The position numbers were made by a program, and so were the translations under genes. A stretch of 64,000 nucleotides of DNA from Methanospirillum hungatei JF-1 (lineage in GTDB: Archaea > Halobacteriota > Methanomicrobia > Methanomicrobiales > Methanospirillaceae). Shown piece after piece: positions 1 to 64,000 of this stretch. Within the stretch, counting starts at the first letter, position 1; the number at the start of each line of letters is the position of its first letter. The notes under the pieces are model-generated. The model saw only the letters and a list, made by a program, of their open reading frames with translations, was not told the DNA's origin and did not search any database. The DNA lies in NCBI RefSeq assembly GCF_000013445.1, contig NC_007796.1, positions 2,888,936-2,952,935 on the forward strand, in the 5' to 3' direction.

Positions 1-605
1 ATATATGACGTCGGGGTTGCATTATCCAGGGGGATCTGTGGCTGGTCAATGAATGCCAGTGGAACCTGATCTCCTTTCTTGACATTTGCAAAACTCTCTC
101 CGGTGATATTGACAAACTGTTCAATGCTCATCTGCCTGGACATCTGTCCTGCATACGGGTAGGTCAGAACCTTTGAATCACCAACACCCATGCCGGCAAT
201 CGAGTTACTGATCATATCAACCTCAGGGCCGAAGAGACCAAACTCCATGACTCCGTATTCATTATACGGGTTTACGACCTGAATCGGAATAAGATCCTCG
301 CCTGATGAGACATTGACTCTGACCGGAAGTGAATTTGCCTTAAAGGTCATGACCGACGGGTCCTGTGCCTTGGTGATTACAGAAAGGACACTGGTTACGA
401 CCGGACGGTCCTGCGCGTCACGGAAGGTAAAATCAACGAGTGCAGTGTTTCCCGGCTTTGCCTGAGTAAAGATGTTCAGCCATGACATACCGAACATTGA
501 TACAACCATAAAGACAGCCATCAGAACACAGACTGCGACGATTCCAATTTTCGTCCAGTTTGTCTCTTCTTTCTTTTCTGAAGGCTGGTGGCGGAATCCT
601 TTCAT
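1..605 (-). CDS. Membrane-anchored FKBP-like protein (3' end outside window)
   Basis: The frame is open from an ATG at 605 to the window edge (201 codons seen). After a charged N-terminus there is one hydrophobic segment at about residues 20-42, then an extracellular part. The segments ALVDFTFRDAQDRPVV and AGMGVGDSKVLTYPYAG resemble the opening strand and the 'GMxxGexxxxxxP' loop of FKBP-type peptidyl-prolyl isomerases, with a longer insert between them. Inferred role: a membrane-bound FKBP-fold folding factor. The C-terminus is missing, so active-site residues cannot be fully checked. Confidence 0.55.
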   Translation of the reverse strand, partial: MKGFRHQPSEKKEETNWTKIGIVAVCVLMAVFMVVSMFGMSWLNIFTQAKPGNTALVDFTFRDAQDRPVVTSVLSVITKAQDPSVMTFKANSLPVRVNVSSGEDLIPIQVVNPYNEYGVMEFGLFGPEVDMISNSIAGMGVGDSKVLTYPYAGQMSRQMSIEQFVNITGESFANVKKGDQVPLAFIDQPQIPLDNATPTSY

Positions 606-728
606 TCCTATTACGTAAACCCTGCCGGAAGATAAAGGATGCAACTTGATATTGACCGGTCAGGTATCAGGATATTTCCCAGGTTTTGAAACGATGGATT
701 CATACCTGCAAACGGTGAGTAGATTCGT

Positions 729-1556
729 ATGGAAAAAAAGAGGGTCCGTGATTACATGACCACCGACGTGGATACCGTCGCTCTGACGGGGACCGCGCGA
801 GAGGTAATCCATGCAATCAGGGTCACCTCTCATGACGGGTTCCCGGTTGTTGACGGGAATGTTGTAGTGGGATATATTGCTGCACGGGATCTCCTGTTTG
901 TGCACCCGGATACTCCGGTCAGAGAGATCATGAGCCATCATCTCATCGTTGCAGATCCCGAGATGGCTATCAGCGATGTTGCCAGGGTTATCATCCGCTC
1001 AGGTATTCAGAAACTGCCGGTTGTAAATGAGAAGAATGAACTGCTTGGCATCATCTCCAATACTGACGTCGTGCGATCCCAGATAGAACATGTCTCTCCA
1101 GAGAAGGTCTACAAACTGATGGATACCATCGAACGGCTCCATGAGATAAAACCACACCTGTCAAAAGGACCGGTCCAGGTCCATATGCTCCTTCCCACCC
1201 AGTCTCGGATCTACATGGACGAACTCGAAGGCAGGATTTATGAGATTAAAAAAGGACTTGCTGAACCGGTCATCGTGATAAAAAAGCCGGGCCGTCTTAT
1301 CCTGGTCGACGGGCATCACCGGGCGGTCGCTGCAAGAAGACTCGGGATCAAGATTCTTGAGGCATATATCATCGAGATCCTGGAAAATCTGGAACTTGGT
1401 CTTGAGCGGACGGCAAAAGCGATGAACCTCAAAACCATCGATGACATCCAGATCATGGACTATGCCCGCCATCCTCTTGTTGCCGGAACACACCGGTTTG
1501 GAGGGGTGGGGACCGTAGTCCCTGAATCTCAGGATCCCTCACACCGCGTATCATAG
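729..1556 (+). CDS. CBS-domain protein with ParB-like domain
   Basis: 275 aa. Two CBS modules fill about residues 5-120 (VRDYMTTDVDTV and VREIMSHHLIV open them) and probably bind adenosyl nucleotides. Residues about 150-235 form a ParB/sulfiredoxin-like domain with the motif DGHHRAVAARRLG. CBS-ParB fusions are known in archaea but their exact role is not settled; nucleotide-controlled regulation or nucleotidase/kinase activity is possible. The ATG at 729 follows GGTGAG. The 3' end overlaps the convergent nucleotidyltransferase gene by 28 bp. Confidence 0.8.
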   Translation: MEKKRVRDYMTTDVDTVALTGTAREVIHAIRVTSHDGFPVVDGNVVVGYIAARDLLFVHPDTPVREIMSHHLIVADPEMAISDVARVIIRSGIQKLPVVNEKNELLGIISNTDVVRSQIEHVSPEKVYKLMDTIERLHEIKPHLSKGPVQVHMLLPTQSRIYMDELEGRIYEIKKGLAEPVIVIKKPGRLILVDGHHRAVAARRLGIKILEAYIIEILENLELGLERTAKAMNLKTIDDIQIMDYARHPLVAGTHRFGGVGTVVPESQDPSHRVS

Positions 1557-2707
1557 GAATCATTGAGCATATGTTCGGTCACGGTCGTTCCATCAGGGAT
1601 CACCATATCCGGCCAGATGCGGGTATTTGAGTGAACAGTCACCCGGTTTCTGATAACCGTCCGGGGACCGATGACAGACCCATGCTCAATGCTGCATGAG
1701 TCACCGATCATCGCCTCATTATCGATAATCGCACCTGACACCGACGTTCCCTGCCCGATGACCACCCGGTTATAGAAGGAAGAGGAGAGGACGCGGACAT
1801 TGTTCCGGATAATGCAGTTCTTCCCTATTGATGTGTATGGCCCGATGAGGACATTGTCCCCAATAGATGTCCCGCTCCCGATAGCAACCGGTCCGATGAT
1901 CCGACTGTTATGCCCGACATAGATGGATCCGCCAAAGTCTACCGGACCCTGAATGTGGGCGTTTTTGATATCCATATCACCGGAGATGTTTGCATAGCTC
2001 ATCTCCTGGAGTTTCCATTTTTCTGCAAGCCGGAGGGATGCCGGGCTTCCGACATCAGACCAGTTCCCCCGTGCAAGCCATCCGTCAAGGATCATGCCCT
2101 TTTCCATGAGCAGTGGGAAGAGGTTTTTTGCAAAGTCGAACTTGGTCCCATCAGGAATGTAATCAAAGATATCAGGAGAACAGACATACATCCCGGTTGA
2201 GGCAAGGTTTGAGAAGATCTCACCCGGACCAGGCTTTTCCCTGAACCGTCGGATTCTGTTATCCACATCAATCTCGGCTATGCCATACTCGGAGGGATCA
2301 TCAACACTGATAAGCCCAATGGTGATAATAGGTGAGTGTTTGAGATGTTCGCGGTAAAATTCCAGGAGATTGATATCGGTTAAGTGGTCACCGCCGACGA
2401 CCAGGAATGGCTTTTCACCAAGGAGATGACGGGCATTTTTCACACTCCCGGCCGTTCCGAGCTTTGTCTCCTCATACACGTAATTGATGGTAGCACCGAA
2501 CAGGGCTCCATCTCCCAGCGCCTGCTCTATTGCATCGCTCTTGTACCCGACGGTGATGATGATATCATGAAATCCAAGGTTTGAGAGATGGGATACCAGA
2601 TGCTCTATTGAAGGTTTGTTAACGATTGAGATGCATGGTTTCGGGCGTTCAAACGTAAGCGGACGGAGGCGTGTTCCCTCGCCACCGCACATGATACAGA
2701 CCTTCAT
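1529..2707 (-). CDS. NDP-sugar pyrophosphorylase (GlmU/ManC-like)
   Basis: 392 aa. The N-terminal Rossmann-like domain starts with GGEGTRLRPLTFERPKP, the nucleotide-binding signature of sugar-1-phosphate nucleotidyltransferases, and has the GGDHL metal-binding motif. From about residue 245 hexapeptide repeats (I/V-G-x-x-x-x) predict a left-handed beta helix. It should couple a sugar-1-phosphate and an NTP to make an NDP-sugar for surface glycans. The substrate (mannose, glucose or N-acetylglucosamine phosphate) cannot be told from sequence, and no acetyltransferase activity can be asserted. Confidence 0.85.
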   Translation of the reverse strand: MKVCIMCGGEGTRLRPLTFERPKPCISIVNKPSIEHLVSHLSNLGFHDIIITVGYKSDAIEQALGDGALFGATINYVYEETKLGTAGSVKNARHLLGEKPFLVVGGDHLTDINLLEFYREHLKHSPIITIGLISVDDPSEYGIAEIDVDNRIRRFREKPGPGEIFSNLASTGMYVCSPDIFDYIPDGTKFDFAKNLFPLLMEKGMILDGWLARGNWSDVGSPASLRLAEKWKLQEMSYANISGDMDIKNAHIQGPVDFGGSIYVGHNSRIIGPVAIGSGTSIGDNVLIGPYTSIGKNCIIRNNVRVLSSSFYNRVVIGQGTSVSGAIIDNEAMIGDSCSIEHGSVIGPRTVIRNRVTVHSNTRIWPDMVIPDGTTVTEHMLNDSYDTRCEGS

Positions 2708-2775
2708 ATCGAGTATGTAGGATCTGCGGACATTTAAGGATATGACAAATGCAGGGTTTCAAAACCCAAAAATGA

Positions 2776-3096
2776 TTACAGACTGTCCAGACTGACCGAG
2801 TCAAAGTCCTGGACAACCTCAGAGATATCCTTAACGCCGAACGCGGTTTTCACGGCGGTAATCTCGAGCTCTGATGCGATGCCACACATATAATCAAGCA
2901 CGTCAATTGAGAGTTCCTTCTTTACTTTACTCTGTTTTAACTGCTCGACCAGGTGACCGATCATCTCCACGTCTTCACCACGAAGCTTGGCAAGGCTGAT
3001 GACACACATGTATATCCGGGTCAGATTCCTGTCGGTACCCGTGATCGTGTCAAAGAAGTTCTTTAAAACCTGGGCCTGATACACCTCGCCGCCCAT
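2776..3096 (-). CDS. Small helical protein of unknown function
   Basis: 106 aa, rich in predicted helix, no membrane segment, with an acidic C-terminal tail (VVQDFDSVSLDSL). I do not recognise the family. It lies 44 bp downstream of the YchF-like gene on the same strand, so the two may be co-transcribed. Codon use looks like that of its neighbours. Confidence 0.6.
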   Translation of the reverse strand: MGGEVYQAQVLKNFFDTITGTDRNLTRIYMCVISLAKLRGEDVEMIGHLVEQLKQSKVKKELSIDVLDYMCGIASELEITAVKTAFGVKDISEVVQDFDSVSLDSL

Positions 3097-3140
3097 ATGT
3101 AATCCATTATATTAGTTCATTAGTATAAAAAGATGCGGAT

Positions 3141-4310
3141 TTATTTTGCGGTACTGACGATCTTGATGATATCGCCATCTTTTAAGACTGCACTCTCTTT
3201 AATCCGCATCTTTGTCTTTGCATCGATTGCATACAAAAATCCCTTTCCAATATCGGTATGCACCTGGTAGGCAAGATCATGCGGGGTTGATCCCTTCTTC
3301 ATCAGGAAGGCATCAGGAAGAACCCTGCCCTGACCGTCTGTCAGATGCGTCTCATCCTCAACCGGATACAGGACGATCATATCCAACAGCTCAAAGACCG
3401 CCCGGTTGATGATCTCCTGCACTCCCGTACCGCCATGTGCATCCATATAGGCCTTCATCTTCATAAGACCTGCTTTCTGGGCATCGCTCAGTTTTCCCTT
3501 GTCAGGAATGGAGAAGGATGCATCACCCGGATGATAGATGATCATATGCGATGCGGCAGCGGTCCGGAGAGCGAGTTCTGCTGCGCCCGATGTCAGGATG
3601 GCACCTGAATCCTTCACCTTTGTGAGTAGTTCTGGAGAGGCAAGATCTGCCTTATTACCGGCGATAATCATCGGTTTTGCTTTTCGCATCAGGATTTTTG
3701 AAAATTCAATCAGATCACCGGATGCTGTCAGCCTGAGCTCTATCCCTGCCTCACGCTCTGCCTCCATCACATGTTCCTCCTGAATGGAGAGGCCGGCAAG
3801 GATATCGGCAAGTCCTGCATAGATGGAGAATGAGCGAGACTGGGCCTGTCTCTGCATCTTTGGCCAATGCTTTTCGATGATCCCAAAAAGCCACATCGCC
3901 ATCTCGGTCTTGAGCATGGGGATCTCTTCAAGGGGATCATGACTCCCCGGATTATCCGGATTTCCTTCAATGTCCGTACTACCGCTAGCATCGATGACCT
4001 GAATGATGGCATCGGCCTGACGAAGGTGGTCAAGGAACTGGTTTCCAAGACCCTTCCCGGTATGTGCCTCGGGCACCAGGCCTGCAACATCAATCAGGTG
4101 GACGGCAATATATCTGATCCCATCTGCGCAAACGCCACACCGGTGCGCAAGACTGGTACAGGGGCAGGGAACCCGTACATAGGCAACCCCCCGGTTTGCA
4201 TCAATTGTCGTGAACGGATAATTGGCAATCTCGGCCGGTGCCATGGTTGCTGCCCGATATAATGTCGATTTGCCACAGTTTGGTTTTCCAGCAAGTGCGA
4301 GGGTGATCAT
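3141..4310 (-). CDS. ychF: YchF/Obg-type translation-associated NTPase
   Basis: 389 aa. P-loop GKPNCGKSTLYRAAT at the start, switch II DVAGLVPEAHTGKGLG, base-recognition motif GNKADL near residue 220, and a TGS-like C-terminus (HDLAYQVHTDIGKGFLYAI). This is the archaeal form of the Obg-related YchF family, which binds ribosomes and often prefers ATP. A CPCTSLAHRCGVC cysteine cluster near residue 50 may bind a metal. Length fits the archaeal family (about 390-400 aa). Confidence 0.85.
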   Translation of the reverse strand: MITLALAGKPNCGKSTLYRAATMAPAEIANYPFTTIDANRGVAYVRVPCPCTSLAHRCGVCADGIRYIAVHLIDVAGLVPEAHTGKGLGNQFLDHLRQADAIIQVIDASGSTDIEGNPDNPGSHDPLEEIPMLKTEMAMWLFGIIEKHWPKMQRQAQSRSFSIYAGLADILAGLSIQEEHVMEAEREAGIELRLTASGDLIEFSKILMRKAKPMIIAGNKADLASPELLTKVKDSGAILTSGAAELALRTAAASHMIIYHPGDASFSIPDKGKLSDAQKAGLMKMKAYMDAHGGTGVQEIINRAVFELLDMIVLYPVEDETHLTDGQGRVLPDAFLMKKGSTPHDLAYQVHTDIGKGFLYAIDAKTKMRIKESAVLKDGDIIKIVSTAK

Positions 4311-4349
4311 AGATGGTCCTCAAATCCCAGTGCGAACTAACAGGTATGT

Positions 4350-4940
4350 ATGGGATACTGCACCAAAAAAGTGTATTATTTTGATAAACCAGGTGAAGCC
4401 AACACCAGGGATGCGATCAGGATTGGTGCTGAACGTGCACAGGAACTTGGAATTTCCACGATACTCGTGCCAAGCACGAGTGGTGAGACCGCACGGGTGG
4501 CATATGAAGAACTGAAAGGAACACCCCTTCATCTTGTGATTGTAACCCATGTTGTCGGTTTTTCAAACCCCGGAGTTTGGGAGTTTGATGCAGACCTAGC
4601 AGCAGACCTCAGAAAAGCCGGAGTGACGATAATTACCGGCACTCATGTCCTGTCAGGCCTGGAGCGCGCATTTTCGTCCTCACCCAAAGTCAGCGGGGGA
4701 TCGCGAAGTGAAGCGGTTGCAGAAGCACTTCGCAGGATCATCGCGGTTGGACTGAAGGTGGCCGTTGAGTGCACCCTTATTGCGGCAGACCAGGGTGCTA
4801 TCGGCGTATCGGATGAGGTCATTGCCCTTGGAGGGACCGCGAGCGGAGTCGATACCGTCTGTGTTATCAAACCGTCTCACACCCAGAGATTTTTCGATCT
4901 CCAGGTCAGGGAGATCGTCGCAATGCCACGGGACAGATAA
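4350..4940 (+). CDS. Pyruvate-kinase alpha/beta-domain-like protein
   Basis: 196 aa, about the size of the stand-alone family related to the C-terminal alpha/beta domain of pyruvate kinase (COG1751). It opens YYFDKPGEANTRDAI, a form typical of that family, and has GISTILVPSTSGETARVAYE in the middle. The kinase active-site domain is absent, so no catalytic role is claimed; effector binding is a possibility. The stop is 3 bp before the following membrane protein, implying an operon. Confidence 0.7.
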   Translation: MGYCTKKVYYFDKPGEANTRDAIRIGAERAQELGISTILVPSTSGETARVAYEELKGTPLHLVIVTHVVGFSNPGVWEFDADLAADLRKAGVTIITGTHVLSGLERAFSSSPKVSGGSRSEAVAEALRRIIAVGLKVAVECTLIAADQGAIGVSDEVIALGGTASGVDTVCVIKPSHTQRFFDLQVREIVAMPRDR

Positions 4941-4943
4941 ATT

Positions 4944-5795
4944 ATGTTATCAGTATTACCCCTGACCATCAAGAATACGATGCGCCATCTCTTCAGAAGG
5001 CCGATCGTCTGGATACCGGGAATATACGCGGGGTGTATTGCAGCCCTTGTCATCTGGCTTGAGTTCACCGGCGGGATGTTTCTTGCCGGAAAGATTGCCA
5101 TGCTGGGCGCAATTGCATTCCCGTTCTTTCTTAGTGTGCTCAATTATCATTTAGAAACCGATGAGAAGAACATGAAGATCCTGGTCACGGTCGCCCTTCG
5201 GGGTTATTTTCCGATTGTTCTTCCGGTCATAGTCCTTGCTGGTTTCGTTGTCGTGCTAGCACTCCTGCTAAGCGTTCCTCTGTCTATCATGGGATATGGG
5301 AGTGATCCCTTTGCTCTGACCGGGCTCATGCTGGGGATTGGCATTCCGGCTCTGCTCTTCTCACTCTATATTGACAACGTCGCGGTATGTGAGCGGACAA
5401 AGATATTTGGCACCCTGAAACGGAGCATGGAACTTGTCACAGTTAAAATTATCACCGCCATCTGGTTTTTTGTTGTCAGCGGGATTATTGCAGTAATCGT
5501 ATCCGTCTTCGGAGCATTCCTGTGGGGAGCGATTCTTGGGAGCCGGTTTACCCAGTTCATTGAGATGAATCTGACCCAGCAGCAGGAGGTATTTTCACAG
5601 TATACCCTGACCGACTGGCAGGCTCTCATCGGGCCGGAAGGGATAATTGTTACCGCACTGGTCTTTGGATTTGTTACGTTTCTTCTCGTACCAAGCCTGT
5701 TTATCTTCAAATACGAGTGTTATCTGGATGCAACTGATGTTGTCTGGGATTTATCAGGGGAAAGGGATGAAAAGGGAAGACATTTCAGGCTTTAA
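4944..5795 (+). CDS. Polytopic membrane protein (DUF7847/DUF975-like)
   Basis: 283 aa with about six hydrophobic segments (near residues 22-45, 50-70, 85-110, 120-145, 170-200, 235-255). The pattern of paired helices and a CERTKIFGTLKRSMELV segment before the last block is like archaeal DUF7847/DUF975 proteins, which have no proven function. It starts 3 bp after the upstream stop and ends 5 bp from the convergent DUF92 gene. Confidence 0.65.
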   Translation: MLSVLPLTIKNTMRHLFRRPIVWIPGIYAGCIAALVIWLEFTGGMFLAGKIAMLGAIAFPFFLSVLNYHLETDEKNMKILVTVALRGYFPIVLPVIVLAGFVVVLALLLSVPLSIMGYGSDPFALTGLMLGIGIPALLFSLYIDNVAVCERTKIFGTLKRSMELVTVKIITAIWFFVVSGIIAVIVSVFGAFLWGAILGSRFTQFIEMNLTQQQEVFSQYTLTDWQALIGPEGIIVTALVFGFVTFLLVPSLFIFKYECYLDATDVVWDLSGERDEKGRHFRL

Positions 5796-5800
5796 CCGGT

Positions 5801-7006
5801 TTACCCGGTAAAAAAGGATAGTATTGCCCAGAGAACGGCAGTAATTATCGCTCCCCCCAAAGTTGCAAGGAAATTGGTTCCTGCATTCCCCCACATATGC
5901 TTATTTTCAAAGAGTTCTCCAAGCAGACTGTCAAGATTCGTACCGATAAATCCGCCGATCATTGCTGCGACAAATAGTGAAAAGTCAGCGACTCCGAGCA
6001 GCACACCACAGGCTGATATAAAGATCGCGCCAAAAAGTCCTGCTACCTCTCCTAAAAAGGAGACGCCACCATTTGTTCCTTCAGGGACCGGCTGGAGTGT
6101 AGTAATAAGGCGGGGTTTGCCTGAACATACACCGATCTCACCTGCAACGGTGTCTGCTGCAGCAGTTGCAACACTCCCGAGATATGCCGCAATGAAAACC
6201 GGGTGCTGGGTGACACCATAACCAATAGCAGCGCAGACAGATACCAGGCCATTCGCAAACACATTGACATATCCCCTGGCACCTCCTTTCGCCTCTTCCA
6301 CATGGAGCGACCTTTTATAATCCATCTGGTACCGGGTAGCAACCGCCCCAAGAATGAAAAACGCGAGCATAATCAGGAACCACGATATCCCTGCAAAAAC
6401 GATGAGAATGACCCCGACAAGGGCAGCTGAGAAGAGCCCGGGGATGTCAGCGGTCTTCAGCCGGTAGGCAAAATAACTAAACCCGAAGGCAATCACAACG
6501 GCGGTTCCGACTAGAGGAAATGCAGCCTCATACTCAAGATCTTCAATAAGAAGCATAACCAGTGCCACCACCACCAGTTCAATGGCGGTTGCATTTCTCT
6601 GTGAACCCAGGATTGAATGAAGGAGGACACAAACCGTTGCACCGACAACGGCGGAAAGCCAGGATTGCTCTCCCAGATACTCCATCACAAATGCCGTGAT
6701 AAGAAGAGCACAGATAAACGACAGGGCATATTCAATAGTTTTCCCACCCGTCAGGGAGAAGACCAGCTCCTTGGTTGTAACAATGAGGATCGCAGCATAT
6801 AAAACAAAAACCGGGAGGATTCCAATAAGACCAAGCACCCCGATGAACCCGAGTGCTATCGAGAGCCATTTTTCAGCTGTTCTAAACCATATAGACAGGG
6901 CGGCAATGATAACCAGGAGTCCCGGAACCCCGGTCGGGAGATAGGGTGATATTATCAGGAGAAGAACCGCCAGAATAAATGCAATCCATCTCACTGTGTG
7001 CAACAT
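5801..7006 (-). CDS. DUF92 / TIGR00297 integral membrane protein
   Basis: 401 aa with ten or more hydrophobic segments. The C-terminal half carries the DUF92 signature: GGARGYVNVFANG, then AAADTVAGEIGV, TNGGVSFLGEVAGLFGA and IGTNLDSLLGEL. The family is related to polyprenol/phytol kinases (CTP-dependent prenol phosphorylation). The archaeal substrate is unproven; a role in isoprenoid lipid salvage is inferred from the family. Confidence 0.8.
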   Translation of the reverse strand: MLHTVRWIAFILAVLLLIISPYLPTGVPGLLVIIAALSIWFRTAEKWLSIALGFIGVLGLIGILPVFVLYAAILIVTTKELVFSLTGGKTIEYALSFICALLITAFVMEYLGEQSWLSAVVGATVCVLLHSILGSQRNATAIELVVVALVMLLIEDLEYEAAFPLVGTAVVIAFGFSYFAYRLKTADIPGLFSAALVGVILIVFAGISWFLIMLAFFILGAVATRYQMDYKRSLHVEEAKGGARGYVNVFANGLVSVCAAIGYGVTQHPVFIAAYLGSVATAAADTVAGEIGVCSGKPRLITTLQPVPEGTNGGVSFLGEVAGLFGAIFISACGVLLGVADFSLFVAAMIGGFIGTNLDSLLGELFENKHMWGNAGTNFLATLGGAIITAVLWAILSFFTG

Positions 7007-7105
7007 AGGGTACGTATTTAGCTAGTCACTCAATATAATCTATCCAGAGCCCTTCCGAAACCCTATAACCTCCGGCATCGATGGGTACGAAGGAGTCACT
7101 TTCCT

Positions 7106-8176
7106 ATGCAGGATTTCAATACTGGTTACATTTTACGAAGATTTACATTCATAATTGCACTTATTTTTAGTCTTACATTCATGGTATCAGCAGGACCTAC
7201 CTACGCACCAACCGAGGGAAAAAATCCTCTGAAAGTATATTTTACCTTCCCCGGCGGAGAAGAGTGTGATTCAGTCAAATGGAACTTCGGAGATGGAAAT
7301 ACATCAAAAGCAATCACCACGGATCATACCTATTACTCTCTTGGCATGTACTATCCGACCTGCTGGTGTGAACTCCCTGGTGCCAATACCTCCTATACGT
7401 ATGACTATGTATATGTTATCCCCTGGTCATCCAGTATCAGGGACAGCATCACCGGTGGAAGACCAAAACAGACCGTGGTAAACAGGACATCAGTGGGGCT
7501 TGACTTTACCTCCTTGAAAAAACAAGCCCAAGGACTTGCTGCCATCGGTGAGATGAGGTACGCAGCCGATGCATATGCAGATCTGAAATCCCTTGGAACA
7601 CTTGATTCAGAAACTCTCAGCTCCTACGGAGATGTCCTTACAGGTCTTGGACGGCTGACCGAAGCAGAAGTGATATATAATGAAGCCCTTGCTGAAAAGG
7701 ATTCAGCCCCTATCCTCAAGAAACTTGCAGATGTCCTCTTCTCTCTTGGAAAGACGAAAGAGGCCATCGATGTGATGAACCGGACTCTGGTCCTTGCACC
7801 GGATGATGCCGGGGCATATGCTTCATATGCGTCATTTCTTCAGAAGGCAGGAAAAACCCCGGAAGCGCTTGATGCGTTTAATCAGTCTTTCAAACTTCTC
7901 GATGCGCAGCCTGAAATCTGGTCGGAGTATGCGGATCTTCTTTCATCCCTTGGCAGGTACAACGAAGCAGCTGATGCCTATGACCATGCAATAAAACTGG
8001 GTATGTTTGGCTCAGATATCTGGAACAACTATTCCCGGGTCCTGCAGAAACTGGGAAGAAAGGAGGAAGCTCAACGTGCGAAAGAGCAGGCGATGAATAC
8101 CTACGCTCCGATAGCTCTATCCAGGTACAGTTCCAGTGACAGTATTCCCACGTGCGGTATCGGCTCACTCTGTTAA
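7106..8176 (+). CDS. Exported PKD-domain and TPR-repeat protein
   Basis: 356 aa. A signal peptide is likely ([19 protein letters not shown], cleavage near residue 30). Residues about 32-110 form a PKD fold with the hallmark WNFGDGNTS. From about 140 to 345 there are five or six TPR units (for example [20 protein letters not shown] and [19 protein letters not shown]). It is likely a surface or periplasmic scaffold binding other proteins. Just upstream of valS but functionally unrelated as far as I can see. Confidence 0.75.
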
Positions 8177-8267
8177 CTCTTCTCCTTTTTCATACGCCCT
8201 AAACACCAGACATCAGGGACTGACATTCCATCATCTACATTACCCTTTACCTTCAAACGTATGGGCA

Positions 8268-10865
8268 ATGTCTCGGGTCTTGCGGGAACTTCCCAAAACC
8301 TATGATTATCGTGAGGTGGAAGCACGATGGCAGCAGACGTGGAAGGATGAAGACGTCTACTTTAAAGAAGGTTCTGAAAAACCACAATTTGTCATTGATA
8401 CGCCACCACCATACCCAACCGGGGAATTTCATATCGGAAATGCATTCAACTGGTGTTATATCGACTTTTTAGCCAGATACAAGCGAATGAAGGGGTACAA
8501 TGTCATGTTCCCGCAGGGGTGGGACTGCCATGGCCTTCCAACCGAAGTGAAGGTTGAAGAGATCCACAAGATCACCAAAAATGATGTTGACCGGCAGAAG
8601 TTCCGTGAGATGTGTCGTGAACTGACGATTGGCAATATCAGGAAGATGCGGGCATCCATGCGCAGGATGGCTTTTTCAATCGACTGGAGCCACGAATACA
8701 TCACCATGATGCCGGAGTACTTCGGCAAGACCCAGCTCTCATTTCTGCGGATGTACCACGCAGGGCAGATATACCAGTCTGACCATCCGGTTAACTTCTG
8801 TCCACGGTGTGAGACCGCCATCGCATTTGCCGAGGTCAATTACAGCGACCGTACAACAAAACTCAACTACTTCAACTTCTCCGGACTGGAGATCGCAACA
8901 TCACGGCCGGAACTTCTGGCAGCCTGTGTGGCAGTTGCCGTCCATCCTGATGACGACCGGTATAAAGATCGAAAAGGCGAACACCTGAAAGTGCCCCTGT
9001 TCGGTCATGAGGTCCCCATCATCTGTGACGAAGCGGTAGACCCGTCCTTTGGTTCAGGGGCCGTTATGATCTGTACCTTTGGTGACAAGCAGGATGTCAT
9101 CTGGTGGAAGGTCCATAATCTCCCGCTCAGAAAAGCAATAGACAAGACCGGTCATATGACCCAGATTGCCGGGAAGTATGAGGGGATGGATACCACCAGC
9201 TGCCGGGAAGCTATTCTTGCCGATATGAAGTCCGAAGGGATTCTGCTCCGTCAGGAACCACTCGAGCAGCGTGTCGGGACCTGCTGGCGGTGTAAGACAC
9301 CTATTGAGATTCTCTCCGAGCATCAGTGGTTTGTCAGGATCCCGCATGAAGCCGCATTAAAAGCCGCAAAAGAGGTCAAATGGTACCCCGAGCATATGTT
9401 TCTCCGGATGGAGAACTGGATCTCCCAGATGGAGTGGGACTGGTGTATCTCACGGCAGCGGATCTTTGCTTCACCCATCCCGGTCTGGTTCTGTAAGGAC
9501 TGTGGTGAGATCATCCTCCCGGAGGAGAGCGAACTGCCCGTTGATCCGACGGTTGATGCACCAAAGCGGCCATGCCCGAAATGTGGCAGCTCGAACTATA
9601 TCCCTGAGACTGATGTCCTTGATACCTGGATGGACTCTTCCATCTCGGTGATGCACGTAACCGGCTGGGATGGAACACAAAAAGTGCCTCCCCTGTTCCC
9701 CGCACAGATTCGTCCACAGGGCCATGATATCATTCGGACTTGGGCATTTTACACGATACTTCGTGCAGTATCCCTCACCGGTGGCAAACCTTGGGAGCAG
9801 ATCCTGGTAAACGGGATGGTTCTCGGAGAAGACGGATTTAAGATGAGTAAGAGCAGGGGCAATGTTACCGTCCCTGAAGAGATTCTAGAGCAGTACGGTG
9901 CTGACTCACTCCGTCAATGGGCTGCTCTTGGTGCTGCCACCGGCTCAGATATCCAGTTTAACTGGAATGACGTGGTCGCGGCAAACCGGTTCCTTACCAA
10001 GATGTGGAATATCTCACGCTTCGCCCTGATGCAGCTTGACCGGGCCCAATACAAGGCTGATGCACAGGTAACCGCTCTCGCAGACCGATGGCTTTTAACA
10101 AAATTAAGCCAGACCGTCCGGGATGTATCAGAATCCCTTGAAACCTACCAGTTTGACAAGGCTCTGAAAGCGATACGGGAGTTTGCATGGGATGTTCTAG
10201 CAGACAATTATATCGAGATCGTAAAGGGCAGGCTGTACTCGGATTCTGATACGCGTGACGGGGCCTGTGTTGCAATCCGGACATCCATGGATGCAATCTG
10301 CCGGATGCTTGCACCCTTTACCCCGTATTTTGCAGAAGAAGTCTGGTCCTTTATGGAGGAGAGTTCTGTTCATCAGCAACCCTGGGTAACATTCTCCTAT
10401 GAAGATGAAGAAGCAGTCAGATCTGGTGAGATCCTGGTTCAGGTCATCTCCGAGATAAGACGGTACAAGCATGACAAAGGCCTTGCCCTGAATGCACCGC
10501 TCGGCAATGTGACCGTATATACCACTCTTGCAGTTGATGATGCAGGAGATGCAAGCACTGCATCTAATTGTACCCTTACCTGGAAGACCGGTATGCCTGA
10601 ACTGACACAGGTAGTCAGCGGGGTGAAGTTTGACATGGGTATCATCGGCCCGAAGCTCAGAGGGAAGGCAAAAGGGTTCATGCAGGCAATCGAGGCATTA
10701 CCAAAAGAGAGTCTTACATCTGTTCCGGCCATGATTACCGTCGATGGAGAAGAGATTGCAGTGCCTGAAGGTTCAGTAATTCCCCAGCTCTCCTATACCG
10801 TTGCAGGAGCCAGTGTCGACCTGATCCCTGTCAGTGACAGTCTGGTAATAACGATAGAGCAGTAA
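8268..10865 (+). CDS. valS: Valyl-tRNA synthetase (archaeal type)
   Basis: 865 aa from the ATG at 8268. The open frame extends upstream to 8136 but that part overlaps the TPR gene and has no synthetase character. Class I motifs are present: H55-I-G-N in [13 protein letters not shown] and K525-M-S-K-S in [10 protein letters not shown]. The editing-domain strand [20 protein letters not shown] and the [19 protein letters not shown] segment favour ValRS over IleRS. Cysteine pairs (CPRC, CWRC, CKDC, CPKC) suggest zinc knuckles. It charges tRNA-Val and edits Thr-tRNA-Val. Confidence 0.93.
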
Positions 10866-10972
10866 CCCGGCTGTCAGAAATTATCAATCAACCTTTTTTC
10901 AATCCTCAAGTGGTGGGGGAAAATCAAATATCCTTCAGTGTTAAGCATATATACCATAAGTCTTTCCTAGCA

Positions 10973-12016
10973 ATGACACTGACATCACTCACTATCCGGA
11001 ATTTCAAAAAATTCGATGATGTGACGATACCTCTTGGAGACCCGGTGGTTTTTATCGGCCCGAATAATTCAGGAAAAACCACGGCCCTTCAGGCACTTAC
11101 TCTTTTTGCGATCGGCATCTCCAAAATTCTCGGAAAAAAGGAGACTGACTTCCCTGATAAAGAAACACCAGGAATCACCATAAACCGCAGGGATCTTCTC
11201 GCGGTTCCTGTTCCTGCAGCCTCATTGCTCTGGCGTGATCTTCAGATACACAGAATGGCTCTGCCAGAGAGACAGCAGGCTACACCAGACATCCCGATTG
11301 TAATTATTGTTGAAGGAATTACCAACAATAAACCCTGGGTATGCGGTCTTGAATTTGATTATGCCAACCCGGAGTCTCTCTATTGTCGCCCGATAAAAGA
11401 CAAAACCGGGCATGTATATCCTATTCCAAAAGAGATTACCGGGTTTGCCATAGCATTCCTTCCGCCGATGTCAGGTCTTGCAGCACATGAGATTAAGTTA
11501 GAGACCGGAGCCATTAACGTAAAGATAGGTGAAGGCAGAACAGCAGACGTTTTGAGAAATCTTTGTTATCAGATAAGTTCATCAAGCGATACTGAACCCT
11601 GGATTTCGGTTGTCAATACTATCAGAGAACTGTTTGGAGTCACCCTGCATCCTCCGGAGTACATTATTGAACGGGGGGAAATTACTATGGTCTATGAAGA
11701 GATGGGGACCGGAGTCATCCTTGATATCTCATCAGCAGGCAGGGGATTACATCAGACACTTCTCCTTCTTGCCTATGTGTACTCACATCCAGGAGCCGTT
11801 CTCCTTCTGGATGAACCGGATGCCCATCTTGAAATATTACGACAACGTCAGATCTTTAATCTCCTCATCCATTCTGCACGAAAAACAAACAGTCAGATCA
11901 TTGCAGCAAGTCATTCTGAAGTTGTCCTGAATGAAGCAGCGGATAAGGCTGCTGTAGTGGCATTTATCGGGAAACCCCATCTTATCGAAAAGAAGGCAAG
12001 GCTTGAAAAGTCATGA
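10973..12016 (+). CDS. AAA ATPase, N-terminal half of an OLD-like nuclease
   Basis: 347 aa from the ATG at 10973 (a GTG at 10910 is possible but adds unconserved residues). SMC/RecF-like ATPase: Walker A GPNNSGKTTALQ near residue 30, ABC-like SSAGRGLHQT, Walker B AVLLLDEPDAHLE, and an H-loop AASHSEV. Relatives carry a TOPRIM nuclease domain after this point; here the protein stops right after VVAFIGKPHLIEKKARL. The stop overlaps the next start (ATGA). It looks like the front part of a gene that lost its middle. Confidence 0.75.
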   Translation: MTLTSLTIRNFKKFDDVTIPLGDPVVFIGPNNSGKTTALQALTLFAIGISKILGKKETDFPDKETPGITINRRDLLAVPVPAASLLWRDLQIHRMALPERQQATPDIPIVIIVEGITNNKPWVCGLEFDYANPESLYCRPIKDKTGHVYPIPKEITGFAIAFLPPMSGLAAHEIKLETGAINVKIGEGRTADVLRNLCYQISSSSDTEPWISVVNTIRELFGVTLHPPEYIIERGEITMVYEEMGTGVILDISSAGRGLHQTLLLLAYVYSHPGAVLLLDEPDAHLEILRQRQIFNLLIHSARKTNSQIIAASHSEVVLNEAADKAAVVAFIGKPHLIEKKARLEKS

Positions 12017-12273
12017 TAGAATGTCTTGTTGATGCAATCCCTCCCAGAGCATTTCGTGACCGGAATGATCGGTGGTGGTCTGAAACAAAGATGAGTGATG
12101 ATTTCCTTGAACCACTCTTTGCCGAGTTTTTTAAAAAGTCAGGACAAAAAGTCCTGCTCAGCAAGGGTGGCTATTATGAAATTGCCCGATATATTAGCCC
12201 TGAGGAGATTGAACCTGAAGTGATTGAGAAACTGGACGCCATATATAAAATTGCATCCAATTTCAAAGAATGA
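12013..12273 (+). CDS. Small protein like the C-terminal end of OLD/AAA-TOPRIM proteins
   Basis: 86 aa, start overlapping the stop of the AAA ATPase by 4 bp. The segments DRWWSETKMSDDFLEPLFAE and EEIEPEVIEKLDAIYKIA are what I recall from the very C-terminus of full-length AAA-TOPRIM proteins, so this is probably the tail of the same ancestral gene after an internal deletion. It may still be made by translational coupling with the ATPase. This is recall of a family, not a search result. Confidence 0.6.
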   Translation: MIECLVDAIPPRAFRDRNDRWWSETKMSDDFLEPLFAEFFKKSGQKVLLSKGGYYEIARYISPEEIEPEVIEKLDAIYKIASNFKE

Positions 12274-12281
12274 ACCAGGCA

Positions 12282-12905
12282 TTACGACTTCTTTTTCTTT
12301 CTGTTCATCTCATCAAACCGGAACCGGATCGCCTCACCTGCAACTTTTAGTATATGCTCTGGTGGCAAAGTCCCGTCCAGTATAAGGAACCGGGCTGTAT
12401 CCTCTTCAACCAGCTGCATATAATACTCCTGAACTTTGGTCAGCACTGATTCCTGCTCAAAATGTTCCCCGCTCCCGCGTTTACCGGTCCGTTCCAGGGC
12501 GACCGGTACCGGAACGGCAAGCAGGATAGTAAGATCCGGCATGATCGTCCACCCCTGATGGACGGCCCGTAACCAGGTACGGGGGTCAGGAATAATCCCG
12601 TCAAGGGTAACCTGCTGGTAGACTAGTCTGCTGTCAATATACCGGTCAGATATGACCAGACGATCCTCTGACAGGGCCGGCCGGACGACTTCCCGGAGAT
12701 GGGCAGCATGATCAGCAACAAACAGGAGAGCCTCGGCGATGGGGTCGGCATGTTCCCGGATGGCACGACGGACTGCCTCACCAATCCAGGTGGACCCAGG
12801 TTCACAGGTTATCACCGGATTCAGATCGGCAAGATATGGGCCAAGAGCTTTGTGAAGGGTTGATTTCCCACTCCCGTCTATACCCTCTATGGTGACGAGC
12901 AGAAT
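12282..12905 (-). CDS. tmk: Thymidylate kinase with non-canonical start codon
   Basis: 207 aa if started at 12905. P-loop EGIDGSGKST lies at residues 7-16, CEPGSTWIGEAVR is the family's EPG-type motif, and SDRYIDSRLVYQ is the DRY motif. It phosphorylates dTMP to dTDP. No ATG, GTG or TTG lies upstream of the P-loop in frame: between an in-frame TGA (12926-12924) and the P-loop the candidates are ATT at 12905 or CTG at 12902. AGGAGG at 12916-12911 sits 5 or 8 nt before them. The 5' end overlaps the HisA-like gene by 19 bp, so coupling is likely. Confidence 0.85.
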   Translation of the reverse strand: MLLVTIEGIDGSGKSTLHKALGPYLADLNPVITCEPGSTWIGEAVRRAIREHADPIAEALLFVADHAAHLREVVRPALSEDRLVISDRYIDSRLVYQQVTLDGIIPDPRTWLRAVHQGWTIMPDLTILLAVPVPVALERTGKRGSGEHFEQESVLTKVQEYYMQLVEEDTARFLILDGTLPPEHILKVAGEAIRFRFDEMNRKKKKS

Positions 12906-13567
12906 GTTCCCCTCCTGATATACTCAACGGGTATTTTCCCGGAGTGAACGGCGGTTGCAATAATTGCCCCGTCAAACCCGGCTTTTTCAAGGAGTGCCAG
13001 ATCCTCTTCTGATGAGACACCTCCCCCCCAGAGCAGGGGTCCTGTATATACTTCCCTGAACTGTGATAACATTTCCTTATCAAGTCCCCGCCCGGTTCCG
13101 ACCCGGCCAATGTCAAGGAGTATGACCATCTCAAACCGGTACCGGTTGCAGGTTGAGAGAAATGTAACAGGATCTATGTTCCAGGGTATCACAAGATCAT
13201 TTTTAATATCAACTGAGAGAACGCCCTTTGTGAACTGAGCGAGCGTATCTGCAGCGGTCTCAGTCCCCACGATCATACTGACGCCAAAAATATCCAGCAT
13301 ATCATAGGGGCCTTTACATCCACGGTCAAGGAGTATGCGTTCAGTCCGCTCTGCAAGTTCAGGAATCAGGGGATCATGATCCCCTGTTCCGCAGATCCGG
13401 TCCAAATCTGCAATATATAAAAATCGGGGTTTCATCTGTTCTATAAAGCGGATCGGTTCAGCCGTATCTGCGTGCAATGATGTTACCGGGACGTATCTGT
13501 CCCGCATACCGCTCTTTCCATGAACGATTTTTCCGGATTTCAAATCTGTGGCAAGATATAGGTCCAT
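12887..13567 (-). CDS. HisA/HisF-related TIM-barrel protein
   Basis: 226 aa. Beta-alpha barrel like HisA, with a near N-terminal Asp (YLATDLKSGKIVHG), LYIADLDRICG and a C-terminal phosphate-binding LLWGGGVSSEEDL. This archaeal HisA-like family (TIGR00734) is separate from true HisA and its reaction is not established. It is divergent from mfnB with only 44 bp between starts, and overlaps tmk downstream. Confidence 0.75.
   Translation of the reverse strand: MDLYLATDLKSGKIVHGKSGMRDRYVPVTSLHADTAEPIRFIEQMKPRFLYIADLDRICGTGDHDPLIPELAERTERILLDRGCKGPYDMLDIFGVSMIVGTETAADTLAQFTKGVLSVDIKNDLVIPWNIDPVTFLSTCNRYRFEMVILLDIGRVGTGRGLDKEMLSQFREVYTGPLLWGGGVSSEEDLALLEKAGFDGAIIATAVHSGKIPVEYIRRGTFCSSP
12911..12916 (-). 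promoter_or_regulatory. Strong Shine-Dalgarno that sets the tmk start
   Basis: AGGAGG on the minus strand, inside the last codons of the HisA-like gene. It is followed by GGAAC and then ATT-CTG. This is the only plausible ribosome site upstream of the tmk P-loop and supports initiation at ATT (spacing 5) or CTG (spacing 8). Confidence 0.6.
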
Positions 13568-13611
13568 ATTCCAAACGTAATCACTATTTAGATACCGGTT
13601 CCATAAAATGT

Positions 13612-14298
13612 ATGCAGTTGCTTGTCAGCCCAGCAACAATAGAAGAAGCAAAGAAGGCACTTTCAGCCGATATTGTCGATGTGAAACGTCCTGAAGAAGG
13701 ATCTCTCGGAGCCTCTTTTCCCTGGATAATCAGGGCAATAAAAGATCTTACTCATAAACCAGTCAGTGCAGCCATTGGAGATTTTGACTATAAGCCAGGA
13801 GGAGCAGCGCTTACAGCCCTTGGAGCTGCCGCAGCCGGTGCAGATTATATAAAGATTGGGCTGATGTTTGATGGAATCGAAGAAGCTGAGATGCTGATTC
13901 ATTCCGTTACCCGTGCAGTGAAAGAGACCTATCCGGAAAAGATGGTAGTTATCGCTGCATATTCAGACTGGGAACGCCTCGAAACCATCTCACCATATGA
14001 TATGGCACCTCTCGCTGCAAAAGCCGGTGCCGATATCTCCATGGTGGACACGGGCATTAAAGATGGCAAATCGACTTTTGAATTTATGGATGAAACCAGG
14101 CTTGTCGAGTTCACCAAATTAAACCAGAAACTTGGGATCAAAACTGCCCTTGCCGGTTCATTAAAATTTGAGGATATTGAGATTCTCAAACGGATCAACC
14201 CAGATATTATCGGGGTGCGGGGGATGGTATGCGGCGGAGACCGGAGAGCAATGGTGCAGGAAGAACTTGTTTTAAAGGCAGTCAGTATGGTTCATTAA
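13612..14298 (+). CDS. mfnB: (5-formylfuran-3-yl)methyl phosphate synthase
   Basis: 228 aa from ATG 13612; the frame extends further upstream into the divergent gene but the family begins MQLLVSP. DUF556/MfnB landmarks: DVKRPEEGSLGASFPW, KPVSAAIGDFDYKPGG and MVDTGIKDGKSTFEF. The enzyme makes 4-HFC-P from two glyceraldehyde-3-phosphates, the furan precursor of methanofuran, so this gene points to a methanogen or a relative. One base separates it from guaB. Confidence 0.9.
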   Translation: MQLLVSPATIEEAKKALSADIVDVKRPEEGSLGASFPWIIRAIKDLTHKPVSAAIGDFDYKPGGAALTALGAAAAGADYIKIGLMFDGIEEAEMLIHSVTRAVKETYPEKMVVIAAYSDWERLETISPYDMAPLAAKAGADISMVDTGIKDGKSTFEFMDETRLVEFTKLNQKLGIKTALAGSLKFEDIEILKRINPDIIGVRGMVCGGDRRAMVQEELVLKAVSMVH

Positions 14299-14299
14299 T

Positions 14300-15760
14300 A
14301 TGTATATCGAAAAATTACAGGCTGAAACAGGACTTACCTTTGATGACATCCTGCTTGTCCCGGCCGCTTCAGAGGTGGAACCGGATCAGGCAGATGTCAC
14401 CACCCGTTTTTCACGGAACATACCTTTGAATATTCCTCTCGTCAGTGCAGCAATGGATACCGTCAGTACCTCATCCATGGCAGTGGCTCTTGCACGGGCC
14501 GGAGGGATTACGGTTATCCACCGGAACATGACCCCTGAACAGGAGGCAGAAGAGGTCAGGAAAGTCAAGCACGAGTCTGAGATAATCCAGCGCGAAGTGC
14601 TCACGGTCACCCCGGATTCACTCATCGCTGATGTTGACCGGATGATGACCTACCACGGGATAGGTGGTGTTCCGGTAGTGGAAGACGGGAAAGTCATCGG
14701 CATTGTGAGCAGGCGTGACCTTCGGGCCATGGTCAGCAGGATTGGGAACCAGCCGGTCAAATCCATTATGACCCATGAACCGATTGTTGCCAAAGAAGGG
14801 ATCTCTATTGATGATGCCTTTGACCTGATGTACTCGAGGAAGGTAGAGCGGCTTCCTGTTGTTGACAGTGAGGGGATCCTGACCGGAATCATCTCTATGC
14901 AGGAACTCCTGGAAAAACGTCAGTTCCCCCAGGCAATCAGGGACGATAATGGGAACCTCCGGGTTGCAGCAGCAGTCGGACCCTTTGACCACGCACGGGC
15001 CATGCTCCTTGTTGAAGCAGGGGTTGATGCAATCGTGGTGGACTGTGCCCATGGTCATAACCTCAATGTGGTCAGGAGTGTCAGGGATATCAAGGGTAGT
15101 GTTCAGGTCGATGTGGTTGCAGGAAACATTGCAACAAAACAGGCAGCAGAGGCCCTTGTTGATTCGGTTGACGGTCTGAAGGTAGGGATTGGTCCAGGGT
15201 CAATCTGTACGACACGCGTGGTTGCCGGTGTCGGTGTTCCCCAGGTTACCGCCATTGCCTCAGTTGCTGAAGTGGCAAAAGATGCCGATGTTCCGATCAT
15301 TGCTGACGGGGGTATCAGATTTTCCGGAGATGTCGCAAAGGCCATCGCCGCGGGTGCAGACTCGGTTATGATGGGCAATCTCTTCGCCGGAACGGATGAA
15401 TCGCCCGGTCAGATCGTCACTATCCAGAGCAGGAAATATAAACAGTACAGGGGTATGGGATCCCTTGGGGTCATGAGCACCGGGGTTTCTTCAGATCGGT
15501 ACTTCCAGAAGAAGGAAATTGGAAAGACAAAGTTTGTGCCTGAAGGTGTTGAGGGGGTAACGCCCTATGTCGGACCGGTCGCCGATGTCATCTACCAGAT
15601 GATCGGCGGTCTTAAATCAGCGATGGGATATACCGGAGCGCGGAATATTCAGGATATGCATGAAAAGACCAGGTTTATCAGAATTACCCAGGCCGGGTAT
15701 CATGAGAGCCACCCGCACAATATTACCATCACCGACGAAGCGCCGAACTATAGAATATAA
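14300..15760 (+). CDS. guaB: IMP dehydrogenase
   Basis: 486 aa, normal length. Barrel start [19 protein letters not shown], two CBS domains at about 95-205 ([29 protein letters not shown]), catalytic-loop Cys in [15 protein letters not shown], flap [10 protein letters not shown]. It oxidises IMP to XMP with NAD+, the first step to GMP. It follows mfnB by one base and the two are probably co-transcribed. Confidence 0.95.
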
Positions 15761-15774
15761 TAAATACTATTTTT

Positions 15775-15793
15775 CACTAACATAGAGTTAGTG
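15775..15793. promoter_or_regulatory. Palindromic operator candidate at the ArsR-type start
   Basis: Perfect inverted repeat CACTAAC-atag a-GTTAGTG, 7-bp arms and 5-bp centre, ending directly before the ATG at 15794. AT-rich TATA-like sequence (TATAATAAATAC, about 15757-15768) lies just upstream. Position and symmetry suit a dimeric winged-helix repressor binding its own promoter. Confidence 0.5.
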
Positions 15794-16414
15794 ATGTTGG
15801 AACAGACAGAGCTTGCCCGACTTCTGGATATTCTGGGAAACCGGAACCGGAGAAGGATCATAGAACTCCTTCGGGAAAAGCCCTGTTTTGTGACGGAGAT
15901 CTCTGAGCGGCTGATGATATCGCCCAAAGCCGTCATTGATCACCTCCAGATGCTCGAGGATGCTCGAATCTTGGGTTTTCGAAATGATGACCGAAGAAGA
16001 AAGTATTACTACCTTGAGCATGACATCAGTATCCAGGTACATCTGGATGTCCAGAGCCATGATCTGGTCCCGATGGTACTCTCCGGTGAACAGCGGCTCC
16101 TCATCTCCCTGCAAAAACTGAGGCAGATGATCCAGGAACGTGATGAACTTGCCAGGAAGTTGGAGGAGATGGAGCGGGAGATCGATCACCAGATCAGCGA
16201 GGTCCTCCATGAAGGGAAACGGGCCGGAAGCGGAGAAGAAAGCATGCTGGTATCGGTTGCTCTCGCACATGGGGCAACGAATGCTGAAGAGATACGGGAC
16301 CTGACCGACCTTCCTCCAGAGACGGTTGACAGTACCCTCCGTCAGCTGATGGACGAAGGTATCGTATGCAGGAAAGGAACAGGATTAGAACTCCGAGGTA
16401 TATATGCCGAATAA
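15794..16414 (+). CDS. ArsR-family winged-helix regulator with coiled coil
   Basis: 206 aa. N-terminal wHTH (about 5-75): GNRNRRRIIELL, then recognition-helix region MISPKAVIDHLQMLEDARIL and a wing RRKYYYLE. A long charged coiled coil (about 105-140, RQMIQERDELARKLEEMERE) and a second HTH-like stretch (ATNAEEIRDLTDLPPETVDS) follow. No metal-binding cysteine pair. A palindrome touches its start codon, suggesting autoregulation. It overlaps the Hsp20-like gene by 11 bp, so it may control that gene. Confidence 0.8.
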   Translation: MLEQTELARLLDILGNRNRRRIIELLREKPCFVTEISERLMISPKAVIDHLQMLEDARILGFRNDDRRRKYYYLEHDISIQVHLDVQSHDLVPMVLSGEQRLLISLQKLRQMIQERDELARKLEEMEREIDHQISEVLHEGKRAGSGEESMLVSVALAHGATNAEEIRDLTDLPPETVDSTLRQLMDEGIVCRKGTGLELRGIYAE

Positions 16415-16880
16415 TCCCTACGATGACCTGCTCAAAAACCTGGTAAAACTGCTTGAGCAGATCACATCATTAGAACAGAATATGCGAAAGATGCAGAACG
16501 GAGTACCGGCAAAACCAGGTATTATCGGATGCGCAATCATAACCGGAGGGCTGAATCACCGGGATCCCGGGATGGCAGATTCCAGGCAGAATCAAAAACC
16601 CGGACTTGCCTATGAGATGGTCGATGCAGGAATGACAGCCTACCTGACCATTCAGCTCCCCCCACACCTCTCCATTGAACCATGTGTTGAGTTTACCGAG
16701 CGCAGGTGTAATATCAGCACGCAGGGCATGTCCGGAAGCATTGATCTCCAGTTTCCCATCATTCCGGAGACCTCTTCATGGACGTACCATAACGGCGTGC
16801 TGGATGTCGTGCTTGAAAAACGCCCGGAAGAGCCGACAGGAATAGATCCTGAATTTGTTGCCGGGGCTGAATACTCCTGA
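16404..16880 (+). CDS. Hsp20/GvpH-like small heat-shock family protein
   Basis: 158 aa. N-terminal coiled coil (LLKNLVKLLEQITSLEQNMR) and from about residue 70 a divergent alpha-crystallin-like beta region (YEMVDAGMTAYLTIQLPP ... NGVLDVVLEKRP, the usual 'NGVLxVxL' strand). Such archaeal proteins act as holdases or as GvpH-type regulators. The start lies inside the end of the ArsR-type gene, so the two are translated together. The fold is inferred from a weak match. Confidence 0.55.
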   Translation: MPNNPYDDLLKNLVKLLEQITSLEQNMRKMQNGVPAKPGIIGCAIITGGLNHRDPGMADSRQNQKPGLAYEMVDAGMTAYLTIQLPPHLSIEPCVEFTERRCNISTQGMSGSIDLQFPIIPETSSWTYHNGVLDVVLEKRPEEPTGIDPEFVAGAEYS

Positions 16881-16943
16881 ACATCTCATCTTTTTTGATC
16901 TCATTTCAATTGGTATATCATCACCGCTGACCGATACTCTTTT

Positions 16944-18281
16944 ATGATCGTCGTGATAGGTGGCGGACCGGCGGGGCGGTACGCGGCCATGCGGCTTGCC
17001 AGAGCAGGAAAAAAGGTACAATTGATTGAAAAACGATCAGCGGGGGTCGGAGGGCAGTGTCTGCATCAGGGGTGCATGATCATCTGTGCTTTAAATGATG
17101 TGGCACGATTCATGCAGCAGGCACGGGTATTTCAGAAGTATGGATTTCTTGGGTCAGCTGAAGGGTTTTCGTATCCGGTTCTGATCCGGAAGATGCAGGA
17201 GATCATTAAAATTATCGCCGGCGTTCTTGAGGAGGAGACGATACATGCCGGAGTTGAGATCATCCGGGGTTCTGCAGAGATCCAGGGAAGAACGCTCCTT
17301 ATCAACGGGGTTGAGACTCCATGTGAAGCGGTCATTGTTGCATCAGGAGCTCACCCACGAATTCCGGAGATATCGGGCTGCTGCCTTCCGGGTGTCTATA
17401 CCGCCCATACCATTCTTTCAATGCCCAGCCTTCCAAAACGGATGGTCATCATCGGCAGTGGGGTCATTGCAGCTGAGTTTGCCTATATATTCAGCTCCTT
17501 TGGAACAGAGGTGACTATCCTTGCCAGAAGTTCATTACTTCGGGCGTTTCCTGAGCAATTGATAAAGGAAGCCAGGAAGGATCTCTCCCAGGTTACCATT
17601 GAAGAGCAGGTCACCATTGCAGGAATCACCGGACAGGAGAGTGTCACCGGTGTTATCATTCGGGAGAATGATGGAATGAGGGAGATTGCCGCCGATGCGG
17701 TGCTGCTTGCTGCCGGTATGATCCCGAATACCGATTTTATATCAGATATTGCCTGTGGTCCTGACGGTGCCCTTCTGGTCAATGATCGCATGGAGACGTC
17801 TGTCCCAGGTATCTATGCCGCCGGGGATGTCACGGGAACCGGCTATCTGACACCAATTGCACGGCACCAGGGACGAAAAGCTGCTGATGCTATCCTTAAA
17901 AACCCATTTGAACCTGACCCGGTTGCAATCCCTCAGGCTATCAAACTGAAACATGATGTGGCATATTGCAGACGACCGGGTGAAGTCCGAAAAGGACTTA
18001 CTATTCCTGGACCAGCAGGCCCGGGCACTTTCTGGGAAGTGACAAATCATCATACCGGTTCTGCAACCATCGAATTTGACGAGAACGGACATTTAACCGG
18101 CCTTGCGGAGGCCTCCCCTGTAGCTTCTGTTGCCATGGCGTATCTTGGATGGATGATGAATAGTGATATCAGAATTGATGAATTTGACCGGTTTATCGAG
18201 GTTCATCCATCTCCTGACGGTATACCCTGGCTGCTGAAATATCTGAACGGAAAAAAAAGTGATAACCAGAAAGGTTCATAG
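16944..18281 (+). CDS. FAD-dependent pyridine nucleotide-disulfide oxidoreductase
   Basis: 445 aa. FAD motif GGGPAGRYAAMRLARAGKKV, redox-active disulfide motif CLHQGC (C-x4-C as in lipoamide dehydrogenase), NAD(P)-binding IGSGVIAAEFAYIF, second FAD motif GIYAAGDVTGTGYL, and C-terminal dimerisation segment RFIEVHPSP in place of the usual HAHPT. It is a lipoamide dehydrogenase/thiol reductase relative. No 2-oxoacid dehydrogenase partner is nearby, so the disulfide substrate is unknown. Confidence 0.8.
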   Translation: MIVVIGGGPAGRYAAMRLARAGKKVQLIEKRSAGVGGQCLHQGCMIICALNDVARFMQQARVFQKYGFLGSAEGFSYPVLIRKMQEIIKIIAGVLEEETIHAGVEIIRGSAEIQGRTLLINGVETPCEAVIVASGAHPRIPEISGCCLPGVYTAHTILSMPSLPKRMVIIGSGVIAAEFAYIFSSFGTEVTILARSSLLRAFPEQLIKEARKDLSQVTIEEQVTIAGITGQESVTGVIIRENDGMREIAADAVLLAAGMIPNTDFISDIACGPDGALLVNDRMETSVPGIYAAGDVTGTGYLTPIARHQGRKAADAILKNPFEPDPVAIPQAIKLKHDVAYCRRPGEVRKGLTIPGPAGPGTFWEVTNHHTGSATIEFDENGHLTGLAEASPVASVAMAYLGWMMNSDIRIDEFDRFIEVHPSPDGIPWLLKYLNGKKSDNQKGS

Positions 18282-18415
18282 AGAGTTTTGTTCCATTTCA
18301 ATGGCTGGTTCCTGAAAAATCAATTTTATGACAAGAATTTATAAAATTTATTACTGATGATATATCAACACCTTTTTTAAGTTCTAAAAAAATCTCTCTT
18401 CATCAGGAAGAGTCA

Positions 18416-21400
18416 ATGATAAAAATCATTGCGGTAGATGATGAACCGGCATTTGGTGAGATGCTCAGCATCTACATGAAAGAATTCGGTAATTTTCAGA
18501 TTACCGTCTATACCTCTCCGGAAGATGCCATAGATAAAATTGTTGCAGGTGAGGCGGATGCGGTGATCACCGACTATCTCATGGAAGAGATGGACGGGAT
18601 ATCATTTATCAGAAAGGCCAAATCTCTTGTTCCTGATATTCCCTTTGTTTTCCTGACCGCTCTTGATGACAAAGATGTTATCCTGAACGCGACCAACGCT
18701 GGTGCAGATTTTATCCAGTTTAAAAGTGAAGAACCATCGAGGTTATTTCCTGATATCGCCCAGAAAATCACCAACTCAGTAGAGAAATATCGCGCACGGA
18801 GAGAATCGGAGAGGGGGAGCAGGACGAGGGAGATGCTGATGCGGACGCAACGGGATCTCATGGCCAGACTTTCTGAAAGCTCAACAACCAACCAGGCTCT
18901 TGATGCAACCCTCACCACAGTCCGTTTTCTGGCCGGATGTACTACCGGGGCAATCCACCTCATGAACCAGAAAACAAACAAGATAGAACTTGCAATCTCT
19001 CACAATCTGCCAAATGATCTCATCAGGCGGTTTACCTTTGGTGACCTGTACAAGGTATTCTATGAAAAAAAAGCCAGATATTACCAGGATCCTGGAAAGC
19101 CAGAGAATACCGGTCATTATTCAGGGGGTCAAATCCCGATTATGGCTGGAACGGATGTCATCGGTATCCTGTCCTTCATTCTTGATCATACAAAGCCGCT
19201 CAGTCCGGAATTTACGGATACCATGGAGCTCATCACGGGTCATCTCGGGAATACCCTTGTCAGGATTCGCTCAGAAGAACTGGTCCGTCAGCGTGAGAAT
19301 GAACTATCCGAACTCTATAAAGTGATGCAGGAACTGGTCATTGTCATTGATATGGACGGTACCATCCTGAACGTAAACCCGGCTACCACGAGAATTCTGC
19401 GATATTCTGAAGAGGAACTTATCGGTATGCCTATTCAGGTCCTGTATCCTCCAAAGATACGGGATGAGATTATTTTTCAGTTTATGGACCTGACCGGTTC
19501 AGGGGAGACAATCCAGAATACCTATCCCCTCATCGACCGTCAGGGGCTCGAAGTTCCTGTTGAGACCAGGGGGAGTATCGGCACCTGGGGGGATCGTCAT
19601 GTACTCTTTTGTATCTCCAGGGATATTCGGGAACGACTGGAAGCGGAACGAAATTTGCATGAATATTACGAGCGGATATCGGCAATCCTGGCATCATCGA
19701 CTGCCCAGATTTACATGAAGAATAATGAACTCAGGTATCTTACCGGAAATGAGCCATTTCTTTCATTTGTACAGTGTGATGCCAGGGAACTAGTGGGAAA
19801 AACCGATAAGGAATTCTTTTCCGTGGAGGTTGCAGCACTTCGGGAGAAGACAGACAAAAAAGTCCTTGCAGAGAATGTTCCCCTCTATAACCTTGAGGAA
19901 AATGTGTATGGCGAAGATGGGAGCCCACATTGGTTTGTCTCGTCAAAAATTCCGGTCCATGATCTGACCGGAAAGGTTACCGGACTTGTCGGTACCTCAC
20001 TGGATATTACTGACCTTGTGCAGACCAGACAGGAACTTGAAAGACGAGACCGTATTCTGAGTGCAGTCAGTACTGTCGCACAAACCCTTGTAAGAAATAA
20101 TGAATGGGAACCGATCATTCCAGAGTGCCTTGAACTGCTCGGACAAGCAGCAAGGGTTGAGCAGGTGATTCTTCTCGGGATGAATTTTTATGGAAGAGCC
20201 GGGTTTGAGGAATATTACTGTGAGTGGACGATGTCAGATATTCGGGATTATCTTCAAGTTGAACCAGATGTATGCTCCCGGATAATTCCCTCGGTGTTCT
20301 GGTACCTAGAAAAAAACCGGTTCTACCTCGGTGACAGCAAGGCGATCAGGAACGAATTATCTCTTCCTGAAGAAGAGCCTGTCCCCTCATTTCTCCTTCT
20401 TCTTCCGGTATTCTCTTCTGAAACCCTGTGGGGGACGCTTGCTTTTGTCACCTGGAGAAAAGAACACACAAGCCCCATCGCTGAGATTGAGGCACTCATC
20501 ATGGCTTCAGAGGTGATTGGATCAGCAATAAGCAGGTTTCAGACCGAAGAACTGTTCCATAAACCGGTAGAGCGATCACTGGTCGGTGTGTACCTGGTGC
20601 AGGATTATCGGTTTATCTATACAAATCCCCGGCTATCAGAAATTCTTGGATGTAATAGGGAGGATCTTGAAAACTCGCCTCTCCTTCGTTACATTCATCC
20701 GGAAGATGCAGATATGGTCCTGTCACACCACCAGCGGATCATAGAAAACCCAGATGAAACGGATGATTATGAGTTCAGGGGCATTACCGCTGATGGGAGG
20801 ATGATCTGGATTGAAAATCTCATCAGCGGGATAATATACAAGGGAAAACCTGCGATAATCGGCAGTATCATGGATATTACTGTCAGAAAACAGGCCGAGG
20901 ATGATATCAGGGTGTCACTCAAAGAAAAGGATATCCTGCTTCGGGAGGTCCATCACCGGGTAAAGAACAATATGCAGATTATCGTCAGCATGCTCCGGAT
21001 TCAGAGCAGCATGGTTGATGACCCGGTTGTCTCTGACGTGCTGCAGGAGAGTAAGAACCGGATCCTCTCAATGGCAATCGTTCATGAGAAATTATACCGG
21101 ACCGATAACCTGGTCAGCATAAACCTCCTTGAATACATCAATTCGCTCGCTCGTACACTCATCTCTGACTTTTCTCCGGATGAATCACTCATTACTCTTG
21201 ATCTCATCTGCGATCCGTCAATTGAGATGACAATTGATGCCGGCATACCACTTGGTCTTATTATGAACGAGCTTATTACGAATTCTTTTAAGCATGGATT
21301 TTATCCAGATCAAAAAGGTACAATCGGGATAACCATAGTCCCGGAGCAAGGCAATCTCGAGATACTTTATCGCGATACCGGCAGAGGACTGCCCCCCGGG

Positions 21401-21571
21401 TTTGACATGGAGACGAGTGATACCCTTGGAATGCAGATCATTTCTAATCTCATCTTCCAGTCAAGCGGAGAGATCTCATTCTCCACCGACAATGGTACGG
21501 TTGTGAATATGAAAATACCCATTCAAGAAGGATTTATAATCAGGGGTGAAGAGCATGCCACAAGGGAGTAA
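18416..21571 (+). CDS. Hybrid sensor histidine kinase REC-GAF-PAS-PAS-GAF-PAS-HisKA_2
   Basis: 1051 aa, soluble. REC at 1-120 with phosphoacceptor D53; GAF about 150-295; PAS about 305-410 and 415-540; GAF-like about 560-700; PAS about 715-835; then a HisKA_2 box LREVHHRVKNNMQIIVSML (His 846/847) and HATPase (MNELITNSFKHGF, YRDTGRGLPPG). It can take phosphate from another kinase and sense small ligands or redox through PAS/GAF. It overlaps the following regulator gene by 17 bp, a likely partner. Confidence 0.88.
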   Translation: MIKIIAVDDEPAFGEMLSIYMKEFGNFQITVYTSPEDAIDKIVAGEADAVITDYLMEEMDGISFIRKAKSLVPDIPFVFLTALDDKDVILNATNAGADFIQFKSEEPSRLFPDIAQKITNSVEKYRARRESERGSRTREMLMRTQRDLMARLSESSTTNQALDATLTTVRFLAGCTTGAIHLMNQKTNKIELAISHNLPNDLIRRFTFGDLYKVFYEKKARYYQDPGKPENTGHYSGGQIPIMAGTDVIGILSFILDHTKPLSPEFTDTMELITGHLGNTLVRIRSEELVRQRENELSELYKVMQELVIVIDMDGTILNVNPATTRILRYSEEELIGMPIQVLYPPKIRDEIIFQFMDLTGSGETIQNTYPLIDRQGLEVPVETRGSIGTWGDRHVLFCISRDIRERLEAERNLHEYYERISAILASSTAQIYMKNNELRYLTGNEPFLSFVQCDARELVGKTDKEFFSVEVAALREKTDKKVLAENVPLYNLEENVYGEDGSPHWFVSSKIPVHDLTGKVTGLVGTSLDITDLVQTRQELERRDRILSAVSTVAQTLVRNNEWEPIIPECLELLGQAARVEQVILLGMNFYGRAGFEEYYCEWTMSDIRDYLQVEPDVCSRIIPSVFWYLEKNRFYLGDSKAIRNELSLPEEEPVPSFLLLLPVFSSETLWGTLAFVTWRKEHTSPIAEIEALIMASEVIGSAISRFQTEELFHKPVERSLVGVYLVQDYRFIYTNPRLSEILGCNREDLENSPLLRYIHPEDADMVLSHHQRIIENPDETDDYEFRGITADGRMIWIENLISGIIYKGKPAIIGSIMDITVRKQAEDDIRVSLKEKDILLREVHHRVKNNMQIIVSMLRIQSSMVDDPVVSDVLQESKNRILSMAIVHEKLYRTDNLVSINLLEYINSLARTLISDFSPDESLITLDLICDPSIEMTIDAGIPLGLIMNELITNSFKHGFYPDQKGTIGITIVPEQGNLEILYRDTGRGLPPGFDMETSDTLGMQIISNLIFQSSGEISFSTDNGTVVNMKIPIQEGFIIRGEEHATRE

Positions 21572-22940
21572 GATCCTGATCGTTGAAGATGAAATGCTCA
21601 TTTCCATGGAGATTAAGCAGAAACTCCGGGCAATGGGGTACGAAGTCGTTGGTCAGGCAATAACCGGAGAGTCTGCAATCCAGAAAGCAGGAGAGACAAA
21701 GCCAGACCTGATTCTGATGGATATCAGGCTGAAAGGTGAGATGGATGGGATTGCTGCTGCGAAGCGTATCATGGAGCTCTATGATCTTCCGATCATCTTC
21801 CTGACCGCTCATTCAGATAAAGCAACGCTTGAGCGGGCAATTGCCGTATCCCCATCAGGATATCTGCTCAAACCGTTTAAAGAACGGGAACTGATGACAA
21901 ATATCGAGATGAGCCTCCATAAACACCGGATAAAACAAAAAGTCAGGGAAGAGGTGCATCCTGAGGCATTATCCGAACTGGGTAAAAAGATTGAAGCAAT
22001 TCCCCTGCCGGTTGTTCTGCTCTCTGGAACCGGAACTATCAGGGAGATAAACCAGGTTGCTGCAACCCTTGCCGGGTTTCAAAGGCAGGAACTTTTGGGA
22101 CGGCCGGTGTATGCATTCTTCGGATTACTAGGTGGAGGTGATGCAGTTCAGGATGGGAGTGGCGTGGAGATGATCCTTCCTGACCAGGTATCTCTGAAGC
22201 GAAAAGACGGATCTATGGTCCCGGTGACCCTGACCGGGGGATTTGTCTTTCATGAAGGTAACCAGCCACCATCATATCTGATCCTTATCGAGAGTGCAGA
22301 GAGTGCTGCGACTGCATCCTCTCATATCGGACCTGAGATGATAAGGCATCTGATGGCAGTCACCACGGCTCTCCGACTTCCGGCATTTGTTATCGATAAA
22401 AGTCTGATGCTGGCCGGGTATAATCCATTATTTGCAGAACTTGCACGAAAGGCTGGGATCAGTCAGTACATGCTGAACAGACCGCTCTATGAGACGCCGA
22501 AATTCTCATTCTTTGGAGACATGCAGGATCTTCAGGAGTTATTCAGGTCAGGAGATGTTGAGCGGCGGATACGAAAGTACACCTTTGACGAAACGGTAAA
22601 GTTCATCGAGTTTACGAGGATACCTCTCAAAAAGGAAGGAATCCCGACGCATATTGCCACGATCATGGCAGATGTCACCGCAGAACGTCATGCCGTCTTT
22701 GAAGCTGAACGAATCAAAAAAGAGTATTCGGAACTGTATTCAACCCTTGAGAAGATCAGGGAGCTTTCAGCGGAGATCAGAACCCCTATCCAGGATATGC
22801 TGCTGAAAATGTCTGAAGGAAAACCTCTTGAGAGTGGATATGCACGTGAGATGACAGATCAGGTGTCAGATCTTATGTCACGGTTTGATACCGCATGGAT
22901 TCGGTATGCAGAACTAAAAGATCAGATAACAAAAAAGTAA
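21555..22940 (+). CDS. Response regulator with PAS domains
   Basis: 461 aa from ATG 21555 (GTG 21546 also possible). REC with phosphoacceptor D56 (DLILMDIRLKGEMDG) and KPF switch lysine, PAS at about 140-255, a second PAS-like region at about 270-390, and a C-terminal helix resembling a dimerisation helix but without His-kinase boxes. No DNA-binding domain. It begins inside the upstream kinase gene and should be part of the same circuit. Confidence 0.82.
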   Translation: MPQGSKILIVEDEMLISMEIKQKLRAMGYEVVGQAITGESAIQKAGETKPDLILMDIRLKGEMDGIAAAKRIMELYDLPIIFLTAHSDKATLERAIAVSPSGYLLKPFKERELMTNIEMSLHKHRIKQKVREEVHPEALSELGKKIEAIPLPVVLLSGTGTIREINQVAATLAGFQRQELLGRPVYAFFGLLGGGDAVQDGSGVEMILPDQVSLKRKDGSMVPVTLTGGFVFHEGNQPPSYLILIESAESAATASSHIGPEMIRHLMAVTTALRLPAFVIDKSLMLAGYNPLFAELARKAGISQYMLNRPLYETPKFSFFGDMQDLQELFRSGDVERRIRKYTFDETVKFIEFTRIPLKKEGIPTHIATIMADVTAERHAVFEAERIKKEYSELYSTLEKIRELSAEIRTPIQDMLLKMSEGKPLESGYAREMTDQVSDLMSRFDTAWIRYAELKDQITKK

Positions 22941-22947
22941 TAAAAAT

Positions 22948-23562
22948 TCAGGGACAGTTTTCCATTATTTTATGAATCTTCTGATATTCAGTGGCGATCA
23001 TCTCTTTCAGACCATCAAGACTGTGAAGGATCTCCAGGTTATCATCTGCCTCATTTTTCAGTAACTGCTCCTGTTTTGATAGGTTATCACGGAGAAACAG
23101 GAGAATATTATTCTTTTTAATTGCATCCCTGCATGCCGCAGCCTTTTCCGGAGGCAGACCGGAGGATATGGCTTTTGAATACCGCTCTTCACTCTCTTCG
23201 ATGACTTCCCTGATATCATCAATTGCTTTGAGAAGCATGGTCCGCTCGAGTGGTTTCATGACAAACCCTTCGATCATCATACCATATTTCACTGCTTCCT
23301 GAGGGGTCAGAACTTTACCGGTCAGGATGATCACAGGAATGTCAGCGACATCAGGGGTACTTCGGATCATCTCAAGGACATCCCATCCGGATACCGGTTC
23401 CATCATAATATCCAGTAAAATAATATCCGGCCGGGCCGTCCGGATTGCTTCGATTGCATCCTTTGCATGGGTTTCTATCCTGGTTTCATGCCCCCCACGG
23501 GTCAGAAGCTTCTGATAGAGGATGCAAAGTTTTTCATTGTCATCAATGAGCAATATATGCAT
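22948..23562 (-). CDS. Response regulator with helical tail
   Basis: 204 aa from MHILLIDDNEK (ATG 23562; the open frame runs on to 23610 without family character). REC with D7, D8, phosphoacceptor D51 (DIILLDIMMEPVSGWD), T in IILTGK and the MKPLER lysine. Residues about 125-204 are charged helices (KNNILLFLRDNLSKQEQLL) with no known output domain. Convergent with the PAS regulator, 7 bp apart. Confidence 0.8.
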   Translation of the reverse strand: MHILLIDDNEKLCILYQKLLTRGGHETRIETHAKDAIEAIRTARPDIILLDIMMEPVSGWDVLEMIRSTPDVADIPVIILTGKVLTPQEAVKYGMMIEGFVMKPLERTMLLKAIDDIREVIEESEERYSKAISSGLPPEKAAACRDAIKKNNILLFLRDNLSKQEQLLKNEADDNLEILHSLDGLKEMIATEYQKIHKIMENCP

Positions 23563-23797
23563 ATATCCTATGTGATATATAGAATTGTCAAGGACGATAA
23601 ATTTATGCATCGTTCATGAGGAATAACCATATATTTTGAAACTTTGATTATTTATATTAATTTTAGAAATTTTCCGGATATGAGTGAATTGAGCGCTTAT
23701 TACTACCAATTGGAACTAAGATAGGTTCTTATACAACCCACCCTAATATCAGAGATAAAAATCCCTGATTTCAGAAGTATAAATTTCTATATTACCC

Positions 23798-24466
23798 ATG
23801 AATACGAAAATACCTTCACAAATCTATCAGGATTATCTCACCGCCCTTCTGAGCGGTGATCGAACGTCATGTACCATCATAGTCAGGGATCTCCAGTCAT
23901 CTGGGTTAGATATCAGGGATTTGTTTATCAATCTTTTTCAGCGTTCACTCTATGACCTGGGAGAACTCTGGGAGCATCACCGGATTTCCGTGGCTGTTGA
24001 GCACCTGGCATCTTCAATAACGGAGCGGCTCATCAGCATGGTGGAAACTGACACCTTTTCTACCCCGCACGGGGATAATTCAGTGATTATTGCCTGTATC
24101 GCCGATGAGTATCATCAGATCGGGGCCAGGATGGTGTCAGACATCTTTGAACTTCATGGATGGAACACCCACTTCCTCGGAGCAAACACCCCGGTCAAGG
24201 ATCTTATCGCCATGATACACAAGAGAAAACCTGACCTTATTGTGGTATCGGTGAGCGTATATTTTAATATTCCAAACCTCCTTTCAGCTCTGACAGAACT
24301 TCGAACCTCATTTCCAAAAATCCCGATACTTGCTGGAGGACAGGCATTCAGATGGGGAGGGGTGCAGCTTCTGTCCAGGTATGAAAATATCAGATATATC
24401 TCCGATATTATTGAACTGGAACAGGTTATTGGGGCGTATGACAATAAAGAACCTACATCTTCATGA
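23798..24466 (+). CDS. Cobalamin-binding protein with CarH-like light-sensor motif
   Basis: 222 aa. Helical B12-binding cap at about 1-85 containing W58-x9-E68-H69, the motif typical of CarH/LitR photoreceptors. Then a Rossmann-like B12 domain with E104-x-H106-x-x-G109 (ADEYHQIGARMVSD), DLIVVSVSV and a phosphate/tail loop LAGGQAF. No DNA-binding domain is attached. The next gene, a histidine kinase, starts inside it (29-bp overlap). Inferred role: a B12-dependent input module for that kinase. Light sensing is a hypothesis. Confidence 0.82.
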   Translation: MNTKIPSQIYQDYLTALLSGDRTSCTIIVRDLQSSGLDIRDLFINLFQRSLYDLGELWEHHRISVAVEHLASSITERLISMVETDTFSTPHGDNSVIIACIADEYHQIGARMVSDIFELHGWNTHFLGANTPVKDLIAMIHKRKPDLIVVSVSVYFNIPNLLSALTELRTSFPKIPILAGGQAFRWGGVQLLSRYENIRYISDIIELEQVIGAYDNKEPTSS

Positions 24467-25631
24467 TGACCCCTGGTTTGTTGAGAAAACCCTTGACTAT
24501 ATCCTGCATAAGTCACAGGTTTTTCTTCTCATTCTTAGTCCTTCAGGGGAGATCAGATATGCAAATACCTATGCCAGGACTCTTTTAACCCAGGATCCTA
24601 CCGGAGTTCATATACGTGAAATTCTGCTCTCCGGGTCATGGAACGATTCATTACTTGCTGACTGGACCAGCGGCGATGTCACCCCTATCATGAATATCAG
24701 GACTCATGATGATCTTCCCCGGACATTGTATATCACCGTATACCCGACTGATGCCGGATATCTCATCTTCGGACATAGTGACAGTGAAGAGCTGCACCGG
24801 TTATCAAAGGAAGTCCTGGGACTGAACAGGGAACTTGGAATCCTGACCAGAGAGTTGCAGGTCAGAAACAGGGAACTGGCCGAATTAAACCGGATGAAAA
24901 ACCAGTTTCTGGGTATGGCTGCACATGATCTTCGAAGTCCTTTAAGTCTCATTCTCAATTATACTGAATTTCTGATGGAAGATCTTCAGGACAATCTGTC
25001 AGATGAGCACCGGGAATTTCTGCAGACCATCATCACATCTGCCCTTGATATGAAACAGGTTATTGCAGATTTCCTCGATGTCAGTATCATCGAATCAGGG
25101 CATCTTATGTTAAATCCGGGGCCCATATCATTTGAAACCCTTATGCAGGAACTGCTTCGAAAAACCGGGCTTTCCGCTGAGCGGCGATCAATTCGGATCA
25201 CCTGGAAGACGGAGGGGGAGATGCCTACTCTTTATGTTGATGTCGGAAAAATCGGACAGGTCCTGGCAAATCTTGTTCATAATGCAATCGAGTATTCCCC
25301 TGATCAGGGGGAGATTGAGATTCTGGGACAACGCACCGATACAGGGATCGTGTTTATGGTACAGGATCATGGATCCGGCATATCCAAAGAGAAACAGGAT
25401 AAGTTGTTCTCTGAATTTTCAGGGACATCAATGAAGAAAAAGAACGGAGAACGAAGTATCGGGCTTGGACTTATTATATCGAGGAAGATTGTTGAAGCTC
25501 ATGGCGGGAGCATGTTTGTTGAGAGTACACCGGATGTTGGATCCAAATTCGGTTTTATTCTCCCTGATTCAGTCATATGGTCTGAAAACAAGGATATCCA
25601 GATCCAACAGCCGGACTCAGGGAAGGTATAA
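24438..25631 (+). CDS. Sensor histidine kinase downstream of B12 protein
   Basis: 397 aa from ATG 24438. PAS-like domain at about 20-125, coiled coil RELGILTRELQVRNRELAEL, HisKA with H163 in MAAHDLRSPLSL, N box LVHNAIEYSP, G boxes DHGSGISKEKQ and SIGLGLIISRKIVEAHGG. No membrane segment, so it is cytoplasmic. The overlap with the cobalamin gene implies coupled synthesis and a signalling partnership. Confidence 0.88.
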   Translation: MTIKNLHLHDDPWFVEKTLDYILHKSQVFLLILSPSGEIRYANTYARTLLTQDPTGVHIREILLSGSWNDSLLADWTSGDVTPIMNIRTHDDLPRTLYITVYPTDAGYLIFGHSDSEELHRLSKEVLGLNRELGILTRELQVRNRELAELNRMKNQFLGMAAHDLRSPLSLILNYTEFLMEDLQDNLSDEHREFLQTIITSALDMKQVIADFLDVSIIESGHLMLNPGPISFETLMQELLRKTGLSAERRSIRITWKTEGEMPTLYVDVGKIGQVLANLVHNAIEYSPDQGEIEILGQRTDTGIVFMVQDHGSGISKEKQDKLFSEFSGTSMKKKNGERSIGLGLIISRKIVEAHGGSMFVESTPDVGSKFGFILPDSVIWSENKDIQIQQPDSGKV

Positions 25632-25679
25632 ATCTATACAAGCAGATGATGAAGATAGGACAGACGGAGGGGATTATTT

Positions 25680-26150
25680 GTGAACGAAGAAAAACTCATT
25701 ATTTCGGCACAGGAGTTAAAGCAGCCATCAGAAGAGGCAACGAAGATATTCTATGATAAAATTGATACCATTGCTGAAGAACTCAACCGGATAATGCTCG
25801 GAAGACCGGATATTGACCGGCTGATCGGGCTGAAAAATAGGGAGATGATGGAGAATAACTCCAGAAACTATCTCCGGTTTATGGGAGCTATCTTTCATAG
25901 TTATGACCCGATTGTTCTTGTGCAGACATCACTCTGGGCCTTTCGGGCGTATCGTGCTCATGGGTTCTATATTGAATACTGGCCTGCCAACCTGGACACA
26001 ACCGTTCAGATATTAAAAAAAGAACTCCCGGAAAAGGTCTACAAGGAGATATACCCGTTCTTTGAATGGCTTATTGTGAATATTCCTGCCTTTGTAATCA
26101 TCACCGATACCATGCTGAAGGAAGAGTCGAAACCATACGAATACATATGA
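25680..26150 (+). CDS. Conserved-looking helical protein, third gene of B12-kinase set
   Basis: 156 aa from a GTG start. Predicted all-helical with aromatic-rich middle (YDPIVLVQTSLWAFRAYRAH, GFYIEYWP) and no hydrophobic membrane segment. The layout recalls globin-like sensor folds, but I cannot show a haem ligand and do not assign a family. It starts 48 bp after the kinase stop on the same strand and may be a regulator or second input for it. Confidence 0.65.
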   Translation: MNEEKLIISAQELKQPSEEATKIFYDKIDTIAEELNRIMLGRPDIDRLIGLKNREMMENNSRNYLRFMGAIFHSYDPIVLVQTSLWAFRAYRAHGFYIEYWPANLDTTVQILKKELPEKVYKEIYPFFEWLIVNIPAFVIITDTMLKEESKPYEYI

Positions 26151-26185
26151 ACGGGATCAGAAGAAGTACATAATACCAATTCAAT

Positions 26186-27754
26186 TCACATAATCCGATA
26201 TCCTCCCTGTGGGACATGCAGAACAAATTTTGCACCTTTCCCTTTCTCTCCTTCTTCGGTTATCTCAATTCCAGTAAGCAGCAGAATTTCCCTGATTAAA
26301 AAGAGGCCGAATCCATGGATCTTGCTATACGATGGTTCAAATATCCGGGCCTTTGCTTCGACACTCACCCCTGCTCCGTCATCTTCATAGATTATCCGGC
26401 ACCCGTTCCCGATCTGCTGATAATAAAGATATATGGTGGATACCGTCTTTCCATGCCGAATTGAATTGTCCATAAGGTTTGCAAAGACTTTCGGAAGCAT
26501 TAGATCTGCAAATATCTCAAGAGAACCCAGGGAGTCCTCTACCTTCAGGGATGAGAAACGAGGATCTTCTTTTCGAATATTCCTGACAATAGACGAGACC
26601 GACTGCCAGGAGGGTTTTTGTGATCCCATCTGTTCATAACTACGGGTAAACCCGATCTTCGCATTGATTGCATCGATTGATTCGCGAAGATAGCCAACAA
26701 TTTCATTCGTTTCAGGAGTGTCAGGAATTGCCCCTTTCAGGAGATCAATGGAGGCATAGGCGAGGGAGAGATCGTTATTGATGTCATGCCTGGTGACCTG
26801 GGTGAGGAGTTGTAATTTCTTATTCGCCCGGATAAGAGCATCTTCAGATATCTTCAGAGCGGTAATATCAGAGACTACAGTCGCTAATTGATCTGGATCT
26901 ACCATGAAGACTGAAACCGTGTAATATTTCATTTCTGGCCGATATAGGGCGTTAAAACGGACTGTTTTCCCGGATGCTGCCACTGTCCGGTAGTATTTGA
27001 GATGGGGGGGAGAGGCTGCATTTCCATACATATCAGTTCCGGTCTTTCCTATAATGTCTTCAGGAGTCAGTCCCATCATTGCTGCATATCGAAAGTTTAC
27101 ATCAATAAACCGATAGTCTGTGATATCATTCTCATGACGTATGAGTTCACATACCGCAACACCTTCATCCATGTTCTCAAACAAAGCCCGGTACTTCTTC
27201 TCGCTTTTTGAGAGGTTTCGAAACAGGATCTCAAATGGTCTTTGTAACCCGGTAACCACAATGGCCTGATAAATCAGGGCAAATGCCACTATTTTAAAAA
27301 TATGACCCAGGTAATTGGCCGGCCCATACACACTTACATATGATGTGAATGCAAGCTCTGAAAAGATAGTGGCGATGAGGGCCCCGTACAGGAGGAGGAG
27401 GACATCACGTGAGAAGTATGCCTTCTTTTGAGAGAGAAGAGCCATCGCTCCCAGGAGGATCAGGCAGATTACATATTCACTCACGATTTTAAACGCCGTA
27501 AGCCCGGAGCCTTCTATATAACAGGCAGGAAAATATCCGCTGAATATCAGAGTGATGAGTGTTGCTGTTACGAGAAGAAACCCCCAGAAGGTAATACCAG
27601 CATTCACCCGACGGGCGATGAAAAAAGGGGCTATTAGAAAAGTTACCGCCTCAAGATATCGTGCTGCAATCCAGAGCTGGGTCGGCAGGTTGGCATCATA
27701 TCCGATAAAGATATTCATCCCCTTATATGCGAGGGTATGCAGAAGGTCGATAGA
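26186..27754 (-). pseudogene. MASE3-PAS histidine kinase, C-terminal part cut off by IS element
   Basis: Holds most of a MASE3 membrane sensor (4-5 helices, with GHIFKIVAFALIYQAIVVTG), a PAS domain (about residues 190-300 of the fragment) and the kinase core: TRHDINNDLSLAYAS phosphoacceptor box, MDNSIRHGK N box and EDDGAGVSVEAK G box. Reading back past the ATG at 27718, the frame continues as SIDLLHTLAYKG, a MASE3 signature, until the IS end. Joining it with 29511-29743 and removing one 8-bp duplication gives an uninterrupted 597-aa gene. A truncated protein from 27718 might still be made but lacks two or more helices. Confidence 0.85.
27747..27754. repeat. Target-site duplication, left copy
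   Basis: TCGATAGA, directly before the left IS end; the same 8 bp is found at 29511-29518. Confidence 0.85.
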
Positions 27755-29510
27755 GGCTGTTGCACAAACACAAAAAAAGCTTAATATAAATTATTAAAGC
27801 TTAATTATATATATTATTAAGATCAATATATTATATGTCTCATCGCTATAACATGATTAGAGGATATGGTAATGAACAACAATTTTTACTCCCTGTCAAT
27901 GCGATGGACTGGCTATCTGAAAATGATATTACTTATGGCATATTAGAAATTCTTTCGATTCTCGATATTAGTCCATTTATTAATAAATATCGTGACGATG
28001 GTCGCGGTTCTGCCTTTTTTGATCCTCGTTCAATGCTTGGAATAATAATTTATTCAATGATTCGTGGAGAAAAATCTAGCAGAAAAATTGAGATGTGCTG
28101 CCATTATGATATTGGATATCGGATCGTCGCCAATAATCTTACACCTGACCATACAACGATCTATCGTTTCAAGAAGAATAATTCAAAAGAAATCAAATCC
28201 CTTTTTAAACAATTATCTCAAATTATCGTAGAATCCGGGATAGCAAGAATCGGTGTCCTAGCCCTCGATGGATCAAAATTTGGCTGTAATGCCTCTTTAT
28301 CAGCCAATAAAAAATTAAAATACCTTGAAGCAGAGCTAGGTCGGCTTTTTGATGAATCACAGGAAATTGATGAGTTAGAAAACGATGATATAAATATTCA
28401 GGATATGGAGATTAACCGACTACCTGAGCATCTTTCAACAAAAGAAAAACGAAAGGAAGTTCTTAATCGGGCTAAAGAGAAATTAATTGAACGACATGAT
28501 ATCGAATCTAAAAAACAAGAAGAAAAGATTCTGGACCGCGAAAAAGAAGAATTAGAATCGGGTAAAAAGAAACGAGGTAGAAAGCCTTTAGAGCCTAAAA
28601 AAGAGCCATCTTCAGATTCAAAAGTAAATCTCACTGATCCTGAAAGTCAGATAATGTCAACCACCAATGGCTGGATTCAAGGGTATAATGGGCAGATTAT
28701 CGTTTCTGAAAATCAATTTATCCTCGCTGCAATGATATCAGATGAGCAAAACGATAAAAAATTATTAATACCTATGCTAAATGAACTCGAAGACCTTTTT
28801 ACGGGTATTCATCCATCAATTTCGCCTAATATACTACTATCTGATGCAGGTTATTTCTCATACCCGAATTCTTTAGCAGAATTGGATTATGGCATTCAAC
28901 TCATCATCCCTCCTTCTAAAGAAAGAAAAATTCCAGAATATTCAGATAATGATGGGTATATCTCACGAATGGAAATGATATGTCGGGCGATTTGTATGGG
29001 AGAAATAATCACATTTCCGGAATTGCAAAGTATCGGGACGTTTGTTTGGCAATCTTTTATGAACAGAGAGAAACAAGCAACAACTCAGGAAATTTGTAAA
29101 CGAGTTATGGAAGTACGTGTGAAATCCCCCACTGGTAGAGAGTTATATCGAAAACGAAAATACATGGTCGAACCAGTTTTTGGTAATATGAAACATAATA
29201 TGAGGTTTAGGAGTTTCTCTCAAAAAGGGAAAGAGAATTGCGAGGGAGAATTCTTTTTAGCTGCATTAGTGCATAATATAAAAAAACTTATCAGATTTGA
29301 GGGTATAGTTAAAATTAAAGAATTTGCTACGAATATTATAAAACCGTCAAGAGGTTCAGGTTTTTCCTATATTTTTGCAAACACAGTATGTAAAGTGGGA
29401 ATTGATACATGCAGGTTCATACATCAATTAGTCTATTTTGGTTGATAGCTTAAGGGGTAGAGATCGATCATTTGTGATCCTGCATGATATTGATCATTGG
29501 TGCAACACCC
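27755..29510 (+). mobile_element. IS1182-like insertion sequence, 1756 bp
   Basis: The left end GGCTGTTGCACAAA and the inverted right end GGGTGTTGCACCAA match at 12 of 14 positions. It is flanked by the 8-bp repeat TCGATAGA. It carries one intact transposase gene and is clearly richer in A+T than its surroundings. The reconstructed kinase frame across the empty site confirms both ends to within a base or two. Confidence 0.9.
27835..29445 (+). CDS. IS1182-family transposase
   Basis: 536 aa. N-terminal DUF772-type helical domain (FFDPRSMLGIIIYSMIRGEKS), DDE acidic residues in LALDGSKFG, LLSDAGYFS and the Glu region MVEPVFGNMKHNMRFRSF, with a charged linker (about 160-265). The NLTDPESQIM-GYNGQ stretch is typical of the IS1182 group. 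Intact, with many AAA/ATT codons unlike neighbouring genes, pointing to recent arrival. Confidence 0.9.
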   Translation: MSHRYNMIRGYGNEQQFLLPVNAMDWLSENDITYGILEILSILDISPFINKYRDDGRGSAFFDPRSMLGIIIYSMIRGEKSSRKIEMCCHYDIGYRIVANNLTPDHTTIYRFKKNNSKEIKSLFKQLSQIIVESGIARIGVLALDGSKFGCNASLSANKKLKYLEAELGRLFDESQEIDELENDDINIQDMEINRLPEHLSTKEKRKEVLNRAKEKLIERHDIESKKQEEKILDREKEELESGKKKRGRKPLEPKKEPSSDSKVNLTDPESQIMSTTNGWIQGYNGQIIVSENQFILAAMISDEQNDKKLLIPMLNELEDLFTGIHPSISPNILLSDAGYFSYPNSLAELDYGIQLIIPPSKERKIPEYSDNDGYISRMEMICRAICMGEIITFPELQSIGTFVWQSFMNREKQATTQEICKRVMEVRVKSPTGRELYRKRKYMVEPVFGNMKHNMRFRSFSQKGKENCEGEFFLAALVHNIKKLIRFEGIVKIKEFATNIIKPSRGSGFSYIFANTVCKVGIDTCRFIHQLVYFG

Positions 29511-29518
29511 TCGATAGA
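29511..29518. repeat. Target-site duplication, right copy
   Basis: TCGATAGA, identical to 27747-27754, directly after the right IS end. Confidence 0.85.
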
Positions 29519-29743
29519 ACCGATAAAAAAGAATGCGATGCCGATAAAAATTAAAAATCCATTGTCAATTTTATCCCGGCTGTTCCAGGTGATTACAAAA
29601 ATTACTCCTGCGATGATGATACTGAAGAACTCTGCAAAGGTATGAAACAGGAGATAACTATACCCGATGGTCAGGGATATTCCGATGATGAAAATCACGA
29701 GGATGAGAATAAATCGTATGGATGAAGATTTAGTCAATTTCAT
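29511..29743 (-). pseudogene. MASE3 histidine kinase, N-terminal part
   Basis: 78 codons up to the IS end (an ORF of 91 aa runs 9-14 codons into the IS and stops at 29468). Two membrane helices, with FHTFAEFFSIIIAGVIFVIT and FIGIAFFFIGSI, which are the usual first helices of MASE3. Starts with an overlap of 14 bp with the upstream response regulator gene, so RR and kinase were one operon. Confidence 0.85.
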
Positions 29744-30740
29744 GGTGCTTCTTTAAAAAATTACGGATTTTCGATGATGCAATATATCCATTATCGAGTT
29801 GATCAATAATTTTGTCAATTTCGTGGATATAGGGCATTATATCCGGTAATTGTTCACTCTCATTGATATCAAGAATTGCAACAATGATAGAGAGGGGATT
29901 TCTGATCTGATCGTTTAAAAGGGCAAATTTTTCCAGGTTATCCTCAATCTGCCGGTATGCATCATGAACGACCCGTTTCATCACGATGCTTTCAGAGATA
30001 TCTCGCAGATTTATGACAACTCCCGTGCAGCCATGATCTGGTTCTTCCAATGGAGAGATCACCCCGTCAATGTAGACTCTGGAACCGGAGGGTTTTCTCA
30101 TATATAATGGATAATCAATCTCTGAAAGCGGCGTGCTTTTCTGAACATGATAGGGAAGATGAACCGGAAGGTTATCAGAGGACCGGTATAATGTCAGTAT
30201 TTCAGAGAGAGGGTGGCCGATGAGATCGCAATGAGTTCCAAGGATTGTGCAGGCCGCCTGATTCATCAGCCGAATCTCCCCGGTTGAGTTAATGGCGATT
30301 ATTCCTTCTCCCACCGACTCAAGGACGGTTTTAAGCCATTGGCGGTTTTCATGAACTAATTTTTCAGACTCATGCTTGTATATGGCAACCTCGAGGGCGT
30401 TAGTAACATCATGTTCAGAAAAGGGTTTGGTTATAAAACCAGATAGTCTGGTCGATGTTGCCCGTCTGATTGTCCGGATATCCGAATACGCAGTCAGAAA
30501 GATGATGGGGATACTCTGGTTCCTATTGATCTGTTCTGCAGCAGTGATGCCATCCATATCTCCGGCTAACCGTATATCCATGAGGATGACATCAGGGTTT
30601 TTCTCCCTGGAGATGGAGATTGCCTCTTCCCCGGTCTTTGCCACTCCGGCCAGATCATACCCATGGGCCTCGATGATCTTTATGAGGTCAAGGGCCTCAA
30701 TTCTGTTATCTTCGACTATGAGAATACGATATGGTGACAT
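29730..30740 (-). CDS. Response regulator REC-PAS
   Basis: 336 aa from MSPYRILIVEDN. REC domain with phosphoacceptor D55 (DVILMDIRLAGDMDG) and ITKPFSE lysine, PAS at about 130-245, then a helical C-terminus (EKFALLNDQIRNPLSIIVAI) that looks like a degenerate dimerisation helix where the His is replaced. No HATPase and no DNA-binding domain. Its natural partner, the kinase overlapping its 3' end, is broken by an IS element. Confidence 0.82.
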   Translation of the reverse strand: MSPYRILIVEDNRIEALDLIKIIEAHGYDLAGVAKTGEEAISISREKNPDVILMDIRLAGDMDGITAAEQINRNQSIPIIFLTAYSDIRTIRRATSTRLSGFITKPFSEHDVTNALEVAIYKHESEKLVHENRQWLKTVLESVGEGIIAINSTGEIRLMNQAACTILGTHCDLIGHPLSEILTLYRSSDNLPVHLPYHVQKSTPLSEIDYPLYMRKPSGSRVYIDGVISPLEEPDHGCTGVVINLRDISESIVMKRVVHDAYRQIEDNLEKFALLNDQIRNPLSIIVAILDINESEQLPDIMPYIHEIDKIIDQLDNGYIASSKIRNFLKKHHEID

Positions 30741-30746
30741 CCACAA

Positions 30747-31144
30747 GCCCTCGGTATCGTAATGGAATCCCTGCCATCATGATCATGAAAGGAGTAAAAA
30801 GTATATTGGTGTCACCATAGATAAGTCCATGGATATCAGGTACATATTTAGTAAAACTACTTTATTTTAAGGAAATTTCCTGCGATTATTCAGGGTTTAC
30901 TGTTTAGAATTTGAATGACTTTTTTTGCTTTATATCGAGTCTTGAACCAAAGAATCATTCAATACTTCATTCAAAGGAAATGGATTATCATAACCACAAT
31001 TTGTTCTTAATTGACCTAAACGCGTCAAATTGGCTTTTATTATTGGATCTACCATATCACTTTTCATTTTTACATTTTGATGATCTATTCCCGTTCTACA
31101 CAGTATATAGATATTCTTTCGCTTAAGAATAGTTATCAAATTCA
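30747..31144. other. Gene-poor stretch, 5' exon side of the group II intron
   Basis: About 400 bp of A+T-rich DNA. On the minus strand a frame is open from the intron border to a stop at 30930 (about 71 codons, with LGQLRTNCGYDNPFPLNEVL) and could be the end of an older gene, but I do not recognise it. No RNA gene seen. Confidence 0.3.
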
Positions 31145-31528
31145 GTGCGACAAGAAGCAGTAAATCGGATTGCGAACCCGGTTTAAAATCGGTAACGCCA
31201 CCCAATCCATTCTGGGCGTCCCTACCTGCACGTGCGTGTTTAGCAATAAACGGGTGCGAAGCTGCAGGAACAACGTGGTGATTCCCATAGTCTCTTTGGG
31301 ATAAGCTGCCAGGGAAAGGTATCATGGACAAACAAACGTTGAACCGCTGCAGGATCGTTAATTATATCAGGAGGAAAGAGATTTGCCCCTGTCCCCACTG
31401 AGGGAGAATCACGGTATCAGTAGCTTGAATTATGCTGGTACGAATGGACGAAGCTGATTCCGGTCTATGGGCGGGTCCTAAAATACCACAATTATCCGAT
31501 TTATTGAACTTGGAAAACCCAATACGCT

Positions 31529-31571
<43 letters not shown>

Positions 31572-31721
31572 TAAGAACCTTGTGAGAGGAACCACATGCG
31601 TAGTGGGAGTAGGAGGCTGCAAAACGCGAATGCCCGGCTGTAATGGCTGTGGATAGGGGTTCAAACTTTGCCCTGACCTGAAAGGGTGCCGACGTGCAGC
31701 TGGTTTTTCACGGCGAACAGG

Positions 31722-33203
31722 ATGGTTTCAATGAACGGGATAAGTTCAATTACGCATAAAAGCGAGGACATCTCGGACAGAAAACTTGCAAAACAATGGA
31801 AGAAATTTCCATTTGCTAAAGCAAGAGATTATGTAAAGCGACTTCAGACACGTATCGCAAAAGCAGTGAAGAACGGCCAATATCGACTTGCAAGACGACT
31901 CCAGTATCTGCTTACACATTCGTTTTATGCAAAAATGTTGGCAGTACAACGAGTAACCAAAAACAGAGGTAAAAGAAGTGCAGGAGTAGATGGGGAAAAA
32001 TGGACCACCCCTGAACAGAAAATGAAAGCAGCATTAACGCTTTCGGACAAGGGCTATCGGGCAAAACCTCTCCGGAGAATCTACATCCCTAAACCGCAAT
32101 CGAGTAAAATGCGACCTCTTTCGATTCCAACCATGTATGACCGTGCTATGCAAGCTTTGTATGCAATGGCTCTTATGCCTTGGGCTGAGACCACAGCAGA
32201 CAAGACATCATTCGGATTCCGAATGAAGCGAAATGCACAGGATGCTGCTTCATACACTTTTCAGTGCTTAAGCAGAAAGACTTCAGGTCAATGGATATTA
32301 GAAGGTGATATCCGCGGGTGCTTCGATAATTTCGCACACCAATGGATGCTTGATAACATCCCTCTTGACCAAAGAATCCTTAACCAATTCCTGAAAGCCG
32401 GTTATATTTATGATGGAATACTCTACCGTAACAAGTCAGGTACGCCCCAAGGCGGCTTAATTTCCCCCTTATTGGCTAACATGGCTCTTGACGGCATGGA
32501 AAGAATGTTGAAAGAACACTTTCCCGGAAATAAGGTTCATCTCATACGGTTTGCAGATGATTTTCTCGTAACGGCAGACTCACAGGAAACGGCACTCCAG
32601 TGCAAGGAACTCATCACTGAATTTCTTCATGAACGAGGGCTTGAACTCTCTGAGGAAAAGACCAAAATCGTTCATATCAACGAGGGGTTCGATTTCCTGG
32701 GCTGGAATTTCAGAAAATTCAAAGGCAAATTCCTGATACAACCTTCGAAGAAAGCTATTGCCGCAATCATTGATAAAGTAAGGGTAATCATTAAGTCGGC
32801 GAAGGCCTGGAAACAGGAAGACCTTATCAAAGCCCTAAATCCCGTAATTAAGGGATGGGCAATGTATCACCGGACGGCTTCTGCAAGTATGACCTTTGGG
32901 AAACTTGACTGGGTTGTCCGAAATATGTTGTGGAGATGGGCAAAGCGCCGTCATAATAATAAAGGGAAGAGATGGATTGCCAGAAAATACTGGCACCCAA
33001 CACTTACCAGAAAACAGGTCTTTAGAACCTCTACTCTTACTCTCGAAAACTTCTCCAACACCAAAATTCAATACCGAAAATTCATAAAACTGGATGCAAA
33101 TCCGTTTATTGATACCGAGTATTTTGAAAACAGGCCAGGAGTTTTCCTCTCAAAGCAAAGATCGATACGGATGTTCCTTCACTACGCCCATAAAAGCGGG
33201 TAG
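31722..33203 (+). CDS. ltrA: Group II intron reverse transcriptase/maturase
   Basis: About 493 aa from ATG 31722 (31731 is an alternative). RT blocks: GKRSAGVDGEKW, RRIYIPKPQSSKMRPLSIPT, FGFRMKRNAQDA, ILEGDIRGCFDNF, SGTPQGGLISPLLANMAL, catalytic FADD in LIRFADDFLV, and GFDFLGWNFRKF. Domain X (maturase) follows, about 400-460. No HNH endonuclease cysteines at the end, so it is of the endonuclease-lacking type. It appears intact. Confidence 0.92.
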   Translation: MVSMNGISSITHKSEDISDRKLAKQWKKFPFAKARDYVKRLQTRIAKAVKNGQYRLARRLQYLLTHSFYAKMLAVQRVTKNRGKRSAGVDGEKWTTPEQKMKAALTLSDKGYRAKPLRRIYIPKPQSSKMRPLSIPTMYDRAMQALYAMALMPWAETTADKTSFGFRMKRNAQDAASYTFQCLSRKTSGQWILEGDIRGCFDNFAHQWMLDNIPLDQRILNQFLKAGYIYDGILYRNKSGTPQGGLISPLLANMALDGMERMLKEHFPGNKVHLIRFADDFLVTADSQETALQCKELITEFLHERGLELSEEKTKIVHINEGFDFLGWNFRKFKGKFLIQPSKKAIAAIIDKVRVIIKSAKAWKQEDLIKALNPVIKGWAMYHRTASASMTFGKLDWVVRNMLWRWAKRRHNNKGKRWIARKYWHPTLTRKQVFRTSTLTLENFSNTKIQYRKFIKLDANPFIDTEYFENRPGVFLSKQRSIRMFLHYAHKSG

Positions 33204-33213
33204 TGAAAAACTT

Positions 33214-33247
33214 GAGCGGATTGCGGTGAAAATCGCACGGTCCGTTC
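33214..33247 (+). ncRNA. Group II intron domain V
   Basis: 34 nt from GAGCGGA to TCCGTTC; ends pair over 7 bp, the upper stem is closed by a GAAA tetraloop, and AGC (33215-33217) is the catalytic triad. This supports a splicing-competent intron. Confidence 0.88.
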
Positions 33248-33553
33248 TTGGAAGGCTGGGTTAGGGTAACCTAACCTGGCTATTCGACATAGACTCATCA
33301 TTGAAATTGAGCATGAAAAGCAGTTTCTGTCATGGAACATCTATCTGAAGGATGGGGGATACGGAAAACCAGTAGGTTAACAGGTGTGAGTTTAGGGACG
33401 GTGGCTAGACTTTTAAATCACCACCAAGGAGTAATCCCCTATGCTCTGAAGATTCACCACCGGATCCCATAATCCCTGCCAGGTGATCCTGAAGGTCCAG
33501 AATTATCCGTGGATATAGGACCATTCCAGGCAAAGGGAATTAGGCCCTTTCGG

Positions 33554-33859
33554 TCACCGACCAGGCTTACCTCTCTCCCCCATCACCCAAAACACTGCTG
33601 CCTTCTTCTTTGGCCAGTCCCGGATCATCCCTCTCAGCTGCCTGGTGAGCACGACATACTCTCTCCCATCACTCCCGGAGATCTGTATCCGATTCCCTGA
33701 TGATGAGCACATAAGACCAGGAACAATCATCCCATTCAGAACCAGGATCAGATCACCGGTTGGGATGACCTGAACCACCCCGTACCCGTCTCGTATAACT
33801 GCGACCATCCCCTTCTCCCCAGGAATGAGACGACCAACCTTCTCATTCCTGAACGATGG
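33554..33859 (-). pseudogene. 5'-truncated copy of the unknown gene at 34398
   Basis: The translated frame matches the 34398-34754 protein along its length: EKVGRL-PGE, VIRDG-GV, IPTGD-ILVLNG, then LRGMIRDWPKKKAAVFW. The frame is closed upstream by TAG at 33862-33860, removing about 15 N-terminal residues, and no normal start codon remains before VAVIRDGYG (ATG 33808). It may be a duplicate left by an element rearrangement. Confidence 0.65.
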
Positions 33860-33917
33860 CTATTCATGATTACCCCAAAGTTTTCTTTTTGTGAATGCAA
33901 ACAATACTATTATTTAT

Positions 33918-34139
33918 ATGAAAACTATTCACGTCCCAATTCTTATAGAAACAGACGAAGATGGTATCTTCATTGTTTCATGCCCCCAATTCAAAGGATG
34001 CCATACTTATGGGAAAACTATCGATGAGGCATTAGCGAGGATAAAAGAAGTAATTGAACTATGCTCTGAAGATACCCCCTTGGATACTCTGAATACCTTT
34101 GTAGGATTTCGTGAGGTCGAAATTGTCCAGGGTGCGTAA
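33918..34139 (+). CDS. hicB: HicB-family antitoxin
   Basis: 73 aa from ATG 33918 (an earlier start at 33891 is possible). HicB partial RNase H-like fold: HVPILIETDEDGIFIVSCPQ, GCHTYGKTIDEALARIKEVI. It lacks a clear C-terminal DNA-binding domain. Its stop overlaps the toxin start by one base. It should neutralise HicA by direct binding. Confidence 0.85.
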   Translation: MKTIHVPILIETDEDGIFIVSCPQFKGCHTYGKTIDEALARIKEVIELCSEDTPLDTLNTFVGFREVEIVQGA

Positions 34140-34384
34140 TGCTTCCAATAATTAAAGGGAAAACACTCATTTCATTTCTCGAGTCTCTTAATTTTACCAT
34201 AATCAGGCAACGTGGATCACATGTACGGATGAAGTCAGAAGATGGAAGATACACTACCATTCCAGTTCATAGTGGTGAGGCTATACCCAAAGGCCTATTA
34301 CGAAAAATTATTCGGGATGATCTTGAAATGACACTTGAGGAATTCACCCTGGCCTATAATGAATATATGGGAAGGATACAGTAA
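34139..34384 (+). CDS. hicA: HicA-family mRNA interferase toxin
   Basis: 81 aa, dsRBD-like fold with the catalytic His28 in RQRGSHVRMKSEDGR and the usual IPVHSGEAIPKGLLRKIIRD. HicA cleaves mRNA without ribosomes. Gene order is antitoxin first (hicBA). The pair sits between two copies of an unknown gene in a decayed element. Confidence 0.88.
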   Translation: MLPIIKGKTLISFLESLNFTIIRQRGSHVRMKSEDGRYTTIPVHSGEAIPKGLLRKIIRDDLEMTLEEFTLAYNEYMGRIQ

Positions 34385-34397
34385 TCCATATCTCCTT

Positions 34398-34754
34398 TCA
34401 TTTTTTATTGAATATATTACCACTATTTCCCTCTCTCCCCCCCATCTCCCAAAAAACCGCTGCCTTCTTCTTTGGCCAGTCCCGGATCATCCCTCTCACC
34501 TGCTTAACCAGAACAAAATATGATCTCCCATCAGTGCCTGTAATCACCATCATCTTCCCTGAATTATTCACTGATAGCATGGGGACCGAAAGCCCGTTCA
34601 GCACCAGAATAACATCTCCAGTGGGGATGATACCAATCACCCCAACCCCATCCCGGATGACCTCTATCATCCCGTCTTCACCCGGATAAAGCCGACCGAC
34701 TTTTTCATACCGAACAGCCGGTGCATCCCGTTCAGATGTAACGACAAAGGGCAT
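34398..34754 (-). CDS. Unknown protein of the primase-helicase element
   Basis: 118 aa, beta-rich, soluble, with a basic-aromatic stretch RGMIRDWPKKKAAVFWEMG near the end. No family recognised. Its start overlaps the stop of the helicase gene (TGATG), so the two are in one operon. A 5'-truncated copy lies at 33554-33859. Confidence 0.65.
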   Translation of the reverse strand: MPFVVTSERDAPAVRYEKVGRLYPGEDGMIEVIRDGVGVIGIIPTGDVILVLNGLSVPMLSVNNSGKMMVITGTDGRSYFVLVKQVRGMIRDWPKKKAAVFWEMGGREGNSGNIFNKK

Positions 34755-36808
34755 CAGATAACCCCTCTGCCAAGAAGCATCTCCCGTTCATAACAGGTCT
34801 GACAGATTCCGGTCTTTGTCTCATAATCCCACCAGGCTATTCCCTGGAGTTTGCAGACATGACACCTGCCATAATCAGTCGTTGTCCGTTGCATCCGGGT
34901 TATATTCAGGACTCCGGGTAATGTCCGGACAGATTCAGACTCCTGCATAAGAGTCCGGGAATTACATGCCTTACTGAGCGTACACCCATCCGTGTGATGC
35001 CTCAATGATACGTTCGGGGGCTTGCAGATGGAACAGGGCTCTTTCGTATCATCCAAAGATATCGAATGATCGCCATCATGATCAGGAGGATACGTACCGA
35101 TCTTTGCATTCTTTCCATTCTTTGCATCAGTTTGCACCACTGGATGCAAAGATATATCCGGCATTTGAGATTGCTTTGAATGATTTCGGTGTACATCTGA
35201 AGATATATGATCCTGGTTTGCAGCAGATGTGAGATCACGGTGTGAATCCGTGTTTGTACCGATGGCAGAATCGTGGGCTCCGGGTAAGACTGCCGTGCTG
35301 CAAACATAACTATTCTGAGTAGCAGACGGAGTATTTTCTTCTAAATCCGTCGAATTGTCATTTGTTAATGTGCAGCAGCTGCTGCAAGGATGGTGCAAAG
35401 AATGCAAACTTCCCTTATTGTCCCCTGAATTATCGTCAGAATCATCATCCAGACTATTTGAGATTTCCAAATCAGAAATCCAGCACCCATCTGTCCCAGA
35501 CCAGGTATCATAGACCAGAGCATCCCAGAGATATGCCTTTGCACGCCTTTTCACATTGAAACCCTCATGTTCTCCTGATATCGTCCGGTCAGTAAATGAG
35601 AGAGCAGGACATTTTTCAAGGAGGCCTGAATGGATTACCCCTCTGTTACTATACCCATGCAATGTCCGGTAGATGGTATTGTACGACAATCCGCAAAACC
35701 GCTGAAGTTGTGGTATCGTAACCTCTTCACGGTCAAGATTCCGGATTGCGGTAATGAGCTCTGCCTCCTTTCTGGTAAGTTTCGTCGTCTGACCTCCGGA
35801 CTCACCACAGAGCTTGATATAGAGAGAACGTGCACGGGAGAAATCCTCCATAGTCGCGGTCACACAGGTGACTCCTCCGATCTCCTGCCTTTCACGCTGG
35901 AACTGGTTCATTATGGTATGGGTCCGGATAAGATCTATCAGCATATCCGGGTTTCTTCTGTTCGAGGCAGACGTGAACCGAATCTGTTCAGAATATGGAA
36001 TGACAACCCAGACCGGTGAGAAGAGAATATCCCACATCTCCCTGCAGACTTTGATCTCCGGATGGAGAGTCGCCTCCGGAAGAGGGAGCTCCCGTGCTGA
36101 ACGAAGTGTCCGGGATAAAACTTTTAGATCCTGCTGCTCACTGTCATCTATCCAGGTGGTAAGCATCCGGTTCCAGATCTGGTCATCTCCTGCTCCTTCT
36201 ACCTTTGAAATCCACCATACACACCGTTCCGGAATCACACAAGTCTGACTTTTGCGGTCCTTGTTCACGGTCAGATACCGGAATGGCTTTTGAAAACTAC
36301 TGGTGACTCCTTTCAAAATCTCCTGCATCTGATCTGAAAGGCCGGTATCGTCAAGGGTGATTACCATACCGGGCAGGAGGGTTTCTGCATAAAAAAGGGC
36401 TTTGTCACTGATTCGCTGACCGATCCGATTTATTTCAGGCACCTGGGCCAGCATCACGTCAAATGCATCGGTCTTTCCTTTTCCTGATGTTCCGGTTACC
36501 AAAACATGCAGTCCTTTCGATTTCGGGTTTGCAATCGCACGTGATGCAAGAGAGAGGGCCAGACATTCTGCAACTACTTCATCCCCTTCATGATCCAGGG
36601 CGAAGGTCTGGAGGGAATACAAGAGGGGATCTTCGGAATTCAGTATCCGGAGTGCTTCCTGCCTTGGATCTAAATCAGAGGCAGATGCAGAAGCAGGATG
36701 GAGAGACTCTTTTTCTCTGGCAGGAGAAGGAGAACAGTCAGGAGAGTCGGTCTGTTCCTGAACAACTCCCTCATGACCGGAATCATACCGGTATCCATCC
36801 CGTTCCAC
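34754..36808 (-). CDS. Helicase-like ATPase, C-terminal part of a broken primase-helicase
   Basis: 684 aa. ATPase core at about 50-270: Walker A VLVTGTSGKGKTDAFD, Walker B-like MVITLDDTGLS, then WWISKVEGAGDDQIWNRML. HTH-like region at about 345-400 (TIPQLQRFCGLSYNTIYRTL), a long low-complexity linker (about 460-600), and a C-terminal CHVC-CQTC zinc knuckle. Archaeal proviruses encode a single long primase-helicase with this ATPase; here the N-terminal primase is separated by frameshifts (see 36840). Confidence 0.65.
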   Translation of the reverse strand: MERDGYRYDSGHEGVVQEQTDSPDCSPSPAREKESLHPASASASDLDPRQEALRILNSEDPLLYSLQTFALDHEGDEVVAECLALSLASRAIANPKSKGLHVLVTGTSGKGKTDAFDVMLAQVPEINRIGQRISDKALFYAETLLPGMVITLDDTGLSDQMQEILKGVTSSFQKPFRYLTVNKDRKSQTCVIPERCVWWISKVEGAGDDQIWNRMLTTWIDDSEQQDLKVLSRTLRSARELPLPEATLHPEIKVCREMWDILFSPVWVVIPYSEQIRFTSASNRRNPDMLIDLIRTHTIMNQFQRERQEIGGVTCVTATMEDFSRARSLYIKLCGESGGQTTKLTRKEAELITAIRNLDREEVTIPQLQRFCGLSYNTIYRTLHGYSNRGVIHSGLLEKCPALSFTDRTISGEHEGFNVKRRAKAYLWDALVYDTWSGTDGCWISDLEISNSLDDDSDDNSGDNKGSLHSLHHPCSSCCTLTNDNSTDLEENTPSATQNSYVCSTAVLPGAHDSAIGTNTDSHRDLTSAANQDHISSDVHRNHSKQSQMPDISLHPVVQTDAKNGKNAKIGTYPPDHDGDHSISLDDTKEPCSICKPPNVSLRHHTDGCTLSKACNSRTLMQESESVRTLPGVLNITRMQRTTTDYGRCHVCKLQGIAWWDYETKTGICQTCYEREMLLGRGVI

Positions 36809-36839
36809 TTAGCTTTTGCCCGATTCCGATTGCTCTGTT

Positions 36840-37247
36840 TTATTCTGGCTTCATAATCCTGTTTTGGACGGGGCCTTCGAATCGTTCCCGAAGTTCTGAC
36901 CATCGCTGGGTTCCGCCACCACAGGAGTTGTGATGACATCCGGCAAAGATTCCGCCACTTGCAAACTGGATGGCATAGGCTCCATCGGTGTGTGCGGTAG
37001 AGAACGGACATGCATCAAAGAGGAATAGCCGTCCGCCGGCAAACGGTTTCTCCCGGTAGGAGAGATGGTGGTCTGAAAGCCATGCTCCTAGATCTGCTAC
37101 CGATGACCGGGTACTGCCCTTTGGCTCTGTTTTCTTCTCCGGTTGTTCACAGAGAAGCGATGCAAGGCTGGTCAGGAGTGATGGTGAGACGATCTCCAGG
37201 GTATCCGGCACATGCAGAAGAGATGACCGGCGGTGACGCCGGCCCGG
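36840..37247 (-). pseudogene. Primase remnant upstream of the helicase
   Basis: The frame is open from 37247; the usual start would be GTG 37211. It holds LFDACPFSTAHTDGAYAIQF and FAGCHHNSCGGGTQRW, a primase-type zinc/His cluster. After RERFEG the frame runs out, while an overlapping frame continues with KQDYEARIKQSNRNRAKAK, so a 1-nt shift lies in the C-run near 36880. The N-terminus is cut at about 37245. Confidence 0.6.
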
Positions 37248-37262
37248 TCAATCCATGAGATT

Positions 37263-38249
37263 ATGCCGGCATCCAGTTATATTGGTCTCTTAGACCCGGA
37301 CATTCCGATCCAGATTCCCTTTAATATCACCCCGCACGGGAATGAACCGGTGCAGTTCATTGTGCAATACAAAAACGGGATCAATCTGCATAACTCATCG
37401 GTGAGCGTGCCTATCTCTACCGGGACAAGTAAAAAACAGGCTGACCTCTTTGTTTCAAATATTGAGATCACACCAGGGATGGAGCATGTAATCGTCAAGG
37501 GGGATGTGACAAATGCAGGTCTTGAGGCTGCAAACGCCGTGGTCGTAACAGTGCAGGATCCGGCTCAGGCTGTCTACCCGTACAAGCAATATGGGGTAGG
37601 CCTCTTAAAACCATCAGATTTCGCAAGTTTTCAGGTGACATTCAAACCCTCACCGAATGCAACCACAGAAAACCTCCTCACCTCCTTTAAGGATGCAGAC
37701 GGGAGGATAATCAGCACAGAGACACCGCTTGATCTTACCGGAATTAATGCCTTTTCAGATTTGGATATGATGGATCCCGCTCTAATTGGGCCAGAGCCAT
37801 CTGGTCTTCTCCCGGCTGGAACAGAGATAATTGCCGGGGTGGTTGGAGGGATTGTGATTGGTATCGGACTGATGTATGTGTACATGCGACGAAAAAACCG
37901 AACCGGCCAGAAAAATACCCTGAACAGAAAAAACCAGGTTCAGAACTCTGAATCTTCGATGACGCTGGAGGACTCAGATAATGGGGGAGATATTGAGGGG
38001 GGCTCTGCATATGTCCGGGGAATGGCATATTACAGGCAGGGTGATTTTAAGAAGGCCGCTGAGGAGTTTTTCGCGGTCACTGAAGAGGATCCATCCAATG
38101 ACAAGGCATGGAATGCATATGGGATCTGCCTTACTAAACTGTCAGAGTTTGCAAGTGCTGAGAGATGTTATGAGAATGCCTTAAAGATTCATCCGGAGAA
38201 TATGAGTTATCAGAAGAACCGTGATATAAACCGGAAAAAGATGAAATAA
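37263..38249 (+). pseudogene. 5'-truncated S-layer-domain (COG1361) protein with TPR tail
   Basis: 328 aa in frame. Starts in the middle of a CARDB-like beta domain (PASSYIGLLDPDIPIQIPF), second beta domain at about 75-165, one membrane helix (IIAGVVGGIVIGIGLMYVYM) and two cytoplasmic TPR units (DFKKAAEEFFAVTEEDP). Relatives begin with a signal peptide and more beta domains, missing here. The break at about 37245-37260 coincides with the broken 5' end of the opposite-strand primase. Confidence 0.65.
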
Positions 38250-38463
38250 TCAAGTCTGTAACCCTCATCTTTTTTAATTTCGCATACCTTTTCTGTCGCC
38301 CTTTGCTGATGCAATTCCTCCATGGTTTCATATAATCGAGTACCGTATCCTGCCAGAACATTGTAGAACCTATAATCCATTTCATCATGATGGTCAGAAA
38401 AGCGGGAAGAATCATTTATCCAATTACAGGGGCTCTCTGTATTACCATCAAAGAAAAGTTTAA

Positions 38464-38481
38464 ATTGCACACATGTGCAAT
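38464..38481. promoter_or_regulatory. Operator-like palindrome before the RHH antitoxin
   Basis: ATTGCAC-acat-GTGCAAT, 7-bp arms, ending directly before the ATG at 38482. RHH antitoxins commonly bind such sites and repress their own operon. Confidence 0.45.
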
Positions 38482-38706
38482 ATGAATAACATGTCCAGTG
38501 TTCAGAGTTATAAACGGATCCCGATCACACCTAAAACCTGGGAAAAACTCTCAATCCTTAAAAAACCGGGTGAAACCTTTGATCATCTCATTACTGATTT
38601 AATTGAAGAACGAGAAAAACTGGATATCATAAGACATGTTACAAAAGTGTCAGAACAGGGAGAATTTCTTTCATTGGATGAGGCCGAGGAAGCCTGGAAA
38701 GAATGA
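38482..38706 (+). CDS. RHH-type antitoxin (DUF7557-like)
   Basis: 74 aa from ATG 38482 (38473 possible but overlaps the palindrome). KRIPITPKTWEKLSIL and ETFDHLITDLIEE match the strand-helix-helix layout of archaeal antitoxins. The C-terminal acidic helix (FLSLDEAEEAWKE) should bind the toxin. Stop and toxin start overlap (ATGA). Confidence 0.72.
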   Translation: MNNMSSVQSYKRIPITPKTWEKLSILKKPGETFDHLITDLIEEREKLDIIRHVTKVSEQGEFLSLDEAEEAWKE

Positions 38707-38969
38707 AAGTTGAGGTTGAAATAAAAGCGTGTAATTTTGTGAAAGAATTACCCATTAAAGGTCGTCGTATTATTCTTAAACAATTACGCAGGCTGGAAGA
38801 ACCATTTCTAGTATCAGAAATTGAAAAAATTGGTCATGATGTATACCGTCTGCATATTGGTCGAACCTATACTGTATTCTTTATGATCTATCCGGAAGGT
38901 GATCTTGTCAGAGTGACAGATATATTGCCCATCAAAACAGCACATAAACGATACAACCGGTTTGCATAA
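38703..38969 (+). CDS. RelE/ParE-family toxin
   Basis: 88 aa. KACNFVKELPIKGRRIILKQ, then EIEKIGHDVYRLHIGRTYTVFF and HKRYNRF at the end, the usual RelE fold with basic strand residues. It likely cleaves ribosome-bound mRNA. It is translated with the antitoxin through a 4-bp overlap. Confidence 0.78.
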   Translation: MKVEVEIKACNFVKELPIKGRRIILKQLRRLEEPFLVSEIEKIGHDVYRLHIGRTYTVFFMIYPEGDLVRVTDILPIKTAHKRYNRFA

Positions 38970-39070
38970 AGAATACTCATGTTTTTAAGAAACAAGAGAA
39001 GGTTCTATCGCCCATCAGGTAAAATAGCACTGTATTCAACAGAGACAATCCCTCATAGATTACCCAGTTC

Positions 39071-39760
39071 TCAGAGTAACTCCTGACTTGAAATGGCAGA
39101 AAGCCGGTCAGGCATATACCTCTGGTATGAACATTCCCCAAGCACGGAAGCAGTCTCCTTATGAATTCCTTTAGTCAAATCCTTTATGATAGTCACTTTC
39201 GCCCCTCGTGCCAGCCATCCTTCCATTGCAAACCTGTTGCAGAAATCAGAAGCCACTCCAAAGAGCGTTACCTCGATATTGGCCAGATCATGCTCCGGTG
39301 CGATGGAATGAAGAAAGGAATCACGGGGGATTACCTGCCCTGGATGACGGGGATCATCAACAAAATGAAATAACGATTCATATGCAATCTTCCGGTCAGG
39401 ATTTGTGAAGGATATTGCCTGCCCTTTCCGCTCACCCCACATGGTAAACTGGTTCTTCATCAGATACCAGGTATCAGGCAGACCGGAGACATCAAGAGAT
39501 AATTCCCAATCGTCGGTCTGGTATTCACAGTGAATAGGAAATTCTTTCGCTTCCTCGCTTTCTTCATACTCTTCGGAAAAGTGAGTATCCAGAATGACAA
39601 AGGTATAGTCAAATGCTGATTTAGGAATTTTTTCCAGGAATTCCTGTGCAGGTCCGAGGATGTCTTCTGCTCCGCTCACATAGAGGTTTCCGTTTTTTAT
39701 CGTAAACCCCTTCTGCATATCACCGATCTGCAATATCCGGACAGGTTTTTTGATACTCAT
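39071..39760 (-). CDS. Isochorismatase-like cysteine hydrolase
   Basis: 229 aa. Catalytic set D-K-C: Asp in QIGDMQKGF, Lys in WYLMKNQFTMW and Cys in GVASDFCNRFAMEGWLARGA, which is the nicotinamidase/isochorismatase fold. A DTHF segment is in place of the usual DxHxxxH metal site. The substrate is unknown; nicotinamidase activity is possible. Confidence 0.78.
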   Translation of the reverse strand: MSIKKPVRILQIGDMQKGFTIKNGNLYVSGAEDILGPAQEFLEKIPKSAFDYTFVILDTHFSEEYEESEEAKEFPIHCEYQTDDWELSLDVSGLPDTWYLMKNQFTMWGERKGQAISFTNPDRKIAYESLFHFVDDPRHPGQVIPRDSFLHSIAPEHDLANIEVTLFGVASDFCNRFAMEGWLARGAKVTIIKDLTKGIHKETASVLGECSYQRYMPDRLSAISSQELL

Positions 39761-39771
39761 GGTTTCACAAA

Positions 39772-40144
39772 TCAGGAAAATACTTCGTTCGGGTTTTCTA
39801 TTGAAGGAAATGGTTTTGTTGTATTCGTATATACAAGCCCCGGAATATCATGCAGGATATCTGTCCGGTATACCCGAGGACCATACTGATACCCGGTCAT
39901 ATTATACCACCATTCAGGATATCCTGAAAGAGTCTCATTTTTAGAGACCGGATCCCATACCATACCGTTTGAGAACCTCACGATCAATTCGCCGGAGAGA
40001 GGTCGAGATCCGGAGCGATCCGATTATATATGCTCCATATCCGCCCCAATGTATGATAGGGATGAGTACATTCTCCGGCAGAATATGCCTTGCTGAAATG
40101 AAACGGACCATCGTTTGGAATCCACCAGACTTCCGGTTAAGCAC
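39772..40144 (-). pseudogene. Frameshifted small gene of unknown function
   Basis: Two overlapping frames join into one protein-like sequence: 40144 to about 39960 (HILPENVLIPIIHWGGYGAY, REVLKRYGM) and about 39965 to 39772 (MVWDPVSKNETLSGYPEWW, YRTDILHDIPGLVYTN). The switch falls in a GGTATGGTATGGG repeat. I do not recognise the family. An alternative is two unrelated small ORFs. Confidence 0.4.
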
Positions 40145-40200
40145 CTCTTTTTCTGATGGCTTTTAAAGACTGCCGTGGATTTTGACAAAGCACCAAAAAA

Positions 40201-41565
40201 TTAATTTCTAAAACTATGAATCGGTGCCGGAATCCGTCCACCCCGGTTGATAAACTTGCTGCAATCGAAGGTATTCACCTGCTGGACCGGAGCATGACCT
40301 AAAAGACCACCAAACTCCACCATGTCACCAACATCCTTGCCGATAACCGGAATGAGCCGCACTGCAGTCGTTTTCTGATTGATCATCCCGATGGCCGCTT
40401 CATCTGCAATAATCCCTGATATGGTAGATGCAGGAGTGCTTCCCGGAATTGCTATCATATCTAGACCGACTGAACAGACACAGGTCATTGCCTCAAGTTT
40501 CTCAATAGTGAGAGATCCACGTATCACGGCATCTATCATTCCCTGGTCCTCGCTCACCGGAATAAACGCACCGCTGAGCCCACCGACAAAGGAACTTGCC
40601 ATCACCCCGCCTTTCTTCACCTGGTCATTGAGCAGGGCAAGAGCAGCGGTTGTTCCCGGTGCACCAACCGATTCAAGTCCCATCTCTTCAAGGATCTCTG
40701 CAACACTGTCCCCCACCGATGGGGTCGGGGCAAGTGACAGGTCGACAATGCCAAACGGTACCCCAAGACGCTCTGATGCAACCTGAGCTACAAGTTGTCC
40801 GACCCGGGTTACCTTAAATGCTGTTTTCTTGACCGTCTCACATAGGACTTCGAAATCTTTTCCCCTGACACTCTCAAGAGCATGCTTGACAACCCCCGGG
40901 CCACTGACTCCCACATGAATGACGGCATCAGCCTCTGATATGCCATGAAATGCCCCGGCCATGAAGGGATTGTCATCAGGAGCATTGCAGAAGACAACCA
41001 GTTTTGCACATCCCAGGGAGTTTTGTTCCTGTGTTGCCTCTGCGGTCTCTTTAATAATCTGTCCCATGAGCCGGACAGCATCCATGTTGATCCCGGTCTT
41101 TGTTGAACCAATATTCACCGAACTGCAGACCCGTTCAGTTGCCGAGAGGGCATGGGGAATGGACCTGATAAGAAGTTCGTCCGTCCAGGTCATTCCCTTT
41201 GATACGATGGCCGAATACCCCCCGATGAAATTGACACCCATATCTGCTGCTGCTTTATCGAGTGTTTGTGCAATAGACACGAAATCCTCTGGAGATTGAC
41301 AGGCAGATCCGGCGATGAGTGCAATGGGGGTTACTGATATTCTTTTATTGACGATGGGAATCCCGTATTCAAGTTCTATCTCTCTCCCGGTGGAGACCAG
41401 GTTTCTGGCAAGGCGGGTTATCTTTGCATATATCTTCTGGTTTAAGGTATCGAGGGAAGCATCACAGCAGTCAAGAAGGCTGATGCCAAGGGTTATCGTC
41501 CGGACATCAAGCTTCTCCTGCTCGATCATATTGTTTGTCTCATTTACCTCAAGGATATTTATCAT
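40201..41565 (-). CDS. PFL/UPF0210 (DUF711) family protein
   Basis: 454 aa, normal for the family. It has [46 protein letters not shown] and [14 protein letters not shown]. The fold is related to pyruvate formate-lyase-like barrels but the function is unproven. The ACT protein 11 bp upstream is its usual partner, so an amino-acid-linked regulation is inferred. Confidence 0.85.
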
Positions 41566-41576
41566 GGAATTTCCTG

Positions 41577-41849
41577 TTAAATTCGATGCATCTTTGTAAA
41601 AATATCTTCACGCTGGCACTTGATCTTCACTCCGATCTCGTCACCGAGTACATCAAGATCAGTTACCATATCTGAGAAGGGTTTGGAGGAGCGTTCGGTG
41701 TCGACGATCATCATCATGTTAAAGTACCCCTGGACAATTGTCTGAGAGATATCCTCAACGTTAATCTGGTTATTTGCCAGATAGGTGCATACTTTTGCGA
41801 TAATTCCGACGGCATCCTTTCCGACCACCGTGATAATTGTTTTACTCAT
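41577..41849 (-). CDS. ACT-domain protein (UPF0237)
   Basis: 90 aa from ATG 41849. A single ACT domain ([40 protein letters not shown]) like the regulatory ACT of GcvR-type proteins. It pairs in one operon with the PFL/UPF0210 gene, a linkage common in bacteria and archaea. Confidence 0.88.
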
Positions 41850-42021
41850 AATCCAATCAGACTTATACATTTGGTTTTCATAGGGGATTATAGTTGTAGC
41901 ACCGAGAAGGTCTCAAAAAAAAGATGAATATTACACCACAAAGAGGGAAATACATCTGATTTTTTAGATCTGGATGAGAACTGTTTAAAAAAAGGGATTG
42001 TCCCCGGCATACATACCCGGA

Positions 42022-44280
42022 TTATTCACTGACGATTTTCAGTTCATCAGGAAATGCCTTGATATCCCGGTAATAGGCTACAGGTGTCCAGATAGGCCCG
42101 TCAGATCTCTCTATTACCTTATAGAAAACATAAAAGCTATTTGACTGATCCTGGGCTTCATTCATTACATATTGTTCACCAATACCCAACGCTCCATAGG
42201 GATTATTAATAATATTCCACAGTTCTTCTGAGGGGGCATCCGGACGTGTCATTGCATAAGCATTCATTGCTATCCAGGCAGCATCATAACTGGATATCTC
42301 ATTCCATCCTGCATTTCCTTTTATTGCCCGTGAAAGATATTCAACGGCAACATGCCTCATCGGAATGAAGATCTGATCTGCAGCACTGTCAAAGTTGACA
42401 CAGGTCAGATTTGTCTGTATAGCCACAGATACTGCACTTTCCGCCTCTAATAAATTCCTGCTTTGCGACACACCGTCACCACTATACCATGCAACAGACG
42501 TGAGTGGCCCTTCCTTTACTGCTTCAAGCATTGAGATGATCTCATCAGTGCCAATCACTACCACCGCAGTACCCTCATACCCGGCAGTCTCAACTGCTCT
42601 GGCGGCCTCATCCAGAACAGAGGTAAAATCAGTCTCATTTTTTGCATAACTGAAACTATCTATACTTCCGGTAACGGTTTCAGAGAGAGCATGTGAAAAG
42701 TCCTGGCCATATATGTCATCGCGATACAGAACCACCAGGTGCTTTTTACCTTGTTCCTCCATGAGTCTGACCATGGCTTTTACCAGATGAGAATCATCCG
42801 GACTCAGACGAAAAATGAAATCATCTGAATCTGAGAGGGAGATGGCAGTGCTCCGGGTTCCAAGAAGTATAATGTTATTTTCTCGTGCATATTCCTGAAC
42901 CGCGGATAATTCATCACTAATTCCACCAAATATAATGAGATTTATTCCGTTCTCGTGCAGGGCCCTGACCTGCTCAAGTGCGACTGCCGCATCACTTTCT
43001 GAATCCCGGATATCACTTGAAAAACGAATGTTCAGACCAAGTGCCTTTGAATAGTAGGTATTTGCCTGTTCAATAGCAAGTTCAATCGCTTTTTTTGCAC
43101 CGGTACCTATCTCTGCATTGACTCCGGTAATAGGCAAAACAGCACCTATGACGATATCACCAGGTTCATGGGTCAGTTTACCATCTGCATCGGTGATGAA
43201 CATTCCCGAAGTCTTGCTCCTGATAAACATCCCGTCAAGATTCCAGTATATGTCACCATTACTACCCTTCGTTGCGGTAAATCGGGCGTACTTGGCTGAC
43301 TTGAGATCACCATATTCATTCAACATAGTCCACTGATTGAAAAGATTTCCACCTCTTTCAAATAATGCCCGGAGATTGGACTTATAAGTATCAAAGTCTG
43401 CATGGGGATCAAGACGATATGTCTCGGCTATGAACCATAATGCATCCCATATCGGCAGGGCATCGGGAGATGGAGCATGTCCCAGTTCACCACTCATAAG
43501 TCCTGTTGCCAGCATCAGGGGAACAAGAGTGAGTGTTTCTTCACATGCAAATGCAACCCCCTCAAGTCTTGTTTTTGCGGCGAATTCTGCAGCATCATTA
43601 TTATTCAGGATACCTGCCTCACGGATGATACTATCTCCTGAAAACCACTTGTAATCACTTATCGGGCTCTCAATACCGGCAGTTGTAAAGATTCCGATAG
43701 CATGGGACTCGGTTCCGATCAGAAGAATTGCCCCGGTGTCTTTCGGTAAACCTGCTGCAGCTTCTTCTATCTCCTGGACCAGAGTATCATGGACGGATAG
43801 TTTTGGATCATACGGTATCGAACCCACTATCCTGAATCCATAGGCAGGATCTGAGCCTTTTTCAATTATGCCGGCATTCAGTCCTGAACCATATTCATCG
43901 TCCATGTATACGGTCAGAACCTCAGTGATGTTCTGTCGCTTCATAAGAAGGGCCAGAGCTTCAGCCTGATTTTTATCATCTGGAACCATCCGGAAGAGGT
44001 TGTCATCAAGGGAGAGGGAAACCGCCGTACTGGACGGGGCAATAAGCAGCATATCATTCTCATTGGCATAGGGAACCATTGCAGCTGCTTCTTCACTGGT
44101 TGAAGGACCAATAACCACCATAACCCCTTTTTCATGAAGCTTTTTCAGGGCATTCAGGGCTTTCTCCGGATCGCTGCTGCTATCTTCAATCAGAAGTTCA
44201 ACGTGAAGATTATCTGATTTAAGATAATCATTCAGGATATCAACTGACAAGTTCAGAGATACTTTCGGAGATATAACCAC
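42022..44280 (-). CDS. Tandem periplasmic-binding-domain protein (two Peripla_BP_6)
   Basis: 752 aa from GTG 44280, which has AGGAG 6 nt upstream; the frame stays open to 44403, but that overlaps the divergent DUF2202 start. Two homologous leucine/branched-chain amino-acid-receptor domains: about 1-350 (LLIEDSSSDPEKALNALKKL, MVVIGPSTSEEAA) and about 385-750 (DIVIGAVLPITGVNAEIGTG, RALHENGINLIIFGGISDE). The first repeat lacks its opening LPxTG-type loop, and there is no good signal peptide, which suggests a damaged 5' end. No permease genes nearby. Confidence 0.7.
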   Translation of the reverse strand: MVISPKVSLNLSVDILNDYLKSDNLHVELLIEDSSSDPEKALNALKKLHEKGVMVVIGPSTSEEAAAMVPYANENDMLLIAPSSTAVSLSLDDNLFRMVPDDKNQAEALALLMKRQNITEVLTVYMDDEYGSGLNAGIIEKGSDPAYGFRIVGSIPYDPKLSVHDTLVQEIEEAAAGLPKDTGAILLIGTESHAIGIFTTAGIESPISDYKWFSGDSIIREAGILNNNDAAEFAAKTRLEGVAFACEETLTLVPLMLATGLMSGELGHAPSPDALPIWDALWFIAETYRLDPHADFDTYKSNLRALFERGGNLFNQWTMLNEYGDLKSAKYARFTATKGSNGDIYWNLDGMFIRSKTSGMFITDADGKLTHEPGDIVIGAVLPITGVNAEIGTGAKKAIELAIEQANTYYSKALGLNIRFSSDIRDSESDAAVALEQVRALHENGINLIIFGGISDELSAVQEYARENNIILLGTRSTAISLSDSDDFIFRLSPDDSHLVKAMVRLMEEQGKKHLVVLYRDDIYGQDFSHALSETVTGSIDSFSYAKNETDFTSVLDEAARAVETAGYEGTAVVVIGTDEIISMLEAVKEGPLTSVAWYSGDGVSQSRNLLEAESAVSVAIQTNLTCVNFDSAADQIFIPMRHVAVEYLSRAIKGNAGWNEISSYDAAWIAMNAYAMTRPDAPSEELWNIINNPYGALGIGEQYVMNEAQDQSNSFYVFYKVIERSDGPIWTPVAYYRDIKAFPDELKIVSE

Positions 44281-44350
44281 GAGTGTCTCCTGGGTTTTTA
44301 TACCGGAAACGACAATTGATGGTTTATGCCATACAGGCGGTGAGAGATTT

Positions 44351-44923
44351 ATGAAAAACAGTACTATCATCCTTATTCTCATTCTTACAACTCTTCTGCT
44401 CATACTTCCCGTTTCAGTCGCTTCACAGGGGTATGGAAACCGATTCCAGGGAAATCAGAATAGTGTCCTTCCGGAACCAGAGGACCTGAATCTCTCTGAT
44501 ACTGAAAGATCAGATCTCCTCTTCATGCGGGAAGAAGAACAAATGGCCCATGATCTCTACATGGTGTGGTATGAGATGTATGCAATTCCGATCTTCCGGA
44601 ATATTGGAGAGGCCGAAACAATCCATGCCAGTGAAGTGCAACTCCTCCTTGACAGATATCAGGTTCCTTCTGACATGATCGGAAATTATTCATCAGGATA
44701 TAATAATCCGGACATTCAGGCTCTGGCAGATGCCCTGGCAGAGCAGGGAGCACAATCTCTGACTGATGCTCTCAAAGCAGGGGTAGCAATTGAAGAGACA
44801 GATATCGCAGATCTTGATAAGGCAATCGCCAATACTACCAGACCGGATATCATCCAGGTATATACCAATCTCCGGAACGGGTCGGAGAATCACCTGAGTG
44901 CATTTACCCGTCAACTCTCTTAA
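44351..44923 (+). CDS. Exported DUF2202 ferritin-like protein
   Basis: 190 aa. Signal peptide IILILILTTLLLILPVSVAS. DUF2202 domain: ERSDLLFMREEEQMAHDLY with a carboxylate/His pair, GEAETIHASEVQLLLDRY, and a C-terminal ENHLSAF helix, consistent with a four-helix di-metal ferritin-like fold. GGTGAG precedes the ATG. Function unknown; redox or metal handling is possible. Confidence 0.85.
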   Translation: MKNSTIILILILTTLLLILPVSVASQGYGNRFQGNQNSVLPEPEDLNLSDTERSDLLFMREEEQMAHDLYMVWYEMYAIPIFRNIGEAETIHASEVQLLLDRYQVPSDMIGNYSSGYNNPDIQALADALAEQGAQSLTDALKAGVAIEETDIADLDKAIANTTRPDIIQVYTNLRNGSENHLSAFTRQLS

Positions 44924-45033
44924 ATTTCTTTTTCCAGTAATTACACAGGTGCGATGAAGGAAGACCTGTGAACCAAGTGAAAGATGAAAGATATGAAACT
45001 TGGCAAAAAAGAGAGAGGTGTGGTTTTAAGATA

Positions 45034-45363
45034 TCACTCCTCATCCAGTTCTTCAGGCTCTTCTCCGTGATCACAGAAATTATCCTCATCTAAATCACTC
45101 CAGAGCGGACAGCCTGGACAACTGCAATGAAACCCTTTCGGACAGGTCCCTGCAAGGGCATCGGCTTTTTCCCGTGTATCTTCATCTATCAGCGTCAGGT
45201 TTCCTGCATTGTCGGTAATTACCTTCTTCTCTTCGGTTTGTGCTGCAAGGAGGGGGTCCTGGCATCCGTCCCTTCCGGATGCGGAGGCAGACAGAACAAA
45301 CCCGCTTATCATGCTCATTAGGCACAACATCTGAAAAATTGTTAATATGTGTTTCGTATTCAT
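45034..45363 (-). CDS. Exported Cys-rich small protein
   Basis: 109 aa. Signal peptide at about 5-28. C-terminal half CPKGFHCSCPGCPLWSDLDE followed by DNFCDHG, five cysteines with an acidic D-x-D-x-D calcium-like repeat and an acidic tail. Possibly binds metal or a cluster. Ten bp downstream of the DUF4405-like gene, so likely its partner. Confidence 0.65.
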   Translation of the reverse strand: MNTKHILTIFQMLCLMSMISGFVLSASASGRDGCQDPLLAAQTEEKKVITDNAGNLTLIDEDTREKADALAGTCPKGFHCSCPGCPLWSDLDEDNFCDHGEEPEELDEE

Positions 45364-45373
45364 TGTACACTCC

Positions 45374-45625
45374 TTATGAGATCAAATTACGAGCCATTCT
45401 CCGGATAAATCCTCTAAACTGATATATATGGACCATCACCAGTACGGTCATGAGTAATCCTGACCAGTCATGAAGATCCGTAATCAGAGCAACCGGAACC
45501 TGGCGGTACGTCAGACCCAGAGCAGGTATCAGACCTGGCCATTTGAGAATGCCGGTCACTACACAGATGACGGTTACAATGAGGAGGAGAAGACTGGTGA
45601 TTCTGATGAAAGTTTTTCTACCCAT
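45374..45625 (-). CDS. DUF4405-like two-helix cytochrome b-type membrane protein
   Basis: 83 aa with two membrane helices (LLLLIVTVICVVTGIL and SGLLMTVLVMVHIYQ). His residues at DLHDWSG and MVHIYQ, one per helix end region, could bind haem as in DUF4405/cytochrome b561-like proteins. With the Cys-rich exported protein it may form a small redox module. Haem binding is inferred. Confidence 0.65.
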   Translation of the reverse strand: MGRKTFIRITSLLLLIVTVICVVTGILKWPGLIPALGLTYRQVPVALITDLHDWSGLLMTVLVMVHIYQFRGFIRRMARNLIS

Positions 45626-45908
45626 AATTCCTTACTCCAGTTGTTTTTATACGAGGTTTGCACAGCATGAGCCATGTCTCTTGAATCACTGATAAACAGC
45701 CGATTCTGAAGTTTATGAAATAATGGATTATTGAACATATAAAAAAAGCACTATCATTCAGGTTCACCCTTACAACCATCCGGATCAGAGGGGGAGGTGA
45801 GAGCCTGACTTGTCCACAGAATCCCTTATCCCCTCTCAATGAAAATCTGATGAGTACATCAGCAGTCTGTCTGATTTTGAGTAATATATGCTCTATTGCG
45901 GTATCACC

Positions 45909-48479
45909 ATGACGCTCATAGATATTGAGACTATACAAGGACTATCCAGAGACCAGGTAGAAGAGCGGATCAAGACATTCGGATATAACGAACTTCCAAA
46001 ACATAAGAAAGACGGTATTTTTGAGGTCATACTTGAGGTTGCCAGAGAACCGATGTTCCTCCTCCTGGTAACGAGTGGTCTTATCTACTTTTTCCTTGGT
46101 GATATCACCGAAGCTGTCATGCTTATGAGTTTTGTGCTGGTCATCATCGGTATTACGGTATACCAGGAACGAAAGACTGAACGGGCACTCGAAGCCCTCC
46201 GGAATCTCTCAAGTCCACGGGCTCTCGTAATCAGGGACGGCCAGCAGAGGCGGATTGCAGGACGGGAGGTTGTTCCCGGTGATATCCTCATCCTCTCAGA
46301 AGGAGACCGGGTTCCTGCCGACGGGATTCTCCTCTCATCGAATAATCTTACCGTTGATGAATCACTCCTTACCGGTGAATCGGTCCCCGTACGAAAGATT
46401 CCCTGGACTGAAGGGCTGAAAGAGCAGGCTCCGGGCGGAGATGATCAGCCATTCGTATATTCTGGAACCCTAATCGTTCAGGGTCAGGCCCTTGCTGAAG
46501 TCAAAAGTACTGGCTCTGGGACTGAGATGGGGAAGATAGGCATGGTTCTCCAGGAAGTCGGGCGGGATGATAGCAGGCTGAAAGTGGAGATATCCTCGAT
46601 GGTGAAGATCATCGCAACATGCGGTCTTCTCCTGTGCCTTATCATCGTTATCATCTATGGAATCGGCCGGGGAGACTGGATATCAGGACTTCTTGCAGGA
46701 ATTACTCTTGCGATGGCGATCCTTCCGGAAGAGTTCCCGGTGGTTTTAACGGTTTTTCTTGCGCTTGGTGCATGGAGAATCTCAGAAAAGCATGTACTTA
46801 CCCGTCAGGTTCCTGCAATTGAAACCCTGGGCTCTGCATCAGTTCTCTGTGTAGACAAGACCGGGACGCTTACGCTTAATAAAATGACCGTGCAATCCTT
46901 TTTCGCAGATGATGAATTCTGTGAGCATGACGGAGCCGGTGAAAATTCGGTCCCTGATTCCTGTCATGAACTATCCGAATACGCCATTCTTGCCTGTAAG
47001 AGAGATCCCTTTGATCCCATGGAAAAGGCTCTTATACAGCTCTCAGAGGGAGATTTTGGAAGAACAGAGCATATACATAAAGACTGGAAGCTCATAACCG
47101 AATATCCTCTCTCATCTGACCTCCTGGCGATGTCTAATGTCTGGCAGTCTCCGGACGGCCGCGAATTTATCATAGCCGCCAAGGGTGCTCCGGAAGCGAT
47201 TGCTGATCTGTGTCATTTTTCGGAGCAGGAACAGAAAAAACTTGCAGAGCAGATAGATGTGATGGCATCAAAGGGCCTTCGGATTCTTGGCGTTGCAAAA
47301 TCATCATTTACAATTTCGGAGCTCCCACGTATCCAGCATGACTTCGTTTTTACGTTTCTTGGCCTTATCGGGTTTGCTGATCCGGTCAGACCGGGGATCG
47401 CTGAAGCGGTGAGCGAGTGTTATGCTGCCGGTATCAAGATCATTATGATAACCGGTGATTACCCCCGTACAGCCCAGAATATTGCAGATCAGATCGGGCT
47501 TTTGCATACCGATAACACAGTTACCGGGACTGACCTAACCGAGTGCTCGGATGATGACCTCAAAGAACGGCTCAAAACAGCTACTGTTTTTGCACGTGCC
47601 GTTCCTGAACAGAAACTCCGGATTGTCAGAGCCCTCAAGGCGAATAATGAGGTTGTTGTCATGACCGGCGACGGGGTGAATGATGCACCGGCTCTGAAAT
47701 CTGCAGATATCGGTATTGCCATGGGTGGGAGAGGTACTGATGTTGCCCGTGAAGCATCTTCGCTCGTGCTCCTTGACGATAATTTCACCTCTATCGTCTC
47801 TGCGGTCAGGCTTGGACGGAGAATATATGATAACCTCAAAAAGGCAATGGCCTATATCTTCTCTATCCACATTCCAATCGCGGGAATGTCACTCATTCCG
47901 GTCATTTTTGACATGCCACTCATTCTTATGCCGATGCATATCGTCTTCCTTGAACTCATCATAGACCCAACCTGTTCTATCGTCTTTGAGGCAGAAAAAG
48001 AAGAGCAGGACATTATGAACCGGCCGCCCCGGTCTGCGGATGAACGACTCTTCACACCAAAGACCCTCTTTCTCAGCCTGATGCAGGGGGTTGTCGTCCT
48101 CGGTGTTGTGATGCTTGTGTATCTTTATTCCCTGATGAGCGGGTTTTTAGAAACAGAGGTGCGTACCATGACTTTTATCACCATTGTGCTCGCAAACCTG
48201 CTTCTCATCCTGACCAACCGGTCCTGGTCAGAAACGATAATCTCTACGATTCGGACACCGAATACGGCTATGAGATGGGTATTTGCTGGAACAATCTGCA
48301 GCCTTGTCCTGATCCTTGCAATACCGGCACTTCGGGATCTCTTCAGGTTTTCTCTGATACCGGTCGAAGAACTTGTCACCTGTGTCCTCGCTGCCAGTGT
48401 AAGTGTGCTCTGGTTTGAGGCCTGGAAAATCTGGAACGTGCGAAAAGATCAGATACCTCATATTTTTTCAGGGATATAA
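45909..48479 (+). CDS. P-type cation-transporting ATPase (PMR1/SERCA-like)
   Basis: 856 aa from ATG 45909. TGES actuator motif (LLTGESVPVRK), phosphorylation site D316-KTGTLT, KGAPE nucleotide-domain motif, TGDGVNDAPALKSADIGIAMG hinge, and TM4 LPEEFPVVL in place of the PEGLP of SERCA, with the ion-binding Glu kept. About 10 membrane helices. Likely exports Ca2+ or a similar divalent cation; Mn2+ is not excluded. The small exported proteins downstream may be related. Confidence 0.88.
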   Translation: MTLIDIETIQGLSRDQVEERIKTFGYNELPKHKKDGIFEVILEVAREPMFLLLVTSGLIYFFLGDITEAVMLMSFVLVIIGITVYQERKTERALEALRNLSSPRALVIRDGQQRRIAGREVVPGDILILSEGDRVPADGILLSSNNLTVDESLLTGESVPVRKIPWTEGLKEQAPGGDDQPFVYSGTLIVQGQALAEVKSTGSGTEMGKIGMVLQEVGRDDSRLKVEISSMVKIIATCGLLLCLIIVIIYGIGRGDWISGLLAGITLAMAILPEEFPVVLTVFLALGAWRISEKHVLTRQVPAIETLGSASVLCVDKTGTLTLNKMTVQSFFADDEFCEHDGAGENSVPDSCHELSEYAILACKRDPFDPMEKALIQLSEGDFGRTEHIHKDWKLITEYPLSSDLLAMSNVWQSPDGREFIIAAKGAPEAIADLCHFSEQEQKKLAEQIDVMASKGLRILGVAKSSFTISELPRIQHDFVFTFLGLIGFADPVRPGIAEAVSECYAAGIKIIMITGDYPRTAQNIADQIGLLHTDNTVTGTDLTECSDDDLKERLKTATVFARAVPEQKLRIVRALKANNEVVVMTGDGVNDAPALKSADIGIAMGGRGTDVAREASSLVLLDDNFTSIVSAVRLGRRIYDNLKKAMAYIFSIHIPIAGMSLIPVIFDMPLILMPMHIVFLELIIDPTCSIVFEAEKEEQDIMNRPPRSADERLFTPKTLFLSLMQGVVVLGVVMLVYLYSLMSGFLETEVRTMTFITIVLANLLLILTNRSWSETIISTIRTPNTAMRWVFAGTICSLVLILAIPALRDLFRFSLIPVEELVTCVLAASVSVLWFEAWKIWNVRKDQIPHIFSGI

Positions 48480-48490
48480 AAAAAGAAAAA

Positions 48491-48814
48491 TTAGGAACGG
48501 TGGCCGTTCCCATGCCCGTGGGATCCTGACCGTCCACCATTACCGGATCTCATCCCAGCCTGATGATGCATACCGGTTCCATCAAGAGGCCTGACTCCGT
48601 TGCTTTGACAGTTCTTCTGGATGCAGGTCCCATTCCCTGAACCATAACCATAACCGGTCTCAAACTGACCATTCTGATGAGAGAGGCCATGATGATACCC
48701 GGTCCCGTCCTGTGGTCCGGTCTTTCCTGCACCAGATACCGGGAGAGTAACCAGGAGCATGACCAGAACCACAAGAAGTCCGATACCTACAAGACCCATT
48801 GCTCTTCGGTTCAT
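48491..48814 (-). CDS. Small exported Gly/His-rich protein
   Basis: 107 aa from ATG 48814 with GGTGAG upstream. Signal peptide (GLVGIGLLVVLVMLLVTLPVSGA) and then low-complexity Gly/Ser/His with DGTGYHHG and DGTGMHHQ repeats and two cysteines; the tail GSHGHGNGH could bind metal. Related in style to the adjacent upstream protein. Family unknown. Confidence 0.6.
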   Translation of the reverse strand: MNRRAMGLVGIGLLVVLVMLLVTLPVSGAGKTGPQDGTGYHHGLSHQNGQFETGYGYGSGNGTCIQKNCQSNGVRPLDGTGMHHQAGMRSGNGGRSGSHGHGNGHRS

Positions 48815-48819
48815 GTGAC

Positions 48820-49056
48820 TCACCTTTTCAGATTTTTCCCGTACTGCATTCCGGTTCCATCACGGGGCGGGGTCTGATTGTTCGGGCAGTCTGCCTGTGG
48901 GCAATCCGGATTCGGACAAACCCCGGTCCCTGTTGAACCATCGCCATTGTGCAGCATCATACCATTCCCATTTCCACCTTGTCCGGCTGCTGATACCGGG
49001 AAAGTGGCTCCTAAAGCGATAAGGCCCAGGATAAGGATTACGACTATTGCTTTCAT
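48820..49056 (-). CDS. Small exported Gly/Cys-rich protein
   Basis: 78 aa from ATG 49056. Signal peptide (IVVILILGLIALGATFPVSA), then GNGNGMMLHNGDGSTGTG and CPNPDCPQADCPN, ending in RDGTGMQYG. Shares the DGTGM motif with the next gene, 6 bp away in the same direction. The cysteine cluster suggests metal binding. Confidence 0.6.
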   Translation of the reverse strand: MKAIVVILILGLIALGATFPVSAAGQGGNGNGMMLHNGDGSTGTGVCPNPDCPQADCPNNQTPPRDGTGMQYGKNLKR

Positions 49057-49190
49057 ATCTTCTCCTGACCGCCTGAGCGGTGCATACATCCTCATGGGCT
49101 TTGCCCGGATTTATAGGGATAAAATGGGAGAAGTTCATACCATGAACCTGATGGTTATACAGGGTAGAACTTGATAACCATGGCCGGCCT

Positions 49191-50003
49191 ATGAATGAGT
49201 GGGATGAATATATGAATCCGGAAAGACCAGATGACCGGACAATCCTTACCAGTTCTGATCCTGAGTTTATATCAGAATTATCCGAATATCTTGATGTTCT
49301 CGCCAGCCCCATCCGCCTTCAGATCCTCTCATTTATCGGAACAAAACCCAGGACAGTCAGGCAGATCTCACATGAGATTGCGACCAGTTATGAGAATACC
49401 AAAAAACATCTGACAAAACTGCTCTCGCTCGGCATCATCCGAAAAGAGATAGGAGTCTCTGATGAACCGGTAAACATGGGTCAGCCGGTTTTTTATTATA
49501 AGCTTGTCCCGGATGGTCTGAACCATGCAGCATACAATCTCACACTTTTCAGCCAGGTTGCCGGAACGAGTAACCCGGACCTTTCAAAGCAGGTAATAGC
49601 GGCGCAAACCGGCCTGCATACCATTCTCCCTGCCAGACCAGGTTTTGTCATCATGAATGGTTCAGAGCAGGGAAGAATGATTGAACTGACAGAACCAGTA
49701 TACCGGGTCGGAAGAATTGAAGAGGGATGGAACGGAATTTCTCCTGAACCGGCTCTTCTTCTGAATGATGAGTACCGATCGGTCAGCCGGGTATCACGCC
49801 CCCATGCATGGGTGAAAAAGCAAGCAGGGTTCTGGACATTAGCAGATGGGAACAGCAAAGGGGGAACCTATATAAATGGAAGACCAATCGGTCATGATCC
49901 GGTGGTTTTGCAGGACGGCGACAGAATAGAACTCTCACCCGGAACCCTTGGCATAACCTTTACCTTTCATTCAGGAAATACCAATCCGAATCATACCCCA
50001 TGA
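49191..50003 (+). CDS. Winged-helix transcription regulator with FHA domain
   Basis: 270 aa. ArsR-type wHTH at about 30-105 (DVLASPIRLQILSFIG, ISHEIATSYENTKKHLTKLL, a wing near GQPVFYYKL). FHA at about 165-262 with the expected Gly-Arg (YRVGRIEEG), S-R-x-H (SVSRVSRPHAWV) and N-G (GTYINGRPIG) residues, so it should bind phosphothreonine peptides. Its stop overlaps the start of the membrane Ser/Thr kinase by 4 bp. Inferred: a kinase-controlled DNA-binding protein. Confidence 0.88.
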   Translation: MNEWDEYMNPERPDDRTILTSSDPEFISELSEYLDVLASPIRLQILSFIGTKPRTVRQISHEIATSYENTKKHLTKLLSLGIIRKEIGVSDEPVNMGQPVFYYKLVPDGLNHAAYNLTLFSQVAGTSNPDLSKQVIAAQTGLHTILPARPGFVIMNGSEQGRMIELTEPVYRVGRIEEGWNGISPEPALLLNDEYRSVSRVSRPHAWVKKQAGFWTLADGNSKGGTYINGRPIGHDPVVLQDGDRIELSPGTLGITFTFHSGNTNPNHTP

Positions 50004-51253
50004 AAACTACCATCTTCCCCGGCCCGGATCTCTCTCTCCGAAAGAAATCACTTTACATGTGGGGAGTTCTGATTATCCATCTTCTTCTTGCATTCCAGTA
50101 CCTTCTTGTGGAGTTTCTGTTTCTATCGGCCCCGATTCGGCACGGACACGGAGGAGGACAGGGATTGGGGAATGCGATAAACCTCTCCCTTCCTTCCTTC
50201 TCCATCCTGTTCATGCTTTTGATACTGTGCCATATCATCTCTCTTGTAGGGGCTCGTCATTCAATTCGATTCATTATTGGATCTGGATTTGGTCTGGTTA
50301 TTACAGCCACCCTGACGTTAGGACTTCTGCTCTTTTCCCGCCAGTCCATGAACCTTCTTGAGATGGTCTATTCTCATGCGATACTCGTCATTATTTCACT
50401 CATCTGCTCTCTTCTCATTGGGATATATATGGTGATCAGCCAGGTGTGGAAAGGTCATGGGAATGAAAATATACGTCAGGGCAGAGATATATCGTCCTTT
50501 CCCCTGCCGATGAACCGATACAGAAATGTCAGGCCTATTGGAGAAGGTGGCGTTGGAAGAATCTGGTATGCAGAGCGGACAGGTGATGGAACGCCGGTCG
50601 TCGTGAAAGTCCCACGAACGGATGATGAAATGACCGGTCTTTCATTTATGCAGGAGATCAGTATCTGGAGAGATCTGGAACACCCTCATATTGCCACACT
50701 TCTTTCTGCAAATATCCTCCCTGTTCCGTATATTGAGATAGAGTATCTCCCCCGATCGGTTGCAGATCTGAAAACCCCGCACCCAATACCACAGGCGTTG
50801 CAGATCATTCAGGGTCTTGTATCCGCTCTTATATATGCTCATGGCCGGGGAGTTATCCATTGTGATATAAAACCCACGAATATCCTTCTGACTCACGAAG
50901 GGATGGTAAAACTCACCGACTGGGGGCTTGCCCGGTCAGGGAGAGACCGACGGTCAGTATCGGGGTTTTCTCCAACCTATGCAGCCCCTGAGCAGCGTTC
51001 GGTGTATTCAGAATGCACCGCTCCAACGGACATCTGGCAGGTTGGAATGGTATGTGCCGAACTCCTCACTGGCAGACCGGAGATCCCGTCCGGAACAGAA
51101 CCTGTCTTTCAGACCGGTGAAGGAGAGAAACTTCTATCAATTATTCTGAAATGTCTGGTTTCAGACCCAGCCGGACGATATCAGTCAATCCGGGAACTTT
51201 CAGTTGATCTTGAGAGGATTGCTCCTGAAAGAAGTGACGATTCTGGTTATTAA
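50000..51253 (+). CDS. Membrane Ser/Thr protein kinase (Hanks type)
   Basis: 417 aa. Four membrane helices at about 20-45, 68-88, 92-113 and 125-148, then a cytoplasmic kinase at about 175-412: GEGGVGRIWYA loop, Lys in VVVKVP, catalytic H287-C-D289 in VIHCDIKPTNILL, Mg site DWG (for DFG), and YAAPEQ for APE. The non-RD catalytic loop is usual in kinases not controlled by loop phosphorylation. Translationally linked to the HTH-FHA gene, its probable substrate or reader. Confidence 0.9.
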   Translation: MKTTIFPGPDLSLRKKSLYMWGVLIIHLLLAFQYLLVEFLFLSAPIRHGHGGGQGLGNAINLSLPSFSILFMLLILCHIISLVGARHSIRFIIGSGFGLVITATLTLGLLLFSRQSMNLLEMVYSHAILVIISLICSLLIGIYMVISQVWKGHGNENIRQGRDISSFPLPMNRYRNVRPIGEGGVGRIWYAERTGDGTPVVVKVPRTDDEMTGLSFMQEISIWRDLEHPHIATLLSANILPVPYIEIEYLPRSVADLKTPHPIPQALQIIQGLVSALIYAHGRGVIHCDIKPTNILLTHEGMVKLTDWGLARSGRDRRSVSGFSPTYAAPEQRSVYSECTAPTDIWQVGMVCAELLTGRPEIPSGTEPVFQTGEGEKLLSIILKCLVSDPAGRYQSIRELSVDLERIAPERSDDSGY

Positions 51254-51376
51254 ATCTGAAATATTACAAATTTTCGATTGTAAAAGATGGTCTCCGGTTT
51301 CAGGCTCACCATGGAGTATAATGCATGACCTTGAAAATTCCAGTTTCAGATCTTCTTCCAGGTGCTCAGTACCATC

Positions 51377-51535
51377 ATGAGAATGTTCCATGGTGATTTT
51401 TGGACAAATCCACACCTTATTGATGAGAACGATCCAACCGGCCTCTATACCTGGGATGTGAGGAATCCTGGTACCGGTCAATTGCATGAATGTCTGGACC
51501 GTGCGATACGATGGATCGATGACAGGATTGTCTGA
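51377..51535 (+). pseudogene. Short gene remnant
   Basis: 52 codons: FWTNPHLIDENDPTGLYTWD and HECLDRAIRWIDDRI look protein-like. A different frame just upstream (ATG 51323: MTLKIPVSDLLPGAQYHH) stops after 23 codons and may be its former start, implying a frameshift near 51385. Family not recognised. The rest of the 529-bp gap between kinase and chemoreceptor shows no gene. Confidence 0.3.
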
Positions 51536-51734
51536 CTGGAGATTGCAATCGATATAACCAAACGAGAGATGAAGATAGTGGAATTATGAGACAGCATCAG
51601 GAGCCTGAAAACCAGAAATTGACAGGCTATCTACCAATCATGATAAAGTTGTAAATTTGGGTTGAAATTCTAAAAATTAGCCTCTTTTCTTTGAAAATGT
51701 CTGAATATCTAATTCTATAATAATCAGATCCTCA

Positions 51735-51745
51735 TTTTTATAAAT
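51735..51745 (+). promoter_or_regulatory. Likely archaeal TATA box of the chemoreceptor gene
   Basis: TTTTTATAAAT, about 38-48 bp before the ATG, at the right distance for a transcript with a short leader. GAGAGA before the start codon is the probable ribosome site. Confidence 0.4.
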
Positions 51746-51782
51746 CATTTAAGCATATAGTATATTTCACCTGAGAGAGACC

Positions 51783-54209
51783 ATGAAGACCATTTCTGCC
51801 ATGACCGACTGGTTTGACAACGCAACTATCGGACGGAAGATTACCCTCATCTGCCTGATTCTGGTCATTATCCCGACCCTTGTCCTGGGATATGTCGCCT
51901 ATACCAGTGCAGAATCCGCAATTCACGAAAGCATAAAGATCAACCTGGAAGTTCAAAGTCAGGATCTGGAGGAGGCGACAAAAACCGCCTACGAACTTAC
52001 CCAGGTCAAAGTGAAGAGTGATCTGAATGTTCTGCATGAGCATTTTTACGCGAAGGGGAAACCAGAGATCATCAATGGGAACCTGATGCTGGGCTCGTCC
52101 TACAAGGTTAATGACAACTTTGAGATCGTTGATAATGTCCAGAATCTGCTCGGCGGAGCGGCAACCATATTCCAGAAGAAAGGTGATCAGGCGATTCGTA
52201 TCTCCACCAATGTTATCGGTGAGGATGGAAAACGTGCCATCGGAACCCCGGTCTCACCGGCAGTCTATGATGCCGTCATCAATAAAGGACAGACCTATTA
52301 TGGCACGGCAACGGTTGTCGGAAAGAAGTATATCACTGCCTATGAACCGATAAAGAATGCTGCAGGAGAGATCATCGGTATCCTCTTTGTCGGTGTTGAG
52401 GAGGGTTCCACCATCGGTATCCTGCAGGATCAGATCAAGAGTAAAAAGATAGGTGAAAACGGGTACGTATTTGTCCTTGACAGTACCGGCCAGGCCCTTA
52501 TTCACCCGACCAGAGAAGGGAAGAATGATTCAGATCTTCCATTCATCAAAGAGATTATAACCAAAAAGAAAGGATATCTGGAATATTCCTGGGATGGAAG
52601 AGATAAAATAGCAGTATTCAGTTATTTTGAGCCATTTGACTGGATCATCGTTGCAAATGCCGACTATCATGACTTCACCGGTCCCATTGATGCAATCCGC
52701 AATACTATCTTCATAGTTGTAATTCTGGGAATCATCGGTGGTTTTATCGTTGCCACCCTCTTTGGAAGATCCATATCAACACGGATGGATGAACTGGTCA
52801 CGTTGGCAAGACAGGTCCGTGACGGTAAGCTCGTCGCTCAGACAGACCGGGTGTATTCTCAGGATGAGATCGGTATCCTCTCGCAGGCTTTTTCAGATGT
52901 TGTCCATACATTCCTCCAGTTCAGGGATGAGATCCGGACTTTGAGCACGGCTGCAGCATCCGGAAATCTGAAAACCAGAGGGGATAGCAGGAAATTCCAG
53001 GGTGATTATGCCCTCATCATCGATGGAGTCAATGAGACCGTGGATGCGATGGCTGTTCCCCTCAATGAAGCCATGATTCTATCCAAACGGTACGCAACCG
53101 GTGACTTTACGGCACGGATGAACCCTGACCTCCAGCTGAAAGGGGAGTTTGTAACATTCAGGGATGCCCTTGATACCATTGGTATTGATGTGTCCAAGGC
53201 TCTTGCAGCGGTTCATGCACAGATGAAGGAACTGACAGAAGAGATGATCGAAGTCAGTAAACGGGTTGATGAAGTCAATGCTGAGACAAACACCGCTCAT
53301 AAGAGTATTGAGGATGTGTCAGAAGGAGTCGGACAGGTAGCATCCATCGCTACCGCAGTGAACAACCTGGCAGATAAAAGCGGTATGGCAACGCAGCAGA
53401 TCCTGACTGCCATGCAGGACCTTGCAACCACGGTCTCTTCAGTTGCAGCAAAGATGGAGCATGTATCGGTACTGACCAATATGGCTGCAGAACTCTCAGA
53501 GAAAGGAAAAGATGCTGCAGGTCTTGCTGAGAAGGGGATGCACGGGATCATGGAGTCATCTTCAGAGATAGAGGAGATGAACCAGCAGATCAGTGGTCAG
53601 ATGCAGGAGATCAACAGGATTGTTGATATTATCAGCTCCATTGCAGAAGAGACAAATCTGCTTGCCCTCAATGCTGCAATCGAGGCTGCTCGGGCAGGAG
53701 AAGCAGGCCTTGGCTTTGCCGTCGTTGCAGCTGAGGTCAAGGAGCTTGCAAATGAATCGCAAAAATCTGCAGAGAATATCGCGTTAATCATCTCCGACCT
53801 TCAGAAGAAATCTGGTGCCATGGCAAAGGCAGTCCAGAACTCGATAATAGAAGTCAAGAGCGGGAATACTGCCGTTGGTGAAACACTGGCAGTCTTTAAT
53901 GAGATTGTTGAGTCAATCTCTACGATCAACTCGAATATGAGTGAGGTTGCCGCAGCAAGTGAGGAGCAGGCTGCATCGGTACAAGAGGTCACGGCCACGG
54001 TGAATGAATTCAGTGATATGGTGCAGCAGACGGCAAAGGAGTCGGTCGGTCTTGCAGCAGCAAGTGAGGAGTCATCAGCAGCCGTCGGACAGATCACCCA
54101 GATGGTAGCCCAGGTAAATGAGTCTATGGAGCGGATTGGTCAGACTACCGATCGGGCTGAAAAAGCGGTGGCCAGGATCAAAGAAGAGATGGACCAGTTT
54201 ACCTTTTAA
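51783..54209 (+). CDS. Methyl-accepting chemotaxis protein with Cache sensor
   Basis: 808 aa. Membrane helix 1 ([20 protein letters not shown]), extracellular Cache region at about 40-285 ([15 protein letters not shown]-like, PLFIHPTREG-type segment), helix 2 ([19 protein letters not shown]), HAMP at about 310-365 and a second HAMP-like linker to about 470, then MCP signalling domain with hairpin tip [20 protein letters not shown]. Binds a small molecule outside and controls CheA, directing archaellum rotation. No che genes in the window. Confidence 0.92.
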
Positions 54210-54239
54210 TTTTTTATATTCAGGCACGTGAGACGAGTG

Positions 54240-54262
54240 AGAAAGTCACGACCCTTTTTTTG
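54240..54262 (+). terminator. Possible T-rich transcription stop after the chemoreceptor
   Basis: A run of seven T after GACCC, within 60 bp of the chemoreceptor stop, is the kind of U-rich signal archaeal RNA polymerase stops at. No strong hairpin is needed or seen. Confidence 0.35.
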
Positions 54263-54283
54263 TCGCCAGGAATATAGTATCTG

Positions 54284-54481
54284 ATGGGTGATATCGACAT
54301 CCGTGTTTATTTTTCACCTGGTGCAGGCCTTCTTGATCTCTCCGGACTTTTTAAAAATATCCTGAAGATCTCTTATGAAGCGGTTTATGTTGGTCCCAAA
54401 AGAGCAATACGGAAAGAATTAAATGCTGCGAATCTCACCGATACGCATACATATGAGAAATTGGACCCTCTATCTTTGTAA
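54284..54481 (+). CDS. Small ORF of doubtful status
   Basis: 65 codons (GDIDIRVYFSPGAGLLDLSG). No SD of note and no family. It ends overlapping the RsbRD-type pseudogene on the other strand. Could be a remnant or a chance frame. Confidence 0.2.
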   Translation: MGDIDIRVYFSPGAGLLDLSGLFKNILKISYEAVYVGPKRAIRKELNAANLTDTHTYEKLDPLSL

Positions 54482-54821
54482 TATCACGGACCCTATCACT
54501 TCCAATAAGGAGTCTATATCAGAGGAGAATATAAAAATCGCGGTGTCTGATGCAGTAAATCCAAGTTCAATTCTTTTTTGTGAAACCTCTTCAATGTAAT
54601 ACCTCGTCTCTCTCCATTCATCCCCGTCAATCCGTTCAATAGTTCCGGATTGAATATTTTTTAAAAAGACATTCAGGAATTCTTTTGATTGCTGCTCGAG
54701 TTCTGCATCCTTGATGGTCACGACGATGAGTAATGGCAGCATGCTGTTCCTTAACCCAGTCAGCAAGTAAAATATCAGAGTGTTTTTGCAGTATTTCAGG
54801 GAATTTGTATGTAATAGCCAC
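54470..54821 (-). pseudogene. RsbRD_N-type sensor protein with frameshift
   Basis: GTG 54821 follows GAGGTG. Frame one reads KFPEILQKHSDILLADWVKE and QHAAITHRRD, the first helices of the RsbRD_N (stressosome sensor) domain; a second frame continues with DAELEQQSKEFLNVFLK and ELGFTASDTAIFIFSSDIDS, its later helices. The break is at about 54720-54726 and looks like a 2-nt loss. Without it, a 116-118 aa single-domain protein would result. Confidence 0.65.
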
Positions 54822-54950
54822 GGTAACACCTCGGGGTAAACAACACATTTTCTTCCATACATTATAAATACTACGATATGATTACCACAAAAAGACATCA
54901 AAACACTTATGTTACAGAAAATAATACGTAACGATAAGTACAGGCCTGAA

Positions 54951-57582
54951 ATGAACAGAACAATTTTACAGGACCATACATCTGCACTTCATGTCCTTGT
55001 CGTGGATGATGAAGAAGACGTCAGATTAGCAACCGCTGAGTACCTGGCTGTCTTACATAACATAAAGGCTGACCTTGCCGGATCAGGAGAAGAGGCGCTT
55101 TTACTACTTCTTAATACCCGGTATGACGCTATCATCTCAGATTACGAGATGGAGGATATGAGTGGTATTGACCTCCTAAAAACTATCAGGGCACGGGGTG
55201 ACGATACTCCGTTTATCATATTCACCGGACGGGGACGGGAAGAGGTGGTTATCGCTGCTTTTGAGAACGGAGCAGACGGGTATGTCATGAAAGGGGGCGA
55301 GATACGATCGCAGTTTGCTGAACTTGCCCAGAAAGTGACCACCATCGCACAGAAAAAACAAACCGAGAAAGCCCTCAGTGAGATACAAGATCAGTTCGCA
55401 GAGATATACATTAACTCACCAATAGCAATCGAGCTCTATGACAAGGATGGCAGACTGCTGGACATCAACCCTGCCTGTTGTGATCTGTTCGGTGTGCACT
55501 CATCGGATGACGTCAGGGGATTCTCCCTCTTTGATGATCCGAATGTACCCAAAGAGAGGCTTGAAGCATTAAAGAAAGGGGAGACAATTCGATATCGTTC
55601 GGTCTTTGACTTTGATCTGGTGAAAAATTTAAATCTCTATACAACCAGCTCTGGTGAAAAATTTAAATCTCTATACAACCAGCAAGGCAGGAAAGATAAC
55701 CATCGAAGTGCAGATTACCCCGATGTATCATGGCGACCACCAGCTGTCAGGATACCTGGTCCATATCGTTGATGTCACTGAAGAAACCCTGGCACAGGAT
55801 GAGATAAAAAACCAGAAACTATTCCTGGACCGGCTTTTGGAGACCATCCCGATCCCGGTCTTTTATAACGATACAAGAGGGAGGTATATCGGGTGTAATC
55901 AGGCATTTGAGCACTATATCGGGTTCACAAAAGAACAGATCGTCGGGAAGACGGTATATGACATTGCCCCACAAGAACTTGCAGATACCTATTATGCAAA
56001 AGATAAGGAACTTCTTGATGCCCCAAAGACCCAGACCTATGAGTCACAAGTATGGTATGCTGATGGAACAATGCACAATGTCATCTTCTATAAGGCGACA
56101 CTCCTTGATCAAAACGGGAACATTCAGGGCTTAATCGGAATGATCCTTGATATCACCGAGAGAAAACAGGCTGAAGAGGTAATCCGCCAGAAAGAAGAAT
56201 ACATCAGAACTGTTCTTGACAACCTTCCCATAGGTGTTGCGGTTAACTCTGTATCGCCCACGGTTGCATTTTCCTATCATAATGCCAATTTCCTGAAATT
56301 TTACCGGATACCTGAGAAAGCACTCAAAGAACCTGATGTTATCTGGGATTACATCTATGAAGATCCTGAATATCGCAAAAACATACGCGAACGGGTGATT
56401 TCAGACTGTGCCAGCGGTGATCCAAGCCGGATGCACTGGGACGATATCCCCATCATCAGGGAAGGGGAAGAGACCACCTACATCAGTGCCATGAACATTC
56501 CGATTCCCCTGAGCACTCTGATGATATCAACCGTCTGGGATGTGACTGCAAGAAAGAAGGCAGAAGATGAACTCAAACAGGCAAACCGTCTCCTTGAAGG
56601 GATGCTCAATGGTATTCCTGACATCATCGGGATACAAAATCCTGATCATACCATCATCCGGTATAACCAGGCTGGATATGATGCCTTGGGGCTCTCGCCT
56701 GAAGAGGTCGCAGGAAGACCATGTTACTCCTTCATCGGACGAACCAGACCCTGTGAGATCTGTGCAACATCAAAAGCACTGCAGAGTAAAAAACAAGAGA
56801 TGGTCGAGAAGTATGTTCCTGAACTGAAACGGTACCTGATCTGCCGGAGTAACCCGAACCTTGATGATGACGGAAATGTACAGCTCATCGTTGAACAGCT
56901 GACCGACATCACCGATCGGAAACAGATTGAAGAGGCCATCGGCCAGTCAAACCAGAAATTAAGACTCCTTACCGGCCTTACCAGGCATGATATCCTCAAT
57001 ATTCTCACCGCTATTTATTTTTATCATGAACTGGCCCTGGAGAATTCGGATCCTAATACCATACATGAGTACATTACCAGGGCACAGGAGGCTGGAAAGC
57101 GGATAGAGGCAACCATAGGCTTTACGAGAGAGTATGAAGAGTTCGGGATTGTCAGTTCAGGGTGGCAGGAACTATATTCCATCATCGAATCTGCAAAACG
57201 TGAGATTAATGTCGGGGCCATTCGGATAGAGAACCAGATCTCCACGTCGCTTTTAGTATATGCCGACCCCATCATAAGAAAAGTCTTCTCAACCCTTATC
57301 GAGAATGCCATCCGCCATGGCAAAAAGATTACCTATATTCGGTTTTCAGTCGCACACAAGGATAATGACCTTATTATTATCTGTGAGGATAACGGAGTGG
57401 GTATACCCCTCAACGACAAGGCACACATATTCGGCAGAGGATTTGGAAACCATACCGGTATAGGACTCTTCCTGGCACGGGAGATTCTCTCGATTACCAA
57501 TCTCTCCATCAGGGAAGTTGGTGAAGAAGGGAAAGGGGCACGATTTGAGATCCTTGTTCCGGATGGGAAGTGGAGAGAATGA
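54951..57582 (+). pseudogene. REC-PAS(x4)-histidine kinase broken by a 34-bp duplication
   Basis: Frame one (ATG 54951, or 54909) encodes REC with DAIISDYEMEDMSG and IKD-type KGG, then the first PAS, and shifts at 55650 to end at 55772. Frame two (from about 55654 to 57582) holds three more PAS domains and the kinase: TGLTRHDILNILTAI, LIENAIRHGK, EDNGVGIPLNDK, and GIGLFLAREIL. Removing one exact 34-bp copy (55616-55649 or 55650-55683) restores one frame of about 865 aa. The second ORF alone could be made from an internal ATG but would lack REC. Confidence 0.88.
55616..55683 (+). repeat. Exact 34-bp tandem duplication
   Basis: 55616-55649 and 55650-55683 are identical, starting TCTGGTGAAAAATTTAAATC and ending CAACCAGC. 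The unit length is 1 mod 3, so it shifts the kinase frame. Confidence 0.95.
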
Positions 57583-57601
57583 ACAGGAATGAATCATTCA
57601 C

Positions 57602-57724
57602 ATGAACAGGATACACAGAACGATATATTGTGGAATAATTCACCTGCTCTTTATAGGCCTGATATTCGGACCCATAATGGCATTTGTCCTCTCGCCAGAG
57701 AATCCGGTGACCATCGGTGAATAG
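57602..57724 (+). CDS. Possible 40-aa single-helix membrane peptide
   Basis: MNRIHRTIYCGIIHLLFIGL then IFGPIMAFVLSPENP: one clean hydrophobic helix, positive N-terminus. It sits between the split kinase and the response regulator. No SD is clear and no family is known, so it may be a remnant. Confidence 0.35.
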   Translation: MNRIHRTIYCGIIHLLFIGLIFGPIMAFVLSPENPVTIGE

Positions 57725-57822
57725 AATGATCTTTTGACGAAAATCACCTGACCGGAGGGAGATGTAAACGATATCCATATGTACCATCTTGACAAACAAT
57801 CTACACCGATCCAGGTCAGATT

Positions 57823-58224
57823 ATGAAGCAGGTAACTCTCCTCCTCGTTGATGATGAGCCCCCGTTCCTTGACGCAATACGGGATTATCTCTCTGAATAT
57901 ACAGAATTTTATATCGATTGTGCACTATCAGGAGAGGAGGCATTAGAAAAGATCAAAACCGGCCGGTATGATGTTGTGGTTTCAGACTACAACATGCCCG
58001 AGATGACCGGGGTTGAATTGCTGAAAGGAGTCAGATCTTTTTCCCGGATACCGTTCATCCTCTTCACCGGTATGGGTGAGCGGGAGATAATCGATGAGGC
58101 AATCGAAAATAACGTTGATTTTTACCTTGAAAAAGGTGAGGAACTCCATATAATTGCCTTTAAACTCTCACAGATGATCCTTGCCGGAGTGTACCGGAGC
58201 CAGAAAGAGGACTCCGGGGTCTGA
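57823..58224 (+). CDS. Stand-alone response regulator (REC)
   Basis: 133 aa, a single receiver with DD (LLVDDEPPF), phosphoacceptor in DVVVSDYNMPEMTG, FILFTGMGE and the conserved Lys in FYLEKGEE. The sequence resembles the REC of the split kinase upstream, so the two probably belong to one phosphorelay. No output domain. Confidence 0.85.
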   Translation: MKQVTLLLVDDEPPFLDAIRDYLSEYTEFYIDCALSGEEALEKIKTGRYDVVVSDYNMPEMTGVELLKGVRSFSRIPFILFTGMGEREIIDEAIENNVDFYLEKGEELHIIAFKLSQMILAGVYRSQKEDSGV

Positions 58225-58331
58225 AAGGGGAGATCCTGGTTTTGGCCCAGGATGGTCTCACGCTTTTCACCAGAAAACACCCCATTCGACCCATATTTCT
58301 TTTTCATGTCTCCAAGGTTTACTGTTCCTCC

Positions 58332-59411
58332 TCATCCGGTATTGTAGATTGATCGTATCTCAGCAGGGAACATCTCCTCATCAATGGTGGATATGCCCCG
58401 TATCTCTCCCCGTAACTTCCGCTGATTTATCGCTGAATTGAATCTGATACCATCTGGTCCCCCGGTCTGATACAGCCCTGGTGAAGCAGCAATCCCACTA
58501 GAGTCCAGAATCCGTGAGGCAACTTCTGCACCATTCACAAACAGGCGGATAGCTCCACTCGTCTGATTATAAACCCCGACTACATGGAACCACTGATCCT
58601 GCACCGGCCCGGAAGGTGACTGAATATATGATGCAGACCTCCCACCTGCTGCCATCTGTGCCGTACGGAAGGCAAACTCAAACCTTGAATTGTCACTGCT
58701 ATGCTGAAGATGAAACCGCCGGTTACTGTCACGATCACCATCAACCACCACCGTTGCCCATTTCTGATCCGGACTTGTGGGAGAAGGCGGGGAGGTGAAC
58801 CTGATCCAGGCTGATACCGAATATCCAGCTCCCCGAAGAAACTCTGGTGTAGTATTATTCTGTGACGTATTCACCGGTGTTCCATTAATAATGAAGGTCT
58901 TTGAATACACCAGCACCTGGTTCAGGGCATCGATTACTGATATCCGGATTTCATTTCCAGGAAAATTGAGTCTTGATCCGGGAATCTGTGTCCTATCCGC
59001 AGTCACGACATAGCCAGTATCAGAATGGGTGATGAAGAGCAAGGTTCCAGGCTTCCATATCTGCCCAGGGGGAAGTGGGACTACAACTGAGCTGCCATCT
59101 ACCGTCTCGATACGAATTGTGAGTGGATATCCGCTCCCTCCGGTATTCGCTTCAGATAAATACCCGGGATCTCCCTGCAGATGCATGAGGGTAATTGACG
59201 GATATCCGTTTTGGGTAGAATATTGTGCATCCACGACAATGTATGCTGATTTAAAACTCATGCCGGATAAAAACCCCATTAAAACGGCTGATATAATACC
59301 GGTTAAGAGTACCATCAGAAAGAGTACAAGGATGATTCCGATAAGAGCACTCACTGCTGATTCTCTCTTATCCAAACGAAAATTATTCAATAATTCATGG
59401 ATTAATGTCAT
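58332..59411 (-). CDS. Type IV pilin-like protein with LamG domain
   Basis: 359 aa. Class III-like signal near the start: KRESAVSALIGIILVLFLMV, the archaeal pilin N-terminal (DUF1628) helix. A beta domain follows at about 50-180, then a concanavalin-like LamG fold at about 200-355 (SVSAWIRFTSPP, WFHVVGVYNQTSGAIRLFVN, GEIRGISTIDEEMF). A pilus- or surface-displayed carbohydrate-binding adhesin is inferred. Confidence 0.8.
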   Translation of the reverse strand: MTLIHELLNNFRLDKRESAVSALIGIILVLFLMVLLTGIISAVLMGFLSGMSFKSAYIVVDAQYSTQNGYPSITLMHLQGDPGYLSEANTGGSGYPLTIRIETVDGSSVVVPLPPGQIWKPGTLLFITHSDTGYVVTADRTQIPGSRLNFPGNEIRISVIDALNQVLVYSKTFIINGTPVNTSQNNTTPEFLRGAGYSVSAWIRFTSPPSPTSPDQKWATVVVDGDRDSNRRFHLQHSSDNSRFEFAFRTAQMAAGGRSASYIQSPSGPVQDQWFHVVGVYNQTSGAIRLFVNGAEVASRILDSSGIAASPGLYQTGGPDGIRFNSAINQRKLRGEIRGISTIDEEMFPAEIRSIYNTG

Positions 59412-59450
59412 AATATGAGAACATCAGGCATAAAAACAATCAGACACCCA

Positions 59451-59774
59451 TCATATTTTCTTATCTTTTCCTATCCATTCTGATTTATCTTTGTATGCAC
59501 ATTCACGGCATACGGTATACACTGAACTTCGATACCGACAGGTACAGAGATCCTCCTTTGCTCTTCTCCTTCTGTTCTGTGCATATATTATGAGAGCAAT
59601 AAGTATGATTGCCGCAATAACAAGACCAGCTGTAACAGACACGAGAAGTATGGTTTCCATATCGAAAAGGAGAACCATCGTCAAAAACAGTATACCGGAT
59701 ATCATACAACCGATACATATGCCCAGGTACAGAGCTCCATTCATACCAAGGCGGAATGATATTTCTTTGAGCAT
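59451..59774 (-). CDS. Small membrane protein with Cys-rich tail
   Basis: 107 aa. Two or three membrane helices (GALYLGICIGCMISGILFLTMV, ILLVSVTAGLVIAAIILIALI) and a basic then Cys-rich cytoplasmic tail (CTCRYRSSVYTVCRECAY), which could bind a metal. No family recognised. Downstream of the small antitoxin-like ORF and the damaged kinase on the same strand. Confidence 0.55.
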   Translation of the reverse strand: MLKEISFRLGMNGALYLGICIGCMISGILFLTMVLLFDMETILLVSVTAGLVIAAIILIALIIYAQNRRRRAKEDLCTCRYRSSVYTVCRECAYKDKSEWIGKDKKI

Positions 59775-59852
59775 AACGGAGACCGTCCAATCCGATGTGT
59801 GATCCTATCCGGATTGGATGTAATCATAATTAAATGTAATCCATAGAAAAAC

Positions 59853-59966
59853 TTATTCAATCCCATATTTCTTTTTAATATCTTCTAAGCTTATAGATTC
59901 CCCTCTTCGATGTTCAGCACGTGCTTCTTCAGATCTTTTCTCCCACCCGGAATAATCACACGTCAT
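59853..59966 (-). CDS. Antitoxin-like 37-aa ORF
   Basis: ATG overlaps the stop of the damaged kinase (ATGA). The sequence EEARAEHRRGESISLEDIKK with a KYGIE end is like the C-terminal half of archaeal antitoxins that end 'xxEDIKKKYGI'. It lacks a DNA-binding front part. A similar short piece (VNLGDMKKKYG) is read on the minus strand near 58295-58330. Confidence 0.4.
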   Translation of the reverse strand: MTCDYSGWEKRSEEARAEHRRGESISLEDIKKKYGIE

Positions 59967-62030
59967 GAATATATCCATCCACCTTTCGGAATCTGTATCT
60001 CAAACCGGGCCCCGACACCATATTCACCGATCTCATGAATCTCAATTCCGGTCAGGAGAAGAATATCCCTGGCAAGAAACATACCCAGACCGGAGTTCTT
60101 CCCAAATCCTCTCTCGAACACCTCTTCTTTCTCATCTGCAGGAATCCCGACCCCGTTATCTTCCCACACAATAACCAGGGTCGTATCAGTCATGTGTGAA
60201 GAGACATGGATCTCTGTAACCCGCTGACCATGGCGGATAGAATTATCCAGCAGATTATAAAACACCTTTTCCAGCATGGGATCTGCAAAGACAGAGATGT
60301 CGGGTAATGAACTCTTAAACAGGACCCTGGATGGCACATTCAGCCGGGCAAGGATCTCACCAGTCTTTTGCCATACCGGTTCGTGTAATCCGATATCCTC
60401 AAAGACCCTGGTAAACTCTATCTGGCCCTGTATCATCCTGGTTGCAGAGGTCATTTTGCCATATGCTTCACACAATTCCGGATCTGCACACTCCCCTTCC
60501 AATCGTTCAAGATAGAGGAGCAGGACGGTCACCATGTTCAGGATATCATGCCTGGTGATACTGGACAGGAGACTGAGCTGACGGTTTGCCTGTTTTAAAG
60601 CCATCTTATTCTTCTTCAGTTCGGTTATATCCTGGTTGGCTCCATGGGTCCGAATCGTTTAACCTTTATTATCCTTTGTTATCCCGAACCGGACCTAAAT
60701 GGAGCGGACTTCACCATCCCTGCGGATAATCCGGTGCTCACGCTGGGAGATAAAATCAGGATCGGAGGCGGTGAGGGCTTTGTGCTCCTCTTCAGCAACC
60801 ACATACAGATCATCTGGATGGACAAACTCACGGGCATATGTATCCGATGACATCAGATATCCCCCTTCCTTCTCTGCTGTTGTCCCGTACATGGCATAAA
60901 ACCGGTCATCAAAGGTAAAAATATCAGCAACCGCATCATACTCCCAGTTTACCAGGTGGGCAAGATCCATCGCCTCTGCAAGCATCTGCTGGTTTTCTCT
61001 GAGCTTTTGTTCAATATGGGAACGCTCAATATCTGCAGCAGCCTTAACTGCGATGATATCCAGTATCTGCCTGACATACAGGGAGGTCTCAAAGGGTTTC
61101 TGAAACAGGGCACAGAGGCTGCCTATTACCTCTCCGGATGAGTTACGAAGAGGGGTTCCAAGGTATCCCCTGAATTCATACTTTTCAAGTTCTTTACATG
61201 CAGGAAATGCAAGGGAGATCTCATCATTATACTGACAAAAACCACCTGATATCACCTGTTCACAGGGGGTTCCTTTCAGGGAAAAACTGACAGAAATGTA
61301 CTCATTTCCCAGAAGGACCATAGAGAGAATGTTGATGTCCCTGTGATCAGCAGAGATTTAACCGAGTAATACGCAGTCGGCATGAATCCAGGACTGAATG
61401 GTGCATACGATTTTTCGAAGGGAATTATACCCGGTTGTCCCGACCATGCTCACCATCAGGGCCTGGGTTGCAAGTTCAGTCTTTTTCCGTTCGGTAATAT
61501 CCCGAATTAAGACCTGTGCCCCGGTTAATATCCCCTGCTCGATCACCGGCACTACTGATATATCGATATATGCCTGACTTCCATCCTTTTTTGTGAGACA
61601 TATCTCGATGTTATCCAGAGCGGTCCCTTTTTTAAGTTCGGCTACAACTTTTAGAAACTCCTGCTGGCAATCAGAAAAAACCGTATTTGCAGCGCCATCA
61701 ACCGCTTTTCCGATGAGCTCTGAAGGTTCATAACCGTTGATATTTTTTGACGAAGGGGAGAGGTATACTGCCTCCAGTTCCTTGTTCAGGACCACGATCA
61801 GATCAGATGAATGTTCAGCCATACCCCGGAATCGTTCTTCACTTTTCCGGAGTTTCTCTTCAATTCTTTTCAACTCGGTGATATCCCGTATTGATTCGAT
61901 GGAACCGGCCACATCACCTGATTTATTGTATAACCTGCTGACACGGACGAGAGTTGAGATCCGCGTTTCTTTCGGGGTTGCATGACTGGTCTGTGCATTC
62001 AGACACCCATCTTTTCGAAAAACGTATGCT
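59963..62030 (-). pseudogene. PAS-PAS-GAF-PAS histidine kinase with three in-frame stops
   Basis: One reading frame holds PAS end/PAS (62030-61400), GAF (61360-61040), PAS (61000-60620) and kinase (60604-59963: SSITRHDILNMVTVL, LLDNSIRHGQ, EDNGVGIPADEKE). It is broken by TAA at 61360-61358, TAG at 60697-60695 and TAA at about 60661-60659, with no frameshift, each looking like a codon changed at its first base (Glu, Glu and probably Lys). The 5' end is cut where an MFS fragment starts. Pieces from 62035, 61321 and 60604 could each be translated, but not as one protein. Confidence 0.85.
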
Positions 62031-62971
62031 CTCATGGCGGTTCATTTTCATCGTGGACATACCGGTCGGCCTTCTTGCAATCATCCTCGGTTTTCTCTGT
62101 ATCCCCCTGCTCAAACCAACAAGTCCGTCAGCAAAACTGGATATTCCAGGTATTCTGCTCCTATTCATAACCCTTGCATCCCTGATATTCGGATTGAATA
62201 CCATCACCGGTCCAAATGCTTCCCATGGCATCATAGCACTGGTGCTGGCAGTCATCTTCTGTTTCCTCTTCCTTGTCAGGCAGAAGAGATCTGCTGAACC
62301 GCTCATGGATCTCTCACTCTTTAAAAACCGGGCGTACTCATTTCAGAATGCCGATATTCTCATCCTTCAGTTAGGACTTGCCGGAGTGAATTCCTCATGC
62401 CCTTTTATCTGGAGATTGTGAAGGCACTCCCAACTGGAACCTCCGGAGCTCTTCTTCTGGCCCTGCCGATTGGGAACATACTCACGGGTCAGATTTCAGG
62501 AAAGATATCTGATGTTATCGGTACGAAAAAGCCAATTATCATTGGGTTTATCGTCTGTGTATTCGCTCTCTTCCTCCTATCCACGCTGTCGGTTGAGAGT
62601 CATGCCTATCAGGTGGCCATGTACCTCTTCATCCTGGGTGCGGGAGCGGGAGTTGCCTATGGACCACTCAATAGTGCAATTATGGGAGAATCACCGGAGA
62701 AGGATCGGGGGATTACCTCAGGCCTTCTGAAGATGATGACAAATTTTGGATCCTCCCTTGGTGTAGCCCTGACATTGCTTGTTGCCGGGTTAGTCATGGG
62801 ACCAAAGATGGCCATGGTAGCAGCCCATACGATAAAACCTGCAGAGATAATGCCGGCATTTCAGTCAGCATTCTTCTTCTGTATGGTTCTGCAGATATGG
62901 GACTGGTTCTTATCATCCTGGTGAAAGAGAGACAGGCTCCAATGTCAGGTCCATATGAACCGGGGGTATAA
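62030..62971 (+). pseudogene. 5'-truncated, frameshifted MFS transporter (DHA2-like)
   Basis: Starts within a membrane helix, LSWRFIFIVDIPVGLLAIIL, typical of helix 6-7 of 14-helix DHA2 drug transporters. One frame ends in CPFIWRL after a 1-nt loss near 62390 (expected NFLMPFYLEI); the next frame runs from MPFYLEIVKALPTGTSGALL to about 62890, where a second 1-nt loss shifts to GLVLIILVKERQAP, ending at 62971. At least half of the protein is missing, so it is not a working transporter. Confidence 0.85.
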
Positions 62972-63008
62972 GCATACCTATATCATCATCAGCTAATAGG
63001 TACATACC

Positions 63009-63572
63009 ATGAGCAGAATACCAGAATACCCGTTTGATCCTGCAGTGTCAGAAGTGATCGGAGAAATACTGATGGTTGCGTTGGTGGTTGCACTGGCATC
63101 CATCGTCTCAGCCTTTATGATGGGCCTTATCGGATCGGTCCCTGATACCGCATTTACTGCATTTAAAGCCGATCCTATCTACAATAATACCACAAAGATA
63201 ATTGATGCGGTCAGTGTACTGTGCATGGCAGGTGAGGGAATCAGTGGACGATCCGGGGAGAGTGCCGGTCCGGGAGCAGGAAATGAACTCAAAGACATGA
63301 GTATTCATATCTCCCCTCCGGATGGATCCAGTCATACCGTCTCCTTGTGTGAGGCTATAGGATCAGCTCCGTTCAGAGTAGGACCGGGGACCCAGATATT
63401 TATCGTAAAAAGAGGGGGAACATACTTTTTTGTGAATAATCCAGGCCAGACCGGGTGTGGTGACGGTGGCGGGGGCAACCAAGAGCTGAAACCACACGGA
63501 CTGTGGACGATAACTATCGCTGATACCCTGAAATCCAATACGGTTGTGTATAAAGGAGAGGTATGGTTATAA
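63009..63572 (+). CDS. Archaeal type IV pilin-like protein
   Basis: 187 aa. DPAVSEVIGEILMVALVVAL is the archaeal pilin N-terminal hydrophobic helix following a short charged leader, with the likely peptidase cut near residue 12. The rest is a beta-rich extracellular head with Cys and a GCGDGGGGN loop. It is shorter than the LamG pilin at 58332 and has no lectin domain. Likely processed by a prepilin peptidase and assembled into a pilus. Confidence 0.8.
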   Translation: MSRIPEYPFDPAVSEVIGEILMVALVVALASIVSAFMMGLIGSVPDTAFTAFKADPIYNNTTKIIDAVSVLCMAGEGISGRSGESAGPGAGNELKDMSIHISPPDGSSHTVSLCEAIGSAPFRVGPGTQIFIVKRGGTYFFVNNPGQTGCGDGGGGNQELKPHGLWTITIADTLKSNTVVYKGEVWL

Positions 63573-64000
63573 TTATCCCATTATCCTCTTACCATTCCAC
63601 TGTCCAGACCAACTCTCCTCTGATTCATGCTTCCATTTTCCGGTAAATGAGGTACAATCATCACTCATGGTAAATTCCAAATCACCAGACTCATCAATTA
63701 TTCCATCTGATTCTTCAGACCATTTACCAATTAATCGATTGTCTTCAACTATTCCAGATATTTTACCATTATCATGCTCATAATTTCCCTCAACTACATT
63801 TCCTTTCTGGGTAAGAGTCATCCTCTGAAAACTCGTATCCCAGATTCCATTCCACTCACATTCGGTATCCATAGGGATAATGGCATTTTGTTCAGAGTAG
63901 GTAATCTGGTCCTGTGAGGAAGGCTCAATTTGCGGATGTAAAGTCGAAATCGGTTGTGGAAAAACGGTCTCTTGTATTCCGGTCTGACTATTTTTATCGG
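63573..64000 (-). CDS. Beta-rich repeat protein (5' end outside window)
   Basis: The frame is open to the window edge; 142 codons seen. An Asp/Thr/Pro/Gln-rich linker (up to residue about 45 of the visible part) is followed by WNGIWDTSFQRMTLTQKGN, then GNYEHDNGKISGIVEDNRLI and GKWKHESEESWSGQW, i.e. antiparallel strands of the 'W-x-G-x-W...G-x-Y' type seen in small exported lipocalin-like proteins. Export cannot be judged as the N-terminus is outside. Confidence 0.6.
   Translation of the reverse strand, partial: DKNSQTGIQETVFPQPISTLHPQIEPSSQDQITYSEQNAIIPMDTECEWNGIWDTSFQRMTLTQKGNVVEGNYEHDNGKISGIVEDNRLIGKWSEESDGIIDESGDLEFTMSDDCTSFTGKWKHESEESWSGQWNGKRIMG

Follow-up and report, generated by a model that had tools for sequence, protein, structure and literature searches.

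A conserved winged-helix FHA regulator and membrane Ser/Thr kinase pair in Methanomicrobiales, with a putative operator/UAS at genes for small secreted proteins

Within the 64,000-nucleotide stretch of Methanospirillum hungatei JF-1 DNA analysed here (the window), a gene for a predicted transcription factor that joins an ArsR-type winged helix to an FHA domain (the wHTH-FHA protein) overlaps by 4 bp the gene for a four-helix membrane Hanks-type kinase. Open reading frames, Pfam matches and AlphaFold2 models all agree on this arrangement, as the first-pass annotation had described it. Its phrase "fused by overlap" does not hold, as the genes overlap while the proteins are separate, and the overlap is retained in five of nine Methanospirillum pairs, with a short gap in the remainder. 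Divergent from the pair lie genes for small secreted proteins, separated from it by a putative operator/UAS (Table 1).

Table 1. Features of the wHTH-FHA/kinase locus and of related loci (window positions unless stated).
Feature	Position	Strand	Remarks
wHTH-FHA transcription factor (predicted), 270 aa	49191..50003	+	alternative start 49212, as in some relatives
Thr17 codon, N-terminal tail of wHTH-FHA protein	49239..49241	+	candidate phospho-switch residue, function by analogy with DgcB/GarA/OdhI
ArsR-type winged helix, about residues 37-89	49299..49457	+	Pfam, alignment
FHA domain, about residues 150-260	49638..49970	+	Pfam, model, fold match
Four-helix membrane Hanks-type kinase, 417 aa, HCD/DWG variant	50000..51253	+	Pfam, model, alignment
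First inter-helix loop APIRHGHGGGQGL, residues 44-56	50129..50167	+	predicted outside; His/Gly-rich, variable among orthologues
Kinase domain, about residues 174-407	50519..51220	+	Pfam, model
Putative operator/UAS AGTTCATACCATGAACCTGATGGTT	49132..49156	.	between FHA gene and divergent small gene; conserved in relatives
TATA box of divergent small gene	49111..49115	-	16 nt from operator
78-aa small secreted Cys-containing protein (predicted target 1)	48820..49056	-	start MKAIVV at 49056; longest ORF from 49095
110-aa Gly/His-rich secreted protein (target 1, second gene)	48491..48823	-	related to 78-aa protein
83-aa DUF4405/cytochrome b561-like membrane protein (probable target 2)	45374..45625	-	weak operator-like site 45753-45777
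109-aa Cys-rich secreted protein (probable target 2, second gene)	45034..45363	-	
PMR1/LMCA1-like calcium-type P-type ATPase (neighbour, possible target)	45888..48479	+	nearest are PMR1/LMCA1 calcium pumps
DUF2202 secreted protein (possible target)	44351..44923	+	operator-like site upstream in relatives L044, L045
Paralogous FHA-kinase pair	0.357-0.359 Mb of JF-1 genome		FHA-domain search

The AlphaFold2 model of the wHTH-FHA protein has a mean pLDDT of 87. Pfam identifies an HTH_5/ArsR domain at residues 39-85 (E 2e-6; 28 bits against a cut-off of 22), this part of the model matches the ArsR fold of SmtB and NolR, and the homologue alignment shows almost no variation in the recognition-helix region, TSYENTKKHL. 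The FHA domain (PF00498) is matched above its cut-off at residues 199-248 (E 1.2e-11), and an FHA fold heads the structural matches of the model, which include the FHA domains of GarA, OdhI, EmbR and DgcB. Consistent with the phospho-binding residues picked out by the first-pass annotation, most of the ligand-site positions (G174-R175, S202-R203-P204-H205 and S222/G225/N229) vary little or not at all across 55 homologues, and R175, S202 and N229 of the phosphothreonine site are kept. The protein shares its winged-helix fold with the ArsR/SmtB metalloregulators, but none of its 270 residues is Cys, so that it has no ArsR-type thiol metal site; direct metal sensing was thus ruled out, and we propose that its output runs via the FHA domain instead. 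Among the matches listed, the closest named homologue is the FHA protein of M. hungatei isolate M59, which is 92% identical.

In the kinase, the Pfam Pkinase domain (PF00069) is matched at residues 174-365 (E 4.6e-32, above the curated cut-off), and the AlphaFold2 model shows four long N-terminal helices (residues 13-43, 57-86, 89-112 and 127-154) followed by a kinase fold, for which the best-scoring solved relatives include StkP and PknB. The core Hanks residues noted previously are indeed all present (catalytic K, E, HxD, N, DxG and APE), and 33 of 33 paired kinases share K203, E219, H287, D289, K291, N294, D307-W308-G309 and P330-E331, which identifies the protein as a member of the Hanks-type kinase family. 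Two variant motifs had also been singled out at the outset. DWG in place of DFG is present in all 33 paired kinases and is therefore a family trait. HCD in place of HRD is invariant in all nine Methanospirillum short kinases and shared with some short kinases of another family, while most other kinases compared carry HRD. The first inter-helix loop is a candidate sensor loop. In the paralogous pairs the N-terminal parts of the kinases differ, consisting of a NosD-like beta-helix, a PEGA domain or no recognised domain.

We next consider how widely the two genes occur together. In a family-level sample of 100 genomes, 80 encode an FHA homologue, and a Hanks kinase is found within 4 kb of at least 100 of the 114 homologues, always downstream and in 98 cases on the same strand; this count is a lower bound because some contigs end beside the homologue. 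The first-pass annotation had made its proposal depend on synteny in other Methanomicrobiales, and there the pair is clearly conserved. FHA and kinase distances also correlate strongly over 41 pairs (r = 0.825; the largest value in 2000 permutations was 0.178). Swapping partners within a genome lowered r in seven of the seven genomes tested, and r fell to 0.53 when all were swapped. Since swaps worsen the fit, the pairs look insulated from one another, like two-component pairs. Genomes carry up to four FHA genes. The single-contig JF-1 genome (3,544,738 bp) encodes three FHA domains, none more than about 5 kb from a kinase. Two of them belong to the window pair and the paralogous pair of Table 1, and the third to a distinct phospho-signalling module at about 1.7188-1.7263 Mb (L281:4793-12314), where genes for an FHA protein (184 aa), an AAA protein (600 aa), a kinase-TPR protein (862 aa), a coiled protein (536 aa) and a PP2C phosphatase (262 aa) lie on one strand.

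A wHTH-FHA homologue is present in 154 of 232 Methanomicrobiales genomes. A phylum-wide scan of 295 genomes returned 43 with a match, all within Methanomicrobiales and none outside it. When 84,980 bacterial and archaeal species were scanned, all 80 loci among the matches listed carried archaeal titles, nearly all of them Methanomicrobiales or unclassified Euryarchaeota and one (L078) labelled Thermoplasmata. The pair is thus unusual in an archaeon, as first remarked, only when viewed from outside Methanomicrobiales; inside this group it is the norm.

The N-terminal tail that precedes the winged helix is predicted as coil by AlphaFold2 and varies among homologues, with a single invariant Thr: position 17 is Thr in 95 of the 95 homologues tabulated and is followed by mostly hydrophobic residues, mostly I, L or V. 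GarA and OdhI likewise possess an N-terminal phosphorylatable region, and the FHA domain of DgcB recognises the phosphorylated N-terminal tail of DgcB itself (PMC6733907). By analogy, Thr17 is a candidate phospho-switch of this kind and may be the residue that the kinase phosphorylates, although Thr17 and its hydrophobic followers could instead be structural. If they were, the FHA domain might dock in the manner of EmbR on an autophosphorylated Thr of the kinase, which would either bring the regulator to the membrane to be phosphorylated at another residue or sequester it. There is precedent for docking, as the FHA domains of GarA and OdhI dock on autophosphorylated PknG and the interaction of EmbR with PknH requires the EmbR FHA domain (PMC4601284). 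However, the nine short Methanospirillum kinases are of the non-RD type (HCD), and their activation segment lacks a Thr common to all of them, making this segment a less likely docking site; the invariance of Thr17 in an otherwise variable tail also speaks against this reading. We regard docking in place of a Thr17 switch as an unlikely alternative, and the two routes can coexist.

The sequences upstream of the FHA genes point to a candidate DNA site. The dyads AACC-N4-GGTT and GGTT-N9-AACC are enriched upstream of 88 FHA genes, and at least 12/14 consensus matches are found upstream of the FHA gene at 25 of the 88 loci (0.05 expected); at many FHA loci, including those of Methanolinea, second paralogous pairs and most Methanoculleus, no element was found at the FHA gene itself. 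In the JF-1 locus, the 24-bp core at 49133-49156 is the single perfect GTT-N7-TGAACC-N4-GGTT in the 3.5-Mb genome. Across 232 Methanomicrobiales genomes the pattern GGTT-N7-TGAACC-N4-GGTT gave 69 matches, compared to one for the reversed pattern and 12 for a control with N8 spacing.

Of 154 genomes that have an FHA gene, 79 carry the composite element, against six of the 78 that lack one; the Fisher p of 7e-12 for this difference is inflated and overstates independence because the genomes share ancestry. The six exceptions (G355, G417, G469, G059, G446 and G401) reflect either a lost or missed regulator or another binder. In G059 the missing FHA gene may be due to a contig end, while G355 and G417 are at least 95% complete and constitute the main counter-evidence to a link between regulator and element. 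It is conceivable that the pair does work as a phospho-signalling unit while the GGTT/AACC element is the site of a different, general transcription factor in Methanomicrobiales, with the FHA locus just one of its neighbours, as many copies lie distant from FHA genes, the six genomes carry the element with no FHA gene detected, and several FHA groups have no element at their own gene. Against this, the element is enriched in FHA-positive genomes, absent from the FHA-less genus g6, near-absent from family f3, and, in several genera, strongly enriched at precisely the upstream regions of the FHA genes; its dyad half-sites would suit a dimeric winged helix, and the recognition-helix residues are nearly invariant. 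We therefore consider a separate factor unlikely and favour the wHTH-FHA protein as the probable binder.

The position of the element suggests what its binder does. In 22 of 43 distinct copies a TATA-like hexamer starts exactly 16 nt outward from the element on one side, whereas every other offset accounts for at most three copies, the opposite side shows no peak and the background is about 0.3 per offset; there is some kinship by descent among the copies, yet the 16-nt spacing recurs before unrelated genes in several families. The element in the window points away from the FHA gene, towards the small genes at 48491-49056. In the interval between operator and TATA box (49116-49131) we also observed a YATTTT block, which small-gene promoters in two families carry at a constant offset. 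For archaeal activation the expected layout places the activator site upstream of the basal promoter, and the fixed 16-nt position has this geometry, which argues for activation. The "ArsR-type repressor" of the first-pass annotation is accordingly unsupported: the sole operator found lies upstream of the target TATA box, at a fixed 16 nt and on one side. The pathway from kinase to FHA regulator proposed with it fares better, as synteny, co-variation and conserved residues point to a dedicated pair. A classic ArsR repressor of the divergent genes, relieved when the kinase inactivates it, would agree with the ArsR-type fold, and an operator near the regulator's own promoter could repress the FHA-kinase operon, but the operator does not lie over the TATA box or start site, and we judge this reading improbable. 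That the genes are chance neighbours and the kinase acts on other substrates is scarcely credible, for although both domain families are common, at least 100 of 114 homologues are paired and the partners co-vary.

Unlinked copies of the element help to define the putative targets. In genome G063 the FHA locus has neither the small genes nor an operator, and operators are found at unlinked sites: before orthologues of the small pair (L220), where the orthologue of the 78-aa gene carries the same UAS, and in tandem before the DUF4405 and 109-aa secreted-protein orthologues (L149). A strong UAS is also present at the DUF4405 orthologue in L043. In another family, too, a P-type ATPase gene adjoins the operator (L242). 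No clear operator was found upstream of the DUF2202 gene in the window; the sites at this gene and at the P-type ATPase gene there are weak, and the idea that either is directly connected to a DNA site within the window was dropped. The genes downstream of the composite element in other families encode different small secreted Cys-rich proteins and, in some cases, other products. Composite UAS-N16-TATA promoters (L231-L260, L312-L341) additionally occur before TM2-like proteins in family f2 and, in genus g16, before a small wHTH gene. The DUF2202, DUF4405, Cys-rich and P-type ATPase genes (44351-49056) are found near the Methanospirillum FHA-kinase pair in varying order and combination; in genome G052 the DUF2202 gene (L043:3027-3748) is broken up into a pair of ORFs that overlap, perhaps owing to a frameshift.

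On balance, we think it probable that a cognate Ser/Thr kinase and FHA regulator, working through a phospho-Thr17 switch, activate a regulon of secreted Cys-rich proteins via the element. Comparative sequence analysis supplies the pairing, the co-variation, the intact active and ligand sites, the invariance of Thr17 and the element with its spacing and target genes; from these we infer the FHA protein as binder, Thr17 phosphorylation, activation over repression, and the signal. The pair would function like a two-component system, in which the membrane kinase, with four helices here and other ectodomains in paralogous pairs, would sense an envelope condition and phosphorylate its partner, most likely at Thr17. 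The FHA domain would then bind pThr17 in cis or across the dimer and thereby alter DNA binding by the winged helix. Bound to alternating GGTTCA/TGAACC half-sites 16 bp upstream of TATA, the regulator would activate a small regulon of secreted Cys-rich proteins and, in places, membrane and cation-transport genes. For the broader proposal of a Methanomicrobiales-wide "Ser/Thr two-component" system, with insulated pairs, an intramolecular pThr17-FHA switch, a UAS 16 bp from TATA and a secreted Cys-rich output, we see the case as evenly poised.

The proposed UAS and regulon go beyond the finding of the first-pass annotation. To our knowledge, the roles of Hanks kinases in euryarchaea are largely unknown. 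If the proposal is true, a phosphothreonine pathway is complete here from membrane to promoter, with a sensor kinase, a transcription factor that reads the phosphorylation, a DNA site of precise promoter geometry and a small regulon, and it is present in the greater part of a methanogen order of ecological importance. A set of uncharacterised secreted Cys-rich proteins would also gain a regulator, and the signal, the phosphosite, DNA binding and the activation of archaeal genes from a fixed site ahead of TATA would all become open to direct tests.

Finally, we compared the pair with known systems; in the open-access literature we found no published wHTH-FHA/kinase pairs in methanogens. Archaeal two-component systems resemble it in their insulated sensor-kinase/regulator pairs but use His-Asp chemistry in place of a Ser/Thr kinase and FHA domain, and archaeal response regulators with HTH or other DNA-binding domains are rare (PMC5847659). 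In the ArnA-ArnB-ArnC/D network of Sulfolobus, an archaeal FHA protein and Hanks kinases likewise control gene expression (PMC12852372, PMC10470591). However, ArnA combines a zinc finger with FHA, has the vWA protein ArnB as its partner and contains no HTH, whereas the wHTH-FHA protein gave no zinc-finger match and is partnered by a kinase. GarA, OdhI and Bdellovibrio DgcB share the N-terminal tail Thr and the FHA fold that was the top structural match, but GarA and OdhI control enzymes, DgcB is a diguanylate cyclase and none has a winged helix; the self-switch is a prediction here. The nearest logic is that of EmbR/PknH in Mycobacterium tuberculosis, a transmembrane Hanks kinase and a DNA-binding regulator with C-terminal FHA domain, where phosphorylation raises promoter binding and the EmbR FHA domain is needed (PMC4601284). 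EmbR itself, with a SARP/OmpR-type HTH, BTA (BTA/TPR) and FHA, aligns only partially to the model of the wHTH-FHA protein, which joins an ArsR-type winged helix to FHA and has no BTA. The present system further differs in being archaeal, in comprising several paralogous insulated pairs and in its conserved N-terminal Thr, and is best labelled archaeal kinase-FHA transcription control, with EmbR/PknH-like logic in a different architecture.
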